The position numbers and the translations under genes were made by a program. The notes below the pieces were generated by a model. It saw only the letters and a list, made by a program, of their open reading frames with translations, was not told the origin of the DNA and made no database searches. A DNA stretch of 52,547 bases from Chitinophagales bacterium (GTDB lineage Bacteria > Bacteroidota > Bacteroidia > Chitinophagales > BACL12), in assembly GCA_019694895.1 (NCBI GenBank), contig JAIBBA010000005.1:1-52547 (forward strand), read 5' to 3'. Below are positions 1 to 52,547 of this stretch, in pieces (position 1 is the first letter of the stretch; every line of letters begins with the position of its first letter).

Positions 1-28
1 TGATACCTGATACTTGATACCTGATACC
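1..28. repeat. heptanucleotide tandem repeat TGATACY x4
   Basis: Four back-to-back copies of a seven-base unit (TGATACC or TGATACT) fill the first 28 bases, followed by a degraded AGATAAACC. The array is cut by the window edge, so its full length is unknown. It lies about 25 bases upstream of the first gene. Confidence 0.85.
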
Positions 29-53
29 AGATAAACCAAGAGATAACACAAAA

Positions 54-1082
54 ATGATCATCAGAAGCAAAGCCCCTCTCCGCATCGGACTCGCCGGTGG
101 TGGAACAGATGTAAGCCCTTACAGCGACATTTACGGCGGATGTATCCTCAATGCCACTATAAATAAGTATGCCTACGCTACCATCCTGCCACGCAACAAT
201 GGCAAGATCGTATTGCATGCCATGGACCGCAATGAACGCATCGAACTGGATAGCATATCCAAGCTACCTATTGATGGCACCCTCGACTTGCTGAAAGGCG
301 TTTATAACCGCATCGTAAAAGATTTTAACCACAACGCTCCACTTTCATTTGAACTCAATACTTACGTGGATGCGCCTCCGGGATCCGGCCTCGGTTCTTC
401 ATCGACACTCGTTGTTGCAATAGTAGGCGCTTTCACCGAATGGTTGAAATTGCCACTTGGAGAGTACGACATCGCTCACCTCGCTTACGACATCGAGCGA
501 AAAGACCTTACCATGGCCGGTGGCAAGCAAGATCAATATGCCGCTACTTTCGGAGGATGGAATTTCATGGAGTTTTATAAGGATGACAAAGTAATCGTTA
601 ACCCGCTCCGTATTCGTCCTCAATACCTCCAGGAACTTGAATTCAATATCGTGATGTACTATACCGGCACAAGCCGTTTGTCGTCTACTATCATTGAAGC
701 GCAAAGCAGCAACGTGACTAAAAAATCTGATAAGTCGATCGAGGCTATGCACAATCTGAAGGAGCAGGCATATATGATGAAGGAGGCGATCTTAAAAGGT
801 GAACTCAATCGCATCGGCGACATTCTTGATTACGGCTGGAAAAATAAAAAAGCTACGGCATCAGGTGTTACCAGCGATGTGATCGACAGTATTTATGAAA
901 GTGCTATCAAAGCAGGCGCAACAGGAGGAAAAATCTCCGGCGCAGGTGGTGGTGGTTTCATGACATTCTACTGCCCCGGCAATACTCGATATAAAGTTAT
1001 TGAAGTACTGAACACCTTTGGTGGCGAAGTACATAATCTCGAATTTTCAAAATACGGACTGACATCATGGGAAGCCAAATAG
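54..1082 (+). CDS. hddA: D-glycero-D-manno-heptose 7-phosphate kinase (GHMP family)
   Basis: The 342-residue protein is a GHMP-family sugar kinase. The N-terminus reads APLRIGLAGGGTD, the glycine/serine-rich phosphate loop GSGLGSSS lies at residues 110-117, and the C-terminal GHMP motif is the glycine-rich stretch SGAGGGGF. This pattern, next to gmhA and a heptose-1-phosphate nucleotidyltransferase, fits HddA, which phosphorylates D-glycero-D-manno-heptose 7-phosphate at C1 in the cytoplasm. The product feeds nucleotide-activated heptose for surface glycans. It overlaps gmhA by 16 nt, so the two are probably translationally coupled. A fucokinase-like GHMP kinase is the alternative, but the neighbours argue for HddA. 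Confidence 0.9.
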   Translation: MIIRSKAPLRIGLAGGGTDVSPYSDIYGGCILNATINKYAYATILPRNNGKIVLHAMDRNERIELDSISKLPIDGTLDLLKGVYNRIVKDFNHNAPLSFELNTYVDAPPGSGLGSSSTLVVAIVGAFTEWLKLPLGEYDIAHLAYDIERKDLTMAGGKQDQYAATFGGWNFMEFYKDDKVIVNPLRIRPQYLQELEFNIVMYYTGTSRLSSTIIEAQSSNVTKKSDKSIEAMHNLKEQAYMMKEAILKGELNRIGDILDYGWKNKKATASGVTSDVIDSIYESAIKAGATGGKISGAGGGGFMTFYCPGNTRYKVIEVLNTFGGEVHNLEFSKYGLTSWEAK

Positions 1083-1657
1083 AAAAAATTAAAAGCGTGA
1101 TCGCTGAGAGCATCCGCGTTAAAAATGACATCTTGAATAATCCTGAAATGATCGCTAAATGCGAAGAGATCGCCGAACGCATTGCCGAGGCTTTTCGTCA
1201 GGATAAAAAAGTATTATTTTGTGGCAATGGTGGCTCTGCAGCCGACGCTCAACACTTGGCTGCCGAATTTTCAGGTCGCTTTTATTTCGATCGCCCACCA
1301 CTGGACGCCGAAGCATTGCACGTGAATTCTTCTTATGTTACTGCTGTTGGAAACGACTATGGTTATGATCAGGTTTTCAGCCGGGTATTAAAAGCAAAAG
1401 GCCGCCAAGGTGATTTTCTTTTCGGCATTTCCACTTCCGGAAATTCAGGTAATATCCTGAAAGCTTTTGAAGTAGCACGCGAACGCGGAATGGTGATCGT
1501 TGCCATGACAGGTGAAAGCGGTGGTAAAATGAAAGATAATTGCGATTATCTGCTCAACGTGCCATCAAATGATACACCACGCATTCAGGAAAGTCACATT
1601 ATGCTCGGGCATATTATTTGCGAACTCGTTGAAGCGTCATTGTTCGAACGTCCATGA
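1067..1657 (+). CDS. gmhA: phosphoheptose isomerase (SIS domain)
   Basis: This 196-residue protein is a single SIS-fold sugar isomerase that converts sedoheptulose 7-phosphate to D-glycero-D-manno-heptose 7-phosphate, the entry step of heptose synthesis. Visible motifs are FCGNGGSAADAQHLAAEF near residue 50, GISTSGNSGN near residue 124, and a C-terminal ESHIMLGHIICELVE helix carrying the conserved Glu and His residues of GmhA. Length matches the family. The start overlaps the end of hddA by 16 nt and the end overlaps hddC by 4 nt (ATGA), showing a compact operon. I see nothing unusual in the protein. Confidence 0.93.
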   Translation: MGSQIEKIKSVIAESIRVKNDILNNPEMIAKCEEIAERIAEAFRQDKKVLFCGNGGSAADAQHLAAEFSGRFYFDRPPLDAEALHVNSSYVTAVGNDYGYDQVFSRVLKAKGRQGDFLFGISTSGNSGNILKAFEVARERGMVIVAMTGESGGKMKDNCDYLLNVPSNDTPRIQESHIMLGHIICELVEASLFERP

Positions 1658-2349
1658 TCAGTGAAGCAATAGTGCTTGCAGGTGGCTTTGGCACTCGCCT
1701 ACAAAAAGTAGTTGCTGAAGTGCCGAAACCTATGGCGCCTGTAGCCGGAAAACCTTTTCTGCACTATATTTTCGACTATCTCATTAAAAACGACATCACC
1801 CACGCTGTATTGGCGGTCGGATATTTGAGGGAAGTTATTATCGATACCTATGGCGATAATTATCGCTCATTAAAACTTACCTATTCCATCGAAACAGATC
1901 CGCTTGGAACAGGTGGTGGCATCATGCAGGCATGCAAATATTTGCAAGGCAACGAAGCAATGGTAATTAATGGCGATACTTTTTTTGATGTCGACCTTCA
2001 CGCACTCACATCGTTTCATCAGCAGCAAAAAGCTTTGTTGAGTGTTGCGCTAAAGCGGATGGAAAATTTCGACAGATACGGAACCGTTGAAACAAACGAT
2101 ACGCATCAAATTACGGGATTTCGCGAAAAGAGATATATGTCTGAGGGACTTATTAATGGTGGGATTTATTGCCTGAATACTGCAATTTTTCCTGAGCATA
2201 TTCCTCAGAAATTCTCCTTTGAAAAAGAAATTCTTGAAAAGGAAATACATGCCGGTAGAATTTTCGGAATGGAGTCGCAAGGTTATTTTATTGATATAGG
2301 AATACCCGAAGATTATGCCCGTGCACAGGATGATTTCAAATCGCGCTGA
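1654..2349 (+). CDS. hddC: heptose 1-phosphate nucleotidyltransferase (HddC-like)
   Basis: A 231-residue nucleotidyltransferase whose N-terminus IVLAGGFGTRL followed by PKPMAPVAGKPF is the signature of sugar-1-phosphate nucleotidyltransferases; a metal-binding Asp is in MVINGDTFFDVD. Context in a heptose operon points to HddC, which transfers GMP (or another nucleotide) to D-glycero-D-manno-heptose 1-phosphate. The nucleotide specificity cannot be read from the sequence. It begins inside the gmhA stop codon (ATGA overlap), and gmhB follows 31 nt later. Relatives acting on glucose or mannose 1-phosphate share the same fold, so the heptose assignment rests on the neighbours. Confidence 0.85.
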   Translation: MISEAIVLAGGFGTRLQKVVAEVPKPMAPVAGKPFLHYIFDYLIKNDITHAVLAVGYLREVIIDTYGDNYRSLKLTYSIETDPLGTGGGIMQACKYLQGNEAMVINGDTFFDVDLHALTSFHQQQKALLSVALKRMENFDRYGTVETNDTHQITGFREKRYMSEGLINGGIYCLNTAIFPEHIPQKFSFEKEILEKEIHAGRIFGMESQGYFIDIGIPEDYARAQDDFKSR

Positions 2350-2380
2350 CCACTTTTAATCGCCAAATTCATTTTTTAAG

Positions 2381-2929
2381 GTGCAAAAACCGGTTCCACA
2401 AATCGATCAATCATGGACGCTATTCCTCGACAGAGATGGCGTATTAAATCGAAAAATCGATCACGACTATGTGCGCAATTGGTCGCAGTTCGATTGGCTC
2501 CCCGGTGTAAAGGAAGCACTCGCTTATTTCGCCACTCGTTTCGGTAAAATTGTAATTGTCACCAATCAACGTGGGGTTGGTCGCGGGTGGATGACACTTG
2601 AAGACCTGAATGACATCCATACACGCCTCAAACAAGCGGTTACAGATGCAGGCGGTCGAATTGACGGCATCTATTTCTGCACCGACACAACCGACGAAGG
2701 GTCAACACACCGTAAGCCAAAACCCGGCATGGCCATGGATGCTAAGGGCGATTTTCCTGCGATAGACTTCTCAAAATCCATCATTGCCGGTGATTCCGGT
2801 AGCGACATACAATTCGGCAAAAACCTGGGCATGTACACGGTATTGATTGCCCCCGAATCTAAACATGATGCAGATTTAACAGTACCCGGACTTGCAGCAT
2901 TTGCAAGGCTTTTACAGCAAAATGATTAA
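2381..2929 (+). CDS. gmhB: heptose 1,7-bisphosphate phosphatase (HAD family, GmhB-like)
   Basis: The 182-residue protein is a HAD-superfamily histidinol-phosphatase/GmhB-type phosphatase. Motif I is LFLDRDGVLN with nucleophile and acid Asp17 and Asp19; motif II is the VTNQRGVGRG region; the HRKPKPGM motif supplies the lysine; GDSGSDIQFG is the last motif. It would remove the 7-phosphate from heptose 1,7-bisphosphate. The only start in reach is GTG at 2381, since the nearest ATG (2413) is in another frame. The loop that binds zinc in E. coli GmhB (several Cys plus His) has a single Cys here (FCTDTT), so zinc is probably not bound. Confidence 0.87.
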   Translation: MQKPVPQIDQSWTLFLDRDGVLNRKIDHDYVRNWSQFDWLPGVKEALAYFATRFGKIVIVTNQRGVGRGWMTLEDLNDIHTRLKQAVTDAGGRIDGIYFCTDTTDEGSTHRKPKPGMAMDAKGDFPAIDFSKSIIAGDSGSDIQFGKNLGMYTVLIAPESKHDADLTVPGLAAFARLLQQND

Positions 2930-2980
2930 CGGTTTTCCGGTATTTTCACTGTTTACGCATAAAATCTTACCTCCTTTTAC

Positions 2981-2988
2981 TATTTTTG
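2981..2988 (+). promoter_or_regulatory. Bacteroidota -7 box ahead of the sugar transferase gene
   Basis: TATTTTTG matches the Bacteroidota -7 consensus TAnnTTTG. It lies about 100 nt upstream of the ATG at 3090, in the gap after the heptose operon. I see no clear -33 TTG at the usual distance, so confidence is moderate. Confidence 0.45.
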
Positions 2989-3089
2989 CAATAGCGCTTG
3001 GCCCTCAACAATCGCTGCATGATAACACACACGATGCAACCTTTGAGATGTGAAAAGCATCAGAAAAGGGTATCGGAGAATGAGCACAA

Positions 3090-4493
3090 ATGGTAAGAAG
3101 GTATTCACAATTTCTCGAGTTAGTTTACTTCCTGGTAGATATTGTTCTGCTCAATGTCTCCTTTCTTATCGCCATTTTCATCAATTTCGACCGTATTTCT
3201 AAGGTTAGCGACGACCGCAAGTTTGCTATGCTCCTTGTTGCTGTTAACCTCATTTGGTTCATGGTTACTACCGTTACCAATTACTACAAATCTGAGAAGG
3301 AACGCCGAACAGGCTATGAACATCTTGTTTTCAGGTTTCTCAAGGTGCTGGCATTTCAGGTCATGTTAACGTTTACCTATCTGATCCTCATCAAGGGATA
3401 TACTTTTTCACGTTTACAGCTTGGATATACCTACATATTTTTTACTGTTCTGGATCTTGGATGGCGTATTACCTTCGAAACTTACCTGAAGAGATATCGG
3501 GCACGCGGAGGGAACTATCGCCGTATCATCGTTATCGGAACTACCCAGGCCTCGCTTAATTTCGTAAAGGAAATTCAGGAACACAATGAATTTGGATATC
3601 GCTTTTTCGGCTATTTTGACGATCCTGAAAAATCGATGGTGGAAGTGGAAGGTAGTTTGGAAGATGTGCAAAGCTATTGTCGCAAGCATAATATTGACGA
3701 AGTGTACTTCGCGCTCCATCCTTCTGACATGAGTGAATATGTAGATGACTTGTTGAATTTTTGTAACGATAATCTCGTGCGCTTCCGCATGGTGCCTGAG
3801 TTCTCCTCATACATCAGTAAACAATTCAAAAAAGTAAATATCGAATATTACGGCAGTACTCCAATTTTGAGTATTCGTCCTGAACCATTGGATAATTTAT
3901 ACAACCGTTTGCTGAAACGTTTATTCGATATTGCCTTTGCATTATTGTTTTTCATTATCATCGGATGGTGGTTATTCCCTATCATTGCACTATTTGTAAA
4001 ATTATCTTCTACCGGACCGGTATTTTTTATTCAGAAAAGAAGTGGTGAAGGGAATGAAGAATTTTGGTGTTATAAGTTTCGCACCATGAAGGTGAATGCC
4101 GAAGCCGATACCAAACAAGCTACTAAAGGAGATCCGCGTATCACAAGAGTGGGCGCTTTTCTGCGTAAAACCAACCTCGATGAGTTGCCGCAATTCATAA
4201 ATGTATTACTTGGCGATATGAGTGTGGTGGGCCCTCGTCCACATATGTTGAAACATACGGAAGAATATTCCAAAATCGTGAATAACTTTATGGTGCGCCA
4301 TTTCGTGAAGCCGGGTATTACCGGTGCCGCACAAGCCAATGGTTACCGGGGCGATACTACCGATCCGGTAATGATGGAAAAACGCGTGCAATACGACCTT
4401 TGGTACCTCGAGAACTGGAGTTTCTGGCTCGATGTCAAAATCGTATTCCTCACAGTATGGAGCATGCTTAAAGGAAACGAAAATGCGTTTTAG
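3090..4493 (+). CDS. undecaprenyl-phosphate sugar-1-phosphate transferase (WcaJ/WbaP type)
   Basis: This 467-residue integral membrane enzyme is a polyprenyl glycosylphosphotransferase that loads the first sugar phosphate onto undecaprenyl phosphate to start a surface polysaccharide. The N-terminal third has about four hydrophobic helices, then a nucleotide-binding-like domain ([16 protein letters not shown]), one more membrane segment near residue 290, and the catalytic bacterial sugar transferase domain: [47 protein letters not shown]. Length and order match the glucose-phosphate type of enzyme, but the sugar cannot be determined. The stop overlaps the next gene by 11 nt, and the heptose operon lies upstream, suggesting one glycan pathway. 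Confidence 0.9.
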
Positions 4494-6111
4494 ATTACTC
4501 ACCCTCCTCATCGCGATCAGCACAGCTGCTTCCGCACAACAAACTTTTTTACCGCTCAACCGAAACATTTACGCATGGTATGAACCTGCTGTAAATGAAC
4601 AAGGTGTTCTGTTTCATACTGCCATTAAACCCTGGCGTATGCAAGAATTGCAACAGGTTGTTACCTATGACTCGGTATTTCATTTGAAAAAAGTAAGCGA
4701 TGATAAATTCATCGGAAAAGTGTGGAACTTCTTTGGCTATGATACTATTCTTGGAGTGAATACCGAAGACTTCCACTTGCGTGTCGACCCCCTGATCAAT
4801 TTCGCCGGAGGTATGGATATTGAGAATGGAGGAAAGGGTTTATGGACGAATACGCGTGGTATTTCCGTGATGGGAGATATCGGTCCGGAACGCAAAGTTT
4901 CTTTTCAGGCAACACTTCGCGAAAATCAAGCAAAATATCCCGACTATCTCGTTCCATGGATTAAGTATTACAACGTTGTTCCCGGACAAGGAAAAGTGCG
5001 TTCTTTCAAAAACAGTGCTTTCGATTATGCAAATGCTACGGGATATGTATCCTATACGCCGAGTAAATATTTCAATTTCGAATTAGGGCATGATAAGAAT
5101 TTTATTGGCGATGGTTATCGCAGTATGCTATTAAGCGATAATGCCCTTTATTACCCTTTCTTCAAGATTACAACTACTGTGTGGAAGATCAAATACATGA
5201 ACCTTTACACTGAGTTTGATGATGCCTATAATACGCTGGACGATTCAGTAATGGTTGTAACCGGTCTTACGCGCAAATTCGGATCTTTTCATTATTTGAG
5301 CTGGGATGTTTTCGATTGGGTACAAGTGGGTTTATTTGAAGGTATTGTTTGGCCTGCGAATGATTCGACTCGCTATCGCGGATTCGATGTCAATTATATC
5401 AATCCGATTATTTTCTTCCGACCTATTGAATTTGGTTTGGGCTCACCTGATAATGCATTAATAGGCGCAAATATTAAATTCAAACCGGTAAATAACGCAA
5501 TCATTTATGGTCAATTTTTAATGGATGACTTAGATGTGGCTGCAGCAAGGGGAGGAGAGGGCTACTATCGAAATAAATTTGGCATACAAGGTGGATTTAA
5601 AATCTATAATCCTTTTAAAATTAACAATTTAATGATTCAAGCTGAGATGAATCAGGCAAATCCATACACCTATGCCCACAAGGAACCGGTGCAGAATTAT
5701 GCCCACTATAACCAGCCACTTGCCCACCCACTCGGAGCCAATTTCCGGGAATTTATTGGCATTATTAATTATCGTTTTTTCGAACGTTTCTATATGGAGG
5801 CGAAGGTCCAGTCGGCTGTAATTGGTTACGATCAGCATGCCGGTGATCATTTCGGATCCAACATTTTCATTTCAGACTACGACATCCCGGGCTTCCCTGA
5901 TTCCTATGGAAATTACATCGGCCAGGGACTCAAAACTACTATCCGTAGTGCCGACCTTCGAGGTGGATTTCTGATCAATCCAAGTATCAATCTAAACCTG
6001 GAAGGCCAGATATTTATTCGTCGCTTCGCCAATGATCAGGAGAAGATTAATACCACCATGTTCATGCTGGCGCTTAAAACTGATTTGTTCAATTCCTACT
6101 ACGACCTCTAA
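4483..6111 (+). CDS. outer membrane Wzi/RemB-like capsule or gliding-associated protein
   Basis: The start at 4483 gives a classic signal peptide ([18 protein letters not shown] before QQ); an earlier in-frame ATG at 4432 lies deep in the preceding gene and would spoil it. The mature protein of about 520 residues is rich in alternating aromatic and polar strands, as in outer membrane barrels. The stretch GHDKNFIGDGYRSMLLSDNA resembles the conserved core of capsule-assembly Wzi proteins and the gliding protein RemB of flavobacteria. It overlaps the sugar transferase gene by 11 nt, supporting a role in surface polysaccharide attachment or export. Family assignment is from recalled motif similarity, not a search. 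Confidence 0.7.
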   Translation: MRFRLLTLLIAISTAASAQQTFLPLNRNIYAWYEPAVNEQGVLFHTAIKPWRMQELQQVVTYDSVFHLKKVSDDKFIGKVWNFFGYDTILGVNTEDFHLRVDPLINFAGGMDIENGGKGLWTNTRGISVMGDIGPERKVSFQATLRENQAKYPDYLVPWIKYYNVVPGQGKVRSFKNSAFDYANATGYVSYTPSKYFNFELGHDKNFIGDGYRSMLLSDNALYYPFFKITTTVWKIKYMNLYTEFDDAYNTLDDSVMVVTGLTRKFGSFHYLSWDVFDWVQVGLFEGIVWPANDSTRYRGFDVNYINPIIFFRPIEFGLGSPDNALIGANIKFKPVNNAIIYGQFLMDDLDVAAARGGEGYYRNKFGIQGGFKIYNPFKINNLMIQAEMNQANPYTYAHKEPVQNYAHYNQPLAHPLGANFREFIGIINYRFFERFYMEAKVQSAVIGYDQHAGDHFGSNIFISDYDIPGFPDSYGNYIGQGLKTTIRSADLRGGFLINPSINLNLEGQIFIRRFANDQEKINTTMFMLALKTDLFNSYYDL

Positions 6112-6128
6112 TAACGCCCGTTTTTCAG

Positions 6129-6136
6129 TACCTTTG
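6129..6136 (+). promoter_or_regulatory. -7 box of the tRNA-Arg pair
   Basis: TACCTTTG fits TAnnTTTG exactly and lies 22 bases before the first tRNA, right after the stop codon of the outer membrane protein gene. No convincing -33 element is visible. Confidence 0.6.
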
Positions 6137-6158
6137 CACCCCCAAAAGTTCTTTGATT

Positions 6159-6230
6159 GGTCCCGTAGTTCAATGGATAGAATAGAAGTTTCCTAAACTT
6201 TTGATACAGGTTCGATTCCTGTCGGGACTA
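6159..6230 (+). tRNA. tRNA-Arg (anticodon CCT)
   Basis: A full 72-nt cloverleaf can be drawn: acceptor GGTCCCG with CGGGACT (one G-T pair), D stem GTTC/GAAT, anticodon stem GAAGT/ACTTT with loop TTCCTAA, T stem ACAGG/CCTGT with loop TTCGATT, discriminator A at 6230. The anticodon CCT reads AGG arginine codons. CCA is not encoded; the bases after the discriminator are CC followed by T. Confidence 0.95.
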
Positions 6231-6246
6231 CCTAAAATCGATTAAT

Positions 6247-6318
6247 GGCTCCGTAGTTCAATGGATAGAATGAAAGATTCCGGTTCTTTAGATGGCGGTT
6301 CGACTCCGTCCGGGGCTA
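6247..6318 (+). tRNA. tRNA-Arg (anticodon CCG)
   Basis: A 72-nt cloverleaf: acceptor GGCTCCG with CGGGGCT, D stem GTTC/GAAT, anticodon stem AAAGA/TCTTT with loop TTCCGGT, T stem GGCGG/CCGTC with loop TTCGACT, discriminator A at 6318. The anticodon CCG reads CGG. It starts 16 bases after the preceding tRNA and shares the 21-base block from acceptor end through D arm with it, which suggests tandem duplication. CCA is not encoded. From 6319 to 6471 I see no further gene. Confidence 0.95.
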
Positions 6319-6471
6319 CAATTCAGCAAATTATTCCGGTTGTTTAGAGGAGCAGTTCCTTGCCCGACTGCACATCGCGGTGGAGCAGGCGAGACTCCGG
6401 AAGTGCTGTAATCAACCATTTCAACCAATATCTCTTCAACTTCAGTCATCAATTTTACCCTGCATTTCTGC

Positions 6472-6479
6472 TATCTTCG
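6472..6479 (+). promoter_or_regulatory. -7 box abutting the GTG start at 6484
   Basis: TATCTTCG is one base from TAnnTTTG and ends only 4 bases before the GTG start codon, so transcription would begin at or near the start codon and give a leaderless message. Confidence 0.4.
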
Positions 6480-6483
6480 CGCC

Positions 6484-6990
6484 GTGTCCCGCAGGTATAT
6501 TGCCTTAACGCTTCTGGTAGCCTTCACACTAAAACTGTGTGCCGCCTGGTTAATCCATCTCTGGCAAATACAAAGTATACATGCCTATCAACAGGAAAAA
6601 ATCGAATCCGGCGATTTCAATGGCGAAACCATAGCTCACCTCGTGGTTGATCGTGAAATGATCTCATGGGTCGAAGAAAATGAATTTGTTTTCGAAGGAT
6701 ACCTCTATGATGTGATCAATTTGGTCGAGCACGATGGCTATCTTTCAATTGCTGCAATTAAAGATCATAAGGAAACTGAAAAAGATCATAACTATAAACA
6801 AAATCAGAATCAACAGCAAAAAGAGGAAGGTGGTAGAAATGAATTGCAGACTACTACTATTCCTTTTACCATTCCTGCTTATTTGCGCGTGATTTTTGAA
6901 CAAAGTAGTCGATTATTAACCGCATTGCCGGTCGATAATATGCAAACTAACTTCACCTTAAAAGTACTTGCACCTCCGCCTCGAGCATAA
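6484..6990 (+). CDS. small exported protein of metal/TonB-receptor locus, function unknown
   Basis: A 168-residue protein with a GTG start and a hydrophobic N-terminal segment (IALTLLVAFTLKLCAAWLI), likely a membrane anchor or signal peptide. The central stretch WVEENEFVFEGYLYDVI (W, E, EF, G, YDV) resembles short exported proteins that sit beside metal-related TonB receptors in Bacteroidota; that similarity is recalled, not searched. A low-complexity Lys/Gln/Asn/His-rich linker (around residues 95-120) precedes a Pro-rich tail. The TonB receptor gene follows after 46 nt, so co-transcription is likely. Function is unknown; a periplasmic role in uptake of the receptor's substrate is inference. 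Confidence 0.65.
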   Translation: MSRRYIALTLLVAFTLKLCAAWLIHLWQIQSIHAYQQEKIESGDFNGETIAHLVVDREMISWVEENEFVFEGYLYDVINLVEHDGYLSIAAIKDHKETEKDHNYKQNQNQQQKEEGGRNELQTTTIPFTIPAYLRVIFEQSSRLLTALPVDNMQTNFTLKVLAPPPRA

Positions 6991-7036
6991 TATGTTATTA
7001 GAGCTTTAATTATTTTATTTCACTCAATTACATATT

Positions 7037-9244
7037 ATGAAAAAAATTTTATTAATGAGCGCAATGCTCTGTACTATAGCTGCATTCGCTCAGCAAACAG
7101 AAACTACATACGATCTTAACGAAGTTATCGTTTCAGGAAATCGATTCCCGGAAGAACGTCGTGAGGTAGCTCAGAAAGTCGACGTTATAAAAACATCGAC
7201 AATTAATTTCACAAATGCTGCAACCACTGCTGAACTACTTTCAGAATCAGGAAAAGTATTTGTGCAGAAAAGTCAACTCGGTGGTGGCAGCCCGGTATTG
7301 CGTGGGTTCGAAGCCAGCCGTGTATTGATGGTTGTGGATGGTGTGCGCATGAACAATGCTATCTATCGCGCCGGCCACCTTCAAAATGTGATTACACTCG
7401 ATCAGTCAATTCTTGATAGAGTGGAGATTGCTTATGGCCCTTCATCTCTTGTATATGGCAGCGATGCACTGGGTGGTGTTATGCATTTCCATACAAAAAA
7501 TCCAAAGCTGCTTGTTGATGGTGAAAGCATGGCTTCAGGATCTGCTTTCCTGCGTTACGCAACTGCCGCAGATGCCATGTCAGGTAATTTCAATATTAAT
7601 CTCGCAGGGAAAAAAATCGGTTCGCTTACTTCTGTATCATATAATGATTATAATGACTTGCGTTCGGGAACAGTTGAAAATGATGAAAACAAAAACTATT
7701 GGACGCGTCCATACTATGTTGTTACGACAAACGGCGTTGATGAGTTGAAAGCAAATGATGATAAATACACACAGGTGTATTCAGGATATACGCAATATGA
7801 TGTCATGCAGAAGTTCCTGTATCAGCAAAGTGCAAAGCTTTCACACAAATTGAATTTCCAATACTCAACATCTACCGATATCCCGCGCTATGATCGTTTA
7901 ACTGATCCATTGAATGCAACTACAGGCGATAGTCTTCGCTTCGCTGAGTGGTATTATGGTCCACAAGATAGGATGCTTGTTGCCTATGATATGTTGTATG
8001 CCGGAAAAACAGCTGCTTTCGACAATATGCATGTGATACTCAGCTATCAGGATATTCAGGAAAGTCGCCATCAACGTCGCTGGAATAAAACAAATCTGCA
8101 ACATCGTATCGAAGATGTTAGTGTAATGGGGGCAAACATTGATTTCGAGAAAAAAATCAATGCAAACACAATCACTTACGGACTAGAATCTTATTTCAAC
8201 GATGTAACATCGTCTGCACATGAAGAAGATATTCTTACAGGTGAAGAAACACCTTTAGACACTCGTTATGCCAGCGGTGGCGCTACCATGATGAATGCTG
8301 CTGCATTTGCTTCGCACCAATTGAAATTCAGCAACAATAAATTTGTATTAAATGATGGCCTGCGTTTTAATTATTCAAAATTGACAGCATCGTTTACTGA
8401 TAAAACATTCTTCCCATTCCCTTATACAGATATCGATCAACAAAATACTTCGTTAACAGGTAGCCTCGGTTTAGTGTATTCGCCTGATAATTCAACAAAG
8501 ATATCCTTGATCGGTTCTACCGGTTTCCGCGTGCCAAACGTTGATGACCTTACCAAAGTTTTTGAAAGCGGTCCGGGAAGTCTTATCGTTCCAAATCCAG
8601 ATCTTGGCCCTGAAAAAACAATTAACGCCGACCTTTCTATTGTGAAGGTGTTTAAAGACAAACTCGAAATTGAGCTTACCGGTTTTTACACGCGATTTAC
8701 CGATTATATCGCATTGGAACCCGGAACTTTCGAAGGAGCCGATTCAATTGAATATGATGGCGTGTTGAGCGAAGTACTTACAACAGTAAACAAAGGCAGT
8801 GCTTACCTCTATGGATTTAATGTTGGTGCCGATGTAAATATCATCAATGGACTGAATTTGTCATCATACATTACATACACATATGGTCGCATAGAAACCG
8901 ATACCACTCCATATCCACTCGATCATATTCCGCCGGTTTACGGAAGAACAGGCCTCAAATACGCTAAAAAGAAACTTGTTGCCGAAGCTTACGCCCTGTA
9001 TAACGGATGGAAGTATATTGAAGATTATAACATCGTTGGTGGTGAAGATAACGACCAGTATGCTACACCTGAAGGAATGCCTTCATGGTATACCCTCAAT
9101 ATCAAAGCATCATACGACGTAATGGAATATGTTACCATCCAGGCAGGTTGTGAAAACCTCATGGATCACCAATATAGAGTATTCGCCTCCGGAATTTCTG
9201 CTCCGGGTCGCAATATCTTTGTTGCGGTGCGCGCGAAATTCTGA
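7037..9244 (+). CDS. TonB-dependent outer membrane receptor, heme/hemoglobin-like
   Basis: This 735-residue receptor has a signal peptide (MKKILLMSAMLCTIAAFA before QQ), a TonB-box-like YDLNEVIVSG, a plug domain (SPVLRGFEASRVLMVVDGVRMNN in part, and YGPSSLVYGSDALGGVMHF) and a 22-strand-type barrel ending in the aromatic terminus VAVRAKF. The plug wording (VDGVRMNNAIYRAGHLQNV) is like the heme/hemoglobin receptor group, but the substrate is unproven. No carboxypeptidase-like N-terminal extension (SusC type) is present, so a polysaccharide role is unlikely. It probably forms an operon with the small exported protein upstream. The following spacer contains an unusual hairpin. Confidence 0.92.
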   Translation: MKKILLMSAMLCTIAAFAQQTETTYDLNEVIVSGNRFPEERREVAQKVDVIKTSTINFTNAATTAELLSESGKVFVQKSQLGGGSPVLRGFEASRVLMVVDGVRMNNAIYRAGHLQNVITLDQSILDRVEIAYGPSSLVYGSDALGGVMHFHTKNPKLLVDGESMASGSAFLRYATAADAMSGNFNINLAGKKIGSLTSVSYNDYNDLRSGTVENDENKNYWTRPYYVVTTNGVDELKANDDKYTQVYSGYTQYDVMQKFLYQQSAKLSHKLNFQYSTSTDIPRYDRLTDPLNATTGDSLRFAEWYYGPQDRMLVAYDMLYAGKTAAFDNMHVILSYQDIQESRHQRRWNKTNLQHRIEDVSVMGANIDFEKKINANTITYGLESYFNDVTSSAHEEDILTGEETPLDTRYASGGATMMNAAAFASHQLKFSNNKFVLNDGLRFNYSKLTASFTDKTFFPFPYTDIDQQNTSLTGSLGLVYSPDNSTKISLIGSTGFRVPNVDDLTKVFESGPGSLIVPNPDLGPEKTINADLSIVKVFKDKLEIELTGFYTRFTDYIALEPGTFEGADSIEYDGVLSEVLTTVNKGSAYLYGFNVGADVNIINGLNLSSYITYTYGRIETDTTPYPLDHIPPVYGRTGLKYAKKKLVAEAYALYNGWKYIEDYNIVGGEDNDQYATPEGMPSWYTLNIKASYDVMEYVTIQAGCENLMDHQYRVFASGISAPGRNIFVAVRAKF

Positions 9245-9255
9245 TAAAAAGAACC

Positions 9256-9326
9256 CGCCCCTGTAAGTCTGACCTCAGGATACTGCCCCCGGAGCCCTGA
9301 TGTCAACACCACAGGGGCGTGGTGTT
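9256..9326 (+). ncRNA. candidate structured RNA / attenuator-like hairpins
   Basis: The spacer after the TonB receptor can fold in two competing ways. CGCCCCTGT (9256-9264) is perfectly complementary to ACAGGGGCG (9311-9319), enclosing a second stem GACCTCAGG (9271-9279) with CCTGATGTC (9296-9304), 8 of 9 paired. Alternatively AACACCAC (9305-9312) pairs with GTGGTGTT (9319-9326), a terminator-like hairpin with loop AGGGGC. Bases 9311-9312 and 9319 are used by both. It could be only a complex terminator for the receptor gene. I do not recognise a known riboswitch class. Confidence 0.4.
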
Positions 9327-9366
9327 TTCGTGAAAAGTGATAACTTCACAGCCTAAATATGAAACA

Positions 9367-9669
9367 ATGAGCCTCTTTTCAAAACTTCTTGGCGGCAATA
9401 AAGGCGGTGGCGGAGGCAACAAAGCCCAGGCTTTTATCACCCAACTGACCCAGGACCTGCATCTTTCAAGCGACCAGGTTACTCAGGTTGAAGCAGCGTT
9501 GCGTGAATTCTTTTCCGAAAAGCGGGAAATGAAACAATCCGGTAACAAAGACGGATTCAAAGAAAGCAAGCAGGATTTCAAAGATGATATCCTCAAAGCT
9601 TTAAGTCCTGAACAGCAACAAAAATTTATGGATAATATCCAGACTTATAAACAATTGCTTAGAAAGTAA
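9367..9669 (+). CDS. small helical hypothetical protein with LTxxQ-like repeats
   Basis: The ATG at 9367 (MSLFSKLLGG) is preferred over an in-frame ATG 30 nt upstream. The 100-residue product has a Gly-rich N-terminal linker and is otherwise helical and charged. Two segments, LSSDQVTQVEAAL and LSPEQQQKF, resemble the LTxxQ helix-turn repeats of Spy/CpxP chaperones, but there is no signal peptide and the match is weak. It follows the structured spacer and is separated from the next gene by 52 nt. Function unknown. Confidence 0.65.
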   Translation: MSLFSKLLGGNKGGGGGNKAQAFITQLTQDLHLSSDQVTQVEAALREFFSEKREMKQSGNKDGFKESKQDFKDDILKALSPEQQQKFMDNIQTYKQLLRK

Positions 9670-9721
9670 ATCTTTTCAAGGCAATTGAAATCAGTTTTTA
9701 TTTAACCACAAACCACACCAC

Positions 9722-10252
9722 ATGACAGATTTACTGTTCGCAAATGTATTGTTGTTCGGTTCTAATGAGCCAACAGTGCATCTTCCCGAAGGATTGTATA
9801 AGGCCTTATTGGCATCGCACTCCGGCTTGCGTTATATTGTAATGATTTTATTAATCCTTGCAGTTGTTTACGCTCGTCAAACTTCATCCGGAAAAAAACC
9901 TTTCGCCGGTGCTACTAAGAAAATGGGTATGTTCACCATGATCTTAGTGGATATTCAATTATTGGTAGGAGCTGCACTATATTTCAATTTTATCGCATCT
10001 CAAACAAATTTTAAATTGGGAAAATTGAAAGATCAGCTGAGCGCTCCAATGTTTCGCTCAATAGCGCTGGATCATGCGCTGGGAATGTTTATCGCAATCG
10101 TGCTGATTCACTTAGGGTATGCTAAAGCGAAAAAATCTATGAATGATGTAGATGCAGGAAAAAAACAATTTATGTTTTACCTGATTGCACTTATTCTGAT
10201 ACTCGTTTCTATTCCATGGCCATTCCTGCATCATGAACGCGGATGGTTCTGA
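9722..10252 (+). CDS. four-helix membrane protein, often labelled cytochrome B-like
   Basis: A 176-residue protein with about four membrane helices (near residues 34-50, 68-88, 112-130 and 148-165). Histidines lie in HSGLRY at the first helix and in LDHALGMF and LIHLGYAKAK near the third, and the C-terminus reads SIPWPFLHHERGWF. Bacteroidota genomes carry many such proteins labelled cytochrome B because of the spaced histidines, but heme binding is not established here. It is monocistronic by appearance, ending at a strong hairpin terminator. Its transcription faces the FNR-like gene across that terminator. Confidence 0.7.
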   Translation: MTDLLFANVLLFGSNEPTVHLPEGLYKALLASHSGLRYIVMILLILAVVYARQTSSGKKPFAGATKKMGMFTMILVDIQLLVGAALYFNFIASQTNFKLGKLKDQLSAPMFRSIALDHALGMFIAIVLIHLGYAKAKKSMNDVDAGKKQFMFYLIALILILVSIPWPFLHHERGWF

Positions 10253-10270
10253 TAACTGAAAAATTGTACA

Positions 10271-10306
10271 TAAAAAACGGGTCTGTTACAACGGACCCGT
10301 TTTTTA
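10271..10306. terminator. bidirectional rho-independent terminator
   Basis: A perfect 13-bp stem (TAAAAAACGGGTC with GACCCGTTTTTTA) around a 10-base loop, with T runs on both strands, sits between the convergent genes ending at 10252 and 10323. Confidence 0.93.
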
Positions 10307-10322
10307 TGCAGTTTGGTTTCTG

Positions 10323-11036
10323 TTAATCGTACAATTCACAAACTTTTGCCAATCCTTTCGGATCTATAATTTTGATAGCATGATTGTTTGTTTCAATCAA
10401 TCCCTCTTCCTTCAAATCTTTTAATACACGAATTGCAGTTTCTTTTACCGTACCAACATAAGACGCAAGGTCTTCACGTGTAATACTCACAACGCCATCC
10501 GGATTGTCCTCGGTTTTATAAGATTCACTTAATAGTAACAACGCCTCCGCAACGCGACCTCTTACCGGTTTATAGGCAATATCGGCCATTTTCTCAACGG
10601 TTTGATCAATGGTCTTGGTCAGCAGTTGCACCATGCCTTCAGAAAAGCGATTGTTTTCACGGAATATCTTCAACACGGAATCTTTCGGTATAAAGCATAT
10701 CACGGCATCTTCAATTACCTCGGCACTCACACCGTAAGTTTGAGAGCTCAACATCGCCCCATATCCGATAAAATCGCCCGGCGTTACAATTTTCATGATC
10801 TGTTCCTTGCCATCCGGAGCCTGTTTATAGAGTTTTACCTTGCCCTCATTGAGACAATACAACCCATATGAGTTGGCGTGCTCGTGGAATATGGTCTGCC
10901 CTTTTTTATACAGGGCACAGGTCTTAGCCTGACTGATATATTCCGCTTCGTCCACATGACAAAAGTGGAACAACGTTTTGTTCCTGCTCTTGCATTGGGC
11001 GCACTCGGGGGTTTGAATTCGTGATTTCGTGGTCAT
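10323..11036 (-). CDS. Crp/Fnr family regulator with four N-terminal cysteines
   Basis: Starting at the ATG at 11036 the protein has 237 residues: N-terminal cysteines C12, C15, C26 and C40, a cyclic-nucleotide-binding-fold domain (GQTIFHEHANSYGLYCLNEG; IVTPGDFIGYGAMLS), a long dimer helix and a C-terminal winged helix (ITREDLASYVGTVKETAIRVLKDL). The recognition helix carries E-x3-R, as in FNR. Cysteines ahead of the sensor domain recall oxygen-sensing iron-sulfur FNR proteins, though the spacing differs from E. coli. Earlier in-frame starts (11063, 11120) would extend into the upstream stress-protein gene. It may control the microaerobic oxidase genes 10 kb away; that is inference. Confidence 0.85.
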   Translation of the reverse strand: MTTKSRIQTPECAQCKSRNKTLFHFCHVDEAEYISQAKTCALYKKGQTIFHEHANSYGLYCLNEGKVKLYKQAPDGKEQIMKIVTPGDFIGYGAMLSSQTYGVSAEVIEDAVICFIPKDSVLKIFRENNRFSEGMVQLLTKTIDQTVEKMADIAYKPVRGRVAEALLLLSESYKTEDNPDGVVSITREDLASYVGTVKETAIRVLKDLKEEGLIETNNHAIKIIDPKGLAKVCELYD

Positions 11037-11070
11037 AATTTTTGAATTTGCCTGAATTGTCATAAAATTA

Positions 11071-12018
11071 TCATTTATCGCAATTGTATGCAAGTAGTGG
11101 TATCTGACTGTATAACGCAATATTGCGTGTTACACTCATATGGAAGATGGTAGAAAACAGTCCGTGATTGTGTGTCACCATGCCTATCATGTCTACCTGA
11201 TTCCTCGAAGCAAACTTCTTGATGCCTTCCGTAATGTTCTTTTCAGCTAAAAAATGCAATTGCAATCGTTCGGCATCAATCTCTTTCCTGAAACCGGTTT
11301 GCAGCTTGTCTACCAATGCTTTGTTATATGAATTGGTATCATTCATGAAATGAACAGCATGCAACGTGGCATTGTATTTAGCGGTAAATCCTAACAAATA
11401 ACCAATGATATCATAATCCTGATCGGTGCCTTCGAACGGTACCATAACGTTTTTAATAGAAACCGGTTCATTATGAGTAGGTAAGGCGATCACCGGAATG
11501 TCAGATTTCTTGATGATATTCCATGTAACAGTGCCAAACATCCTGTCCTCAATACTATTGGCCCCCTGGGTTCCTACTACTATCAAGTCTACTTTTTCGG
11601 TATGGGCAATGTCCAAGATGGTTTCTGACGCAAACCCCATCATTGCCTTGAATTGGACTTTAGTCCACTTTAAGTCCGTACGATGCTTACCGGCATAGCG
11701 CTGCATATCATCATCGGCTCTCAACTTTTGAGCGGCAAGTAATTCTTTTACCATATCCGGTGGCATATGCTCATCGGTAAACGGCATGTGATAAGCATGC
11801 ACAACTAATAATTCGGCATCAAACTGCTTGGCAATATCAACAGCCAAAACCAACGCCAAATCGGCATTTTCGGAGTAGTCGGTTGGAACCAAAATGCGAT
11901 TTACCTGCATAAGTCGCTCTTTGAACTGTTCACGCTTTTGTGTTCGCGTTCTGCTCGATTCTTGCTTGCCCGGTCCATTTATCGAGGACGGCATGCTGTT
12001 AAGTTGGTCGTCAGTCAT
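11071..12018 (-). CDS. tandem universal stress protein (UspA family)
   Basis: The 315-residue protein contains two UspA-type domains. The first (NRILVPTDYSENADLALVLA at its start) ends with the nucleotide-binding pattern GTQG-x9-GT, typical of ATP-binding Usp proteins. The second domain (IKNVMVPFEGTDQDYDIIGYL at its start) has the degenerate ending GMVTHNHGLFSTIFHMSV and probably does not bind ATP. The first 36 residues are polar and unlike Usp proteins, so translation may instead start at the ATG at 11910. It is upstream of the FNR-like gene on the same strand with a 34-nt gap, so both may form one redox or energy-stress operon. Confidence 0.88.
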   Translation of the reverse strand: MTDDQLNSMPSSINGPGKQESSRTRTQKREQFKERLMQVNRILVPTDYSENADLALVLAVDIAKQFDAELLVVHAYHMPFTDEHMPPDMVKELLAAQKLRADDDMQRYAGKHRTDLKWTKVQFKAMMGFASETILDIAHTEKVDLIVVGTQGANSIEDRMFGTVTWNIIKKSDIPVIALPTHNEPVSIKNVMVPFEGTDQDYDIIGYLLGFTAKYNATLHAVHFMNDTNSYNKALVDKLQTGFRKEIDAERLQLHFLAEKNITEGIKKFASRNQVDMIGMVTHNHGLFSTIFHMSVTRNIALYSQIPLLAYNCDK

Positions 12019-12115
12019 TGGAAAGATTTTTTTACTGATTCAAAATTGAACATAGTTCACCCGAAACAGCATGATATACCTCAAGCCAAATGGTGACTTT
12101 TGTCAATCCAAAAAC

Positions 12116-12156
12116 AAAAAACCTGCCTGAAAAGCTGTTTCAGGCAGGTTTTTTTT
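12116..12156. terminator. hairpin terminator, usable on both strands
   Basis: ACCTGCCTGAAA pairs with TTTCAGGCAGGT around a short loop, flanked by A and T runs. It lies downstream of the DUF4468 gene (minus strand) and upstream of the stress-protein gene. Confidence 0.9.
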
Positions 12157-12228
12157 GGGGTTTGAAGTAGTATCCGGTTGTCTGTATCCGGATTTTGCCT
12201 TCCTACCGCACAATTTCGATGATTTATT

Positions 12229-12780
12229 TTACCATTCTTCCTCTTTTTTAGGAGCGGCAGGGCGTAATTCAGAATCGAGACTTTCAGTGAGTTTATTCAT
12301 AAAGTCCTCTATCTGAACCAGATAGCCGGTAACATTCTCATCCTTTGCAAAGTTTTCTTCGTTGATCCACTTTTCAATTCCGAAGTAGGAAGGACCTTCA
12401 ACATGTATCTTGGTTATTGTGTATTTGAACCTGCCGTCGCGAAACTGCAATGTCAGATAATAATTGATCTGCGCAGCTTTTACGGTTTGTCCTTTTTCGT
12501 CGCGCGTAAGCTGAAACTGATGCTTGATCTCAATCACGCCATCTTCTTTGCTTTGGCTTTTGATAGCCTGGCTTGGACTCTTATAGAATTTCTTCATCCA
12601 TTCCATAGCTACATTGTACAGTGAGTCTTTTGTAATGCCGGGAACTTGAATAACATCGGTATAAGTTACCAGTTTTGTTTCTTCGTCGACAGGAAATGCG
12701 GGCCTTTCTACTTTTTCGCCTTTCTGGGCAAATGCGGCCACTGAGCCCATCAGGCATACGATAGTGAGGAATTTCTTCAT
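12229..12780 (-). CDS. DUF4468 (TBP-like fold) exported protein
   Basis: With the ATG at 12780 the protein has 183 residues and a clean signal peptide (MKKFLTIVCLMGSVAAFA). The mature part starts with FPVDEETKLVTYTDVIQVPGITKDSLY, the hallmark of the DUF4468 family, whose members have a TATA-binding-protein-like fold and are secreted in Bacteroidota; molecular function is unknown. An upstream in-frame start at 12819 would put 13 residues before the signal peptide and is rejected. The C-terminus is charged (PKKEEEW). It stands alone between a terminator and a divergent small gene. Confidence 0.82.
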   Translation of the reverse strand: MKKFLTIVCLMGSVAAFAQKGEKVERPAFPVDEETKLVTYTDVIQVPGITKDSLYNVAMEWMKKFYKSPSQAIKSQSKEDGVIEIKHQFQLTRDEKGQTVKAAQINYYLTLQFRDGRFKYTITKIHVEGPSYFGIEKWINEENFAKDENVTGYLVQIEDFMNKLTESLDSELRPAAPKKEEEW

Positions 12781-12892
12781 GAAAGTGCTATTTTGCGACG
12801 AAGATAATCCCAAAAACAATACCAGATTTTCACCAATTTGAGGTTATGCACAGTTTTTGCCCCTAATGATTTAAAATTTTCATCAGGATGTA

Positions 12893-12900
12893 TACCTTTG
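12893..12900 (+). promoter_or_regulatory. -7 box ahead of the 38-residue gene
   Basis: TACCTTTG, an exact TAnnTTTG match, ends 17 bases before the ATG at 12918. It supports expression of the small gene that follows. Confidence 0.55.
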
Positions 12901-12917
12901 TCCTAAATAACTGCATC

Positions 12918-13034
12918 ATGAGTTCTCAGTTTTTTGTAGGTCTTGTTATCGTTTGCTACATCCTTGTTGTTGGCGGATTGTTTGTGATAGAATATATCAA
13001 AGGCAAACGCGGTGGAAATACCAACGGCCACTAA
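12918..13034 (+). CDS. 38-residue single-pass membrane peptide
   Basis: A short reading frame from ATG 12918 to TAA 13034 encodes 38 residues: a few polar residues, a hydrophobic helix (FFVGLVIVCYILVVGGLFVI), then a positively charged tail (EYIKGKRGGNTNGH). The topology fits a single-pass inner membrane peptide with a cytoplasmic tail. A consensus -7 box lies just upstream and the frame stops with TAA TAA. It is too short for family assignment, and homologs are needed to prove it is a gene. Between 13035 and 13227 I see only a weak hairpin and C/T-rich runs. Confidence 0.55.
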   Translation: MSSQFFVGLVIVCYILVVGGLFVIEYIKGKRGGNTNGH

Positions 13035-13222
13035 TAATCCATAGCCCTCCTGTCCGATGCAGAGGATAACTCCTCCTGCCTCCTTTTTTGTACGATCTGT
13101 AATCTTATTTCCAAGCCGGAAATGGCCCTCTTTTTGCAGGCGATAAACCGGTCATTTTACTACCCTCGGTAATGTGCATTAGGCGTGAATAAATTGCCTT
13201 TTTTATGCCTTGATTTTACTAG

Positions 13223-15256
<2,034 letters not shown>

Positions 15257-15273
15257 TGCATTTCTAATAAAAG

Positions 15274-15307
15274 AAAAGCGACATATCTTTCGGTATGTCG
15301 CTTTTTT
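15274..15307. terminator. bidirectional terminator after gyrB
   Basis: A 12-bp stem AAAAGCGACATA / TATGTCGCTTTT with an 8-base loop and T runs on both strands separates gyrB from the convergent outer membrane protein gene. Confidence 0.93.
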
Positions 15308-15329
15308 ATTTAATTATTTTTTTGTGATT

Positions 15330-15947
15330 TTACAATCCAATATTGAAGCCCATTCTAACAACCCATGGACTATAATATATCGATTCGATATTGTGCAATA
15401 CATCGTATAATAACATGATTTGGAAGCGAGAATTTGATCCAACTTCGTAATTATATCCCATGCCTAAGAATAATGCTGATACGTCATTGGTGTATTCGCC
15501 ATAGGTTGGATCTTCATAAGTAAATTTGACCCATGAATGCTCGAATTCTGCATGCGCAAATAAGCCATAAATTAAATCGTGTTGCACAAAAACTCTCGGT
15601 CCCAACACTTGAGCTTTGTAATCGGCAAAAGTTGCAAGGTTGTAATTTTCGCTAAAATATTGATAGGTAAATCCAACACCGGCGGTTAGCATTTCTGTAA
15701 TCCTGTATCCGACAATTGGCGATGCCTCAATGTAGGTGGCCTGTCCAAATTGTGCACCCAGATTACCGCCTACAACAATATTGTCTACCCAATTCTTTTT
15801 GTCATCACCTGAATCTCCATCATCATTTGAACTTTCTTCATTTGTTGTTTCGGCATCTGAAGGGTCAATAGGTTGCGTTTGAGCCTGAACAATTTGTAGG
15901 CTGCAAATCAGGAATAGACTGCACAGGAAGCGTTTAAACGATATCAT
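15330..15947 (-). CDS. outer membrane beta-barrel protein, hypothetical
   Basis: A 205-residue protein with signal peptide MISFKRFLCSLFLICSLQIVQA, an acidic linker (ETTNEESSNDDGDSGDDKK) at about residues 33-51, and then alternating aromatic/glycine strands (VVGGNLGAQFGQATYIEASPIVGYRI) consistent with an eight-strand barrel of the kind often labelled porin family or OmpW-like. It ends in GFNIGL. No partner gene is adjacent; the divergent gene 16178 encodes a T9SS cargo. Function unknown; a role in membrane stability or transport is inference. Confidence 0.7.
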   Translation of the reverse strand: MISFKRFLCSLFLICSLQIVQAQTQPIDPSDAETTNEESSNDDGDSGDDKKNWVDNIVVGGNLGAQFGQATYIEASPIVGYRITEMLTAGVGFTYQYFSENYNLATFADYKAQVLGPRVFVQHDLIYGLFAHAEFEHSWVKFTYEDPTYGEYTNDVSALFLGMGYNYEVGSNSRFQIMLLYDVLHNIESIYYSPWVVRMGFNIGL

Positions 15948-16177
15948 ATGGGTGGTAAAATTAGCGAGAACTCATTTTAATGAAGTACAAAGCCTTGAAA
16001 TTTAGGGTGGATCGGGAATTTTGAGTCCCTAAACGCCTATTTCACCGCAACAATTGTTCCTGAAATGTTATTCCGTACATTAGATAGGTGATTTCACCCC
16101 AAAAAACACCAATTTTGCTAGAAATCGGTTGTGAACCTATGTATACACCTGTAGTTTTATCCTCAGAAATACCATCC

Positions 16178-18307
16178 ATGAAGCTGTTAAACAAGGAGCA
16201 GGTAGACTGGCGTCTGATTCTGTTTGTGCTATTACTCGTGCTGCTCCCCTTTATTTTATTCGCAGACTCGGCTGCAAAATCACCGCTCCCTGAGGGTGCA
16301 ACTGACCCTGCATTCAACATCGAGAGCACTCCCGACACCTTGAAGGAAGCCTTTCCAGCTCTTTATTCCAGCCTGAAAATTTCTTTGGCTACTATTCCAA
16401 CTGATACGGTTTATGTTATTATTCACCCCGGCGATCAATTAAATGTGGCAGGAGGTTTTGGGTTGAATGACACCTTGCGGTTTACTCCTTACCCAATGGC
16501 CCTTTCACAACAAGAAGTGAAGGTGAAGCCCTGGAACGACCTAATTCTTGAAGGTTGGCACTTTGGGACGCTAACATTTGAAATTGTTACTGATGCAGTT
16601 GAATATGCGGGCTTGGCAATTCCGGACATCAGTTATACGATAGAGGATAATGAACTGCCACCGGGAATCGTGCAAGCGGTGGATATGGATACAACACTCA
16701 CAGAGGGATTAACAGGCATTGATTTGTTGTTCTCCATGGCAACTATACCTACAGATACTGTTTTCCTAATTATAGATCCGGACGATCAATTACGCATTAC
16801 CGGAATACCCGGTGAGGCAGTAACCGTAGAATATCTGCCAAATGCTTCAAGCTTGTCATTCGATGGGGCAAGTATTCGTGCTGTTGATGATGCTGTTTAT
16901 GAAGGTGATCATTTCGGAACCGTAACTTTTACAATTGTTACGGATGATCCGGTTTATTCGACATTTACCATCGATCCAATCACTTGGAGTATCATCGATA
17001 ACGATGAAGTCCCGTCATTAATTCTGGATTTCCCGCCTGATACTACTCTTGAAGAAGGATTGTCTGGTGTAGATTTGCTCATCAGATTATCAAGCATTCC
17101 GACTGATACCGTTTTTATAACCTTTGACCCGGATGCACAATTGCGAGTTACAGGCATTGCAGATGTACCTGTGACAGTCATATATCCACCAACAGCTGCT
17201 GCACTCGCATTTGATGGAGTGTCATTAAGGGCTTATGATGATTATATTTTTGAAGGAGACCATAGCGGGACAATTCAGATATCCATAGAATCAAATGATC
17301 CGTACTATGATGCAATGTCTTTGCCTGATATGACATTTCCGATTATCGATAATGACAATCCTCCCGGATTAACATATTCTATTCCGGATGTGCTTGAACT
17401 TTCGGAAACCGGCGGTGAATTACCAATAGTAGTTGCATTGCAGTCGGTACCGACAGATACTGTAAAAATATTGGTTGATCCGAGTCTGCAGTTGCGAATA
17501 ACTGATCCCGGAGTTGGTGTTTATATGATTTTCCCCCCAAATGCGAGTGCACTTAATGATCACATCTTAAATATTAAGGCTGTAGATGATGCCGATTTCG
17601 AAGGCACACATACAGGCTCTTTCAGCTTTAATTTTGAAACTATTGATCCCGATTATGCATTAATGGATATTCCTACGCAAACGGTAACCATTTTTGACAA
17701 TGACCTTGAACCGGGTATTATCTTCCTCGACACCTTTGGTTTGGCCGGGGTAGAAGGTGATACTTCATTAGATATCTTGATTAAACTAAACAGTATTCCA
17801 TTAAATCCCGTGACGATTGAACTTACACCGGATGTGCAACTCGATCTGGGTAAAGGACCTGGTGGACTGGTGAAATATAAATTCCGCAGCGACTCGGCCT
17901 TGATCTTTCAGACTGTTCGTATTAAAATTGTGGATGACCACTTGATTGAAGGTGATCATAAGGGTTACGTTTCAGTAAATATTACTACCGAAGATCCATA
18001 CTACATGATCATGAGTGTGCCAACCTTTGATGTAAATATTACAGATAACGATATCGTTCCGGTTTACAATTACAACCCACTTGTTTTCAATGCTTTTCCT
18101 TCGGTCGCTGGTGACTTGATCAATATTCAGTCGCCTGAAAATGGCAAAATTGATGTCATCGATGCTAATGGAAAGTATATGTTCGGTATTGAAAATGGCA
18201 TAGGTTCTACCTCGATAGATACCCATAGCTGGCCTTCAGGAAATTATATGGTGATATGGCGTAGTGAGGAAAATGCCTACTATGCAAGGTTCATAGTGCT
18301 TCATTAA
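16178..18307 (+). CDS. Calx-beta-like repeat surface protein with T9SS sorting domain
   Basis: Starting at ATG 16178 the protein has 709 residues: a hydrophobic signal segment (LILFVLLLVLLPFILFADS), five consecutive repeats of about 117 residues, and a C-terminal Por-type sorting domain of about 75 residues ending in YARFIVLH. Each repeat contains a SIPTDTVxxxxDPDxQLRV-like segment, an acidic (Y/F)EGDHxGT loop and ends in IxDND, as in Calx-beta domains that bind calcium in other proteins. The upstream in-frame start at 16088 is unlikely because it puts 30 extra residues before the signal. It is probably secreted through T9SS and attached to the surface; ligand unknown. Confidence 0.85.
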   Translation: MKLLNKEQVDWRLILFVLLLVLLPFILFADSAAKSPLPEGATDPAFNIESTPDTLKEAFPALYSSLKISLATIPTDTVYVIIHPGDQLNVAGGFGLNDTLRFTPYPMALSQQEVKVKPWNDLILEGWHFGTLTFEIVTDAVEYAGLAIPDISYTIEDNELPPGIVQAVDMDTTLTEGLTGIDLLFSMATIPTDTVFLIIDPDDQLRITGIPGEAVTVEYLPNASSLSFDGASIRAVDDAVYEGDHFGTVTFTIVTDDPVYSTFTIDPITWSIIDNDEVPSLILDFPPDTTLEEGLSGVDLLIRLSSIPTDTVFITFDPDAQLRVTGIADVPVTVIYPPTAAALAFDGVSLRAYDDYIFEGDHSGTIQISIESNDPYYDAMSLPDMTFPIIDNDNPPGLTYSIPDVLELSETGGELPIVVALQSVPTDTVKILVDPSLQLRITDPGVGVYMIFPPNASALNDHILNIKAVDDADFEGTHTGSFSFNFETIDPDYALMDIPTQTVTIFDNDLEPGIIFLDTFGLAGVEGDTSLDILIKLNSIPLNPVTIELTPDVQLDLGKGPGGLVKYKFRSDSALIFQTVRIKIVDDHLIEGDHKGYVSVNITTEDPYYMIMSVPTFDVNITDNDIVPVYNYNPLVFNAFPSVAGDLINIQSPENGKIDVIDANGKYMFGIENGIGSTSIDTHSWPSGNYMVIWRSEENAYYARFIVLH
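16320..18053 (+). repeat. five tandem 350-bp coding repeats (Calx-beta-like)
   Basis: The repeat-end motif I(I/E/F/T)DN(D/E) recurs at about 16655, 17006, 17356, 17705 and 18053, a regular spacing of 348-351 bases. The copies are diverged at DNA level, so the duplications are old. The fifth repeat has drifted most from the SIPTDTV core (it reads SIPLNPV). Confidence 0.8.
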
Positions 18308-18384
18308 GCTGTTTTTCAAATATGGTGACATTAGTCATTTTTGCGCGATAGCATCAATCCTAGCTTTGGGGCATATTCAAGCCC

Positions 18385-20799
18385 ATGCAGGATCATCAAC
18401 ATGCTACATCTGTGCTTACTTGCTACCACTGCGGTGAGCAATGTAAGGATACTACTTTTGAGATAGAGGATAAACACTTCTGTTGCTTCGGATGCAAAAC
18501 TGTGTATGAGATTTTGCAGGATAACGATATGTGTGCATATTACGATATGACCGCACATCCGGGTGTGCAGCAACGCAATAAAACAGATATCCGTAAATAC
18601 GCTGTACTCGATGATCAACAAGTGCGTGCAAATTTTGTTCGGTTTGCTGATGGTAACCAAACGCATGTTACATTTTATCTCCCTGCCATGCACTGCAGTT
18701 CATGTATATGGCTGCTTGAACACATGCATAAATTGCATCCCGGAATAATTCAATCACGTGTCGATTTTCCTAAAAAAGAAGTTTCTGTCGTTTTTGATGA
18801 ACGTGAATTGGCATTGAGTAAAGTCGCCGCATTACTCGACAGCGTTGGTTATGAGCCATTGTTGAGTATGAGCGACATGGATAAAAAACCTGAAAAAACA
18901 TTACAGCGCTCTCGACTAATTAAAATTGGGATTGCGGGGTTTGCATTTGGCAATGTGATGATGCTTTCCTTTCCCGAATATCTGGCAGGCGGTGAAGTGA
19001 CCGATGCAGGATTGCAAAGTATGTTCAGATTTCTTTCACTCGCATTGGCTCTCCCTGTATTTTTCTATTGCGCGAGTGAATTCTATGTTTCTTCATGGAA
19101 GAGCATTAAAAATAAATTCCTCAATATCGATGTGCCAATTGCACTGGCGATAATTATAACCTTCACCAGAAGTCTTTATGCCATTTTTGTAGAGCATGGT
19201 CCCGGTTATTTCGATTCCATGACCGGAATTGTATTCTTTATGTTGGTTGGAAGGTATTTTCAGGACCTCACTTACAAAACAATTTCCTTTGACCGCGATT
19301 ATCGCAGTTATTTTCCCCTTTCCGTTTCGCTGTTGAAAAAAGGTGAAGAGGTAGAAAAGCCACTATCAGCGCTCGAAACAGGTGATCTTATTGTTGTAAG
19401 AAATAATGAACTGATTCCTGCCGATGCCTTACTGGTGAAAGGGAAAGGACAAATTGATTACAGCTTTGTAACCGGTGAATCTGAACCAATTGAAAAACGC
19501 ATTGGTGAATTAGTTTATGCAGGCGGACGACAGACAGGCGCAGCTATTGAATTAAAAGTGGTGAAGGAAGTATCGCAAAGTTATTTGACCCAATTGTGGA
19601 ATAATATTGATGTTTCACGCAAGGAAGATGAACGTCAATCATTTGTTCAAATGCTCGGTAGATATTTTGCGTTGATTGTACTCATCGTTTCTGCAATTGC
19701 CTGTGGATACTGGATCATGCAGGGCGATTATCAACGTGCACTTGATTCATTAATAACCCCCATGATTGTAGCCTGTCCATGCGCATTATTGTTATCGGCA
19801 ACATTCACCAATGGCAATGCCATACGCTATTTCGGTAAATACGGTATCTATCTTAAAAATGCACTGGTAATCGAAAAAATGACCAAGACTGATGCCATTG
19901 TTTTTGATAAGACAGGCACACTCACTCAATCAAATACAACATCAACAGAATATATCGGCGAGGAGCTTTCAAGTGTAGAAAAGCACATGATAGCAGTAGT
20001 GGCAGCGCAATCTACACATCCTTACAGTAAAGCTATTGTGCGTTTTTTGGGAAATACGATGTTGTATGCAGTCGAGAACTTTAAAGAGTTTACAGGGGCT
20101 GGAATTGAAGGAATGGTTGATCAGGTGCATATTCAAATAGGTTCTGCAAAATTTGTAGGGGTTCCTAATGCCCTTCAGGAAGAACATGGTATTGCATACA
20201 TTGCCATTGATAATGTGGTGAGAGGCAGATTCCGTTTTGCGAATAAATACCGTGCAGGTCTTGATGACATGATTTCAAGACTAAAACAGCAGTATGATGT
20301 CTATATTTTAAGTGGCGATAATGATGCAGACAAGGAATATTTGCTTCAATATTTTCCTGCAGAACATATGTTCTTCAACCAGTCGCCTCACGATAAACTT
20401 AAATTCATTAAACAATTGCAACAGCGCCATCGCAAGGTCATGATGTTGGGTGATGGCTTGAATGATGCCGGAGCATTGCAACAAAGTGAAACAGGTATTG
20501 CTGTTGCTCAAAGCAGTAATTTCACACCTGCCAGCGATGTGGTAATGGATGTAAAACAATTGATTAATCTGCCTGCGTTGTTCAAATATGCTACTGCTGC
20601 TCGACGTATCATTATAGGTAGTTTTGTGTTAAGCATCATTTATAATGTGATTGGGCTGTACTTTGCATTGCAAGGATCACTTTCTCCTGTAGTCGCAGCA
20701 ATATTAATGCCATTAAGTACCATCACCATTGTTTCATTCACAACAGGTATGACCACCCTTGCAGCTAAATGGGTAATGGGTAAAAATCGAGCTTCCTGA
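18385..20799 (+). CDS. ccoI: heavy-metal P-type ATPase, cbb3 oxidase-associated (CcoI/FixI type)
   Basis: This 804-residue P1B-ATPase exports copper for cbb3 oxidase assembly. The N-terminus holds the CcoI-specific Cys pairs C13-x2-C16 and C33-C34-x2-C37, then a heavy-metal-associated domain with MHCSSC (C104, C107). The transmembrane metal motif CPC is at 464-466, the phosphorylated Asp is D508 in DKTGTLT, STHPYSKAI supplies the HP motif, and GDGLNDAG closes the hinge region. Length and order match CcoI. It heads the cbb3 gene block (ccoS and ccoNO follow), although a 220-nt spacer with inverted repeats separates it from ccoS. Confidence 0.95.
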   Translation: MQDHQHATSVLTCYHCGEQCKDTTFEIEDKHFCCFGCKTVYEILQDNDMCAYYDMTAHPGVQQRNKTDIRKYAVLDDQQVRANFVRFADGNQTHVTFYLPAMHCSSCIWLLEHMHKLHPGIIQSRVDFPKKEVSVVFDERELALSKVAALLDSVGYEPLLSMSDMDKKPEKTLQRSRLIKIGIAGFAFGNVMMLSFPEYLAGGEVTDAGLQSMFRFLSLALALPVFFYCASEFYVSSWKSIKNKFLNIDVPIALAIIITFTRSLYAIFVEHGPGYFDSMTGIVFFMLVGRYFQDLTYKTISFDRDYRSYFPLSVSLLKKGEEVEKPLSALETGDLIVVRNNELIPADALLVKGKGQIDYSFVTGESEPIEKRIGELVYAGGRQTGAAIELKVVKEVSQSYLTQLWNNIDVSRKEDERQSFVQMLGRYFALIVLIVSAIACGYWIMQGDYQRALDSLITPMIVACPCALLLSATFTNGNAIRYFGKYGIYLKNALVIEKMTKTDAIVFDKTGTLTQSNTTSTEYIGEELSSVEKHMIAVVAAQSTHPYSKAIVRFLGNTMLYAVENFKEFTGAGIEGMVDQVHIQIGSAKFVGVPNALQEEHGIAYIAIDNVVRGRFRFANKYRAGLDDMISRLKQQYDVYILSGDNDADKEYLLQYFPAEHMFFNQSPHDKLKFIKQLQQRHRKVMMLGDGLNDAGALQQSETGIAVAQSSNFTPASDVVMDVKQLINLPALFKYATAARRIIIGSFVLSIIYNVIGLYFALQGSLSPVVAAILMPLSTITIVSFTTGMTTLAAKWVMGKNRAS

Positions 20800-20832
20800 T
20801 AAGCAAAATCTTCAGTGATTCTGTGCCGGCAA

Positions 20833-20967
20833 TTGACAATTTATTATTTGTCTAAACTGTCATTTTTTGCATTCCGTTTTTTGTCAAAAGACTTGCTGCC
20901 TAAGCGTTTCATCAAATTTATGGATTTGACCCCTTCGTCAAAAGATGATAAAAGTCACCTTTTGTCG
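20833..20967. promoter_or_regulatory. cluster of inverted and direct repeats ahead of ccoS
   Basis: The spacer holds several dyads: TTGACAA/TTGTCTA (20833-20854), TTTTGTCAAAA (20879-20889), TCAAAT-N6-ATTTGA (20912-20929), and CGTCAAAAG/CTTTTGTCG (20936-20944 and 20959-20967). The octamer G(T/A)CAAAAG occurs three times in 85 bases. This looks like a regulator-binding region for the oxidase operon. Confidence 0.5.
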
Positions 20968-21019
20968 TGAAGTATGTCATCTGTGTCGGATTTGGTTATT
21001 ATCAACTTAGCGTCTGATT

Positions 21020-21199
21020 ATGAGTGTAATTCTGATATTGATAATAGCAAGTGTACTGGTAGCTGCAGGTTTTCTGTTTGCATTCATATGGTCGGTTAAG
21101 AAAGGGCAGTTTGAAGATGATATCACCCCTGGTATCCGCATGCTTTTCGACGACGAAAAATATATAGAGAAATCACATTCAACCAATAAACCTAAATAG
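21020..21199 (+). CDS. ccoS: cbb3 oxidase assembly protein CcoS
   Basis: A short gene of 59 residues from ATG 21020 to TAG 21199. It has one membrane helix (ILILIIASVLVAAGFLFAFIW) followed by KKGQFEDDITPGIRMLFDDE; the QFDD-like motif right after the helix (here GQFEDD) with a later R-x-L-x-D-D stretch is characteristic of CcoS, needed for cofactor insertion in CcoN. It lies between ccoI and ccoNO, 6 nt ahead of the latter, as expected for this family. Expression would follow the repeat-rich spacer upstream. Confidence 0.93.
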   Translation: MSVILILIIASVLVAAGFLFAFIWSVKKGQFEDDITPGIRMLFDDEKYIEKSHSTNKPK

Positions 21200-21205
21200 T
21201 TAATT

Positions 21206-23350
21206 ATGGATCTCGTAAAAGTCAGTTATGACAACAAGATTGTGAAATGGTTTGCGATAGCAACTGTTTTTTGGGGAATTATTGGCATGACCGTTGGTTT
21301 GTGGATCGCGTTAGAACTCGTGTTCCCACAACTCAATTTAGGTGTGCCGGTATTAACCTTCAGCCGCGACCGACCAATTCACACGAACGCCGTGATTTTT
21401 GCCTTCGTAGGTAACGGTATCTTCATGGGCGTTTATTATTCATTGCAACGCTTGTGTAAAACACGTATGCTCAGCGATTTTCTCAGCAAGCTTCACTTCT
21501 GGGGATGGCAGTTGATCATCGTGCTTGCCGCACTTTCACTCAGCATGGGTATCACCACCGGTAAAGAATATGCCGAACTTGAATGGCCTATCGATATTTT
21601 GATAGCATTGATTTGGGTGGTATTCGGTATCAATATGATGGGTACCATCATCAAGCGTCGCGAGCGTCATATTTATGTGGGTATTTGGTTTTATATCGCA
21701 ACATTTGTTACGGTTGCCATGCTGCATATTGTTAACTCTTTAGAGCTTCCAATTTCACTTACAAAAAGTTATTCTATATACGCCGGTGTGCAAGATGCGC
21801 TTGTGCAATGGTGGTATGGTCACAATGCGGTTGCATTCTTCCTTACTACACCATATCTGGGTTTGATGTATTACTTCTTACCTAAAGCAGCTAACAGACC
21901 GGTTTATTCATATAAGCTTTCCATCGTTCACTTCTGGACATTGATATTCTTATATATCTGGGCTGGTCCTCACCACTTATTATATACTGCATTGCCACAC
22001 TGGGCTCAAACATTGGGAACCGTATTCTCAGTAATGTTGATTGCGCCATCATGGGGTGGTATGGTGAACGGATTGCTTACGCTCCGCGGTGCATGGGATA
22101 AAGTACGTGAAGATGTAGTATTGAAATTCATGGTGGTTGCCGTAACTGCTTATGGTATGTCAACTTTCGAAGGCCCAATGCTTTCATTGAAAAATGTAAA
22201 TGCTATCGCGCACTTCACCGACTGGATCGTGGCACACGTACACATTGGTGCTCTCGGTTGGAACGGATTCCTCACCTTCGGTATCCTGTATTGGTTGATA
22301 CCTAAAATGTGGAGAACAACACTTTACTCTAAATCATTGGCAAATCTCCATTTCTGGATTGGAACATTAGGTATCCTTATTTATACCGTTCCAATGTATT
22401 GGGGTGGTTTCACACAAGCCTTGATGTGGAAAGATTTCACACCTGATGGACACCTTACATATTCATTCCTCGAAACAAGTACACAATTAAAAGGCATGTA
22501 TCTGATGCGTTCAATTGGTGGTACTCTGTATCTGGTTGGTGTATTCATGATGGCATATAACCTGGTTAAAACAGCAAAACAAGGTTCATTTGCAAATAAT
22601 GAAGATGTTGAAGTGCCTGAAATGGAACGTGTAGTGAAAGTACCTAAAAATGAATTCTGGCACAGAGCACTCGAACGTCGCCCTGTTCAATTCATGGTAT
22701 TGGCACTTGTCATGGTAATTATTGGTGGTGTTGTAGAATTGGTTCCTACATTCCTGGTGAAAAGTAATATTCCTACCATCAGTGCAGTTCAACCATATAC
22801 ACCGCTCGAATTACAAGGTCGCGATATTTATGTTAGGGAAGGATGTTATGTATGCCACAGCCAAATGGTTCGTCCGTTCCGTTCAGAAACTGAGCGTTAT
22901 GGTGAATATTCTAAAGCCGGTGAATTTGTGTACGATCACCCATTCCAGTGGGGATCAAAACGCACAGGTCCGGATTTGGCTCGCGAAGGTGTGGGCTGGT
23001 TGAAAAAATCAGACTCATGGCATTATATGCACTTGCTCGATCCACGATCATTGTCGGCCGGATCAGTGATGCCTGAATATTCATGGCTGCATGAAAATGA
23101 GTTGGATATCACAACCACTCCTGCTAAAATCAGAGCCATGCAAAAACTCGGTGTTCCATATCCTGAAGGTTATGATCAGATCGCAAATGACGACCTGATG
23201 AAACAAGCAGAAGAGATCGCCGCCAGTTTGAAGAAAGATGATATCGAGACTGCACCTACTGTTGAGGTTATTGCCATCATTGCATACCTCCAAAGATTAG
23301 GTAAAGACCTCGAAACAGAAAATGCATTAAATGCTTCTAACACAAAATAA
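21206..23350 (+). CDS. ccoNO: cbb3-type cytochrome c oxidase, fused subunits I and II (CcoN-CcoO)
   Basis: The 714-residue protein joins the catalytic subunit CcoN to the cytochrome c subunit CcoO. The N-terminal 490 or so residues form about twelve membrane helices with the His ligands of heme and Cu-B (WWYGHNAVAFF, GPHHLLYTALPHW, AHVHIGALGWNGF). After one linker helix (near residue 500) the CcoO part begins at LELQGRDIYVREGCYVCH with heme c motif C547-x2-C550-H551. Fusion is common in Bacteroidota. It performs terminal reduction of oxygen with proton pumping at low oxygen. ccoS lies 6 nt upstream and ccoQ 9 nt downstream. Confidence 0.96.
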   Translation: MDLVKVSYDNKIVKWFAIATVFWGIIGMTVGLWIALELVFPQLNLGVPVLTFSRDRPIHTNAVIFAFVGNGIFMGVYYSLQRLCKTRMLSDFLSKLHFWGWQLIIVLAALSLSMGITTGKEYAELEWPIDILIALIWVVFGINMMGTIIKRRERHIYVGIWFYIATFVTVAMLHIVNSLELPISLTKSYSIYAGVQDALVQWWYGHNAVAFFLTTPYLGLMYYFLPKAANRPVYSYKLSIVHFWTLIFLYIWAGPHHLLYTALPHWAQTLGTVFSVMLIAPSWGGMVNGLLTLRGAWDKVREDVVLKFMVVAVTAYGMSTFEGPMLSLKNVNAIAHFTDWIVAHVHIGALGWNGFLTFGILYWLIPKMWRTTLYSKSLANLHFWIGTLGILIYTVPMYWGGFTQALMWKDFTPDGHLTYSFLETSTQLKGMYLMRSIGGTLYLVGVFMMAYNLVKTAKQGSFANNEDVEVPEMERVVKVPKNEFWHRALERRPVQFMVLALVMVIIGGVVELVPTFLVKSNIPTISAVQPYTPLELQGRDIYVREGCYVCHSQMVRPFRSETERYGEYSKAGEFVYDHPFQWGSKRTGPDLAREGVGWLKKSDSWHYMHLLDPRSLSAGSVMPEYSWLHENELDITTTPAKIRAMQKLGVPYPEGYDQIANDDLMKQAEEIAASLKKDDIETAPTVEVIAIIAYLQRLGKDLETENALNASNTK

Positions 23351-23359
23351 TCTGCTGAT

Positions 23360-23554
23360 ATGAACTTCATGGCTTATTTATCAGATATCAACGGCGTAAG
23401 TATTTACCCGATTATATCGCTGATTATTTTCTTCGCTTTCTTCATCGGACTGTTTGTCTGGGTAAGCAGAATGAGTAAAAGTTCTGTCGACGAATGCAAA
23501 CAGATTCCGCTGGAAGACAATCAACCAATTCACTCAACTTCAAATCATCAGTGA
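23360..23554 (+). CDS. ccoQ: cbb3 oxidase subunit CcoQ
   Basis: A 64-residue protein with a single membrane helix (YPIISLIIFFAFFIGLFVWV) and a hydrophilic tail (DECKQIPLEDNQPIHSTSNHQ), matching FixQ/CcoQ in size and topology. It lies between ccoNO and ccoP with 9-nt and 1-nt gaps, which supports the call more than the sequence alone. CcoQ stabilises the oxidase in some bacteria. Confidence 0.88.
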   Translation: MNFMAYLSDINGVSIYPIISLIIFFAFFIGLFVWVSRMSKSSVDECKQIPLEDNQPIHSTSNHQ

Positions 23555-23555
23555 A

Positions 23556-24716
23556 ATGAAAAAGCTGATCCTAAATAAACACCTGATGGTTGCCCTTGGC
23601 GCTGTGTTAATGACAACACCGCTTATGGCGCAAACCACTCCTGCTCCTGAAAAGAACTGGTATGTTCACGACGGACTATTTTGGCTATTGATTGCAGTGG
23701 CAGTTATCCTGTTATATGTGATCTATGCATTGGCTGAAGTAGTCATCTGGGGCGCAAAAAAGAAAATCTCCGATCGCGGTAATACCACCAAAATATTAGC
23801 ATTGGTAGGTACTGCTGTTATGTTAATGTCGGGAAATTCACTCATGGCTCAAGCTGCTTCTGCTCCTGCTGCGGCACCTGCTAGTGGCCTGTTGCAAAGT
23901 GACTACCTGCCATTATACATTCTGATAGCTATCGAAGTGCTTGCAATTGCATATATGAGTATCATGTTGCTGCAACTTTCGAAAAAAGAACAACTCGAAG
24001 CTACCGGAAAAGCAGAAACTTGGTTATCGCAATTGTGGGAGAAATGGAATTACAAAGTGCCAATTGAGCGCGAAGATGAAATGTTGATCTCCGACCATGA
24101 TTATGATGGAATCCATGAATTGGATAACGGTATGCCACCATGGTTGCAATATATGTTCTTCTTTACCATCGGCTTCGCAATTGTTTACTTGTGGTATTAT
24201 AACATCGGCAACGGCCCGACACAAATTGATGAATACAATGCTTCTGTAGAAAAAGCTGAAATTGAAAAAGCAGCTTACCTCGCAGCAGCAGGGGCCAATT
24301 ATGATGAAAATACTGTAATCCTTTCAACAGATGCTGCCGTATTGGCTAACGGTAAATCTACCTTTCAGCAATATTGTGTTCCTTGTCATGGTGCTAACGC
24401 GGAAGGAACTACCACTGCGCCAAACCTAACCGACGACTACTGGATTCACGGCGGAAAAATCAACGATCTTTTTAAAACCGTGAAATATGGTGTTCAGGGT
24501 AAAGCAATGGCAAGTTGGCAGGAAGTGCTAGATCCTAAGCAGATATTTGAAGTAACAAACTATATTAAATCATTACATGGTTCCAATCCTGCAAACGCAA
24601 AAGCTCCGGAAGGTGCATTGTATGTTGAAGGTGGAGAAGCTGCACCGGCAGACACATCAGCGGTAACTCCTGATAGTCTTACTGTGCAAAATCCGGCAAC
24701 TACTGTAATGCAATAA
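23556..24716 (+). CDS. ccoP: cbb3 oxidase subunit III (CcoP), single heme c
   Basis: The 386-residue subunit has one heme c site, C274-x2-C277-H278, in a C-terminal cytochrome domain (GKSTFQQYCVPCHG); classical CcoP has two. The N-terminal half contains an extra set of membrane segments: a first hydrophobic helix ending in PLMAQ, a second near residues 39-60, a third ending in NSLMAQ and a fourth near 115-137, then the usual CcoP helix (MPPWLQYMFFFTIGFAIVYLWYY). The two LMAQ-ending segments look like a repeated signal-like element. The Ala/Pro/Thr-rich tail after residue 345 is probably disordered. Confidence 0.93.
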   Translation: MKKLILNKHLMVALGAVLMTTPLMAQTTPAPEKNWYVHDGLFWLLIAVAVILLYVIYALAEVVIWGAKKKISDRGNTTKILALVGTAVMLMSGNSLMAQAASAPAAAPASGLLQSDYLPLYILIAIEVLAIAYMSIMLLQLSKKEQLEATGKAETWLSQLWEKWNYKVPIEREDEMLISDHDYDGIHELDNGMPPWLQYMFFFTIGFAIVYLWYYNIGNGPTQIDEYNASVEKAEIEKAAYLAAAGANYDENTVILSTDAAVLANGKSTFQQYCVPCHGANAEGTTTAPNLTDDYWIHGGKINDLFKTVKYGVQGKAMASWQEVLDPKQIFEVTNYIKSLHGSNPANAKAPEGALYVEGGEAAPADTSAVTPDSLTVQNPATTVMQ

Positions 24717-24725
24717 ATAACAATC

Positions 24726-24773
24726 AACGTCGGTCTGTTCGCAGGCTATGAATAGACCGACGTTATTTTTTTT
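24726..24773 (+). terminator. hairpin with T tract between ccoP and ccoG
   Basis: AACGTCGGTCT (24726-24736) pairs perfectly with AGACCGACGTT (24754-24764), followed by ATTTTTTTT. It can end the ccoNOQP transcript or let partial read-through into the assembly genes. Confidence 0.88.
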
Positions 24774-24796
24774 CAGGCAGAAGAAAGAAAAGTGTT

Positions 24797-26194
24797 ATGA
24801 AAGACGATAAGTCGTTCCGCGACATCATCTACACAGCAGATGAAGAAGGCCATCGCAAATGGGTCTTCGCAGCAAAACCATCAGGTAGATTTTATAACTG
24901 GAGAACAATTATCAGTTATGTTTATCTGATTGCATTTTTCGCCCTCCCTTTTATCAAGGTACATGGCGAACCAATATTCCTTTTTAATATTCCGGATCGC
25001 AAATTCATCCTGTTCGGCGTAATTTTTTGGCCTCAGGATTTTTATTTGTTTGCACTCGGTATGCTCACCTTCCTGGTATTCATCATTTTCTTTACAGTAC
25101 TCTACGGGCGTTTGTTCTGCGGATGGATTTGTCCTCAGACAGTTTTCATGGAAATGGTATTTCGCAAAATCGAATACCTGTTTGAAGGAACTGCCGAACA
25201 TCAACGCAAACTGGCAAAAATGCAATGGAATACAGAAAAGATATTGAGGAAAGGCGGTAAACAAGTGGTTTTCTTCCTCTTCTCATTTTTAGTAGGAAAT
25301 ACTTTTCTCGCTTATATAATAGGTGTAGACCGACTCTACGAGATCATAACCGAACCACTGAAGGAAAATGTGGGTGGACTGGCTATCATGATGGTGTTCT
25401 CATTTGCATTTTTTATTGTTTTTGCATTCTTGCGCGAGCAGATTTGCACCTTCGCATGTCCTTATGGTCGTTTGCAGGGCGTGCTACTGGATAAATTCTC
25501 GATAGTAGTTGCATATGACTATAAACGCGGTGAACCTCGTGGACATCATAAGCATGGCGAAGAGGATAAACAACTCGGCGATTGTATCGACTGCGGTTTG
25601 TGTGTACGCGTATGTCCAACAGGAATTGATATTCGCAACGGAACTCAGCTGGAATGTGTAAACTGTACTGCTTGTATCGATGCATGTGATTCTATCATGG
25701 ATAAAATCAACAAGCCTCGCGGATTAGTGCGATATTCTTCTGAGAACAATATTGTAACCGGTGAGAAATTGAAGTTCACTCCGCGCATGAAAGCCTATTC
25801 ACTGGTATTGCTATTATTAGTGAGTGTGCTTACAACTTTATTGGCTACAAGAAAAGATGTGACAGCTACAGTAACGCGCTCTTCAGGACAATTATATCAA
25901 AAACGAGATAGCGTTTTGGTTACTAATATTTATAATATTAAAGTGGCAAATAAAACGCACGAAAGTTTCCCTATCCATCTGAAATTGGAAAATGTTGACG
26001 GAAAAGTAGAAATGATCGGGAACGAAATGCATATTAATTCGGAAGACCTTGCAGAAGGTAAATTCTTTATAGTGTTATCAAGAGATCAGATACATACCAT
26101 GAAAATGGACGTTCAGATCGGTGTTTATAATGATGATAAGAAAATCAGTACAGTAAAAACAACTTTTTTTGGACCTGTTTCTAAAAAGAAATAA
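24797..26194 (+). CDS. ccoG: cbb3 oxidase accessory protein CcoG (FixG), polyferredoxin
   Basis: This 465-residue membrane protein has about five helices and cysteine clusters: CGWICPQ (C108, C112), CTFACPYGR, and a ferredoxin pair CIDCGLCVRVCP and CVNCTACIDACD near residues 264-298. These are the hallmarks of CcoG/FixG, a cupric reductase working in copper delivery for the oxidase. The C-terminal region is an Ig-like periplasmic domain. It is 31 nt after the end of the T tract that follows ccoP and 2 nt before ccoH. No oddities. Confidence 0.95.
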   Translation: MKDDKSFRDIIYTADEEGHRKWVFAAKPSGRFYNWRTIISYVYLIAFFALPFIKVHGEPIFLFNIPDRKFILFGVIFWPQDFYLFALGMLTFLVFIIFFTVLYGRLFCGWICPQTVFMEMVFRKIEYLFEGTAEHQRKLAKMQWNTEKILRKGGKQVVFFLFSFLVGNTFLAYIIGVDRLYEIITEPLKENVGGLAIMMVFSFAFFIVFAFLREQICTFACPYGRLQGVLLDKFSIVVAYDYKRGEPRGHHKHGEEDKQLGDCIDCGLCVRVCPTGIDIRNGTQLECVNCTACIDACDSIMDKINKPRGLVRYSSENNIVTGEKLKFTPRMKAYSLVLLLLVSVLTTLLATRKDVTATVTRSSGQLYQKRDSVLVTNIYNIKVANKTHESFPIHLKLENVDGKVEMIGNEMHINSEDLAEGKFFIVLSRDQIHTMKMDVQIGVYNDDKKISTVKTTFFGPVSKKK

Positions 26195-26196
26195 CT

Positions 26197-26628
26197 ATGA
26201 ATTGGGGTAGAAGTATTTTACTAGTTTATGTTGGCTTTGTTGCACTCATTATGGTGATGGTGTTCAAAAGCTTTAACAATGGTTTTGATTTGGTATCAGA
26301 GGATTATTATGCCGATGAGCTAAAGTATCAGGACCGTATTAATGCAACAGAAAATGCCTTGCCATTTGCCGATTCTATTGATGTGGCCGTAGGAAACGAA
26401 TCCATCGATATTCACTTTCCGGCATCTCTTGCAGCTATGCAAAGCGGGGAAGCATATTTTTACAAACCCAGCGATGCAAAGCAAGACCTGCGTTCTCCAA
26501 TTAAAATGAACGACTCAGGTGTTCAGCAATTTGCAAAAAGTGAATTTTCCGCAGGTGTCTATCGTTTGAAAATGACCTGGACCATGCAGGATAAAACCTA
26601 TTACGTAGAAAAGCTGATTAAATTGTGA
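26197..26628 (+). CDS. ccoH: cbb3 oxidase assembly protein FixH/CcoH
   Basis: A 143-residue protein with one N-terminal helix (ILLVYVGFVALIMVMVF) and the FixH signature DLVSEDYYADELKYQDRI, followed by an extracytoplasmic beta-rich domain. It is a member of the FixH family that supports cbb3 maturation. The position, 2 nt after ccoG and overlapping the following gene by 4 nt (GTGA), matches the usual ccoGH order. Confidence 0.92.
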   Translation: MNWGRSILLVYVGFVALIMVMVFKSFNNGFDLVSEDYYADELKYQDRINATENALPFADSIDVAVGNESIDIHFPASLAAMQSGEAYFYKPSDAKQDLRSPIKMNDSGVQQFAKSEFSAGVYRLKMTWTMQDKTYYVEKLIKL

Positions 26629-27371
26629 CAGCACTTCTGATCACGGCATTTATTACCGGTTTATTTGGTAGCCTGCATTGCGCCGGCATGTGCGGACCAA
26701 TTGCACTGTCGTTTAATATGCAAGGAAAAGGAAATGCCGTGATCAACGCGCTGTTATATAATGCTTCCAGAATTTTTGCTTATGCACTTATCGGTATGTT
26801 ATTTGGATCGCTCGGCGTTACGTTTCACTATGTAGGATTACAACAAGTTGCAGCTATTAGCATGGGCGTAATGATTTTGATTATCGCTTTAATTACTTGG
26901 CTGGGAGCCGCTTCATCTGTTAAATTACCCTTGATAAAAGAATACACAAATTTTATCCAACGCAAAATCGCGCAAGCATTTAAATCATCAAGTCCTTCTC
27001 GTATTGTGGCATTAGGTTTTTTTAATGGGCTCTTACCATGCGGACTGGTATATCTCGCTGTAGCAGGCGCTATTGCATCAGGGAATACTTTTGTGGGTGC
27101 TGCGTATATGATAATATTTGGATTAGGTACGCTGCCTTTAATGTTCATTTTCTCCGCCTTCGGAAACTGGCTGGGATTCAGGCAGCGGTTATTTATCAGA
27201 AAATACCTGCCCGTATTCAGCATCACAATTGCAATTCTCCTCATCCTGCGTGGGCTTAATCTCGGAATTCCTTATGTAAGCCCGCAATTCACTCATGATC
27301 AGCATAATCCTGTTCCCGCTGATCAACATTGTAGTCCAGCAGCGCAGCAAGAGGCGCATATTCTTCAATAA
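26625..27371 (+). CDS. TauE/SafE (UreH-like) membrane protein of the cbb3 locus
   Basis: The 248-residue protein starts at GTG 26625, whose last two bases begin the TGA stop of ccoH, indicating coupling. It has about six membrane helices and the conserved GSLHCAGMCGPIALS near the N-terminus, plus NGLLPCGLVYLAVAGA; these match the TauE/SafE-like group found in cbb3 loci of Bacteroidota. The C-terminus is His-rich (HDQHNPVPADQHCSP), a possible metal-binding tail. A role in copper or thiol transport for oxidase assembly is inference. The product would follow the Cu chain CcoI-CcoG. Confidence 0.82.
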   Translation: MTALLITAFITGLFGSLHCAGMCGPIALSFNMQGKGNAVINALLYNASRIFAYALIGMLFGSLGVTFHYVGLQQVAAISMGVMILIIALITWLGAASSVKLPLIKEYTNFIQRKIAQAFKSSSPSRIVALGFFNGLLPCGLVYLAVAGAIASGNTFVGAAYMIIFGLGTLPLMFIFSAFGNWLGFRQRLFIRKYLPVFSITIAILLILRGLNLGIPYVSPQFTHDQHNPVPADQHCSPAAQQEAHILQ

Positions 27372-27399
27372 GTATAAATCTTTTCCTCCCGGCATTTTA

Positions 27400-27407
27400 T
27401 ACCTTCG
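27400..27407 (+). promoter_or_regulatory. -7 box just before the Nif3 gene start
   Basis: TACCTTCG (one base from TAnnTTTG) ends 5 bases before ATG 27413, so the transcript would probably begin at or near the start codon. Confidence 0.45.
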
Positions 27408-27412
27408 CAGGT

Positions 27413-28507
27413 ATGACTGTAGCCGATATTACACATTATTTGGAAACGATAGCACCACTATCGTTGCAGGAATCATATGATAACGCCGGATTGCAAACAG
27501 GGCATCCGCTGCAGGATGTAAATGCAATCCTGATATCGCTCGATGTTACTGAGGCAGTGGTGGATGAGGCCATTGCGCAGGGATGTAATATGATAGTCGC
27601 CCATCATCCTGTAGTTTTTACGGGTTTGAAGAGGCTTACCGGAAAAACGTATACCGAACGCATTATTATCAAAGCTGTGCGCAACAATATTGCCATCTAT
27701 GCCATTCACACCAACCTGGACAATGTTGAGACGGGCGTTAATGCTATGATCGCCGAAAAATTGGGGTTGGTGCACGGTAGGGTATTACAACCCAAGCCCG
27801 GATTGCTCCGAAAACTAGTGACATTTGCTCCTGAAGCGCATGCAGGTGAGGTGCGACAAGCACTTTTTCAAGCCGGCGCGGGGCATATCGGGAATTATGA
27901 TCATTGCAGCTTTAATGTAGATGGCGCCGGCACCTTTCGGGCTGATGCTACGGCAAATCCATTTGTTGGCAAAAGAGGGGTGGACCATGAGGAAGCGGAG
28001 ACCAGGATAGAAGTCATTTATCCGCAGTGGGCTGAAACTGCCGTGCTTCGTGCGCTTTTAAAGGCCCATCCTTATGAGGAAGTAGCCTACGACCTTTACG
28101 CACTTGGCAACAATCATAAGGGAGTGGGAAGCGGATGGATTGCAGAATTGCCCCAGGCTATGGAAGAATCTCAATTTTTGGCCATGGTAGCCGGAAAAAT
28201 GCAGGCAAAAGGAGTTCGATATACGGCGCTTTTGGGTCGCGATATCAGGAAAGTTGCGCTTTGTGGCGGTTCCGGAAGCTTTTTGATAAAGGATGCTATT
28301 GCAGCCGGAGCTGATGCTTTCATCACCGCAGACGTCAAGTACCACCAGTTTTTCGATGCCGAAGGACGCATTTTGCTGGTAGATATCGGCCATTTTGAAA
28401 GCGAACAATATACCTCAGACCTGCTGGCAAGGGCTATTAGCGAAAAATTTGCTAACTTTGCAGTCCGTTTGTCTAACGTTAATACCAATCCAATCAACTA
28501 TCTATAA
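27413..28507 (+). CDS. Nif3-like dinuclear metal centre protein with central insert
   Basis: The 364-residue protein carries the Nif3 family metal-binding motifs: IVAHHPVVF (H64, H65), AIHTNLDN, DVKYHQFFDA and VDIGHFESE near residues 324-331. A central CutA-like insert of about 110 residues (QALFQAGAGHIGNYDHCSF region) is present, as in the long YqfO form. Members form hexameric toroids; the reaction is unsettled, and the old label GTP cyclohydrolase is not supported by the motifs here. It is the first of three genes separated by 3 and 24 nt, likely an operon. Confidence 0.92.
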   Translation: MTVADITHYLETIAPLSLQESYDNAGLQTGHPLQDVNAILISLDVTEAVVDEAIAQGCNMIVAHHPVVFTGLKRLTGKTYTERIIIKAVRNNIAIYAIHTNLDNVETGVNAMIAEKLGLVHGRVLQPKPGLLRKLVTFAPEAHAGEVRQALFQAGAGHIGNYDHCSFNVDGAGTFRADATANPFVGKRGVDHEEAETRIEVIYPQWAETAVLRALLKAHPYEEVAYDLYALGNNHKGVGSGWIAELPQAMEESQFLAMVAGKMQAKGVRYTALLGRDIRKVALCGGSGSFLIKDAIAAGADAFITADVKYHQFFDAEGRILLVDIGHFESEQYTSDLLARAISEKFANFAVRLSNVNTNPINYL

Positions 28508-28510
28508 GCT

Positions 28511-29254
28511 ATGGCTGTTGCGAAAGAAATGTCAGTAAAAGAAAGCATGCAAGCACTCTGGAAACTCCAGAGAATACATTCTAAGATCGATGATATCACT
28601 ACCCTGAAGGGCGAATTACCCATGGAAGTGAGCGATCTGGAAGATGAAATTGCAGGTCTTGAAACAAGGATGGGAAAACTGGAGAATGAATTGAAAGATA
28701 TTGAAACAGAGATTTCAAATCGCAAAACAACCATCTCCAATTCTAAAGCTCACATTAAAAAATATGAGCAACAACAGAATGCAGTAAAAAATAGCCGCGA
28801 GTTTGATGCGCTTACAAAAGAGATCGAATTGAATAAACTCGATATCGAATTGAGCGAGAAGAAAATTCGTGAAGCAAATTTTGCCAAAGAAGCGAAATCT
28901 GTTACCATCGAAGAAGCGAAAGTGATCCTTGATAATAAGAAGAAAGATCTTAAAAAGAAAAAAGAGGAACTCGAACGCATCATCGGTGAAACTGAAAAAG
29001 AAGAAGCTGAACTCGCTAAAAAAGTAGAGAAAGCAGAAAAAGACCTCGAGCCACGTTTGATCCAGGCTTATTATCGCATTCGTGAATCATATCGCAACGG
29101 ACTTGCTGTTGTTTCAGTAGCACGTAATTCATGCGGTGGTTGCTTCTCAGTTGTGCCTCCACAACGTCAGGCAGAGATCAAACAATCAAAAAATATCATT
29201 ATCTGCGAACACTGCGGACGCATCCTTGTTGATGAGTCGGTAATGGAAGCATAA
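28511..29254 (+). CDS. coiled-coil protein with C-terminal C4 zinc ribbon
   Basis: A 247-residue protein made of a long antiparallel coiled coil (heptad-like EIAGLETRMGKLENELKDI region) followed by a C4 zinc ribbon with Cys pairs in SCGGCFS and CEHCGRI. This arrangement is that of the CT398-like zinc-ribbon family. Interaction with RNA-polymerase or flagellar partners is reported in relatives; the role here is unknown. It follows the Nif3 gene after 3 nt, a pairing that recurs in Bacteroidota and suggests a shared function. Confidence 0.88.
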   Translation: MAVAKEMSVKESMQALWKLQRIHSKIDDITTLKGELPMEVSDLEDEIAGLETRMGKLENELKDIETEISNRKTTISNSKAHIKKYEQQQNAVKNSREFDALTKEIELNKLDIELSEKKIREANFAKEAKSVTIEEAKVILDNKKKDLKKKKEELERIIGETEKEEAELAKKVEKAEKDLEPRLIQAYYRIRESYRNGLAVVSVARNSCGGCFSVVPPQRQAEIKQSKNIIICEHCGRILVDESVMEA

Positions 29255-29278
29255 TATAAACTAAAACACCAAAATGCC

Positions 29279-30757
29279 ATGAAGCAATATATCATCGTAT
29301 TGTTCATGGCATTTTTCATTCCCGCAAGCGCCATCGCCCAGAAATATGATTTCAACCCTCGTTGTGTTGAAGCATATACTTACATACAGGAGCTTCGTCT
29401 CGAAAAGGGTAGGGCGCTTCTCGACAAAGAGAAAAAAGAAAATCCATCCAATCTCATTCCCTACCTGATTGAAAATTACATCGATTTTTTAACTACTTAT
29501 ATAAATGAAGACCCCGATCAGTTTAAATCTCTTGAGAAAAATAAATCTACTCGCCTCGACAAACTGAAAACCGGCGATCAAACCTCACCCTATTATCTGT
29601 ATTGTCAGGCTGAAGTAACCATTCAATGGGCGTTTTCCAAACTTAAATTTGAAGAATATGTAGGGGCCTTTACCGATGTGCGAAAGGCCTATTTATTATT
29701 AGAGGAGAATCAGAAAAAATTCCCTGATTTTATTGCTAATAATAAAAGCCTTGGTATGCTTCACGCCATCGTTGGTGCCATTCCTGATCAGTATAAATGG
29801 GGGATAAATATGCTCGGTATGGATGGTTCCATTGACCAGGGATTGCGGGAATTGGAATCAATATTAGAATACTCAGAAACGAATACTTTCGTGTTTAAAC
29901 AAGAGGTTTATCTCTATTACGCATTTATAGCCTTATACCTCGGTCATGATGCACAAACCGCCTGGGATATTGTGAAAGACCTCGACACAAAAACAAATCT
30001 CATCAATGTATTTTGTAAAGCCAGCGTTGCTATGCGAACAGGAAGAAATGATCTGGCTTTGCAGACCTTACAGTCCAGACCCTCGGGAAGTGAATATTTG
30101 CCATATCACTACCTCGATTTCATGGTAGGCCTTGCTAAAGCGCGTAAATTAGATTCCGATGGTGCGCAATATTTCGAGCGATTTCTGAAAAACTATAAAG
30201 GGAAAAATTACATCAAAGAAGCTTACCAAAAGTTAGGATGGCTGGCTTTAATCAGAGGTGATAAAGATAAATATTGGGAATATCAATACTATGTAAAATC
30301 GCGCGGTGATGATCTCATCGATGATGATAAGCAAGCATTATATGAAGCAGAAAGCGGTCATGTGCCCAATGTTACCCTATTGAAATCGCGACTGTTATTC
30401 GATGGCGGCTATTATAAAGAGGCATTAAAATTATTGGAAGGAAAGAGCGTAGATAGCTTTTCCGATAAAAAAGACAAGGTTGAATTTACCTATCGTGCCG
30501 GTCGCATTTACGATATGGCAAAACAGCCCGACAAAGCCAAAGGTTTTTATCTGGCTACCATTAAAAATGGCGAGACCTTGCCATACTATTATGCAGCAGC
30601 CTCTGCATATTATCTGGGTATTATCTTCGAAACACAAAAAGATTATCCCAATGCCCGCAAATACTACCAAAAGTGTGTCGACAGCGACAACAAAGAATAC
30701 CAAACCAGTCTTGACGGCCTGGCCAAAGCCGGGTTGAATAGGGTGAAGGGGAAGTGA
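29279..30757 (+). CDS. exported TPR-repeat protein, hypothetical
   Basis: The 492-residue protein has a signal peptide (MKQYIIVLFMAFFIPASAIA) and is otherwise helical with repeated tetratricopeptide-like segments (AYQKLGWLALIRGDKDKYWEY; YYYAAASAYYLGIIFETQKDYPNARKYYQK in part). TPR proteins scaffold protein complexes; it is exported to the periplasm or outer surface. It is the third gene in the Nif3/zinc-ribbon run (24 nt gap). Function unknown. The spacer to the converging gene at 30827 (70 nt) shows no strong terminator. Confidence 0.78.
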   Translation: MKQYIIVLFMAFFIPASAIAQKYDFNPRCVEAYTYIQELRLEKGRALLDKEKKENPSNLIPYLIENYIDFLTTYINEDPDQFKSLEKNKSTRLDKLKTGDQTSPYYLYCQAEVTIQWAFSKLKFEEYVGAFTDVRKAYLLLEENQKKFPDFIANNKSLGMLHAIVGAIPDQYKWGINMLGMDGSIDQGLRELESILEYSETNTFVFKQEVYLYYAFIALYLGHDAQTAWDIVKDLDTKTNLINVFCKASVAMRTGRNDLALQTLQSRPSGSEYLPYHYLDFMVGLAKARKLDSDGAQYFERFLKNYKGKNYIKEAYQKLGWLALIRGDKDKYWEYQYYVKSRGDDLIDDDKQALYEAESGHVPNVTLLKSRLLFDGGYYKEALKLLEGKSVDSFSDKKDKVEFTYRAGRIYDMAKQPDKAKGFYLATIKNGETLPYYYAAASAYYLGIIFETQKDYPNARKYYQKCVDSDNKEYQTSLDGLAKAGLNRVKGK

Positions 30758-30826
30758 GTGTTTATACTGTGTATCTCCTGTTGCCCTAATTTAATGAATT
30801 TGAAAGTAGTGTTTGATTCGGAATTA

Positions 30827-32326
30827 TTATTCCTTAATAAATGTAGCGCTTTTGAAACTATTTTCTGAATAAACTGCTAAAGTATACATACCCGGACTAA
30901 GGTTGCTCACATTTATCAATCCTTGATGCATGACCGGTTTCTGCACCAATCGCCCTTGAATATCAAAAATAAACATTTCAGTATCATCCTGAACCGGAAT
31001 TCCTATATGCAAATAGTTGAGCGTTGGATTTGGGTAAACATATAAATGTTCAACCGCAAGCTGATTAATCGCTACGTCCAAACTGCTGAAGTCATAAGGT
31101 GTCCCCCAAGTAATTAAACCCACTTGAAAATAAACCATGCTTAATTCATAATATGCATCGGCTGATAGTGAATCAAGATAATAAATTTGCCCCAGGCCAT
31201 CACCGACAATTTCAACCGGTTGACTGATATTATCAGGGTTTGAAAGGCAATATGTGGCATCGTTGTAAACATAATGATCATATACATTTTTATGCGGGAC
31301 ACCTTCATAGAGACTGGTGTCTTTCACCCAATCTGAGTAACCGGCATGTATATGATCGAAAAGCGTAAATTCGTGTGCATCTAAATATGCAAAATCGGCA
31401 TAATTAAATGTTAATTCAATTGTGTCCCATTTCAAGTTGACCGATGGAACGCCATCGTTATAAAGGGTGTCATATTGCACACGCTCTACTTGATAGCTGA
31501 CACCATCGGGTAGAGGTGTTTTAGTCTGGATAAAGTACTTTATTGCGCTTATACGTTTATCGGCATCACTTTGATTATCAGGGACTGATGTTTCTCGATA
31601 GTGAAATTCATATCCCAAGGAAAAATTATATGCTCTGTAAGCATCTACATCAACTATGTTTTCATACGGATTCGTAAGTCCGCGAAGCACTCGTCCAATA
31701 CTATCTCCGGGAAGAGGAAATATATTGAAATTAAAAAATTCAGTGAGCCCATGAAATTTAGAAATATCCATTTTTGTTTCTGTAGGGAAACTATCTGGCA
31801 TGATGACATTTAATGCATTGAAAACTGTGAATTGTATTCGGAGAATGGTATCTTCCACATCGGGTAAAATTGTTCGCTCCAATTTATTTACAACGGTAGC
31901 TTTAATGAATGAACCATCAGGCCATTTGTACACAGTCCAATAGTCACCTATGTTTACAACCGATTTAATAAATATGCTATCGCCATGTTGATTAAAAAAG
32001 ACATGCGTAGCTTGTGCATCAGGTTTGATCAGCATTTTAAATCCTAAGATGCTTGTATCAGTGCGTACCCATTCGCAATCCGGGTCACCTGCTACATTTT
32101 GGAATTGTGTACTGAAATAATAAACAGAATCAAGCCCTTCCAATGCCACAGAATCTGTTTTAATAAAATAGAATAGACTATCCTTGCCGGTTACTGAAAG
32201 CCTTGCAAAAGTCATTTCCCTGTCCTTGTCAACCAATCTGTAATTCTGACTGAAAGCATTGGTGCTTACCATGGAAATAATACCCGTAATCAGTATAATC
32301 GCAAGCCGAACTTGGTTTTTGAGCAT
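30827..32326 (-). CDS. T9SS-sorted secreted protein, hypothetical (paralog of 33472-34950)
   Basis: A 499-residue protein with signal peptide (MLKNQVRLAIILITGIISMVSTNAFS) and a C-terminal type A sorting domain (VYPNPTLNYLHIGI ... LSPGMYTLAVYSENSFKSATFIKE). The middle is beta-rich with no family I recognise. One region (ISKFHGLTEFFNF) resembles LSKNHGLLSFPNF of the protein encoded at 33472-34950, and overall layout is alike. It is divergent from murB and converges on the TPR gene. It is probably exported through T9SS; function unknown. Confidence 0.75.
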   Translation of the reverse strand: MLKNQVRLAIILITGIISMVSTNAFSQNYRLVDKDREMTFARLSVTGKDSLFYFIKTDSVALEGLDSVYYFSTQFQNVAGDPDCEWVRTDTSILGFKMLIKPDAQATHVFFNQHGDSIFIKSVVNIGDYWTVYKWPDGSFIKATVVNKLERTILPDVEDTILRIQFTVFNALNVIMPDSFPTETKMDISKFHGLTEFFNFNIFPLPGDSIGRVLRGLTNPYENIVDVDAYRAYNFSLGYEFHYRETSVPDNQSDADKRISAIKYFIQTKTPLPDGVSYQVERVQYDTLYNDGVPSVNLKWDTIELTFNYADFAYLDAHEFTLFDHIHAGYSDWVKDTSLYEGVPHKNVYDHYVYNDATYCLSNPDNISQPVEIVGDGLGQIYYLDSLSADAYYELSMVYFQVGLITWGTPYDFSSLDVAINQLAVEHLYVYPNPTLNYLHIGIPVQDDTEMFIFDIQGRLVQKPVMHQGLINVSNLSPGMYTLAVYSENSFKSATFIKE

Positions 32327-32429
32327 GTTGAAAAGTTTACTGAGTGGCGATAGCCGAATACCTAAATTTACGTAAAAATACTAAAAGTTACCTGTTAAAG
32401 GGCATGCCGGGCAGGCTAGCATACTTGTA

Positions 32430-33449
32430 ATGATGGTTCAAATTCAACACAACGTCTCTTTAAAACCCTTCAATACCTTTGGAATAGAGGTGCAGACGTC
32501 GGCGTTTACCAGTATCAAAACGGTATCTGACCTTCGTGAACTCATTCATGCAGGCACTTTGCAATCAAGCCATATGTTTTTAGGTGGCGGAAGTAATGTG
32601 CTGTTTACCAAAGACTTTAATGGACTTGTTATCAAGAATGAATGTAAAGGGATCTATATTACAAAAGAAGACAATAGGCATATATGGATTACCGCAGGAA
32701 GTGGTGAGGTATGGCATGATCTGGTAATGTTTACCGTGACGCGTGGATTGGGTGGAATAGAAAATATGAGTCTTATCCCTGGTACAGTTGGTGCAGCGCC
32801 AATGCAAAATATAGGCGCATACGGTGTTGAACTTACTAATGTATTTGAACAATTGACGGCTATCGATCTTCTAACAGGTGAGGAAGTATTATTCAATCAC
32901 GAGATGTGTGCTTTCGGATACAGAGAATCGGTATTTAAGCATCAATTGAAAGGAAAATATTTTATAGCTGATGTCACCTTGCGTCTTTCCAAGTATCCGG
33001 AACTGCAAATCAATTATGGCGCAATTAAGCAGGTTTTGGCAGAAAGGGGAATTGTTGAACCGACAATAAAAGACATTTCTGATGCAGTAATTTATATCCG
33101 TCAAAGCAAATTGCCGAACCCCGTAGTCTTAGGGAATGCCGGCAGCTTCTTTAAGAATCCTGAAATTGCAGTTGAACAATATGATGAATTGAAACAATTG
33201 TATCCAACAATACCCGGTTATCCCACTACTCCTAATAAAATTAAAGTACCTGCCGGATGGTTGATTGAGCAGTGTGGTTGGAAAGGTAAAATTGTCGGAC
33301 ATACAGGAGCTCACAAAGATCAAGCCTTGGTTTTAGTGAATTATGGAGGCGCAAGTGGTAATGAAATTTTAGCACTTTCCAAGGAAATTCAACAATCAAT
33401 ACTGGCCAAATTCAATATCGCAATCTCTCCGGAAGTAAATATTATTTGA
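32430..33449 (+). CDS. murB: UDP-N-acetylenolpyruvoylglucosamine reductase
   Basis: The 339-residue enzyme reduces UDP-GlcNAc-enolpyruvate to UDP-MurNAc in peptidoglycan synthesis, using FAD and NADPH. N-terminal FAD-binding motifs include GGGSNVLF near residue 53 and SLIPGTVGAAPMQNIGAYG; the catalytic serine equivalent is S239 in GNAGSFFKNP. The C-terminal domain keeps WLIEQCGWKGKIVG and HTGAHKDQALVLVN. The length and C-terminal domain fit the E. coli-like type I form. ATG codons at 32430 and 32433 are both possible. It is flanked on both sides by minus-strand T9SS genes, so it stands alone. Confidence 0.95.
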   Translation: MMVQIQHNVSLKPFNTFGIEVQTSAFTSIKTVSDLRELIHAGTLQSSHMFLGGGSNVLFTKDFNGLVIKNECKGIYITKEDNRHIWITAGSGEVWHDLVMFTVTRGLGGIENMSLIPGTVGAAPMQNIGAYGVELTNVFEQLTAIDLLTGEEVLFNHEMCAFGYRESVFKHQLKGKYFIADVTLRLSKYPELQINYGAIKQVLAERGIVEPTIKDISDAVIYIRQSKLPNPVVLGNAGSFFKNPEIAVEQYDELKQLYPTIPGYPTTPNKIKVPAGWLIEQCGWKGKIVGHTGAHKDQALVLVNYGGASGNEILALSKEIQQSILAKFNIAISPEVNII

Positions 33450-33471
33450 GTTTAAGGTCAGTATACGTTCA

Positions 33472-34950
33472 TCAAAGCTTTAGGAATTTACCTGCATAAT
33501 TCAAGTTATCATGTTTTACAAAAACAACATACATACCTGAAGCTAGATCACTAATATTAATAACAGGATTGTCTGCAGGGCCGCGACCTACAAGTGAACC
33601 ATATTGATTGTAAACCTGATATGACTCATTTTCATTGCATGCTATTGGCAGGATAATTACATCAGATGTTGGGTTTGGGAGAAGTTGAATTTCAATTACA
33701 GCTTTATTCGATGCGCCAAATTGAGATGCGAAAATTTCACCTGAGGCGTGTCCTGAGAGAATTGAACCAACGAGCGTTTGAGTATAAACCCATCCGTAAA
33801 TATTTGCATAGGAAGAAATGAGTCCTATACCACTTGAAATAGAATAAGTTGTAGGTGAATATGCGTGCCGAGTACAATCCACAGTATCAACATAAGCTTG
33901 TGTTAAAGAATATTCTATGCATGTTGCATTTTCAAACCTTGTTGAATTGATATTATACCCGTCACTTGAACTAATATAATAGAATCCGTCTTCTAGGCCA
34001 TCAGTTAGTGTAGGGTGATTTCCTTCAAAAGCGCCATAATGGTATGAACTGTTATAACCCTCAAATAATGCTTGAACCACACTTCTGCTAAATAGATTTC
34101 GTCCGGGATAAATATCATTTCTAATGAAATTAACTACAATTGAGTCAGGATATTTGTCGACAGATGTGATTTTATCTACGAAGTAATCTACATCATTTAC
34201 ACCATGGCTGGATATGATTGTGCTTGAGCTATATACTAATATGTCATCCGGCTGCAATTGAATATAATCCGACCATTTCGGAATGGTTAAGCCCAGGGTG
34301 TCATCAGTTTGAATAAATCCAACCAAGTCTTTCATCAGCAGACAATCAGGACAGAACACGCCATTCACGAGCCTGCCAAAATTCGGAAATGAAAGCAGTC
34401 CATGGTTCTTTGACAAGGTAAAAACATTGCCTTCGAATATCGTTCCTTCCTCAGGCTCCGGAGAAACTCCAATTGAATAATAGCGAACGCTGTCAAAATC
34501 TCCAAGTACATTAATATAGTCGATTGAATCAAATGTAACTGTCAATTCATCATATAATGAAGCGGGATTTACGATGGGGACAGCCCAAAAATCACCTAAC
34601 CCAATGTCAGTATTAAAATAAAATCCGTTTGTCGAATCAATGTTATTGTAAATCAGATATTCATTTCCGTTACCTGTGAAATATATTTTATTGCCTTTAT
34701 ATGGAATGCTTGCATTAAGAAGATCGTAACAATGTTGCCATGATGATTTAGGAGCTTTAGCATTGCAAAAATAGATAGTATTTAATCCGTCAAAGTTGAT
34801 TGAGTCGTTACATAATACCGAGAATCTGGTGGTTGATCTCTCCAGATATGAAAGTTTAGCGCCATATGGAAATAAATCCCAGTTTTGAGCTTTACCACTA
34901 TTAGTTGTGACGATAATTGATAGTAGTATGGTATACAACCTCGTTTTCAT
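33472..34950 (-). CDS. T9SS-sorted secreted protein, hypothetical (paralog of 30827-32326)
   Basis: With ATG 34950 the protein has 492 residues; an in-frame TTG 6 nt upstream is also possible. A signal peptide (MKTRLYTILLSIIVTTNSGKA) leads and a type A sorting domain ends the protein (LLPNPTSDVIILPIA ... YAGKFLKL). The internal region contains the recurring LSKNHGLLSFPNFG and GDFWAVPIV segments that resemble ISKFHGLTEFFNF and GDYWTVYKW of the protein encoded at 30827-32326. Both are beta-rich with many aromatics. Function unknown. It faces the 3' end of murB with a 22-nt gap. Confidence 0.75.
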   Translation of the reverse strand: MKTRLYTILLSIIVTTNSGKAQNWDLFPYGAKLSYLERSTTRFSVLCNDSINFDGLNTIYFCNAKAPKSSWQHCYDLLNASIPYKGNKIYFTGNGNEYLIYNNIDSTNGFYFNTDIGLGDFWAVPIVNPASLYDELTVTFDSIDYINVLGDFDSVRYYSIGVSPEPEEGTIFEGNVFTLSKNHGLLSFPNFGRLVNGVFCPDCLLMKDLVGFIQTDDTLGLTIPKWSDYIQLQPDDILVYSSSTIISSHGVNDVDYFVDKITSVDKYPDSIVVNFIRNDIYPGRNLFSRSVVQALFEGYNSSYHYGAFEGNHPTLTDGLEDGFYYISSSDGYNINSTRFENATCIEYSLTQAYVDTVDCTRHAYSPTTYSISSGIGLISSYANIYGWVYTQTLVGSILSGHASGEIFASQFGASNKAVIEIQLLPNPTSDVIILPIACNENESYQVYNQYGSLVGRGPADNPVINISDLASGMYVVFVKHDNLNYAGKFLKL

Positions 34951-35040
34951 AGACAAAATAAAGATAATTGATTATCCAAATTTATTGTCACATCTAGGTA
35001 AATAATACCTTAGACTGTCTATTCTCAATATTTAGCGCCT

Positions 35041-35116
35041 TAGCCTCTTCGCGTCTTTGCGTGACACTAGACACACCTGCTTACTTGCTAACCGGCAAAC
35101 TTGCTAACTCCGGCAA
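35041..35116. repeat. spacer repeats: CTTTGCG element and ACTTGCTAAC tandem copies
   Basis: TCTTCGCGTCTTTGCGTGAC (35047-35066) resembles a block near 43006-43040. Two tandem copies follow: ACTTGCTAACCGGCAA (35083-35098) and ACTTGCTAACTCCGGCAA (35099-35116), differing by a 2-base insertion. Confidence 0.65.
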
Positions 35117-35151
35117 AAATCTCAATGAGTATACCATTTCAATTTCACATC

Positions 35152-36042
35152 CTATTCTCTTTCCTCTCTCCTCTCTCCTCTCTCCTTCCTCATCAGTTCC
35201 ATCATATCCCAAAGCTGAGTTGGTAACTTATCAAGCATGTTAAACTCGCCGGCTCCTTTGAGCCATTCTGCGCCATCGATTACAACAACTTCACCTGTCA
35301 TGAAAGCAGCAAAATCAGATAGCAGATATGCTGCTAAATTTGCCAACTCCTGATGCTCTCCCAATCGACCAACGGCATTCTTTTTTGCCATATCAAAATC
35401 ATCTTCCATGCCAGGAGGTACCAATCTGCTCCATGCACCTTCAGTAGGAAATGGACCGGGAGCAATTGCATTTAGACGGATATGATATTTTCCCCATTCA
35501 ACTGCAAGTGATCTTGTTAGCGCAAGAACACCCGCCTTACCACATGCACTTGGAACTACATAGCCGCTTCCTGTCCATGAATATGTTGTAACAATATTTA
35601 ATACACTTGCCGAAAGTTTATTTTCTATCCAATATTTCCCGCATGCAAGTGTGCAATTATAGGTGCCTTTTAAAACGATGTCAACAACAGAATCAAAAGC
35701 GCGGTGACTTAATCGTTCTGTTGGTGAAATGAAATTGCCTGCAGCGTTATTTACCAGCATATCTACTTTGCCGCATTTCTCGATCGCTGATTGTAACATG
35801 TGTTCAACTGCATCATAATCCCGAACATCACAAACTATAGGAATACATGTGGATCCGGTAGCTGCTGATAATTCTTCTGCTGTTTTTGAAAGTACTTCAA
35901 TCTTTCTTGAAGTGATAATTACTGTTGCTCCTAATTCAAGGAAATACCTAGTCATGCTTTTTCCTAATCCGGTTCCTCCTCCGGTTACAATAATTACTTT
36001 GCTGGTAAAAGTTTGTGCAGGTAACATCGGTTGATTATACAT
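35152..36042 (-). CDS. SDR oxidoreductase, 2,4-dienoyl-CoA reductase-like
   Basis: A 296-residue short-chain dehydrogenase with NADP-binding TGGGTGLG at residues 20-27 and NNAAG at 98-102. The usual YxxxK is not present: instead Y154 lies 15 residues before K169, with the segment TTYSWTGSGYVVPSACGKAG. That spacing is that of mitochondrial 2,4-dienoyl-CoA reductase DECR1, and the following AVEWGKYHIRLNAIAPGPFPTEGA also matches that family, so it is probably a fatty-acid beta-oxidation enzyme for unsaturated chains. The last 13 residues (MRKERGERREERE) are encoded by a CTCTCTC-type tandem repeat and look like a recent extension. A thioesterase gene diverges 52 nt upstream. Confidence 0.82.
   Translation of the reverse strand: MYNQPMLPAQTFTSKVIIVTGGGTGLGKSMTRYFLELGATVIITSRKIEVLSKTAEELSAATGSTCIPIVCDVRDYDAVEHMLQSAIEKCGKVDMLVNNAAGNFISPTERLSHRAFDSVVDIVLKGTYNCTLACGKYWIENKLSASVLNIVTTYSWTGSGYVVPSACGKAGVLALTRSLAVEWGKYHIRLNAIAPGPFPTEGAWSRLVPPGMEDDFDMAKKNAVGRLGEHQELANLAAYLLSDFAAFMTGEVVVIDGAEWLKGAGEFNMLDKLPTQLWDMMELMRKERGERREERE
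35163..35186. repeat. heptanucleotide repeat CCTCTCT x3 within coding end
   Basis: Three tandem copies of CCTCTCT (plus partial) lie at 35163-35186 near the stop codon of the SDR gene. Because the unit is 7 bases, a change in copy number shifts the reading frame and alters the C-terminus. Confidence 0.75.
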
Positions 36043-36082
36043 ATATTGATTTTTGTATAAAAATACTCATTCTGATAATACA

Positions 36083-36090
36083 TACCTTTG
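36083..36090 (+). promoter_or_regulatory. -7 box abutting the thioesterase start
   Basis: TACCTTTG ends 4 bases before ATG 36095, an exact TAnnTTTG match. No -33 TTG is at the right distance (a TTTG lies 27 bases upstream). Confidence 0.5.
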
Positions 36091-36094
36091 TGCC

Positions 36095-36493
36095 ATGGCA
36101 ACCTTCTCCCACCAAATCAAAGTCCGCGGCTTCCATTGCGATATGTTTCAACATGTGAATAATGCCCGATATCTCGAATTTCTTGAGGAAACACGCTGGG
36201 AATGGCTGAATCGAATGACAAGCTTCGAATTCTTTGAGAAACACCAAATGAGCTTTGTTGTGGTGAGTATCACTATCCATTATCGCTGGCCGTCTTTACT
36301 CAACGATGTGTTAAATATTACGGTGGAAACGAATCATATTGGCAATCGCAGCGCTTCTGTAAAACAGGTGATTACTCGCGATGGCGATAGCAAGCTGATA
36401 GCAGAAGCGGAGGTCACCTTTGCCATGATCGATAACCGTACAGGCAAGTCAGTGCCCATCTCGGATGAACTCAAAGCTTTTTTTGAAAATTGA
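36095..36493 (+). CDS. acyl-CoA thioesterase, 4HBT hotdog family (YbgC-like)
   Basis: The ATG at 36095 gives a 132-residue hotdog-fold protein with the 4-hydroxybenzoyl-CoA thioesterase signature DMFQHVNNARYLEFLEE (D16, H20, N22). The fold and length match YbgC/FadM-type thioesterases that hydrolyse acyl-CoA; the chain length preference is not readable. Pairing with a divergent dienoyl-CoA reductase-like gene suggests fatty-acid metabolism. The in-frame upstream ATG at 36053 is less likely because the -7 box overlaps it. It converges with the aminotransferase gene after 20 nt. Confidence 0.88.
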   Translation: MATFSHQIKVRGFHCDMFQHVNNARYLEFLEETRWEWLNRMTSFEFFEKHQMSFVVVSITIHYRWPSLLNDVLNITVETNHIGNRSASVKQVITRDGDSKLIAEAEVTFAMIDNRTGKSVPISDELKAFFEN

Positions 36494-36512
36494 TGGCTAC
36501 TTCGCGCAGCAA

Positions 36513-37802
36513 TTATTGCAGTTGCGATAGGGCTTTTTCTAAACTAGCCATGCTATCATCCACATCCTGCAAACTACAAGTTCCTACACTTAATCGGAAC
36601 CAAGGACTCTCTTTTTCTGAACCAAATGCATAAAACGGAACTAAGGCAATCTTAGCCTCATTCAAAAGGAAGGATGCAACATCTGCCATATTTTGAATCA
36701 CCGTTCCATCAGCCTTCCTCTTGCCGCGGAGATCACATCTTACCGTCAGATAAATGGCACTTTGCGGAGAAATACAATCTACTGCATAACCCTTGTTTTT
36801 CAATGCCGTAAAATGATGATAAAATCCATCAAGTCGCTGCTGCACCTGCGATTTGAATTGCATCAAAAAGCTATCAACTGCAGCATCATTGGTAAGAAAG
36901 TGTGCACTCGCTACCTGCTCAGCCTTTGGCGCCCAAGCTCCGATATGACTTAGAATACTCCTCATTTTATCAATAATGGCTTTCGGCCCGAAACTCCATC
37001 CTACACGCACGCCTGTTGCCGAAAATGCTTTGCTGATACCGTCGATATAAATGACATAATCACGCAATTCCGGACGAAGCGATACAGGATCGAAGTGCTC
37101 AGTGTCGCCAAAAGTTAATGTCCAATACAATTGGTCGTATAAAATGTATAGTGGTTTCGCATCTGCCGGACGTCGGGCATTCTCTGCCAACACTAAATCA
37201 CAGATTTCTTCAAGTGCTTGTTTCGAAAATGCTGTTCCCGTCGGATTCAAAGGTGAACATAAAGCAATCAAAGTGGCATCTTGCACATGCGGAGCAATTT
37301 CTTCCGCTGTAGGCATGAAATTATTTTCCGGCCTCGTAGCAACTTCAACTTTTACACAATTACTTAAATGCGTGTAGTGATTATTATTCCAACTAGGTAC
37401 CGGATAAATTACTTTGTCACCGGCATCCAATAAGGTAATATAGGTAGCGTAAATCAATGGTCGGCCACCACCTGCAATTAAATATTCATCGGGTGAATAG
37501 GAGAGACCAAGATGTTTTTCGACAAAATACTGCGCCGCTTTTCTTAAAATATCAATACCATTGGCAGCTGGATAATTTGTTTCATTGTTTTGATAGGCAG
37601 CAATAATACCTTTTTCTAATTCTGCAGGTATTGGAAATATTTTAGGGTCGAAGTCTCCAATGGTAAGATTATAAATCTTTTCACCTTTTTTGATTCTATC
37701 GTTGACCTCGCCGGCAAGCTTAATGATCTCTGATCCGATCAGATTATCGGCCATATGCGACACCTTAAGCGTGCGTTGTGTGGATGTTATACCATTGCCC
37801 AT
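36513..37802 (-). CDS. PLP-dependent class I/II aminotransferase
   Basis: A 429-residue fold-type I aminotransferase of the aspartate aminotransferase family. Visible motifs are SPLNPTGTAFSKQALEEI (near residues 183-200), YDQLY with the PLP-binding Tyr/Asp region, the Schiff-base lysine in DGISKAFSATGVRVGW, and the C-terminal PWFRLSVGTCSLQD. The substrate cannot be read; aspartate or aromatic amino acids are the usual choices. Starts at 37802 or 37754 are both possible, the latter giving MADNLIGSEIIKLAGEVN. It stands alone on the minus strand, next to the selD gene (143-nt gap). Confidence 0.88.
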   Translation of the reverse strand: MGNGITSTQRTLKVSHMADNLIGSEIIKLAGEVNDRIKKGEKIYNLTIGDFDPKIFPIPAELEKGIIAAYQNNETNYPAANGIDILRKAAQYFVEKHLGLSYSPDEYLIAGGGRPLIYATYITLLDAGDKVIYPVPSWNNNHYTHLSNCVKVEVATRPENNFMPTAEEIAPHVQDATLIALCSPLNPTGTAFSKQALEEICDLVLAENARRPADAKPLYILYDQLYWTLTFGDTEHFDPVSLRPELRDYVIYIDGISKAFSATGVRVGWSFGPKAIIDKMRSILSHIGAWAPKAEQVASAHFLTNDAAVDSFLMQFKSQVQQRLDGFYHHFTALKNKGYAVDCISPQSAIYLTVRCDLRGKRKADGTVIQNMADVASFLLNEAKIALVPFYAFGSEKESPWFRLSVGTCSLQDVDDSMASLEKALSQLQ

Positions 37803-37945
37803 AGCTGCAAATTACGTTAATTTTTTTCGTAAAACTATCATGCCAAAATAGCTTTGAAAATGACAATATATGCCACTTTCCGCCAAATAAAGCCTGTAAA
37901 GCCTTTTAGCTGTGGAGAAGCTGTGTATTGAGGCCGAAAACGCTT

Positions 37946-38995
37946 TCAGGAAACGTATACCAGATGCTCTTTTGGTGCTACCAGCTTGCCAAAAGATGTC
38001 AATTGGAGGCCAAGTGTAGCTGCATAAGACATAAATGCCGACTCGAATCCGGCTGTAACCGCCACCAATAAGCCTCCGCTGGTTTGCGGATCGCAGAGTA
38101 TCGCTTTTTGCGTGTCGGTCAGCGGTGCAATTTTATGTCCATAGCTGGCGAAATTTCGGTTGGTGCCTCCCGGAATTGATTTTTGTGATAAATAATGATC
38201 TAAAATGCTCCTGTCAATGGTTGGTACCTTGTCAAACACAATTTCTGCACTCACACTACTGCCTTCGCACATTTCGGTGAGATGTCCTAGCAATCCGAAT
38301 CCGGTTACGTCGGTCATAGCCTCTATATATTCCAATTTACCAAATGCCGCTCCCGGCTTGTTTAATTGCATCATGCTATCCGGTGCAATATCAGCATGCT
38401 CCGGTAGTAAAAGATCCTTTTTTTGAGCTGTGGTTAATATACCGACGCCTAATTTTTTTGTCAGAAATAAACTACATCCTTCCGAAGCACCTGCGTTCGT
38501 TTTTAATTGCTTTAAGTCAACAAGCCCACTCACCGCCAATCCGAACACGGGCTCCGGACAATCAATACTATGTCCGCCTGCAAGCGGAATACCTGCCTCT
38601 GCACAAGCCTGACGCGCGCCATCGAGAACAAGTCCTGCATAACGCGGATCTACCTTGTCAATCGGCCATCCCAATATTGCAATTGCCATAAGGGGTGTTC
38701 CTCCCATGGCATAGACATCGCTGATAGCATTTACACTGGCAATTTTGCCGAATTTAATAGGGTCGTCAACAATCGGCATAAAAAAATCGGTAGTGCTAAC
38801 TAGTCCCGTCCCGTTGCCAAGATCATAAACGGCAGCATCATCCTTAGTTTCATTGCCAACAATCAAACCGGGAAATACTTGTTGCTTGCCTACAGATTGT
38901 AATATTTCATCTAATATTTTTGGAGATATTTTACATCCGCAACCGGCACCATGCGAATATTGTGTTAATTTGATTGGAGGTAATGATGTTGACAT
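37946..38995 (-). CDS. selD: selenide, water dikinase (selenophosphate synthetase)
   Basis: The 349-residue enzyme makes selenophosphate from selenide and ATP. The N-terminal [10 protein letters not shown] places C19 and K22 in the positions of catalytic C17 and K20 of E. coli SelD; the position is Cys, so no selenocysteine is needed. The remaining PurM-like fold motifs are present ([44 protein letters not shown]). It lies 12 nt downstream of mnmH on the same strand, so the pair forms an operon for selenium incorporation into tRNA. No SelA or SelB is seen in this window. Confidence 0.95.
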
Positions 38996-39007
38996 ATGGT
39001 ATTATTC

Positions 39008-40054
39008 TTAAGATTTTGTTGAAATATTTTTTTCGGTGATGGCATTCCTGCACACATGATCAATTAATTGTTGTGCATTAATTTCAGGATTAATTGTTGA
39101 CATTTCGATGTTATGTATTTCCTGATGTGCACGTTGTGTTAATCCATAGGCATATGCTTTATCATAATAACCTAAAACAATTTCCGTAGCTTTGAAAAGA
39201 TCACCTCGCTCAAAGCATTCAACCGCTGCTTTCGCATGCTGTCCGCCCAATCGTTTGGTGATTTTTTTTACGGCACCAATTAATTGCTCGGCAGGAAATT
39301 GACCATAAGCATGAATGAGAAATTGTATGCGTTCATGAATTGGCACATCGCAAAAAAATACAGGTGCATTGCGCATTTGTTGCCATAGTGCTTCGGGGAT
39401 AAATACCGAACCTATCAAATGACTCTCATCTTCTATCCATATCGGTTTGCTGAGGTCGAAGTTTCTGATACTTTCGAACAGTAAATTCTCAAACATTTCG
39501 GTGCTCGGCTGAGGCTCTTCTCCAAGATCACCAAAGGCACTTCCTTTGTGATGCGCCAAATGTTCAAGATCTGCAACCTGCTCTCCGGCATTGCGCAGTG
39601 CTTGCAAAATTTTTGTTTTTCCCGAACCCGTCCTTCCACCAAGTATATATACAGTCAACTGAGATGAAAATAAAGCATGTACAGCTCCGCGATATGATTT
39701 GTAGCCTCCCTTTAACACTTTGGTCTGAAACCCTGCGAAATCAAATAAGGTAGCCATGCTTTGACTCCTCATGCCGCCACGCCAACAATGTACCGCTATC
39801 GCATTATCTTTTGCCAACGCACTTGCCTCATGAATAAACTTGTCGAGTTTTGGACCCGTAATAGATAAACCCTTTCTGATTGCAGCTTGTCTTCCCTCAT
39901 GTTTATATAAAATACCCACCTGGGCACGTTCCGAGTTGTCAAATAAGGGAATGTTCACCGCTCCCGGAATATGACCTGTGGCAAACTCTCCCGGACTGCG
40001 AACATCCACCAATGGGAGGCTTCCCGCATCCGATAAATACGCTGATATGGTCAT
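39008..40054 (-). CDS. mnmH: tRNA 2-selenouridine synthase
   Basis: With the ATG at 40054 (a TTG 12 nt upstream is possible) the protein has 348 residues: an N-terminal rhodanese domain (LVDVRSPGEFATGHIPGAVN) with catalytic Cys at C90 in HCWRGGMRS, and a C-terminal P-loop domain (GGRTGSGKT at 139-147). This is the SelU/MnmH arrangement that replaces sulfur by selenium at the wobble uridine of tRNA-Lys, -Glu and -Gln using selenophosphate. selD follows 12 nt downstream. Divergent from the thioredoxin-like gene with a 47-nt gap. Confidence 0.95.
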   Translation of the reverse strand: MTISAYLSDAGSLPLVDVRSPGEFATGHIPGAVNIPLFDNSERAQVGILYKHEGRQAAIRKGLSITGPKLDKFIHEASALAKDNAIAVHCWRGGMRSQSMATLFDFAGFQTKVLKGGYKSYRGAVHALFSSQLTVYILGGRTGSGKTKILQALRNAGEQVADLEHLAHHKGSAFGDLGEEPQPSTEMFENLLFESIRNFDLSKPIWIEDESHLIGSVFIPEALWQQMRNAPVFFCDVPIHERIQFLIHAYGQFPAEQLIGAVKKITKRLGGQHAKAAVECFERGDLFKATEIVLGYYDKAYAYGLTQRAHQEIHNIEMSTINPEINAQQLIDHVCRNAITEKNISTKS

Positions 40055-40101
40055 TTCCTTAAACAAGGTGTAGCTTTGGTGTAAAATTATAAAACTTGAA
40101 C

Positions 40102-41349
40102 ATGCTTAATGCTATAGGTAAAAGCTTCATTGCCCTGTTGTTGATCGCTTCACTGCATGCGCAGGCTCAAATGCCCATCAGTACAGAAACATACCATGCA
40201 ACTCTGGACATGCAGGGGCAGCAACTCGGATTTCAATTAGAACTCGAAATTACGGCTAATTCAAGTGAAGCATATGCCCCGTTAAATTTTACTTTAGTAA
40301 ATGGTGTTGAGCAAATTGCCGGTGAAGTGATCAAAAGGAACGATTCTTTTGTATGTATCATGCCGGTGTTTAATACGGAAATTGTATTTGTTGGCGACAA
40401 TCATTTACAAGAAATCCATGGCAGATGGTATGATCATTCAAGACAGGGAAATTATTTTCTTCCGTTTAAGGCCACGCAAATTTCACAGGATGAAAAGCGG
40501 TACAGATATTTCAAACAACTTACTGCCCCGAAAGCAAATATCAGCGGAACCTTTGCTGTAGCATTTAATGATGGCGAATCTACCGATAACACTGTTGGTA
40601 TTTTCGAACAGAAAAATAATTATCTGACAGGCACATTTCTAACCACTACCGGCGATTATCGTTTTCTGGAAGGGGAGGTGAGTGGCGATAAGTTTTATCT
40701 CTCTGCATTCGATGGCTCACATGCCTTTATTTTTCAGGGGAAAATAATTTCCAACGATAGTATTATTGGTGTATTCTATAGCGGAATTCACTATCTCTCC
40801 TTATTCAATGGTAAACGCGATGCTAATGCCAAATTACCTGATGAAAGCAAACTCACCTTTTTAAAACCCGGATATGATAAAATCAGCTTCTCTTTCCCTG
40901 ATGAAAATGGTAAAATGGTAAGCCTTGATGATGCTAAATTTTCTAACAAAGCTGTTATTGTCACCATCACAGGTTCATGGTGTCCAAATTGTATGGATGA
41001 ATCAAGTTATTTGAGTGAGGTGGAAGATAAATATAAGAAGCAGGGATTAGAAATTATTGCACTGAGTTTCGAGCGAAAAACAGATCCGGAAACATTTGCA
41101 TGGAGCATCAATAAAGTGCGCACACATTTTGGAACAGATTTCACATATCTCAATGCCGGTTTGCCCAAAACTGCCGGGGATGCATTGCCAATGCTCAATA
41201 AAGTGATGGGCTTTCCTACCATGATACTGCTCGATCGCAATCATCAGGTAGTTGCCATACATACGGGTTTCAGCGGACCGGCTACAGGTAAACTATTCCT
41301 CGATTTTCAAACGAAATTTGAAGAAGAACTAAGTAGGGCATTGAAATGA
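40102..41349 (+). CDS. TlpA-like thioredoxin-fold exported protein
   Basis: Starting at ATG 40102 the protein has 415 residues: a signal peptide (MLNAIGKSFIALLLIASLHAQA), an N-terminal beta-rich region of about 240 residues with no family I recognise, and a C-terminal AhpC/TSA-thioredoxin domain. The redox motif is WCPNC (C294, C297) in GSWCPNCMDE, with cis-Pro in GFPTMILLD. The two-part build (unknown sandwich plus thioredoxin) is common for Bacteroidota TlpA/ResA-like reductases that act on periplasmic thiols. It is divergent from mnmH. A start at TTG 40096 is less likely. Confidence 0.87.
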   Translation: MLNAIGKSFIALLLIASLHAQAQMPISTETYHATLDMQGQQLGFQLELEITANSSEAYAPLNFTLVNGVEQIAGEVIKRNDSFVCIMPVFNTEIVFVGDNHLQEIHGRWYDHSRQGNYFLPFKATQISQDEKRYRYFKQLTAPKANISGTFAVAFNDGESTDNTVGIFEQKNNYLTGTFLTTTGDYRFLEGEVSGDKFYLSAFDGSHAFIFQGKIISNDSIIGVFYSGIHYLSLFNGKRDANAKLPDESKLTFLKPGYDKISFSFPDENGKMVSLDDAKFSNKAVIVTITGSWCPNCMDESSYLSEVEDKYKKQGLEIIALSFERKTDPETFAWSINKVRTHFGTDFTYLNAGLPKTAGDALPMLNKVMGFPTMILLDRNHQVVAIHTGFSGPATGKLFLDFQTKFEEELSRALK

Positions 41350-41508
41350 AACGTATAGTGATTGAATTAAATTAATGCACTTGTGTTTAATTCCGGGTGC
41401 GACCATATTGGTTACCTGCAATTAGCCTTGATTCGATAGCGATAAATTAAATTTCCCCTATATATACTAAAGCGCAGGGCAACTTCGTTATAGCCCAAAT
41501 CCACGAAA

Positions 41509-42981
41509 ATGAAGTATGCACTTTACCTGATGCTACTTATTTCAACGTTTTCTGCGACAGCTCAGGTTGAAATCACCAATATCTCGTTCGAGCACAATAG
41601 TGCTGATTTATCGTCTGATGACCTTTCTAAAATCAGTGAAATTGCCGGTCGGTTGAATGCATCACATGATAATGTGATATCTGTTACCATGGCCGGGTTT
41701 ACGGATACTACAGGAACGGTTGAATATAACGAGCAACTATCATGGCAACGCACAAAAAATGTAGAAAAAGCTTTGCATGATTTGTGGCCGGGGGAAGTAA
41801 CACTTGAATGGTATGGCGAGCGTAACGAAGGCAATGCCCATGCACAAACGCGTTCAGTAGATATTATTGTAAGCATAGAAACCCTTCCTCAAGTTGAAAT
41901 TCCCAAATCAAACGCCGAAAATTTTATTGAAGTATTTTCATCAGTGCAACAGAAGGCACAACAGTTTTATATACCAAGTAATGACTCCTCCATAATTATT
42001 GGTGATCAGGGAACAGTAATTGATATTCCTGCAAATAGTTTTGATATCCCTACCGCATATGCCGGTGCTAATGTAACCATAACACTAAAAGAATATTATT
42101 TACTCAGCGATATGCTGCTGGCAGGTTTTACTACGCAATGTGGCGATGATTTATTGCAGTCGGGTGGTATGATAGATGTTAATGCCTATGTTGCCGGAAA
42201 AAAGGTTGGGCTGAGGGATGGAAAGAAGTTACACATCAAATTTAATACCAAGCGTAAACTTGGCGAAATGGAATTATTTGCCGGTGAACGAAACGAAAAA
42301 GGTTTGGTTGTCTGGAAGCGGACTAAAACACCTATGACTGCCACTAACACCTATGAATTTATAAGCCTCCTCGCACCTGCTTATTTTAAGGAAGTTTCAG
42401 ACCTAAAAAGTTGTCCCTACTTTTTCTGTGGTTTGCGACAGCAATTTGGAATGAATACTACGAATTCGCAAAATCGCCGGACTTATGGAAAAATTGATTG
42501 GCCGGCATACAGAGCATATATCAGCGAAATGAAAAAGTCATTTGGCGTGAAATATATGACTGAATTAAGGAGGGCAATAGACGAACACAATAAGAAAGTT
42601 GGTGAAATAAACCAATATGTTGTAGAAACTTCTTCCCTCGGTTTGATGAATTGTGATAGGTTTATGAATTATCCTGTCGAACAACGAACAAAGGTAATTG
42701 CCGAATCCAGGCAGATTGATGGCGCAAGTGGCTTTCTTGCCTTCACAGCCTATCCTGCCATGTTATCTGTTAATTATTTCGAAGACGGAAATATTGGATT
42801 CTCAAATATCGGTCCTGATATGAATGCCACCTTAGTGCTCATCAGGAAAGATGGTGAAAAGTGGATGCTATCCATCCAAAATATTGTCACTGCTCGCGAC
42901 ACCCGGGTCACACCCGCCTTCGTTGAGGTTACCCCGGAAGAACTAAAGACCAAACTTAAAATGTTGGATGAAAATGGATAA
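41509..42981 (+). CDS. OmpA-like domain fused to a ZU5-like exported region, hypothetical
   Basis: A 490-residue exported protein (signal MKYALYLMLLISTFSATA) with an N-terminal OmpA-like peptidoglycan-binding domain at about residues 20-130, including N74-x2-LS-x2-R81-x3-V-x3-L89, the usual OmpA pattern. The middle GTVIDIPANSFDIP and ITLKEYYLLSDMLLAGFTTQ segments resemble ZU5-like domains common in Bacteroidota envelope proteins; that resemblance is recalled. The C-terminal 230 residues are unknown. It could anchor to the cell wall while presenting the C-terminal domain in the periplasm. A hairpin terminator follows. Confidence 0.68.
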   Translation: MKYALYLMLLISTFSATAQVEITNISFEHNSADLSSDDLSKISEIAGRLNASHDNVISVTMAGFTDTTGTVEYNEQLSWQRTKNVEKALHDLWPGEVTLEWYGERNEGNAHAQTRSVDIIVSIETLPQVEIPKSNAENFIEVFSSVQQKAQQFYIPSNDSSIIIGDQGTVIDIPANSFDIPTAYAGANVTITLKEYYLLSDMLLAGFTTQCGDDLLQSGGMIDVNAYVAGKKVGLRDGKKLHIKFNTKRKLGEMELFAGERNEKGLVVWKRTKTPMTATNTYEFISLLAPAYFKEVSDLKSCPYFFCGLRQQFGMNTTNSQNRRTYGKIDWPAYRAYISEMKKSFGVKYMTELRRAIDEHNKKVGEINQYVVETSSLGLMNCDRFMNYPVEQRTKVIAESRQIDGASGFLAFTAYPAMLSVNYFEDGNIGFSNIGPDMNATLVLIRKDGEKWMLSIQNIVTARDTRVTPAFVEVTPEELKTKLKMLDENG

Positions 42982-43005
42982 AACTTAAGCATTCCGGCAC
43001 CTATT

Positions 43006-43045
43006 CTTCGCGCCTTCGCTACTTACCGTCTTTGCGCGAAACTTT
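43006..43045. repeat. CTTCGCG/CTTTGCG-type intergenic repeat element
   Basis: CTTCGCGCCTTCGC and CGTCTTTGCGCGAAACTTTG recall the block at 35047-35066 (CTTCGCGTCTTTGCG). Both lie in spacers. This may be a dispersed intergenic repeat of the genome. Confidence 0.5.
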
Positions 43046-43072
43046 GTTGGAGGTTTGTTAGACTGAAATTAT

Positions 43073-43126
43073 CAGATTGCTATCTTCTTAATTCATTTGA
43101 TTTAGGTAGCAATCTGTTTATTTATG
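43073..43126 (+). terminator. hairpin terminator before 43181 gene
   Basis: CAGATTGCTATC (43073-43084) pairs with GGTAGCAATCTG (43105-43116) with one G-T pair and a 20-base loop, then TTTATTTATG. It follows the OmpA-like gene by 90 nt. Confidence 0.65.
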
Positions 43127-43133
43127 TATAGTC

Positions 43134-43164
43134 TTGATGCATTGATACTCTTTCCCTATCTTTA
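43134..43164 (+). promoter_or_regulatory. promoter TTG-N20-TATCTTTA
   Basis: TTG (43134-43136) is 20 bases upstream of TATCTTTA (43157-43164), a one-base variant of TAnnTTTG, with the usual Bacteroidota spacing. The TonB_C gene starts 16 nt after it. Confidence 0.6.
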
Positions 43165-43180
43165 ACAGGTAAACTCCAAT

Positions 43181-43846
43181 ATGAAGCACCTTTTTGCTAT
43201 AACTGCGCTCTTCTTTACCTCATATTGTTATACACAAACTTCTACTACTTCCTATTACGGTGATGTGTATTTGTCAACGAAAGCACCACAATCAAAGGCT
43301 AAATTTTCAAAAACTACTACGCTAGCAGCAGATAGTACTATCACAACGGTGGTAACTGATTTAAAAAACAACCGGATCGTGAGCAGCGAATCCATGAAAA
43401 ACAATGAAGCTGTCGGCATTTGGTTGAAGCGCCATGGCGGACAAACTGATACCCTGGATTATCAATTCGATCTGATATATGCGGCATCAACTTGCAGGGA
43501 AAGCTTGCCCGGACTAAAAAATGTTTGGGCTGATAATGACAGCCTTCACTATAAAGCGCCGGTGCTCAAGGATAATGAAAGCGTATATGCAGCAATCGGT
43601 AATGAAGTGTATTATCCGCAATTTGCCAAAGAAAATGCCATTGAAGGAAAAGTATTTCTTGAATTCACAATTACAGAAACCGGAAAAATTGAAAATATTA
43701 TCGTGGTTAGAGGCGTACATATTTCTATGGATAAGGAAGCAGTGAGAACGGTTAAAACATTAAAATTCGAATCATTGCCAATGGTAAACGGTGTTGTTAC
43801 ACCACTCTATGTTAAAATGCCTTTAATGTTTACCTTGGCCGATTAA
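43181..43846 (+). CDS. exported protein with MORN-like region and TonB C-terminal domain
   Basis: A 221-residue protein with a cleavable-looking signal (MKHLFAITALFFTSYCYTQ) in place of the membrane anchor expected of TonB. The N-terminal part has MORN-like wording (NEAVGIWLKRHGGQTDTLDYQF), and the last 75 residues are a TonB_C domain (YPQFAKENAIEGKVFLEFTITETG; VNGVVTPLYVKMPL). Such soluble TonB_C proteins with MORN repeats are common in Bacteroidota; whether it energises a receptor is unknown. No Pro-rich linker is present. The next gene starts 17 nt after the stop. Confidence 0.78.
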   Translation: MKHLFAITALFFTSYCYTQTSTTSYYGDVYLSTKAPQSKAKFSKTTTLAADSTITTVVTDLKNNRIVSSESMKNNEAVGIWLKRHGGQTDTLDYQFDLIYAASTCRESLPGLKNVWADNDSLHYKAPVLKDNESVYAAIGNEVYYPQFAKENAIEGKVFLEFTITETGKIENIIVVRGVHISMDKEAVRTVKTLKFESLPMVNGVVTPLYVKMPLMFTLAD

Positions 43847-43863
43847 AATTAAATTTGAATCAC

Positions 43864-44724
43864 ATGAAAACTATATTGTTATTGCTTGGCGTTTCCATCG
43901 GTGCAACGCTTTTCGCACAGAAAAACCCAACAGAACTTGCCCAACCCATAGTAGCCGAAGGTAAGTTGTTGTACAAATCGGAAATGGCATCATGGTTTGG
44001 CACCGATATTTTCTTGGAGAAATTCTCTGACATGAATATTGTGGGAGGCTATTTTTCTTATACTGAAGGCGATACCTCTACATGTATTTTCTTCTCCGAT
44101 GCAGAAAAACCTGAAGTGCTTGGGGAAATTCAGTTTGACACTACCTTTAATCCCTCAACCGCTAAAGTTGATTTGGAGAGACGCAGCTTCACAAACCTTG
44201 AAAATAATCTTTTCGTGATCCGAAGTAAAGCGCTTGATGAATTGCGTTCGGATACTATGTTCATCAGATATAACAATACAGATTTTAATCTGATACCGGT
44301 AATTAAGGATGGCGAAAGGAAAGTATATGTGCTGACAGGAACTGCAAGTAATGGGGTGGTATTATTTGGTAATGACTACTTACTCACTTTTGATGCTGAA
44401 AATAACTTATTGACTAAGAAGCGAATACATCAAAACCTTATTCCTGTATATCTCAATGGTCCCGATGCAAAGAATACAGTGGGCACTATACACAGCCATC
44501 TTCCGGAAACGGGCGACTTTATGACCGCCACAGATATCTGCACAGCCATGCTATATCAAGATATTACCCATTGGGAAACAATTACGGTTGTGTCTGAAAA
44601 GTATATGAATATCTGGAATTGCCGGACAAATACCCTGACTGTAGTCGAAAAAGATATCTTCAAAAAAATCGATGAAGATCAGGAAAAACGCCATGGCAAT
44701 AAGGAAAAGAATAATGATGATTAA
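43864..44724 (+). CDS. exported protein with JAMM-like HxH-x8-TxxD motif, hypothetical
   Basis: The ATG at 43864 yields 286 residues with a signal peptide (MKTILLLLGVSIGATLFAQ). The N-terminal 150 residues are beta-rich and unrecognised. The C-terminal region has GTIHSHLPETGDFMTATDI with H210, H212, T221 and D224, similar to the HxH-x7-SxxD zinc motif of JAMM/MPN proteases but one residue longer and with Thr for Ser; the following strands (VVSEKYMNIWNC) fit that fold. The protein ends in a Lys/Asn/Asp-rich tail. A metalloprotease or deubiquitinase-like activity is inference only. It follows the TonB_C gene after 17 nt. Confidence 0.65.
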   Translation: MKTILLLLGVSIGATLFAQKNPTELAQPIVAEGKLLYKSEMASWFGTDIFLEKFSDMNIVGGYFSYTEGDTSTCIFFSDAEKPEVLGEIQFDTTFNPSTAKVDLERRSFTNLENNLFVIRSKALDELRSDTMFIRYNNTDFNLIPVIKDGERKVYVLTGTASNGVVLFGNDYLLTFDAENNLLTKKRIHQNLIPVYLNGPDAKNTVGTIHSHLPETGDFMTATDICTAMLYQDITHWETITVVSEKYMNIWNCRTNTLTVVEKDIFKKIDEDQEKRHGNKEKNNDD

Positions 44725-44769
44725 GCCGCATTCAAAGTGCAAATGAATGCCGAAGAAACTTGTTACAAA

Positions 44770-44826
44770 TTATGCCATTATCATTTTTCTATATGGTTTT
44801 CAAGATAATGGCTTAAGATAAGAAAA
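44770..44826. repeat. inverted repeat TTATGCCATTATC / GATAATGGCTTAA
   Basis: Arms 44770-44782 and 44814-44826 match at 12 of 13 positions with a 31-base loop. No T tract follows the right arm, so it is not a plain terminator. It lies just upstream of the SanA-like gene and may be an operator or leader structure. Confidence 0.5.
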
Positions 44827-44834
44827 AAAATGAT

Positions 44835-45503
44835 ATGCTTAAAAAATTAGTTGTGACAAAACGTATTAAAAAAATATTTTTCCGAACTTTTATTTTAGGT
44901 TCTGTTTCCGTTATTCTGCTTATACTTTTTTGTAATTTTCGTATCGAAAAAGCCGGCAAGGGAAAGTTGTATAGCGATGTAAGTGCCATCCCACATCAGC
45001 ATGTCGGCCTGCTGCTTGGAACGGGGAAGTATATGAGCGACGGTTCCGTAAATCTGTTCTACAAATATCGTATTGAAGCCGCACTGTCGCTTTTGAAAAG
45101 TAATAAAATCGATTACCTTGTAATCAGCGGTGATAATAGTCGACCCGATTACAACGAACCTGCCATGATGCGCGATGATTTAGTTGCTGCAGGTATTGAT
45201 ATTAGCCGTATTTACCTCGATTACGCTGGCTTCCGGACTTTCGATTCTGTTGTGCGATTGCGTGAAATATTCGGAACAGATTCAGCTACAATCATTTCAC
45301 AGGAATTTCATAATGAAAGAGCTTTATATATAGCCGGTAAAGAAAATATTACGGCAATAGGATTCAATGCGCAAGATGTGGGCGGAAGTGGTGGTTTTAA
45401 AACACAACTTCGTGAATATCTGGCAAGAGTAAAAGTTTTTGTAGATTACATCATCCACACAAAACCACATTTCCTGGGGCCAAAAGTGCAAATACCTCAA
45501 TGA
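44835..45503 (+). CDS. SanA/YdcF family (DUF218) inner membrane protein
   Basis: A 222-residue protein with one N-terminal membrane helix (ILGSVSVILLILFCNF) and a DUF218 fold: GLLLGTGKYMSDGSVN, then LVISGDNSRPDYNEP, MRDDLVAAGID and TIISQEFHNERALYIA. This is the SanA arrangement; the E. coli protein affects envelope permeability to vancomycin at high temperature. The molecular activity of the family is not established. It faces the M23 peptidase gene (convergent, 10-nt gap), both being envelope-related. The start is preceded by an A-rich tract and an inverted repeat. Confidence 0.88.
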   Translation: MLKKLVVTKRIKKIFFRTFILGSVSVILLILFCNFRIEKAGKGKLYSDVSAIPHQHVGLLLGTGKYMSDGSVNLFYKYRIEAALSLLKSNKIDYLVISGDNSRPDYNEPAMMRDDLVAAGIDISRIYLDYAGFRTFDSVVRLREIFGTDSATIISQEFHNERALYIAGKENITAIGFNAQDVGGSGGFKTQLREYLARVKVFVDYIIHTKPHFLGPKVQIPQ

Positions 45504-45513
45504 GAGCCTTGAA

Positions 45514-46926
45514 TTAAAATTGCTTACAAACCGGTATTGTAGTTGTGGCTCCGGTAGTGGAATTCAATATTCGGATAAAATAAATACCGCTTGACAATGT
45601 TTCACATGGTATTGTGATTAAATTGTCACCCATCTGCAAAATGGTAGATTTTTCTGCAACCATCCTTCCCATTGCGTCTATAATTGCAATTTGAGATTGT
45701 TGTTCGATGGAGCTACTCAATTGCAATTGTAAGCTGTTATTTTGAAAATAGGCATTTACACTAGTGTAAGAACCATTTTCATGCACGTCAACCGGCATAT
45801 CACCTACAATAAATTGATGCTCATAATATTTCCCTGCCAACTCTGCGCTCCATGTCCACACGCCTTCCGGAACATCTTCCGGGATGGTGTAAAACCAATA
45901 CCAGTAAGATGCGCTGAAATAATCTGCGGGCTGATAAAAGTCCCACTCATACCACACACTGCCGTCTGCACGTGTAATTTTCAAATGGCAAAGGTCTGTC
46001 GAGGATAAGTCCTTAGCATACAATGCAAAATAACAAACATCGCCAACATTAAATGTATTCGATTCATTGGTGATTTCAACTTCCGGACAAGGTGGAAATG
46101 TTGGTGGTGCAAAATGTGTTTGAAGTTTATTGATTTCCGGATCGATATATGGTTTTTGATCTGCCCACCAGCTCTCATCATTCCATTCGTTACAAGCGCC
46201 GGAGTTGGGGTCCATTAATGCACCATCTGCATCGTATAATTCGAAATGCAAATGTGGACCTGTAGAATTGCCTGAGCTGCCCACAAGTCCTAAATATTCT
46301 CCTGTTTCAACAAAATCGCCAAGCCCCTTTGCCGTAACAGACCCGTTTTTCATATGACCATACCATGCCGTAGAGCCATCATCATGACGAACAAAAACTG
46401 CATTCCATGAGCCCGGATTAAATGCGCAATTCTGATCGAAATTGCCGTCGTATCTTGCTACAATCATTCCCGGAGCTGCAGCAACAATTTGTACTTGTTC
46501 CTCTTGCATCATTTTCCATGAAAACGGCCATAAGAAATAATCTATGCCCTGATGGTTGTAGCCTGCATCGGTGTCATACGTTCTTGCACCACAATTCCAA
46601 TCCAGTAAGGCACCCGGAAACGCAGTATTGTGATCCGCAAAATTTGAAATCCCATAGAAATTATATCCACTGAACCCGGCATTCCATGCAAGCGGAAATT
46701 CTAAAGCAAGTGCCTCGGTTTTTTGTTGTGCAGGGACTAGTTTGCCTTGTGCACTTAAAACTTCAATATTGTGTTGCACGTCCGAACGCATAGCAGCATA
46801 TTGCTCCTGACTTATTTCATCATGGGGCAAAGCAGGTAATGCTCCACCGCCTTGAGGTGCAATAGATTGCGCATTTGTGAGTGAGATTATTGCAACGAAA
46901 AGGAATGCACTTAGGAGGTGTTTCAT
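45514..46926 (-). CDS. M23 family metallopeptidase with T9SS sorting domain
   Basis: The 470-residue protein begins with a signal peptide (MKHLLSAFLFVAIISLTNA) and contains an M23 (lysostaphin/LytM) domain with zinc ligands H125 and D129 (HQGID), H191 and H225-x-H227 (GPHLHFEL). After the peptidase is a beta-sandwich of about 110 residues and then a type A sorting domain (residues about 395-470) ending in TTTIPVCKQF. It is probably a secreted or surface-attached peptidoglycan hydrolase or bacteriolytic enzyme exported through T9SS. A propeptide-like segment (20-75) precedes the catalytic part. Confidence 0.9.
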   Translation of the reverse strand: MKHLLSAFLFVAIISLTNAQSIAPQGGGALPALPHDEISQEQYAAMRSDVQHNIEVLSAQGKLVPAQQKTEALALEFPLAWNAGFSGYNFYGISNFADHNTAFPGALLDWNCGARTYDTDAGYNHQGIDYFLWPFSWKMMQEEQVQIVAAAPGMIVARYDGNFDQNCAFNPGSWNAVFVRHDDGSTAWYGHMKNGSVTAKGLGDFVETGEYLGLVGSSGNSTGPHLHFELYDADGALMDPNSGACNEWNDESWWADQKPYIDPEINKLQTHFAPPTFPPCPEVEITNESNTFNVGDVCYFALYAKDLSSTDLCHLKITRADGSVWYEWDFYQPADYFSASYWYWFYTIPEDVPEGVWTWSAELAGKYYEHQFIVGDMPVDVHENGSYTSVNAYFQNNSLQLQLSSSIEQQSQIAIIDAMGRMVAEKSTILQMGDNLITIPCETLSSGIYFIRILNSTTGATTTIPVCKQF

Positions 46927-47089
46927 GATATATTTTAAGTAAAATTAATAATTGTGATTGAATACTTCAAAAAATGGCATTGCTGTGTATGTAATAATTG
47001 ATTTATTTCGTTACAATAAATTCACCAAATGAAAGGCTGAGCCATCGATTGTGCTCTATTGCTTTGGAGTAATTATAATAGTCCGGAAA

Positions 47090-47115
47090 AACAATAAATG
47101 TTAAAATTTATTGTT
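47090..47115. promoter_or_regulatory. AT-rich perfect dyad AACAATAAAT-N6-ATTTATTGTT
   Basis: A 10-bp perfect inverted repeat with a 6-base spacer sits 36 bases before ATG 47151. A related ACAATAAATT lies about 80 bases upstream. It could be a regulator operator; the low complexity makes it uncertain. Otherwise the 224-nt spacer 46927-47150 shows no gene. Confidence 0.4.
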
Positions 47116-47150
47116 AATTTCAAGTTCGATGCAAATAATAATGTTTAAAA

Positions 47151-49118
47151 ATGTATTTACTGAAAAGAAATTGGTGTTTCCTGTTGGGCATGTGGTTGGT
47201 GACCTGTTTCAACCATGCCAAGGCTGATACTTGGTGGGATCCTTCAGCAAAGGAGATGCTGGATAGTTCCGATGTGATCGCATTGGTTGAATATTCTTCG
47301 GAAGGAAGTGATTATGCTGCTGCCAAGTTGTTGCGAATATATAAAGGAGCTTTGGTTGTAGGAAATGAGATATATATCTCTGGATTTAGCAATCAATATG
47401 GCCCACATGATATGATGCATATCGGCGACCAATACATCGTATTTTTGAATTTGATGAAGCCTTGGGGCTCGGCAAATGAATATTTTGAAAAAGCAGCTAA
47501 TGATGATCCGGGGATTATGAAATTTGCTGATGCCCTTTTTCAAAATAACGCCTACTATGTTTGGACTCCAACTGCGGGAGATTACCAGGTCGAAAACGGT
47601 AGAGTCAAGTTTGATTTACTTAATACGGGCTATCATGGAAATGCAGCTTTGCATTCAATGAAAGAATTAGATACGTTTTTAGCAGCATATTTTGAACCGG
47701 CAAAGCGAGCAAGTTTTGAGCGTAAACTAATTCGAAAAATCAAACCGGCTTCTGCCAGTAACGATAAAACGCAAGCACTCATGATGTTGTATTTATTGGA
47801 TTATCAAGCCTATAATCCAATTTTTGAAGATTACGTCCATGTGAAAAATGAGTATTCGCGATTCGCCCTGACACAAGTTTTAGGAAATATTCATAATAAA
47901 GCGTCTGACGCTGTTTTGTTGTTGCTACTTGACGATAGGAGCAGCTTGGTGCAAGGTTCGTCAGTTCGTGCAATGGCATTATGTGATCCTGAAATTGTTG
48001 GACCTGCTTTATTGTCGAGGCTTAAGGATGCCGGCGAATACAACCTTGGTCCGACTACCTTAATGGATCCCGTAAGGAATTCACTTAGTGGTGGCAAATA
48101 TCAGATTATTGAAACACTGGGAGATATCGGTTATACCCCTGCGATTCCTACACTGCTAGGTATGCTGGAAACAAGAAATGAAGATGACTTTGAGCATATC
48201 GTAGATGCTTTGCGAAAACTAGGTACAGATGAGTATGCGCAATATATTAATCTGCATTTAGATAGTTTACATCATAATATGGTTTATACACTTGGGCAGA
48301 TCATAGTAAGAGATAGCCTGTCCCAGTGTATCCCATCATTAATGTATTACATATCGCACCATGATAGGAGCTTTTATCCCACCGAAGAGAAAGCTGTATC
48401 CTATAATGCAGGGTTAGGCTTTTTTAAATCAGATACAGTGTTAAATTTTTTGTCCGGTGATTTCGTTGAGTTGATGAAAACACCTTACACAGGAGATGTT
48501 GCATATGACACTAAGCTCGACTGGGTCAAAGAGTACCTTTTGACCTTTATGCATTTAGGAATAGACCCACATAAGGATCTTGTATATGACTTCATGTACG
48601 AATATTATGGATTTAATTCCAGATTTCGATATGAACCGGTTTATTTTCAAAAGCAACAAAACATTGAGGATTCAATAACTAAACTTATATTGGAAGTGCT
48701 GTTGCCATTAGAACCTAATGTGGTTGTGTCAACTAGAGCATTTGTTGACAGTAATTACAATCTTTTGGATTACGTAAGCAAGTTTCAAATTCCCAAACCA
48801 AATAATTTTGTACTTCAAAAAATCAATAGGCTGGATACCTTGACCGACGCAGTGAGCGAAAAAACAACTATCAATAATCGCCATTTAATAGCTGAAGCGG
48901 CTAATTCTAGTAAGAGCTATGGAGGAGCAAGGATGAAATCAGTAAATTCAGACTTAATGATGATCTTCCTGAATTATATTGCAGTGTTTGCCGACGAAAA
49001 GGATGTTTCATTTATTGAGAATTTGATGAAGTATTATTGCGCTAATGATACATCTACAATTAGCATGCTAAACGAATATTTAGAGAAGGCACGTATTAAT
49101 GCATCAAAAAAAAGCTAA
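47151..49118 (+). CDS. exported HEAT-repeat protein, hypothetical
   Basis: The 655-residue protein has a signal peptide-like start (LLKRNWCFLLGMWLVTCFNHAKA) and an N-terminal domain of about 150 residues with strands and a WTPTAGDYQV segment (tissue-inhibitor-like sandwich seen in other exported proteins is one possibility, unproven). From about residue 220 helical repeats resemble HEAT/PBS-lyase repeats (TQVLGNIHNKASDAVLLLLLDD; VRAMALCDPEIVGPALLSRL; IETLGDIGYTPAIPTLLGML). It is AT-rich compared with the housekeeping genes. Its end overlaps the next gene by 20 nt across an A8 run. Function unknown. Confidence 0.72.
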   Translation: MYLLKRNWCFLLGMWLVTCFNHAKADTWWDPSAKEMLDSSDVIALVEYSSEGSDYAAAKLLRIYKGALVVGNEIYISGFSNQYGPHDMMHIGDQYIVFLNLMKPWGSANEYFEKAANDDPGIMKFADALFQNNAYYVWTPTAGDYQVENGRVKFDLLNTGYHGNAALHSMKELDTFLAAYFEPAKRASFERKLIRKIKPASASNDKTQALMMLYLLDYQAYNPIFEDYVHVKNEYSRFALTQVLGNIHNKASDAVLLLLLDDRSSLVQGSSVRAMALCDPEIVGPALLSRLKDAGEYNLGPTTLMDPVRNSLSGGKYQIIETLGDIGYTPAIPTLLGMLETRNEDDFEHIVDALRKLGTDEYAQYINLHLDSLHHNMVYTLGQIIVRDSLSQCIPSLMYYISHHDRSFYPTEEKAVSYNAGLGFFKSDTVLNFLSGDFVELMKTPYTGDVAYDTKLDWVKEYLLTFMHLGIDPHKDLVYDFMYEYYGFNSRFRYEPVYFQKQQNIEDSITKLILEVLLPLEPNVVVSTRAFVDSNYNLLDYVSKFQIPKPNNFVLQKINRLDTLTDAVSEKTTINNRHLIAEAANSSKSYGGARMKSVNSDLMMIFLNYIAVFADEKDVSFIENLMKYYCANDTSTISMLNEYLEKARINASKKS

Positions 49119-49848
49119 TAAACAGCCTGCTACAATTGTGACTGCAGCCGATAGTAATGCTGCTTTTCCTTTTGAGCTATCGAACCGAATTAATACTAAT
49201 AAGATAACTAGTTGGCAGACAAACGGAGAGCTGAAATATTCTATGAGGATTCCGAACTTTTTTGGAATTGAAGACTTAAAGGTGGCAATTGTACAAAACA
49301 TTACAACAGACGAAGATTATGGATTGCCGGTAAGAAATACAAACTTGTCATTTTATAATGCTGATTCTTTGCTTTTTACTTTTGATGAAGAGTTTTTACA
49401 TGATGAAAAAATTTCGGTGCTTCAGGATCCCATGCAAATGGCTGATATCAATGGCGATGGTTTGCTCGATATAAAACTAATATTCAGGCATTGGGGCTCG
49501 GGTAGATTAAATTTATTTACGAGAGTATATTATTTATTTCAAACTCCCGATCATACGTTTGATGCATTTTATGTTCAATATTTGATGCTGAACGGGTCTA
49601 ACGATGCAGAGTATGATATTGACTGTGATGGGAATTTCGAGATTGTTACTATGTCGTATGATTTAGATTGCCTCATTTTTAGAACCTTTAACTATCTGGA
49701 CGGTAAAATCGTGAATGTCGATGAAAAATTTGATTACCCATTAGTATCTGGAATTGACTTTAATGGAAGCGAAATACAAAATATAAAACCAGTTCAGGAA
49801 GTAGATGTAAAAGAATTAAAACCTGTCGAATTCATTAAAATGAATTAA
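49099..49848 (+). CDS. hypothetical protein with FG-GAP/EF-hand-like calcium motif
   Basis: A 249-residue protein whose start ATG 49099 lies inside the preceding gene. It has no signal peptide, although DINGDGLLDIKL (D116, N118, D120, D124) and DIDCDGNFEI are calcium-binding loops typical of exported FG-GAP/VCBS repeats. The overlapping A8 run at 49106-49113 would fuse it to the HEAT protein if one A were lost, which would supply the missing signal peptide. Either a translationally coupled gene or an artefact or slippage product is possible. Confidence 0.6.
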   Translation: MHQKKANKQPATIVTAADSNAAFPFELSNRINTNKITSWQTNGELKYSMRIPNFFGIEDLKVAIVQNITTDEDYGLPVRNTNLSFYNADSLLFTFDEEFLHDEKISVLQDPMQMADINGDGLLDIKLIFRHWGSGRLNLFTRVYYLFQTPDHTFDAFYVQYLMLNGSNDAEYDIDCDGNFEIVTMSYDLDCLIFRTFNYLDGKIVNVDEKFDYPLVSGIDFNGSEIQNIKPVQEVDVKELKPVEFIKMN

Positions 49849-49904
49849 TATTGTATTGGATAATACATCCTGTATGAATTTTTTTTCCTTAATAATTTAA
49901 AACT

Positions 49905-50720
49905 ATGAAAAAACTATTATTCGGTCTAACAATTCTTTTGTTAACCGCATGTGGCGACAAGGTAAGTAAGAATAGCAATGCATCCGGAAATGCTGAATTT
50001 CTATGGGATTTCAGCAAACCGCAGACATATGTGTACGATTATGAGCAAACTGTTGAGATGAGGAGTACTATGGGGCGCGATGAACCTGAAGAAAAATCTA
50101 AGATCAGCGCGAAAGGAACCTTGAAAATAATTGTCAAAGATGAAAATCAGGCAGATATTTCATTGTCTGATATGGTAATAAATATGATTTTATTTGATGA
50201 GAACGGACCATCAGATACTGTAAACAATAATGCCGGCGACATGGTTACGCCAGGCATGGGCCCCGATGGAAGCTTTAAGGATAAAAATAGTGAATCCATG
50301 TACTCCATGCTCTTCCCATTACCGGAAAAGCCAATCAAGCCCGGAGAAACCGGTGAACGCCAAATGCAGATGCCGTTCAACGCCGGGAATATTATGCTTA
50401 CTATCAGCGGGGCGAATAAACTTACCTTTAAAGGATACGAAAATTTTGAGGGAAGAAATTGTGCAGTACTCGAAGGCGCGATTGATGTTTCGAAATTGGA
50501 ACTTCCCAAAGATGCGATAGGTAATTACAAAAGCACTACTACTGGTACAGGCACCTATTATTTTGATCTCAAAAACAAATGTTATGTTGGCGCTGATGTT
50601 AAAATGGTCTCAAATGTGCTGATGGATACCGAGAATTTTCCCGACATCGATCTTGGAATGTTTATGCAAATGTATAGTGATAATGTTTTTAAAATCAGAT
50701 TGAAGGAAATAGTTGAGTAA
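49905..50720 (+). CDS. lipoprotein, DUF6263-like, hypothetical
   Basis: The 271-residue protein begins MKKLLFGLTILLLTAC with lipobox Cys16 followed by GDK, so it is a lipidated envelope protein. The mature part is beta-rich with alternating repeats (YVYDYEQTVEMRSTMG; AKGTLKIIVKD; NKLTFKGYENFEGRNCAVLEG). It loosely recalls the DUF6263 group, but I am not certain. It is 56 nt after the preceding gene. Function unknown. Confidence 0.7.
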   Translation: MKKLLFGLTILLLTACGDKVSKNSNASGNAEFLWDFSKPQTYVYDYEQTVEMRSTMGRDEPEEKSKISAKGTLKIIVKDENQADISLSDMVINMILFDENGPSDTVNNNAGDMVTPGMGPDGSFKDKNSESMYSMLFPLPEKPIKPGETGERQMQMPFNAGNIMLTISGANKLTFKGYENFEGRNCAVLEGAIDVSKLELPKDAIGNYKSTTTGTGTYYFDLKNKCYVGADVKMVSNVLMDTENFPDIDLGMFMQMYSDNVFKIRLKEIVE

Positions 50721-50767
50721 TTTTCTAACTTTATTTGAATGCTTTTCTGATGAATTTATATGGCATA

Positions 50768-51409
50768 ATGGGTAGAATATTTGCATGCTCAATTTGCTGT
50801 TTATGGTTGAGTCTCGTCGGCGCGCAGTCTATTGAAAATGAGCAAATACAAGGAGCAACAATAGACCCCGGAATCAGGTCGGAGGTTGAAAAGCATATCC
50901 GTGTTTCAGAGGTGACTGATTTTAATGATGTAATATTATTCTATGATAATTTGATGATAGCTGATTTGTTTCAGGAAGACACATTAGCTTTTTCAATTGC
51001 AGAAAATGATACTGTCTATGCAATGTTTCATTCGTATTATTATATTGGGGACGATACGATATTTATTTCAGGAACATTTGGATTTGATTCCGGTTTTGGT
51101 TTTATAATATTTATCACCGGAGGAACGGCAACAGTATTCCACCTGGTTTCTATGGATCAAATCCCGGGTTTGGCATATAACCCATCAGAGGATTTGAGAA
51201 TTTCAGTCGAAGTTCCATGCTATGACACTAAACTAATTTTGTCAGCAGTGCCCGATTCAATAATTGATTCACCGATTTATGGTTACGTTGAATTCAAAAG
51301 TGAATTCTATTTTGCTGCTTCAGATTTTGTAAATGGTAAGGAGGTGCTACCGCGAAGTAAACAGCGCGTAAACATGAAAGTGTATTTCGTTTCATCAAAG
51401 TATCATTGA
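50768..51409 (+). CDS. exported hypothetical protein
   Basis: The ATG at 50768 gives a good signal peptide (MGRIFACSICCLWLSLVGAQS) and 213 residues; in-frame starts at 50750 (ATG) and 50735 (TTG) are possible. The mature part is beta-rich and hydrophobic with no motif I recognise. It sits in a run of secreted proteins of unknown function (47151-52192). Confidence 0.62.
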   Translation: MGRIFACSICCLWLSLVGAQSIENEQIQGATIDPGIRSEVEKHIRVSEVTDFNDVILFYDNLMIADLFQEDTLAFSIAENDTVYAMFHSYYYIGDDTIFISGTFGFDSGFGFIIFITGGTATVFHLVSMDQIPGLAYNPSEDLRISVEVPCYDTKLILSAVPDSIIDSPIYGYVEFKSEFYFAASDFVNGKEVLPRSKQRVNMKVYFVSSKYH

Positions 51410-51427
51410 AATGTTTTTTATCCTGCA

Positions 51428-52192
51428 TTGAGAACTATTCTTCTAATATTACTTACTTTCTCATTTTTTGCATGCAATAAGCGAGATGCCCGCTCCGTTG
51501 GGTCTCCAATTTTGGACAAACAAGATTCGTGGGAGATACTCTATTGGTATGCCGATTCGATAGTTCGTAATAATGAAATGGTCAAAGTGTACAATTCAAG
51601 GCTTGATACCTGTGCTACCGAGACCGGTATATTCACCTATTTGCAGGTTGACTACCCCTTAACCACAGCACATCCGTTAATTCGAGATGCTAAAGCTGCC
51701 ATTCTTGCTGAACAACTTGGTGATCATCATGCAGCTGCAATTGCGTTTAAAAAGGTTGTTAATTATTATGTTAATGAACGCGAAAAAGATCTTGAGTTAT
51801 ACTCAGATATAAATGGAATCCTTCAATATGAAGTGAATGCTGCAATAATATGTTCCTATGCATACGAAAAGCTCGGAGATACGTTGAATGCTATCGAAGT
51901 TTTGAGAAGGCATTTAGCTAATGTTGAGGCTCGGAATTGTAAGATTGTGGATAGATACGTTGAGTTATGTATTGCGAATTTTGGGCAAGTTGCTGCTTTA
52001 GAGGAATTAAATAAATGCAGTGAGACAATAGCTTTTAAATCTCAGGCGTCGCTATACGATGATAAGTGGGTGATTTATTATTTTGGAGGAGAAATTGGGC
52101 TTGATGGGGATGTCGCAAATCACGACTTCTCCGCCATTCAGGTTAATACTATGCTACAGAATATGAGTGCATTTAAACTCTTATTTCAATAA
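51428..52192 (+). CDS. helical lipoprotein with TPR-like repeats, hypothetical
   Basis: No ATG fits this frame; TTG 51428 gives MRTILLILLTFSFFAC with lipobox Cys16, which supports the call. The 254 residues are helical, with TPR-like segments (AAILAEQLGDHHAAAIAFKKVVNYY; CSYAYEKLGDTLNAIEVLRRHL). A lipoprotein scaffold in the envelope is likely; function unknown. It is 18 nt after the preceding gene, and the run ends here. Confidence 0.65.
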   Translation: MRTILLILLTFSFFACNKRDARSVGSPILDKQDSWEILYWYADSIVRNNEMVKVYNSRLDTCATETGIFTYLQVDYPLTTAHPLIRDAKAAILAEQLGDHHAAAIAFKKVVNYYVNEREKDLELYSDINGILQYEVNAAIICSYAYEKLGDTLNAIEVLRRHLANVEARNCKIVDRYVELCIANFGQVAALEELNKCSETIAFKSQASLYDDKWVIYYFGGEIGLDGDVANHDFSAIQVNTMLQNMSAFKLLFQ

Positions 52193-52378
52193 CGAAATTT
52201 GTAAGGTTGGGTAATTTCTACGCGGAGGCCATGCTTAATTTTATCTCACAAGGACCAAATTACTGCAGAGGCGGAAAAATTACCTATGCTCCAAGTCTAA
52301 GATTCTATCTAAAGACCTCATGGTCCTATTTTCGGCTGTGCCAACCCACTGGCTAAATCGAAACACAACCCAACCTCG

Positions 52379-52410
52379 TTTGCAAATTTTCCGAAAGCTC
52401 CTTAACTTTG
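52379..52410 (+). promoter_or_regulatory. tRNA-Gln promoter TTTG-N20-TAACTTTG
   Basis: TTTG (52379-52382) and TAACTTTG (52403-52410) match the Bacteroidota -33 and -7 consensus with the expected 20-base spacing, 31 bases upstream of the tRNA. It is the best promoter in the window. The rest of 52193-52378 shows no gene. Confidence 0.85.
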
Positions 52411-52440
52411 CACCCACAAATCGGGGAAACCCGCGCTTTT

Positions 52441-52513
52441 TGGCTGATGGTGTAACTGGCAACACGTCTGATTTTGGTTCAGAAGAGTCTAGGTTCGAGC
52501 CCTAGTCGGCCAA
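52441..52513 (+). tRNA. tRNA-Gln (anticodon TTG)
   Basis: A 73-nt cloverleaf: acceptor TGGCTGA/TCGGCCA (one T-G pair), D stem GTGT/ACAC, anticodon stem TCTGA/TCAGA with loop TTTTGGT (anticodon TTG), T stem CTAGG/CCTAG with loop TTCGAGC, discriminator A. CCA is not encoded. Confidence 0.96.
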
Positions 52514-52517
52514 CTGA

Positions 52518-52544
52518 AAGGTCTGCATAAAGCAGGCCTTTTTT
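52518..52544 (+). terminator. terminator after tRNA-Gln
   Basis: AAGGTCTGC pairs with GCAGGCCTT (one T-G pair) around loop ATAAA, followed by TTTT, directly after the tRNA. Confidence 0.9.
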
Positions 52545-52547
52545 GTT

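Follow-up and report, generated by a model that had tools for sequence, protein, structure and literature searches.

The window analysed here, a stretch of 52,547 nucleotides from a Chitinophagales bacterium (assembly GCA_019694895.1, contig JAIBBA010000005.1), contains a gene for which a JAMM-like zinc motif had been predicted from the sequence. The genome holds exactly one copy of this gene. The gene of a TonB_C protein ends 17 bases before it, an OmpA-domain protein is encoded upstream of the TonB_C gene, and a SanA-like gene follows. The features of the locus are as follows.

43181-43846, + strand: TonB_C protein, exported; its C-terminal ~90 residues form the TonB_C domain
43864..44724, + strand: gene of the exported JAMM-like protein; ORF with ATG start, 286 amino acids plus stop, homologs throughout Bacteroidota
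43864..43917, + strand: signal peptide, residues 1-18 (MKTILLLLGVSIGATLFA, followed by Q), from reading of the sequence; no lipobox Cys
43918..44172, + strand: N-terminal domain, residues 19-103, from the AF2 model and conservation; long helix 27-53 and a run of strands
44173..44649, + strand: C-terminal JAMM-like domain, residues 104-262, from the AF2 models
44287..44289, + strand: Asn142, kept in 93 of 95 members; putative position of the JAMM Glu, from the order of elements versus AfJAMM
44368..44379, + strand: G169-N170-D171-Y172, a turn within the inserted strands that hardly varies, from conservation
44428..44430, + strand: His189, invariant in 95 of 95 members, from conservation
44491..44499, + strand: H210-S211-H212, with H210 and H212 as proposed zinc ligands, from conservation
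44524..44535, + strand: T221-A-T-D224, where T221 starts a helix and D224 is the proposed third zinc ligand, from conservation and the AF2 model
44650..44712, + strand: charged C-terminal helix, residues 263-283, from the AF2 model

The product begins with MKTILLLLGVSIGATLFAQ, and its hydrophobic N terminus ends in ...LFA-Q. The residue directly after this hydrophobic stretch, Q19, is Gln in 93 of 103 homologs, which agrees with the signal peptide of the original prediction. Read from the sequence, the N terminus looks like a typical Sec signal peptide and has no lipobox, which predicts an exported protein. The N-terminal domain (residues 19-103) carries the conserved motifs EG..LY..E.ASW.GTD.F and GGY.SY, and no Pfam family matched it in the Pfam search with the family members.

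The HxH...TxxD motif is real and beyond chance. H210-S-H212 and T221-A-T-D224 are present in the ORF as predicted, together with the Thr in place of Ser and a loop one residue longer than in JAMM proteins (eight residues between H212 and T221 versus seven). The prediction had been staked on the conservation of these His and Asp residues in homologs, which we counted in an alignment of 95 members (A2) and a second time over 103 sequences. The proposed ligands are kept: H210, H212, T221, T223 and D224 are each found in 94 of 95 members, H210, H212, T221 and D224 are conserved at 97-99% across the 103 sequences, and the ligand set persists in homologs down to 26% identity. E113, G169, D171, Y172 and H189 are each present in all 95 members of A2, and N170 (94), P145 (94), R107 (94) and N142 (93) in nearly as many. 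The middle residue of HxH is Ser in 64 members, Thr in 17 and Asn in seven, giving Ser, Thr or Asn in 88 of 95. The loop from H212 to T221 measures eight residues in 87 of 95 members, six in three, nine in one and seven in one, with three members falling outside the loop search pattern; the sole member with the canonical HSHx7SATD spacing, including the Ser, is L101 (HSHLVTNPFISATD). Column permutation produced an equally conserved H.H.{6,9}[ST]..D pattern in 7 of 200,000 trials, the relaxed pattern having been set after seeing the data. Elsewhere among the ORFs of the window, the relaxed motif matched only once, in an unrelated ORF of 804 amino acids.

The JAMM consensus is EXnHS/THX7SXXD, and a range of Ser, Thr or Asn between the histidines has been described for JAMM relatives (PMC300881). 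The present family shares with JAMM/MPN+ proteins (AfJAMM, Rpn11, CSN5; Prok-JAB, PF14464) the HxH combined with a helix-borne Asp, the Ser/Thr/Asn between the histidines, and the Ser/Thr at the start of a helix that is followed by strands. Unlike them, it has no conserved catalytic Glu, its loop mostly counts eight residues instead of seven, it is predicted to be exported, it carries an extra N-terminal domain and extra strands, and it gives no significant profile or fold match, the Foldseek alignments being poor.

AlphaFold2 on A2 produced a model with a pLDDT of 92 and a pTM of 0.86, and the C-terminal part modelled separately (A3, residues 104-286) reached a pLDDT of 89. The model runs from a short strand (101-103) through helix 111-129, strands 139-148 and 151-160 and four short strands to strand 207-211, which ends in HSH, and continues with helix 222-235 from TATD, strands 239-243, 247-252 and 257-262, and the C-terminal helix. 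In AfJAMM, helix 1 falls between the first and second of eight strands and helix 2 between the fourth and fifth, and the zinc site is found where strand 4 loops over into helix 2 (PMC300881). The modelled order of elements fits that of AfJAMM, further strands being inserted ahead of the one that bears HxH. In Foldseek searches with the full-length and C-terminal models against the PDB, and with the C-terminal model against BFVD, no match reached E ≤ 0.001 and the best 50 matches listed included no JAMM structure; these results say little either way, because the returned alignments were poor, mostly with an r.m.s.d. of 5-22 Å. The JAMM-like reading is partly supported, by the conserved ligands, the setting of the metal site and the downstream helix-strand-strand-strand, but not by a conserved catalytic Glu or by these Foldseek matches.

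At the level of sequence, searches of Pfam, NCBIfam and the PDB sequences gave no significant match for the window protein. It does not match Prok-JAB (PF14464), whose gathering cut-off is not reached, and the Pfam Prok-JAB model weakly matches five of the 95 members (best E-value of 0.036). Searches of PHROGs and PADLOC gave no significant family; PHROG_5556, a tail protein, matched three members with a best E-value of 0.0004, was absent from the ten divergent members examined, and was dropped. We built Prok-JAB alignments and an HMM from sequences of the neighbouring genomes. In hhalign comparisons with Prok-JAB, the HxH/D motifs fell in register unprompted, over ~30 columns and with a probability of 0.6-3.6%. 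The Prok-JAB HMM scored the window protein at 10.9 bits, with residues 203-271 as the best domain, versus 6.0 bits for the best of 1,900 full shuffles. Scores of at least 6 bits were obtained for 15% of the members, which are related and not independent, versus 0.8% of motif-preserving shuffles, of which the single best one also reached 10.9 bits. These comparisons are suggestive, not proof, of homology to JAMM over the strand-helix-strands half of the domain.

An alternative explanation is that the protein has a different fold with a convergent HxH...TxxD site, and would be a novel exported metalloenzyme or metal-binding protein instead of a JAMM homolog. The absence of JAMM structures among the best 50, poorly aligned Foldseek matches of confident models, the lack of a significant sequence link to JAMM outside the motif, and the deviating loop length and Glu all fit this explanation. 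We nevertheless consider it unlikely, since the order of elements, the Ser/Thr/Asn middle residue, the Thr/Ser at the start of the helix and the helix-borne Asp match JAMM, and one member has the exact HSHx7SxxD spacing.

In JAMM proteins, the catalytic Glu is on the strand after helix 1. The original prediction called for an alignment to check this Glu partner, and the alignment revealed none: columns 134-150 hold no conserved Glu, and strand 139-148 is without a conserved acid. Position 140 is Asn, Ser or Asp, and N142, also on this strand, is kept in 93 of 95 members (98%). E113 is invariant, yet it is located at the start of the preceding helix and not on the strand after helix 1. From the order of elements versus AfJAMM, not from superposed coordinates, we infer that N142 occupies the place of the JAMM Glu. 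The putative active site is probably still functional, because the zinc ligands are retained and so is T221; the invariant D171, H189 and E113 are candidates for the general base.

The exchange of Glu for Asn could instead have abolished catalysis, leaving an inactive JAMM-fold domain that uses zinc for structure or ligand binding and binds an envelope partner. The absence of the Glu and the 98% conservation of Asn142 are in line with such a domain, and inactive MPN domains are common as scaffolds. Inactive MPN domains, however, typically also lose the metal ligands, whereas here the ligands are ~99% conserved, in addition to T221 and the invariant D171, H189 and E113. We therefore judge a catalytically inactive domain to be rather improbable.

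The zinc signature is kept but the usual Glu is absent, and the protein is therefore probably a metal-dependent envelope hydrolase, not a proven JAMM protease. We file it under a JAMM-like zinc site and not as a JAMM protease, because we looked for a conserved Glu and the strict spacing and did not find them as features of the family, and because the fold comparison leaned neither way. The protein is most likely a zinc-dependent hydrolase, periplasmic or secreted, that stands alone, is dispensable and has a changed general base. We would give about even chances to the proposal that the protein is a stand-alone exported zinc-dependent hydrolase whose C-terminal domain bears a JAMM-like metal site. 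Such a hydrolase would be exported to the periplasm or to the outside, where it would act alone. As in JAMM proteins, zinc would be bound by H210, H212 and D224, and T221 would help to hold the transition state, the residue at its place in JAMM having the oxyanion role. With the usual Glu replaced by Asn142, the water would have to be activated by another residue, which could be D171, H189 or E113. The bond cleaved would most likely be an amide or peptide bond, in a substrate that belongs to the envelope or is external.

More specifically, the family might consist of JAMM-fold exported zinc hydrolases that act in the envelope or outside the cell and lack the canonical Glu, in which an invariant Asp or His of the inserted strands serves as the general base and the substrate is not ubiquitin-like; it would then represent a JAMM site with a novel variant of catalysis. 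We put this forward tentatively, as a possibility with the balance against it. Apart from some toxin cassettes, the known JAMM enzymes are mainly intracellular and act on ubiquitin-like proteins. An exported family that is widespread, retains the zinc ligands and has exchanged the catalytic Glu would show re-use of the JAMM site, and the JAMM-like family offers a concrete set of residues for testing.

RadC-type JAB domains resemble the present family in having an H-N-H type motif with S..D and then a helix. They differ in their HNHPSG-type motif, show no sequence match to the present family, and are cytoplasmic. Closer in their setting are Tox-JAB-1 (Toxin-JAB1) and Tox-JAB-2 (DUF4329, PF14220), which are JAB domains, likewise found in Bacteroidota, that are exported or delivered and diverge from the JABs that process UBLs. 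As C-terminal cassettes of polymorphic toxins (RHS and related types), the Tox-JABs have immunity partners and keep the Glu (PMC3482391). Unlike them, the present family is stand-alone, lacks the Glu and a recurring immunity partner, and is unmatched by those models, one DUF4329 copy having been read by eye. Toxin-JAB1 was found in none of 198 genomes, and neither Toxin-JAB1 nor DUF4329 is among the weak Pfam families of the members (25 of 41 listed). It is very improbable that the protein is an effector or toxin resembling the Tox-JABs, exported and directed against competitors or other cells: although exported JAB toxin domains occur in Bacteroidota (PMC3482391) and the distribution of the family is patchy and mobile-looking, every member has the domain linked to a conserved N-terminal domain of its own, delivery domains such as RHS and a recurring immunity neighbour are lacking, and there is no PADLOC, Pfam toxin or DUF4329 match.

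The genes around the JAMM-like gene had been taken to suggest an envelope system with the TonB_C and OmpA-like neighbours. This idea is unsupported, because these neighbours do not recur with the gene at any homolog locus and a broken copy in a sister species sits elsewhere. Clustering of the neighbours across the homolog loci gave no protein family in more than seven loci, the adjacent neighbours in the window have no counterpart beside any other copy of the family, and the co-directional close neighbours of the homologs are assorted, unrelated genes. In related genomes, matches to the TonB_C protein are confined to the common C-terminal domain, and its N-terminal part has no relatives among the matches listed from 61 related genomes. 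In the sister species of the same genus (G001), the broken copy (L132:10486-10916, G001:C162) is non-syntenic, with flanks unlike those of the window; it has a frameshift in the region of residues 57-87 and has lost HxH through an internal deletion that brings residue ~109 next to ~216. In five loci from Dysgonomonas and related Bacteroidia (L067, L071, L076, L085 and L086), the gene comes immediately after a urocanate-hydratase-like gene and is followed by formiminotransferase/imidazolonepropionase-like genes, in what appears from the sequences to be a cluster of the histidine-degradation type. The window also encodes, at 45514-46926 on the - strand, an M23-type peptidoglycan endopeptidase with a type IX secretion sorting tail.

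The family is undescribed, scattered over Bacteroidota classes and without a Pfam or NCBIfam model, and our literature searches turned up no paper describing it. Relatives occur in six of 150 neighbourhood genomes, including the genome of the window, and in 15 of 396 genomes sampled across the phylum, that is, in ~4% of the sampled Bacteroidota genomes. The genome_contigs collection holds 212 loci, and the best 80 of the 212 are all titled as Bacteroidota groups. The plasmid collection contains one distant copy, on a large replicon of Persicobacter, the phage collection contains no relative, and one contig of IMG/VR carries a copy. The tree mixes the classes of Bacteroidota, with 21 class-label changes versus a minimum possible of five, in a quick tree in which paralogy is possible. 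This patchy, class-mixing pattern suggests that the gene probably moves or is lost often. The IMG/VR copy (L131:1506-5855) adjoins a gene for an SMC/RecN-like ATPase of 1050 amino acids, possibly in a mobile or defence island. In another genome (G244), two divergent copies of the family are found in tandem (L103:699-2310).
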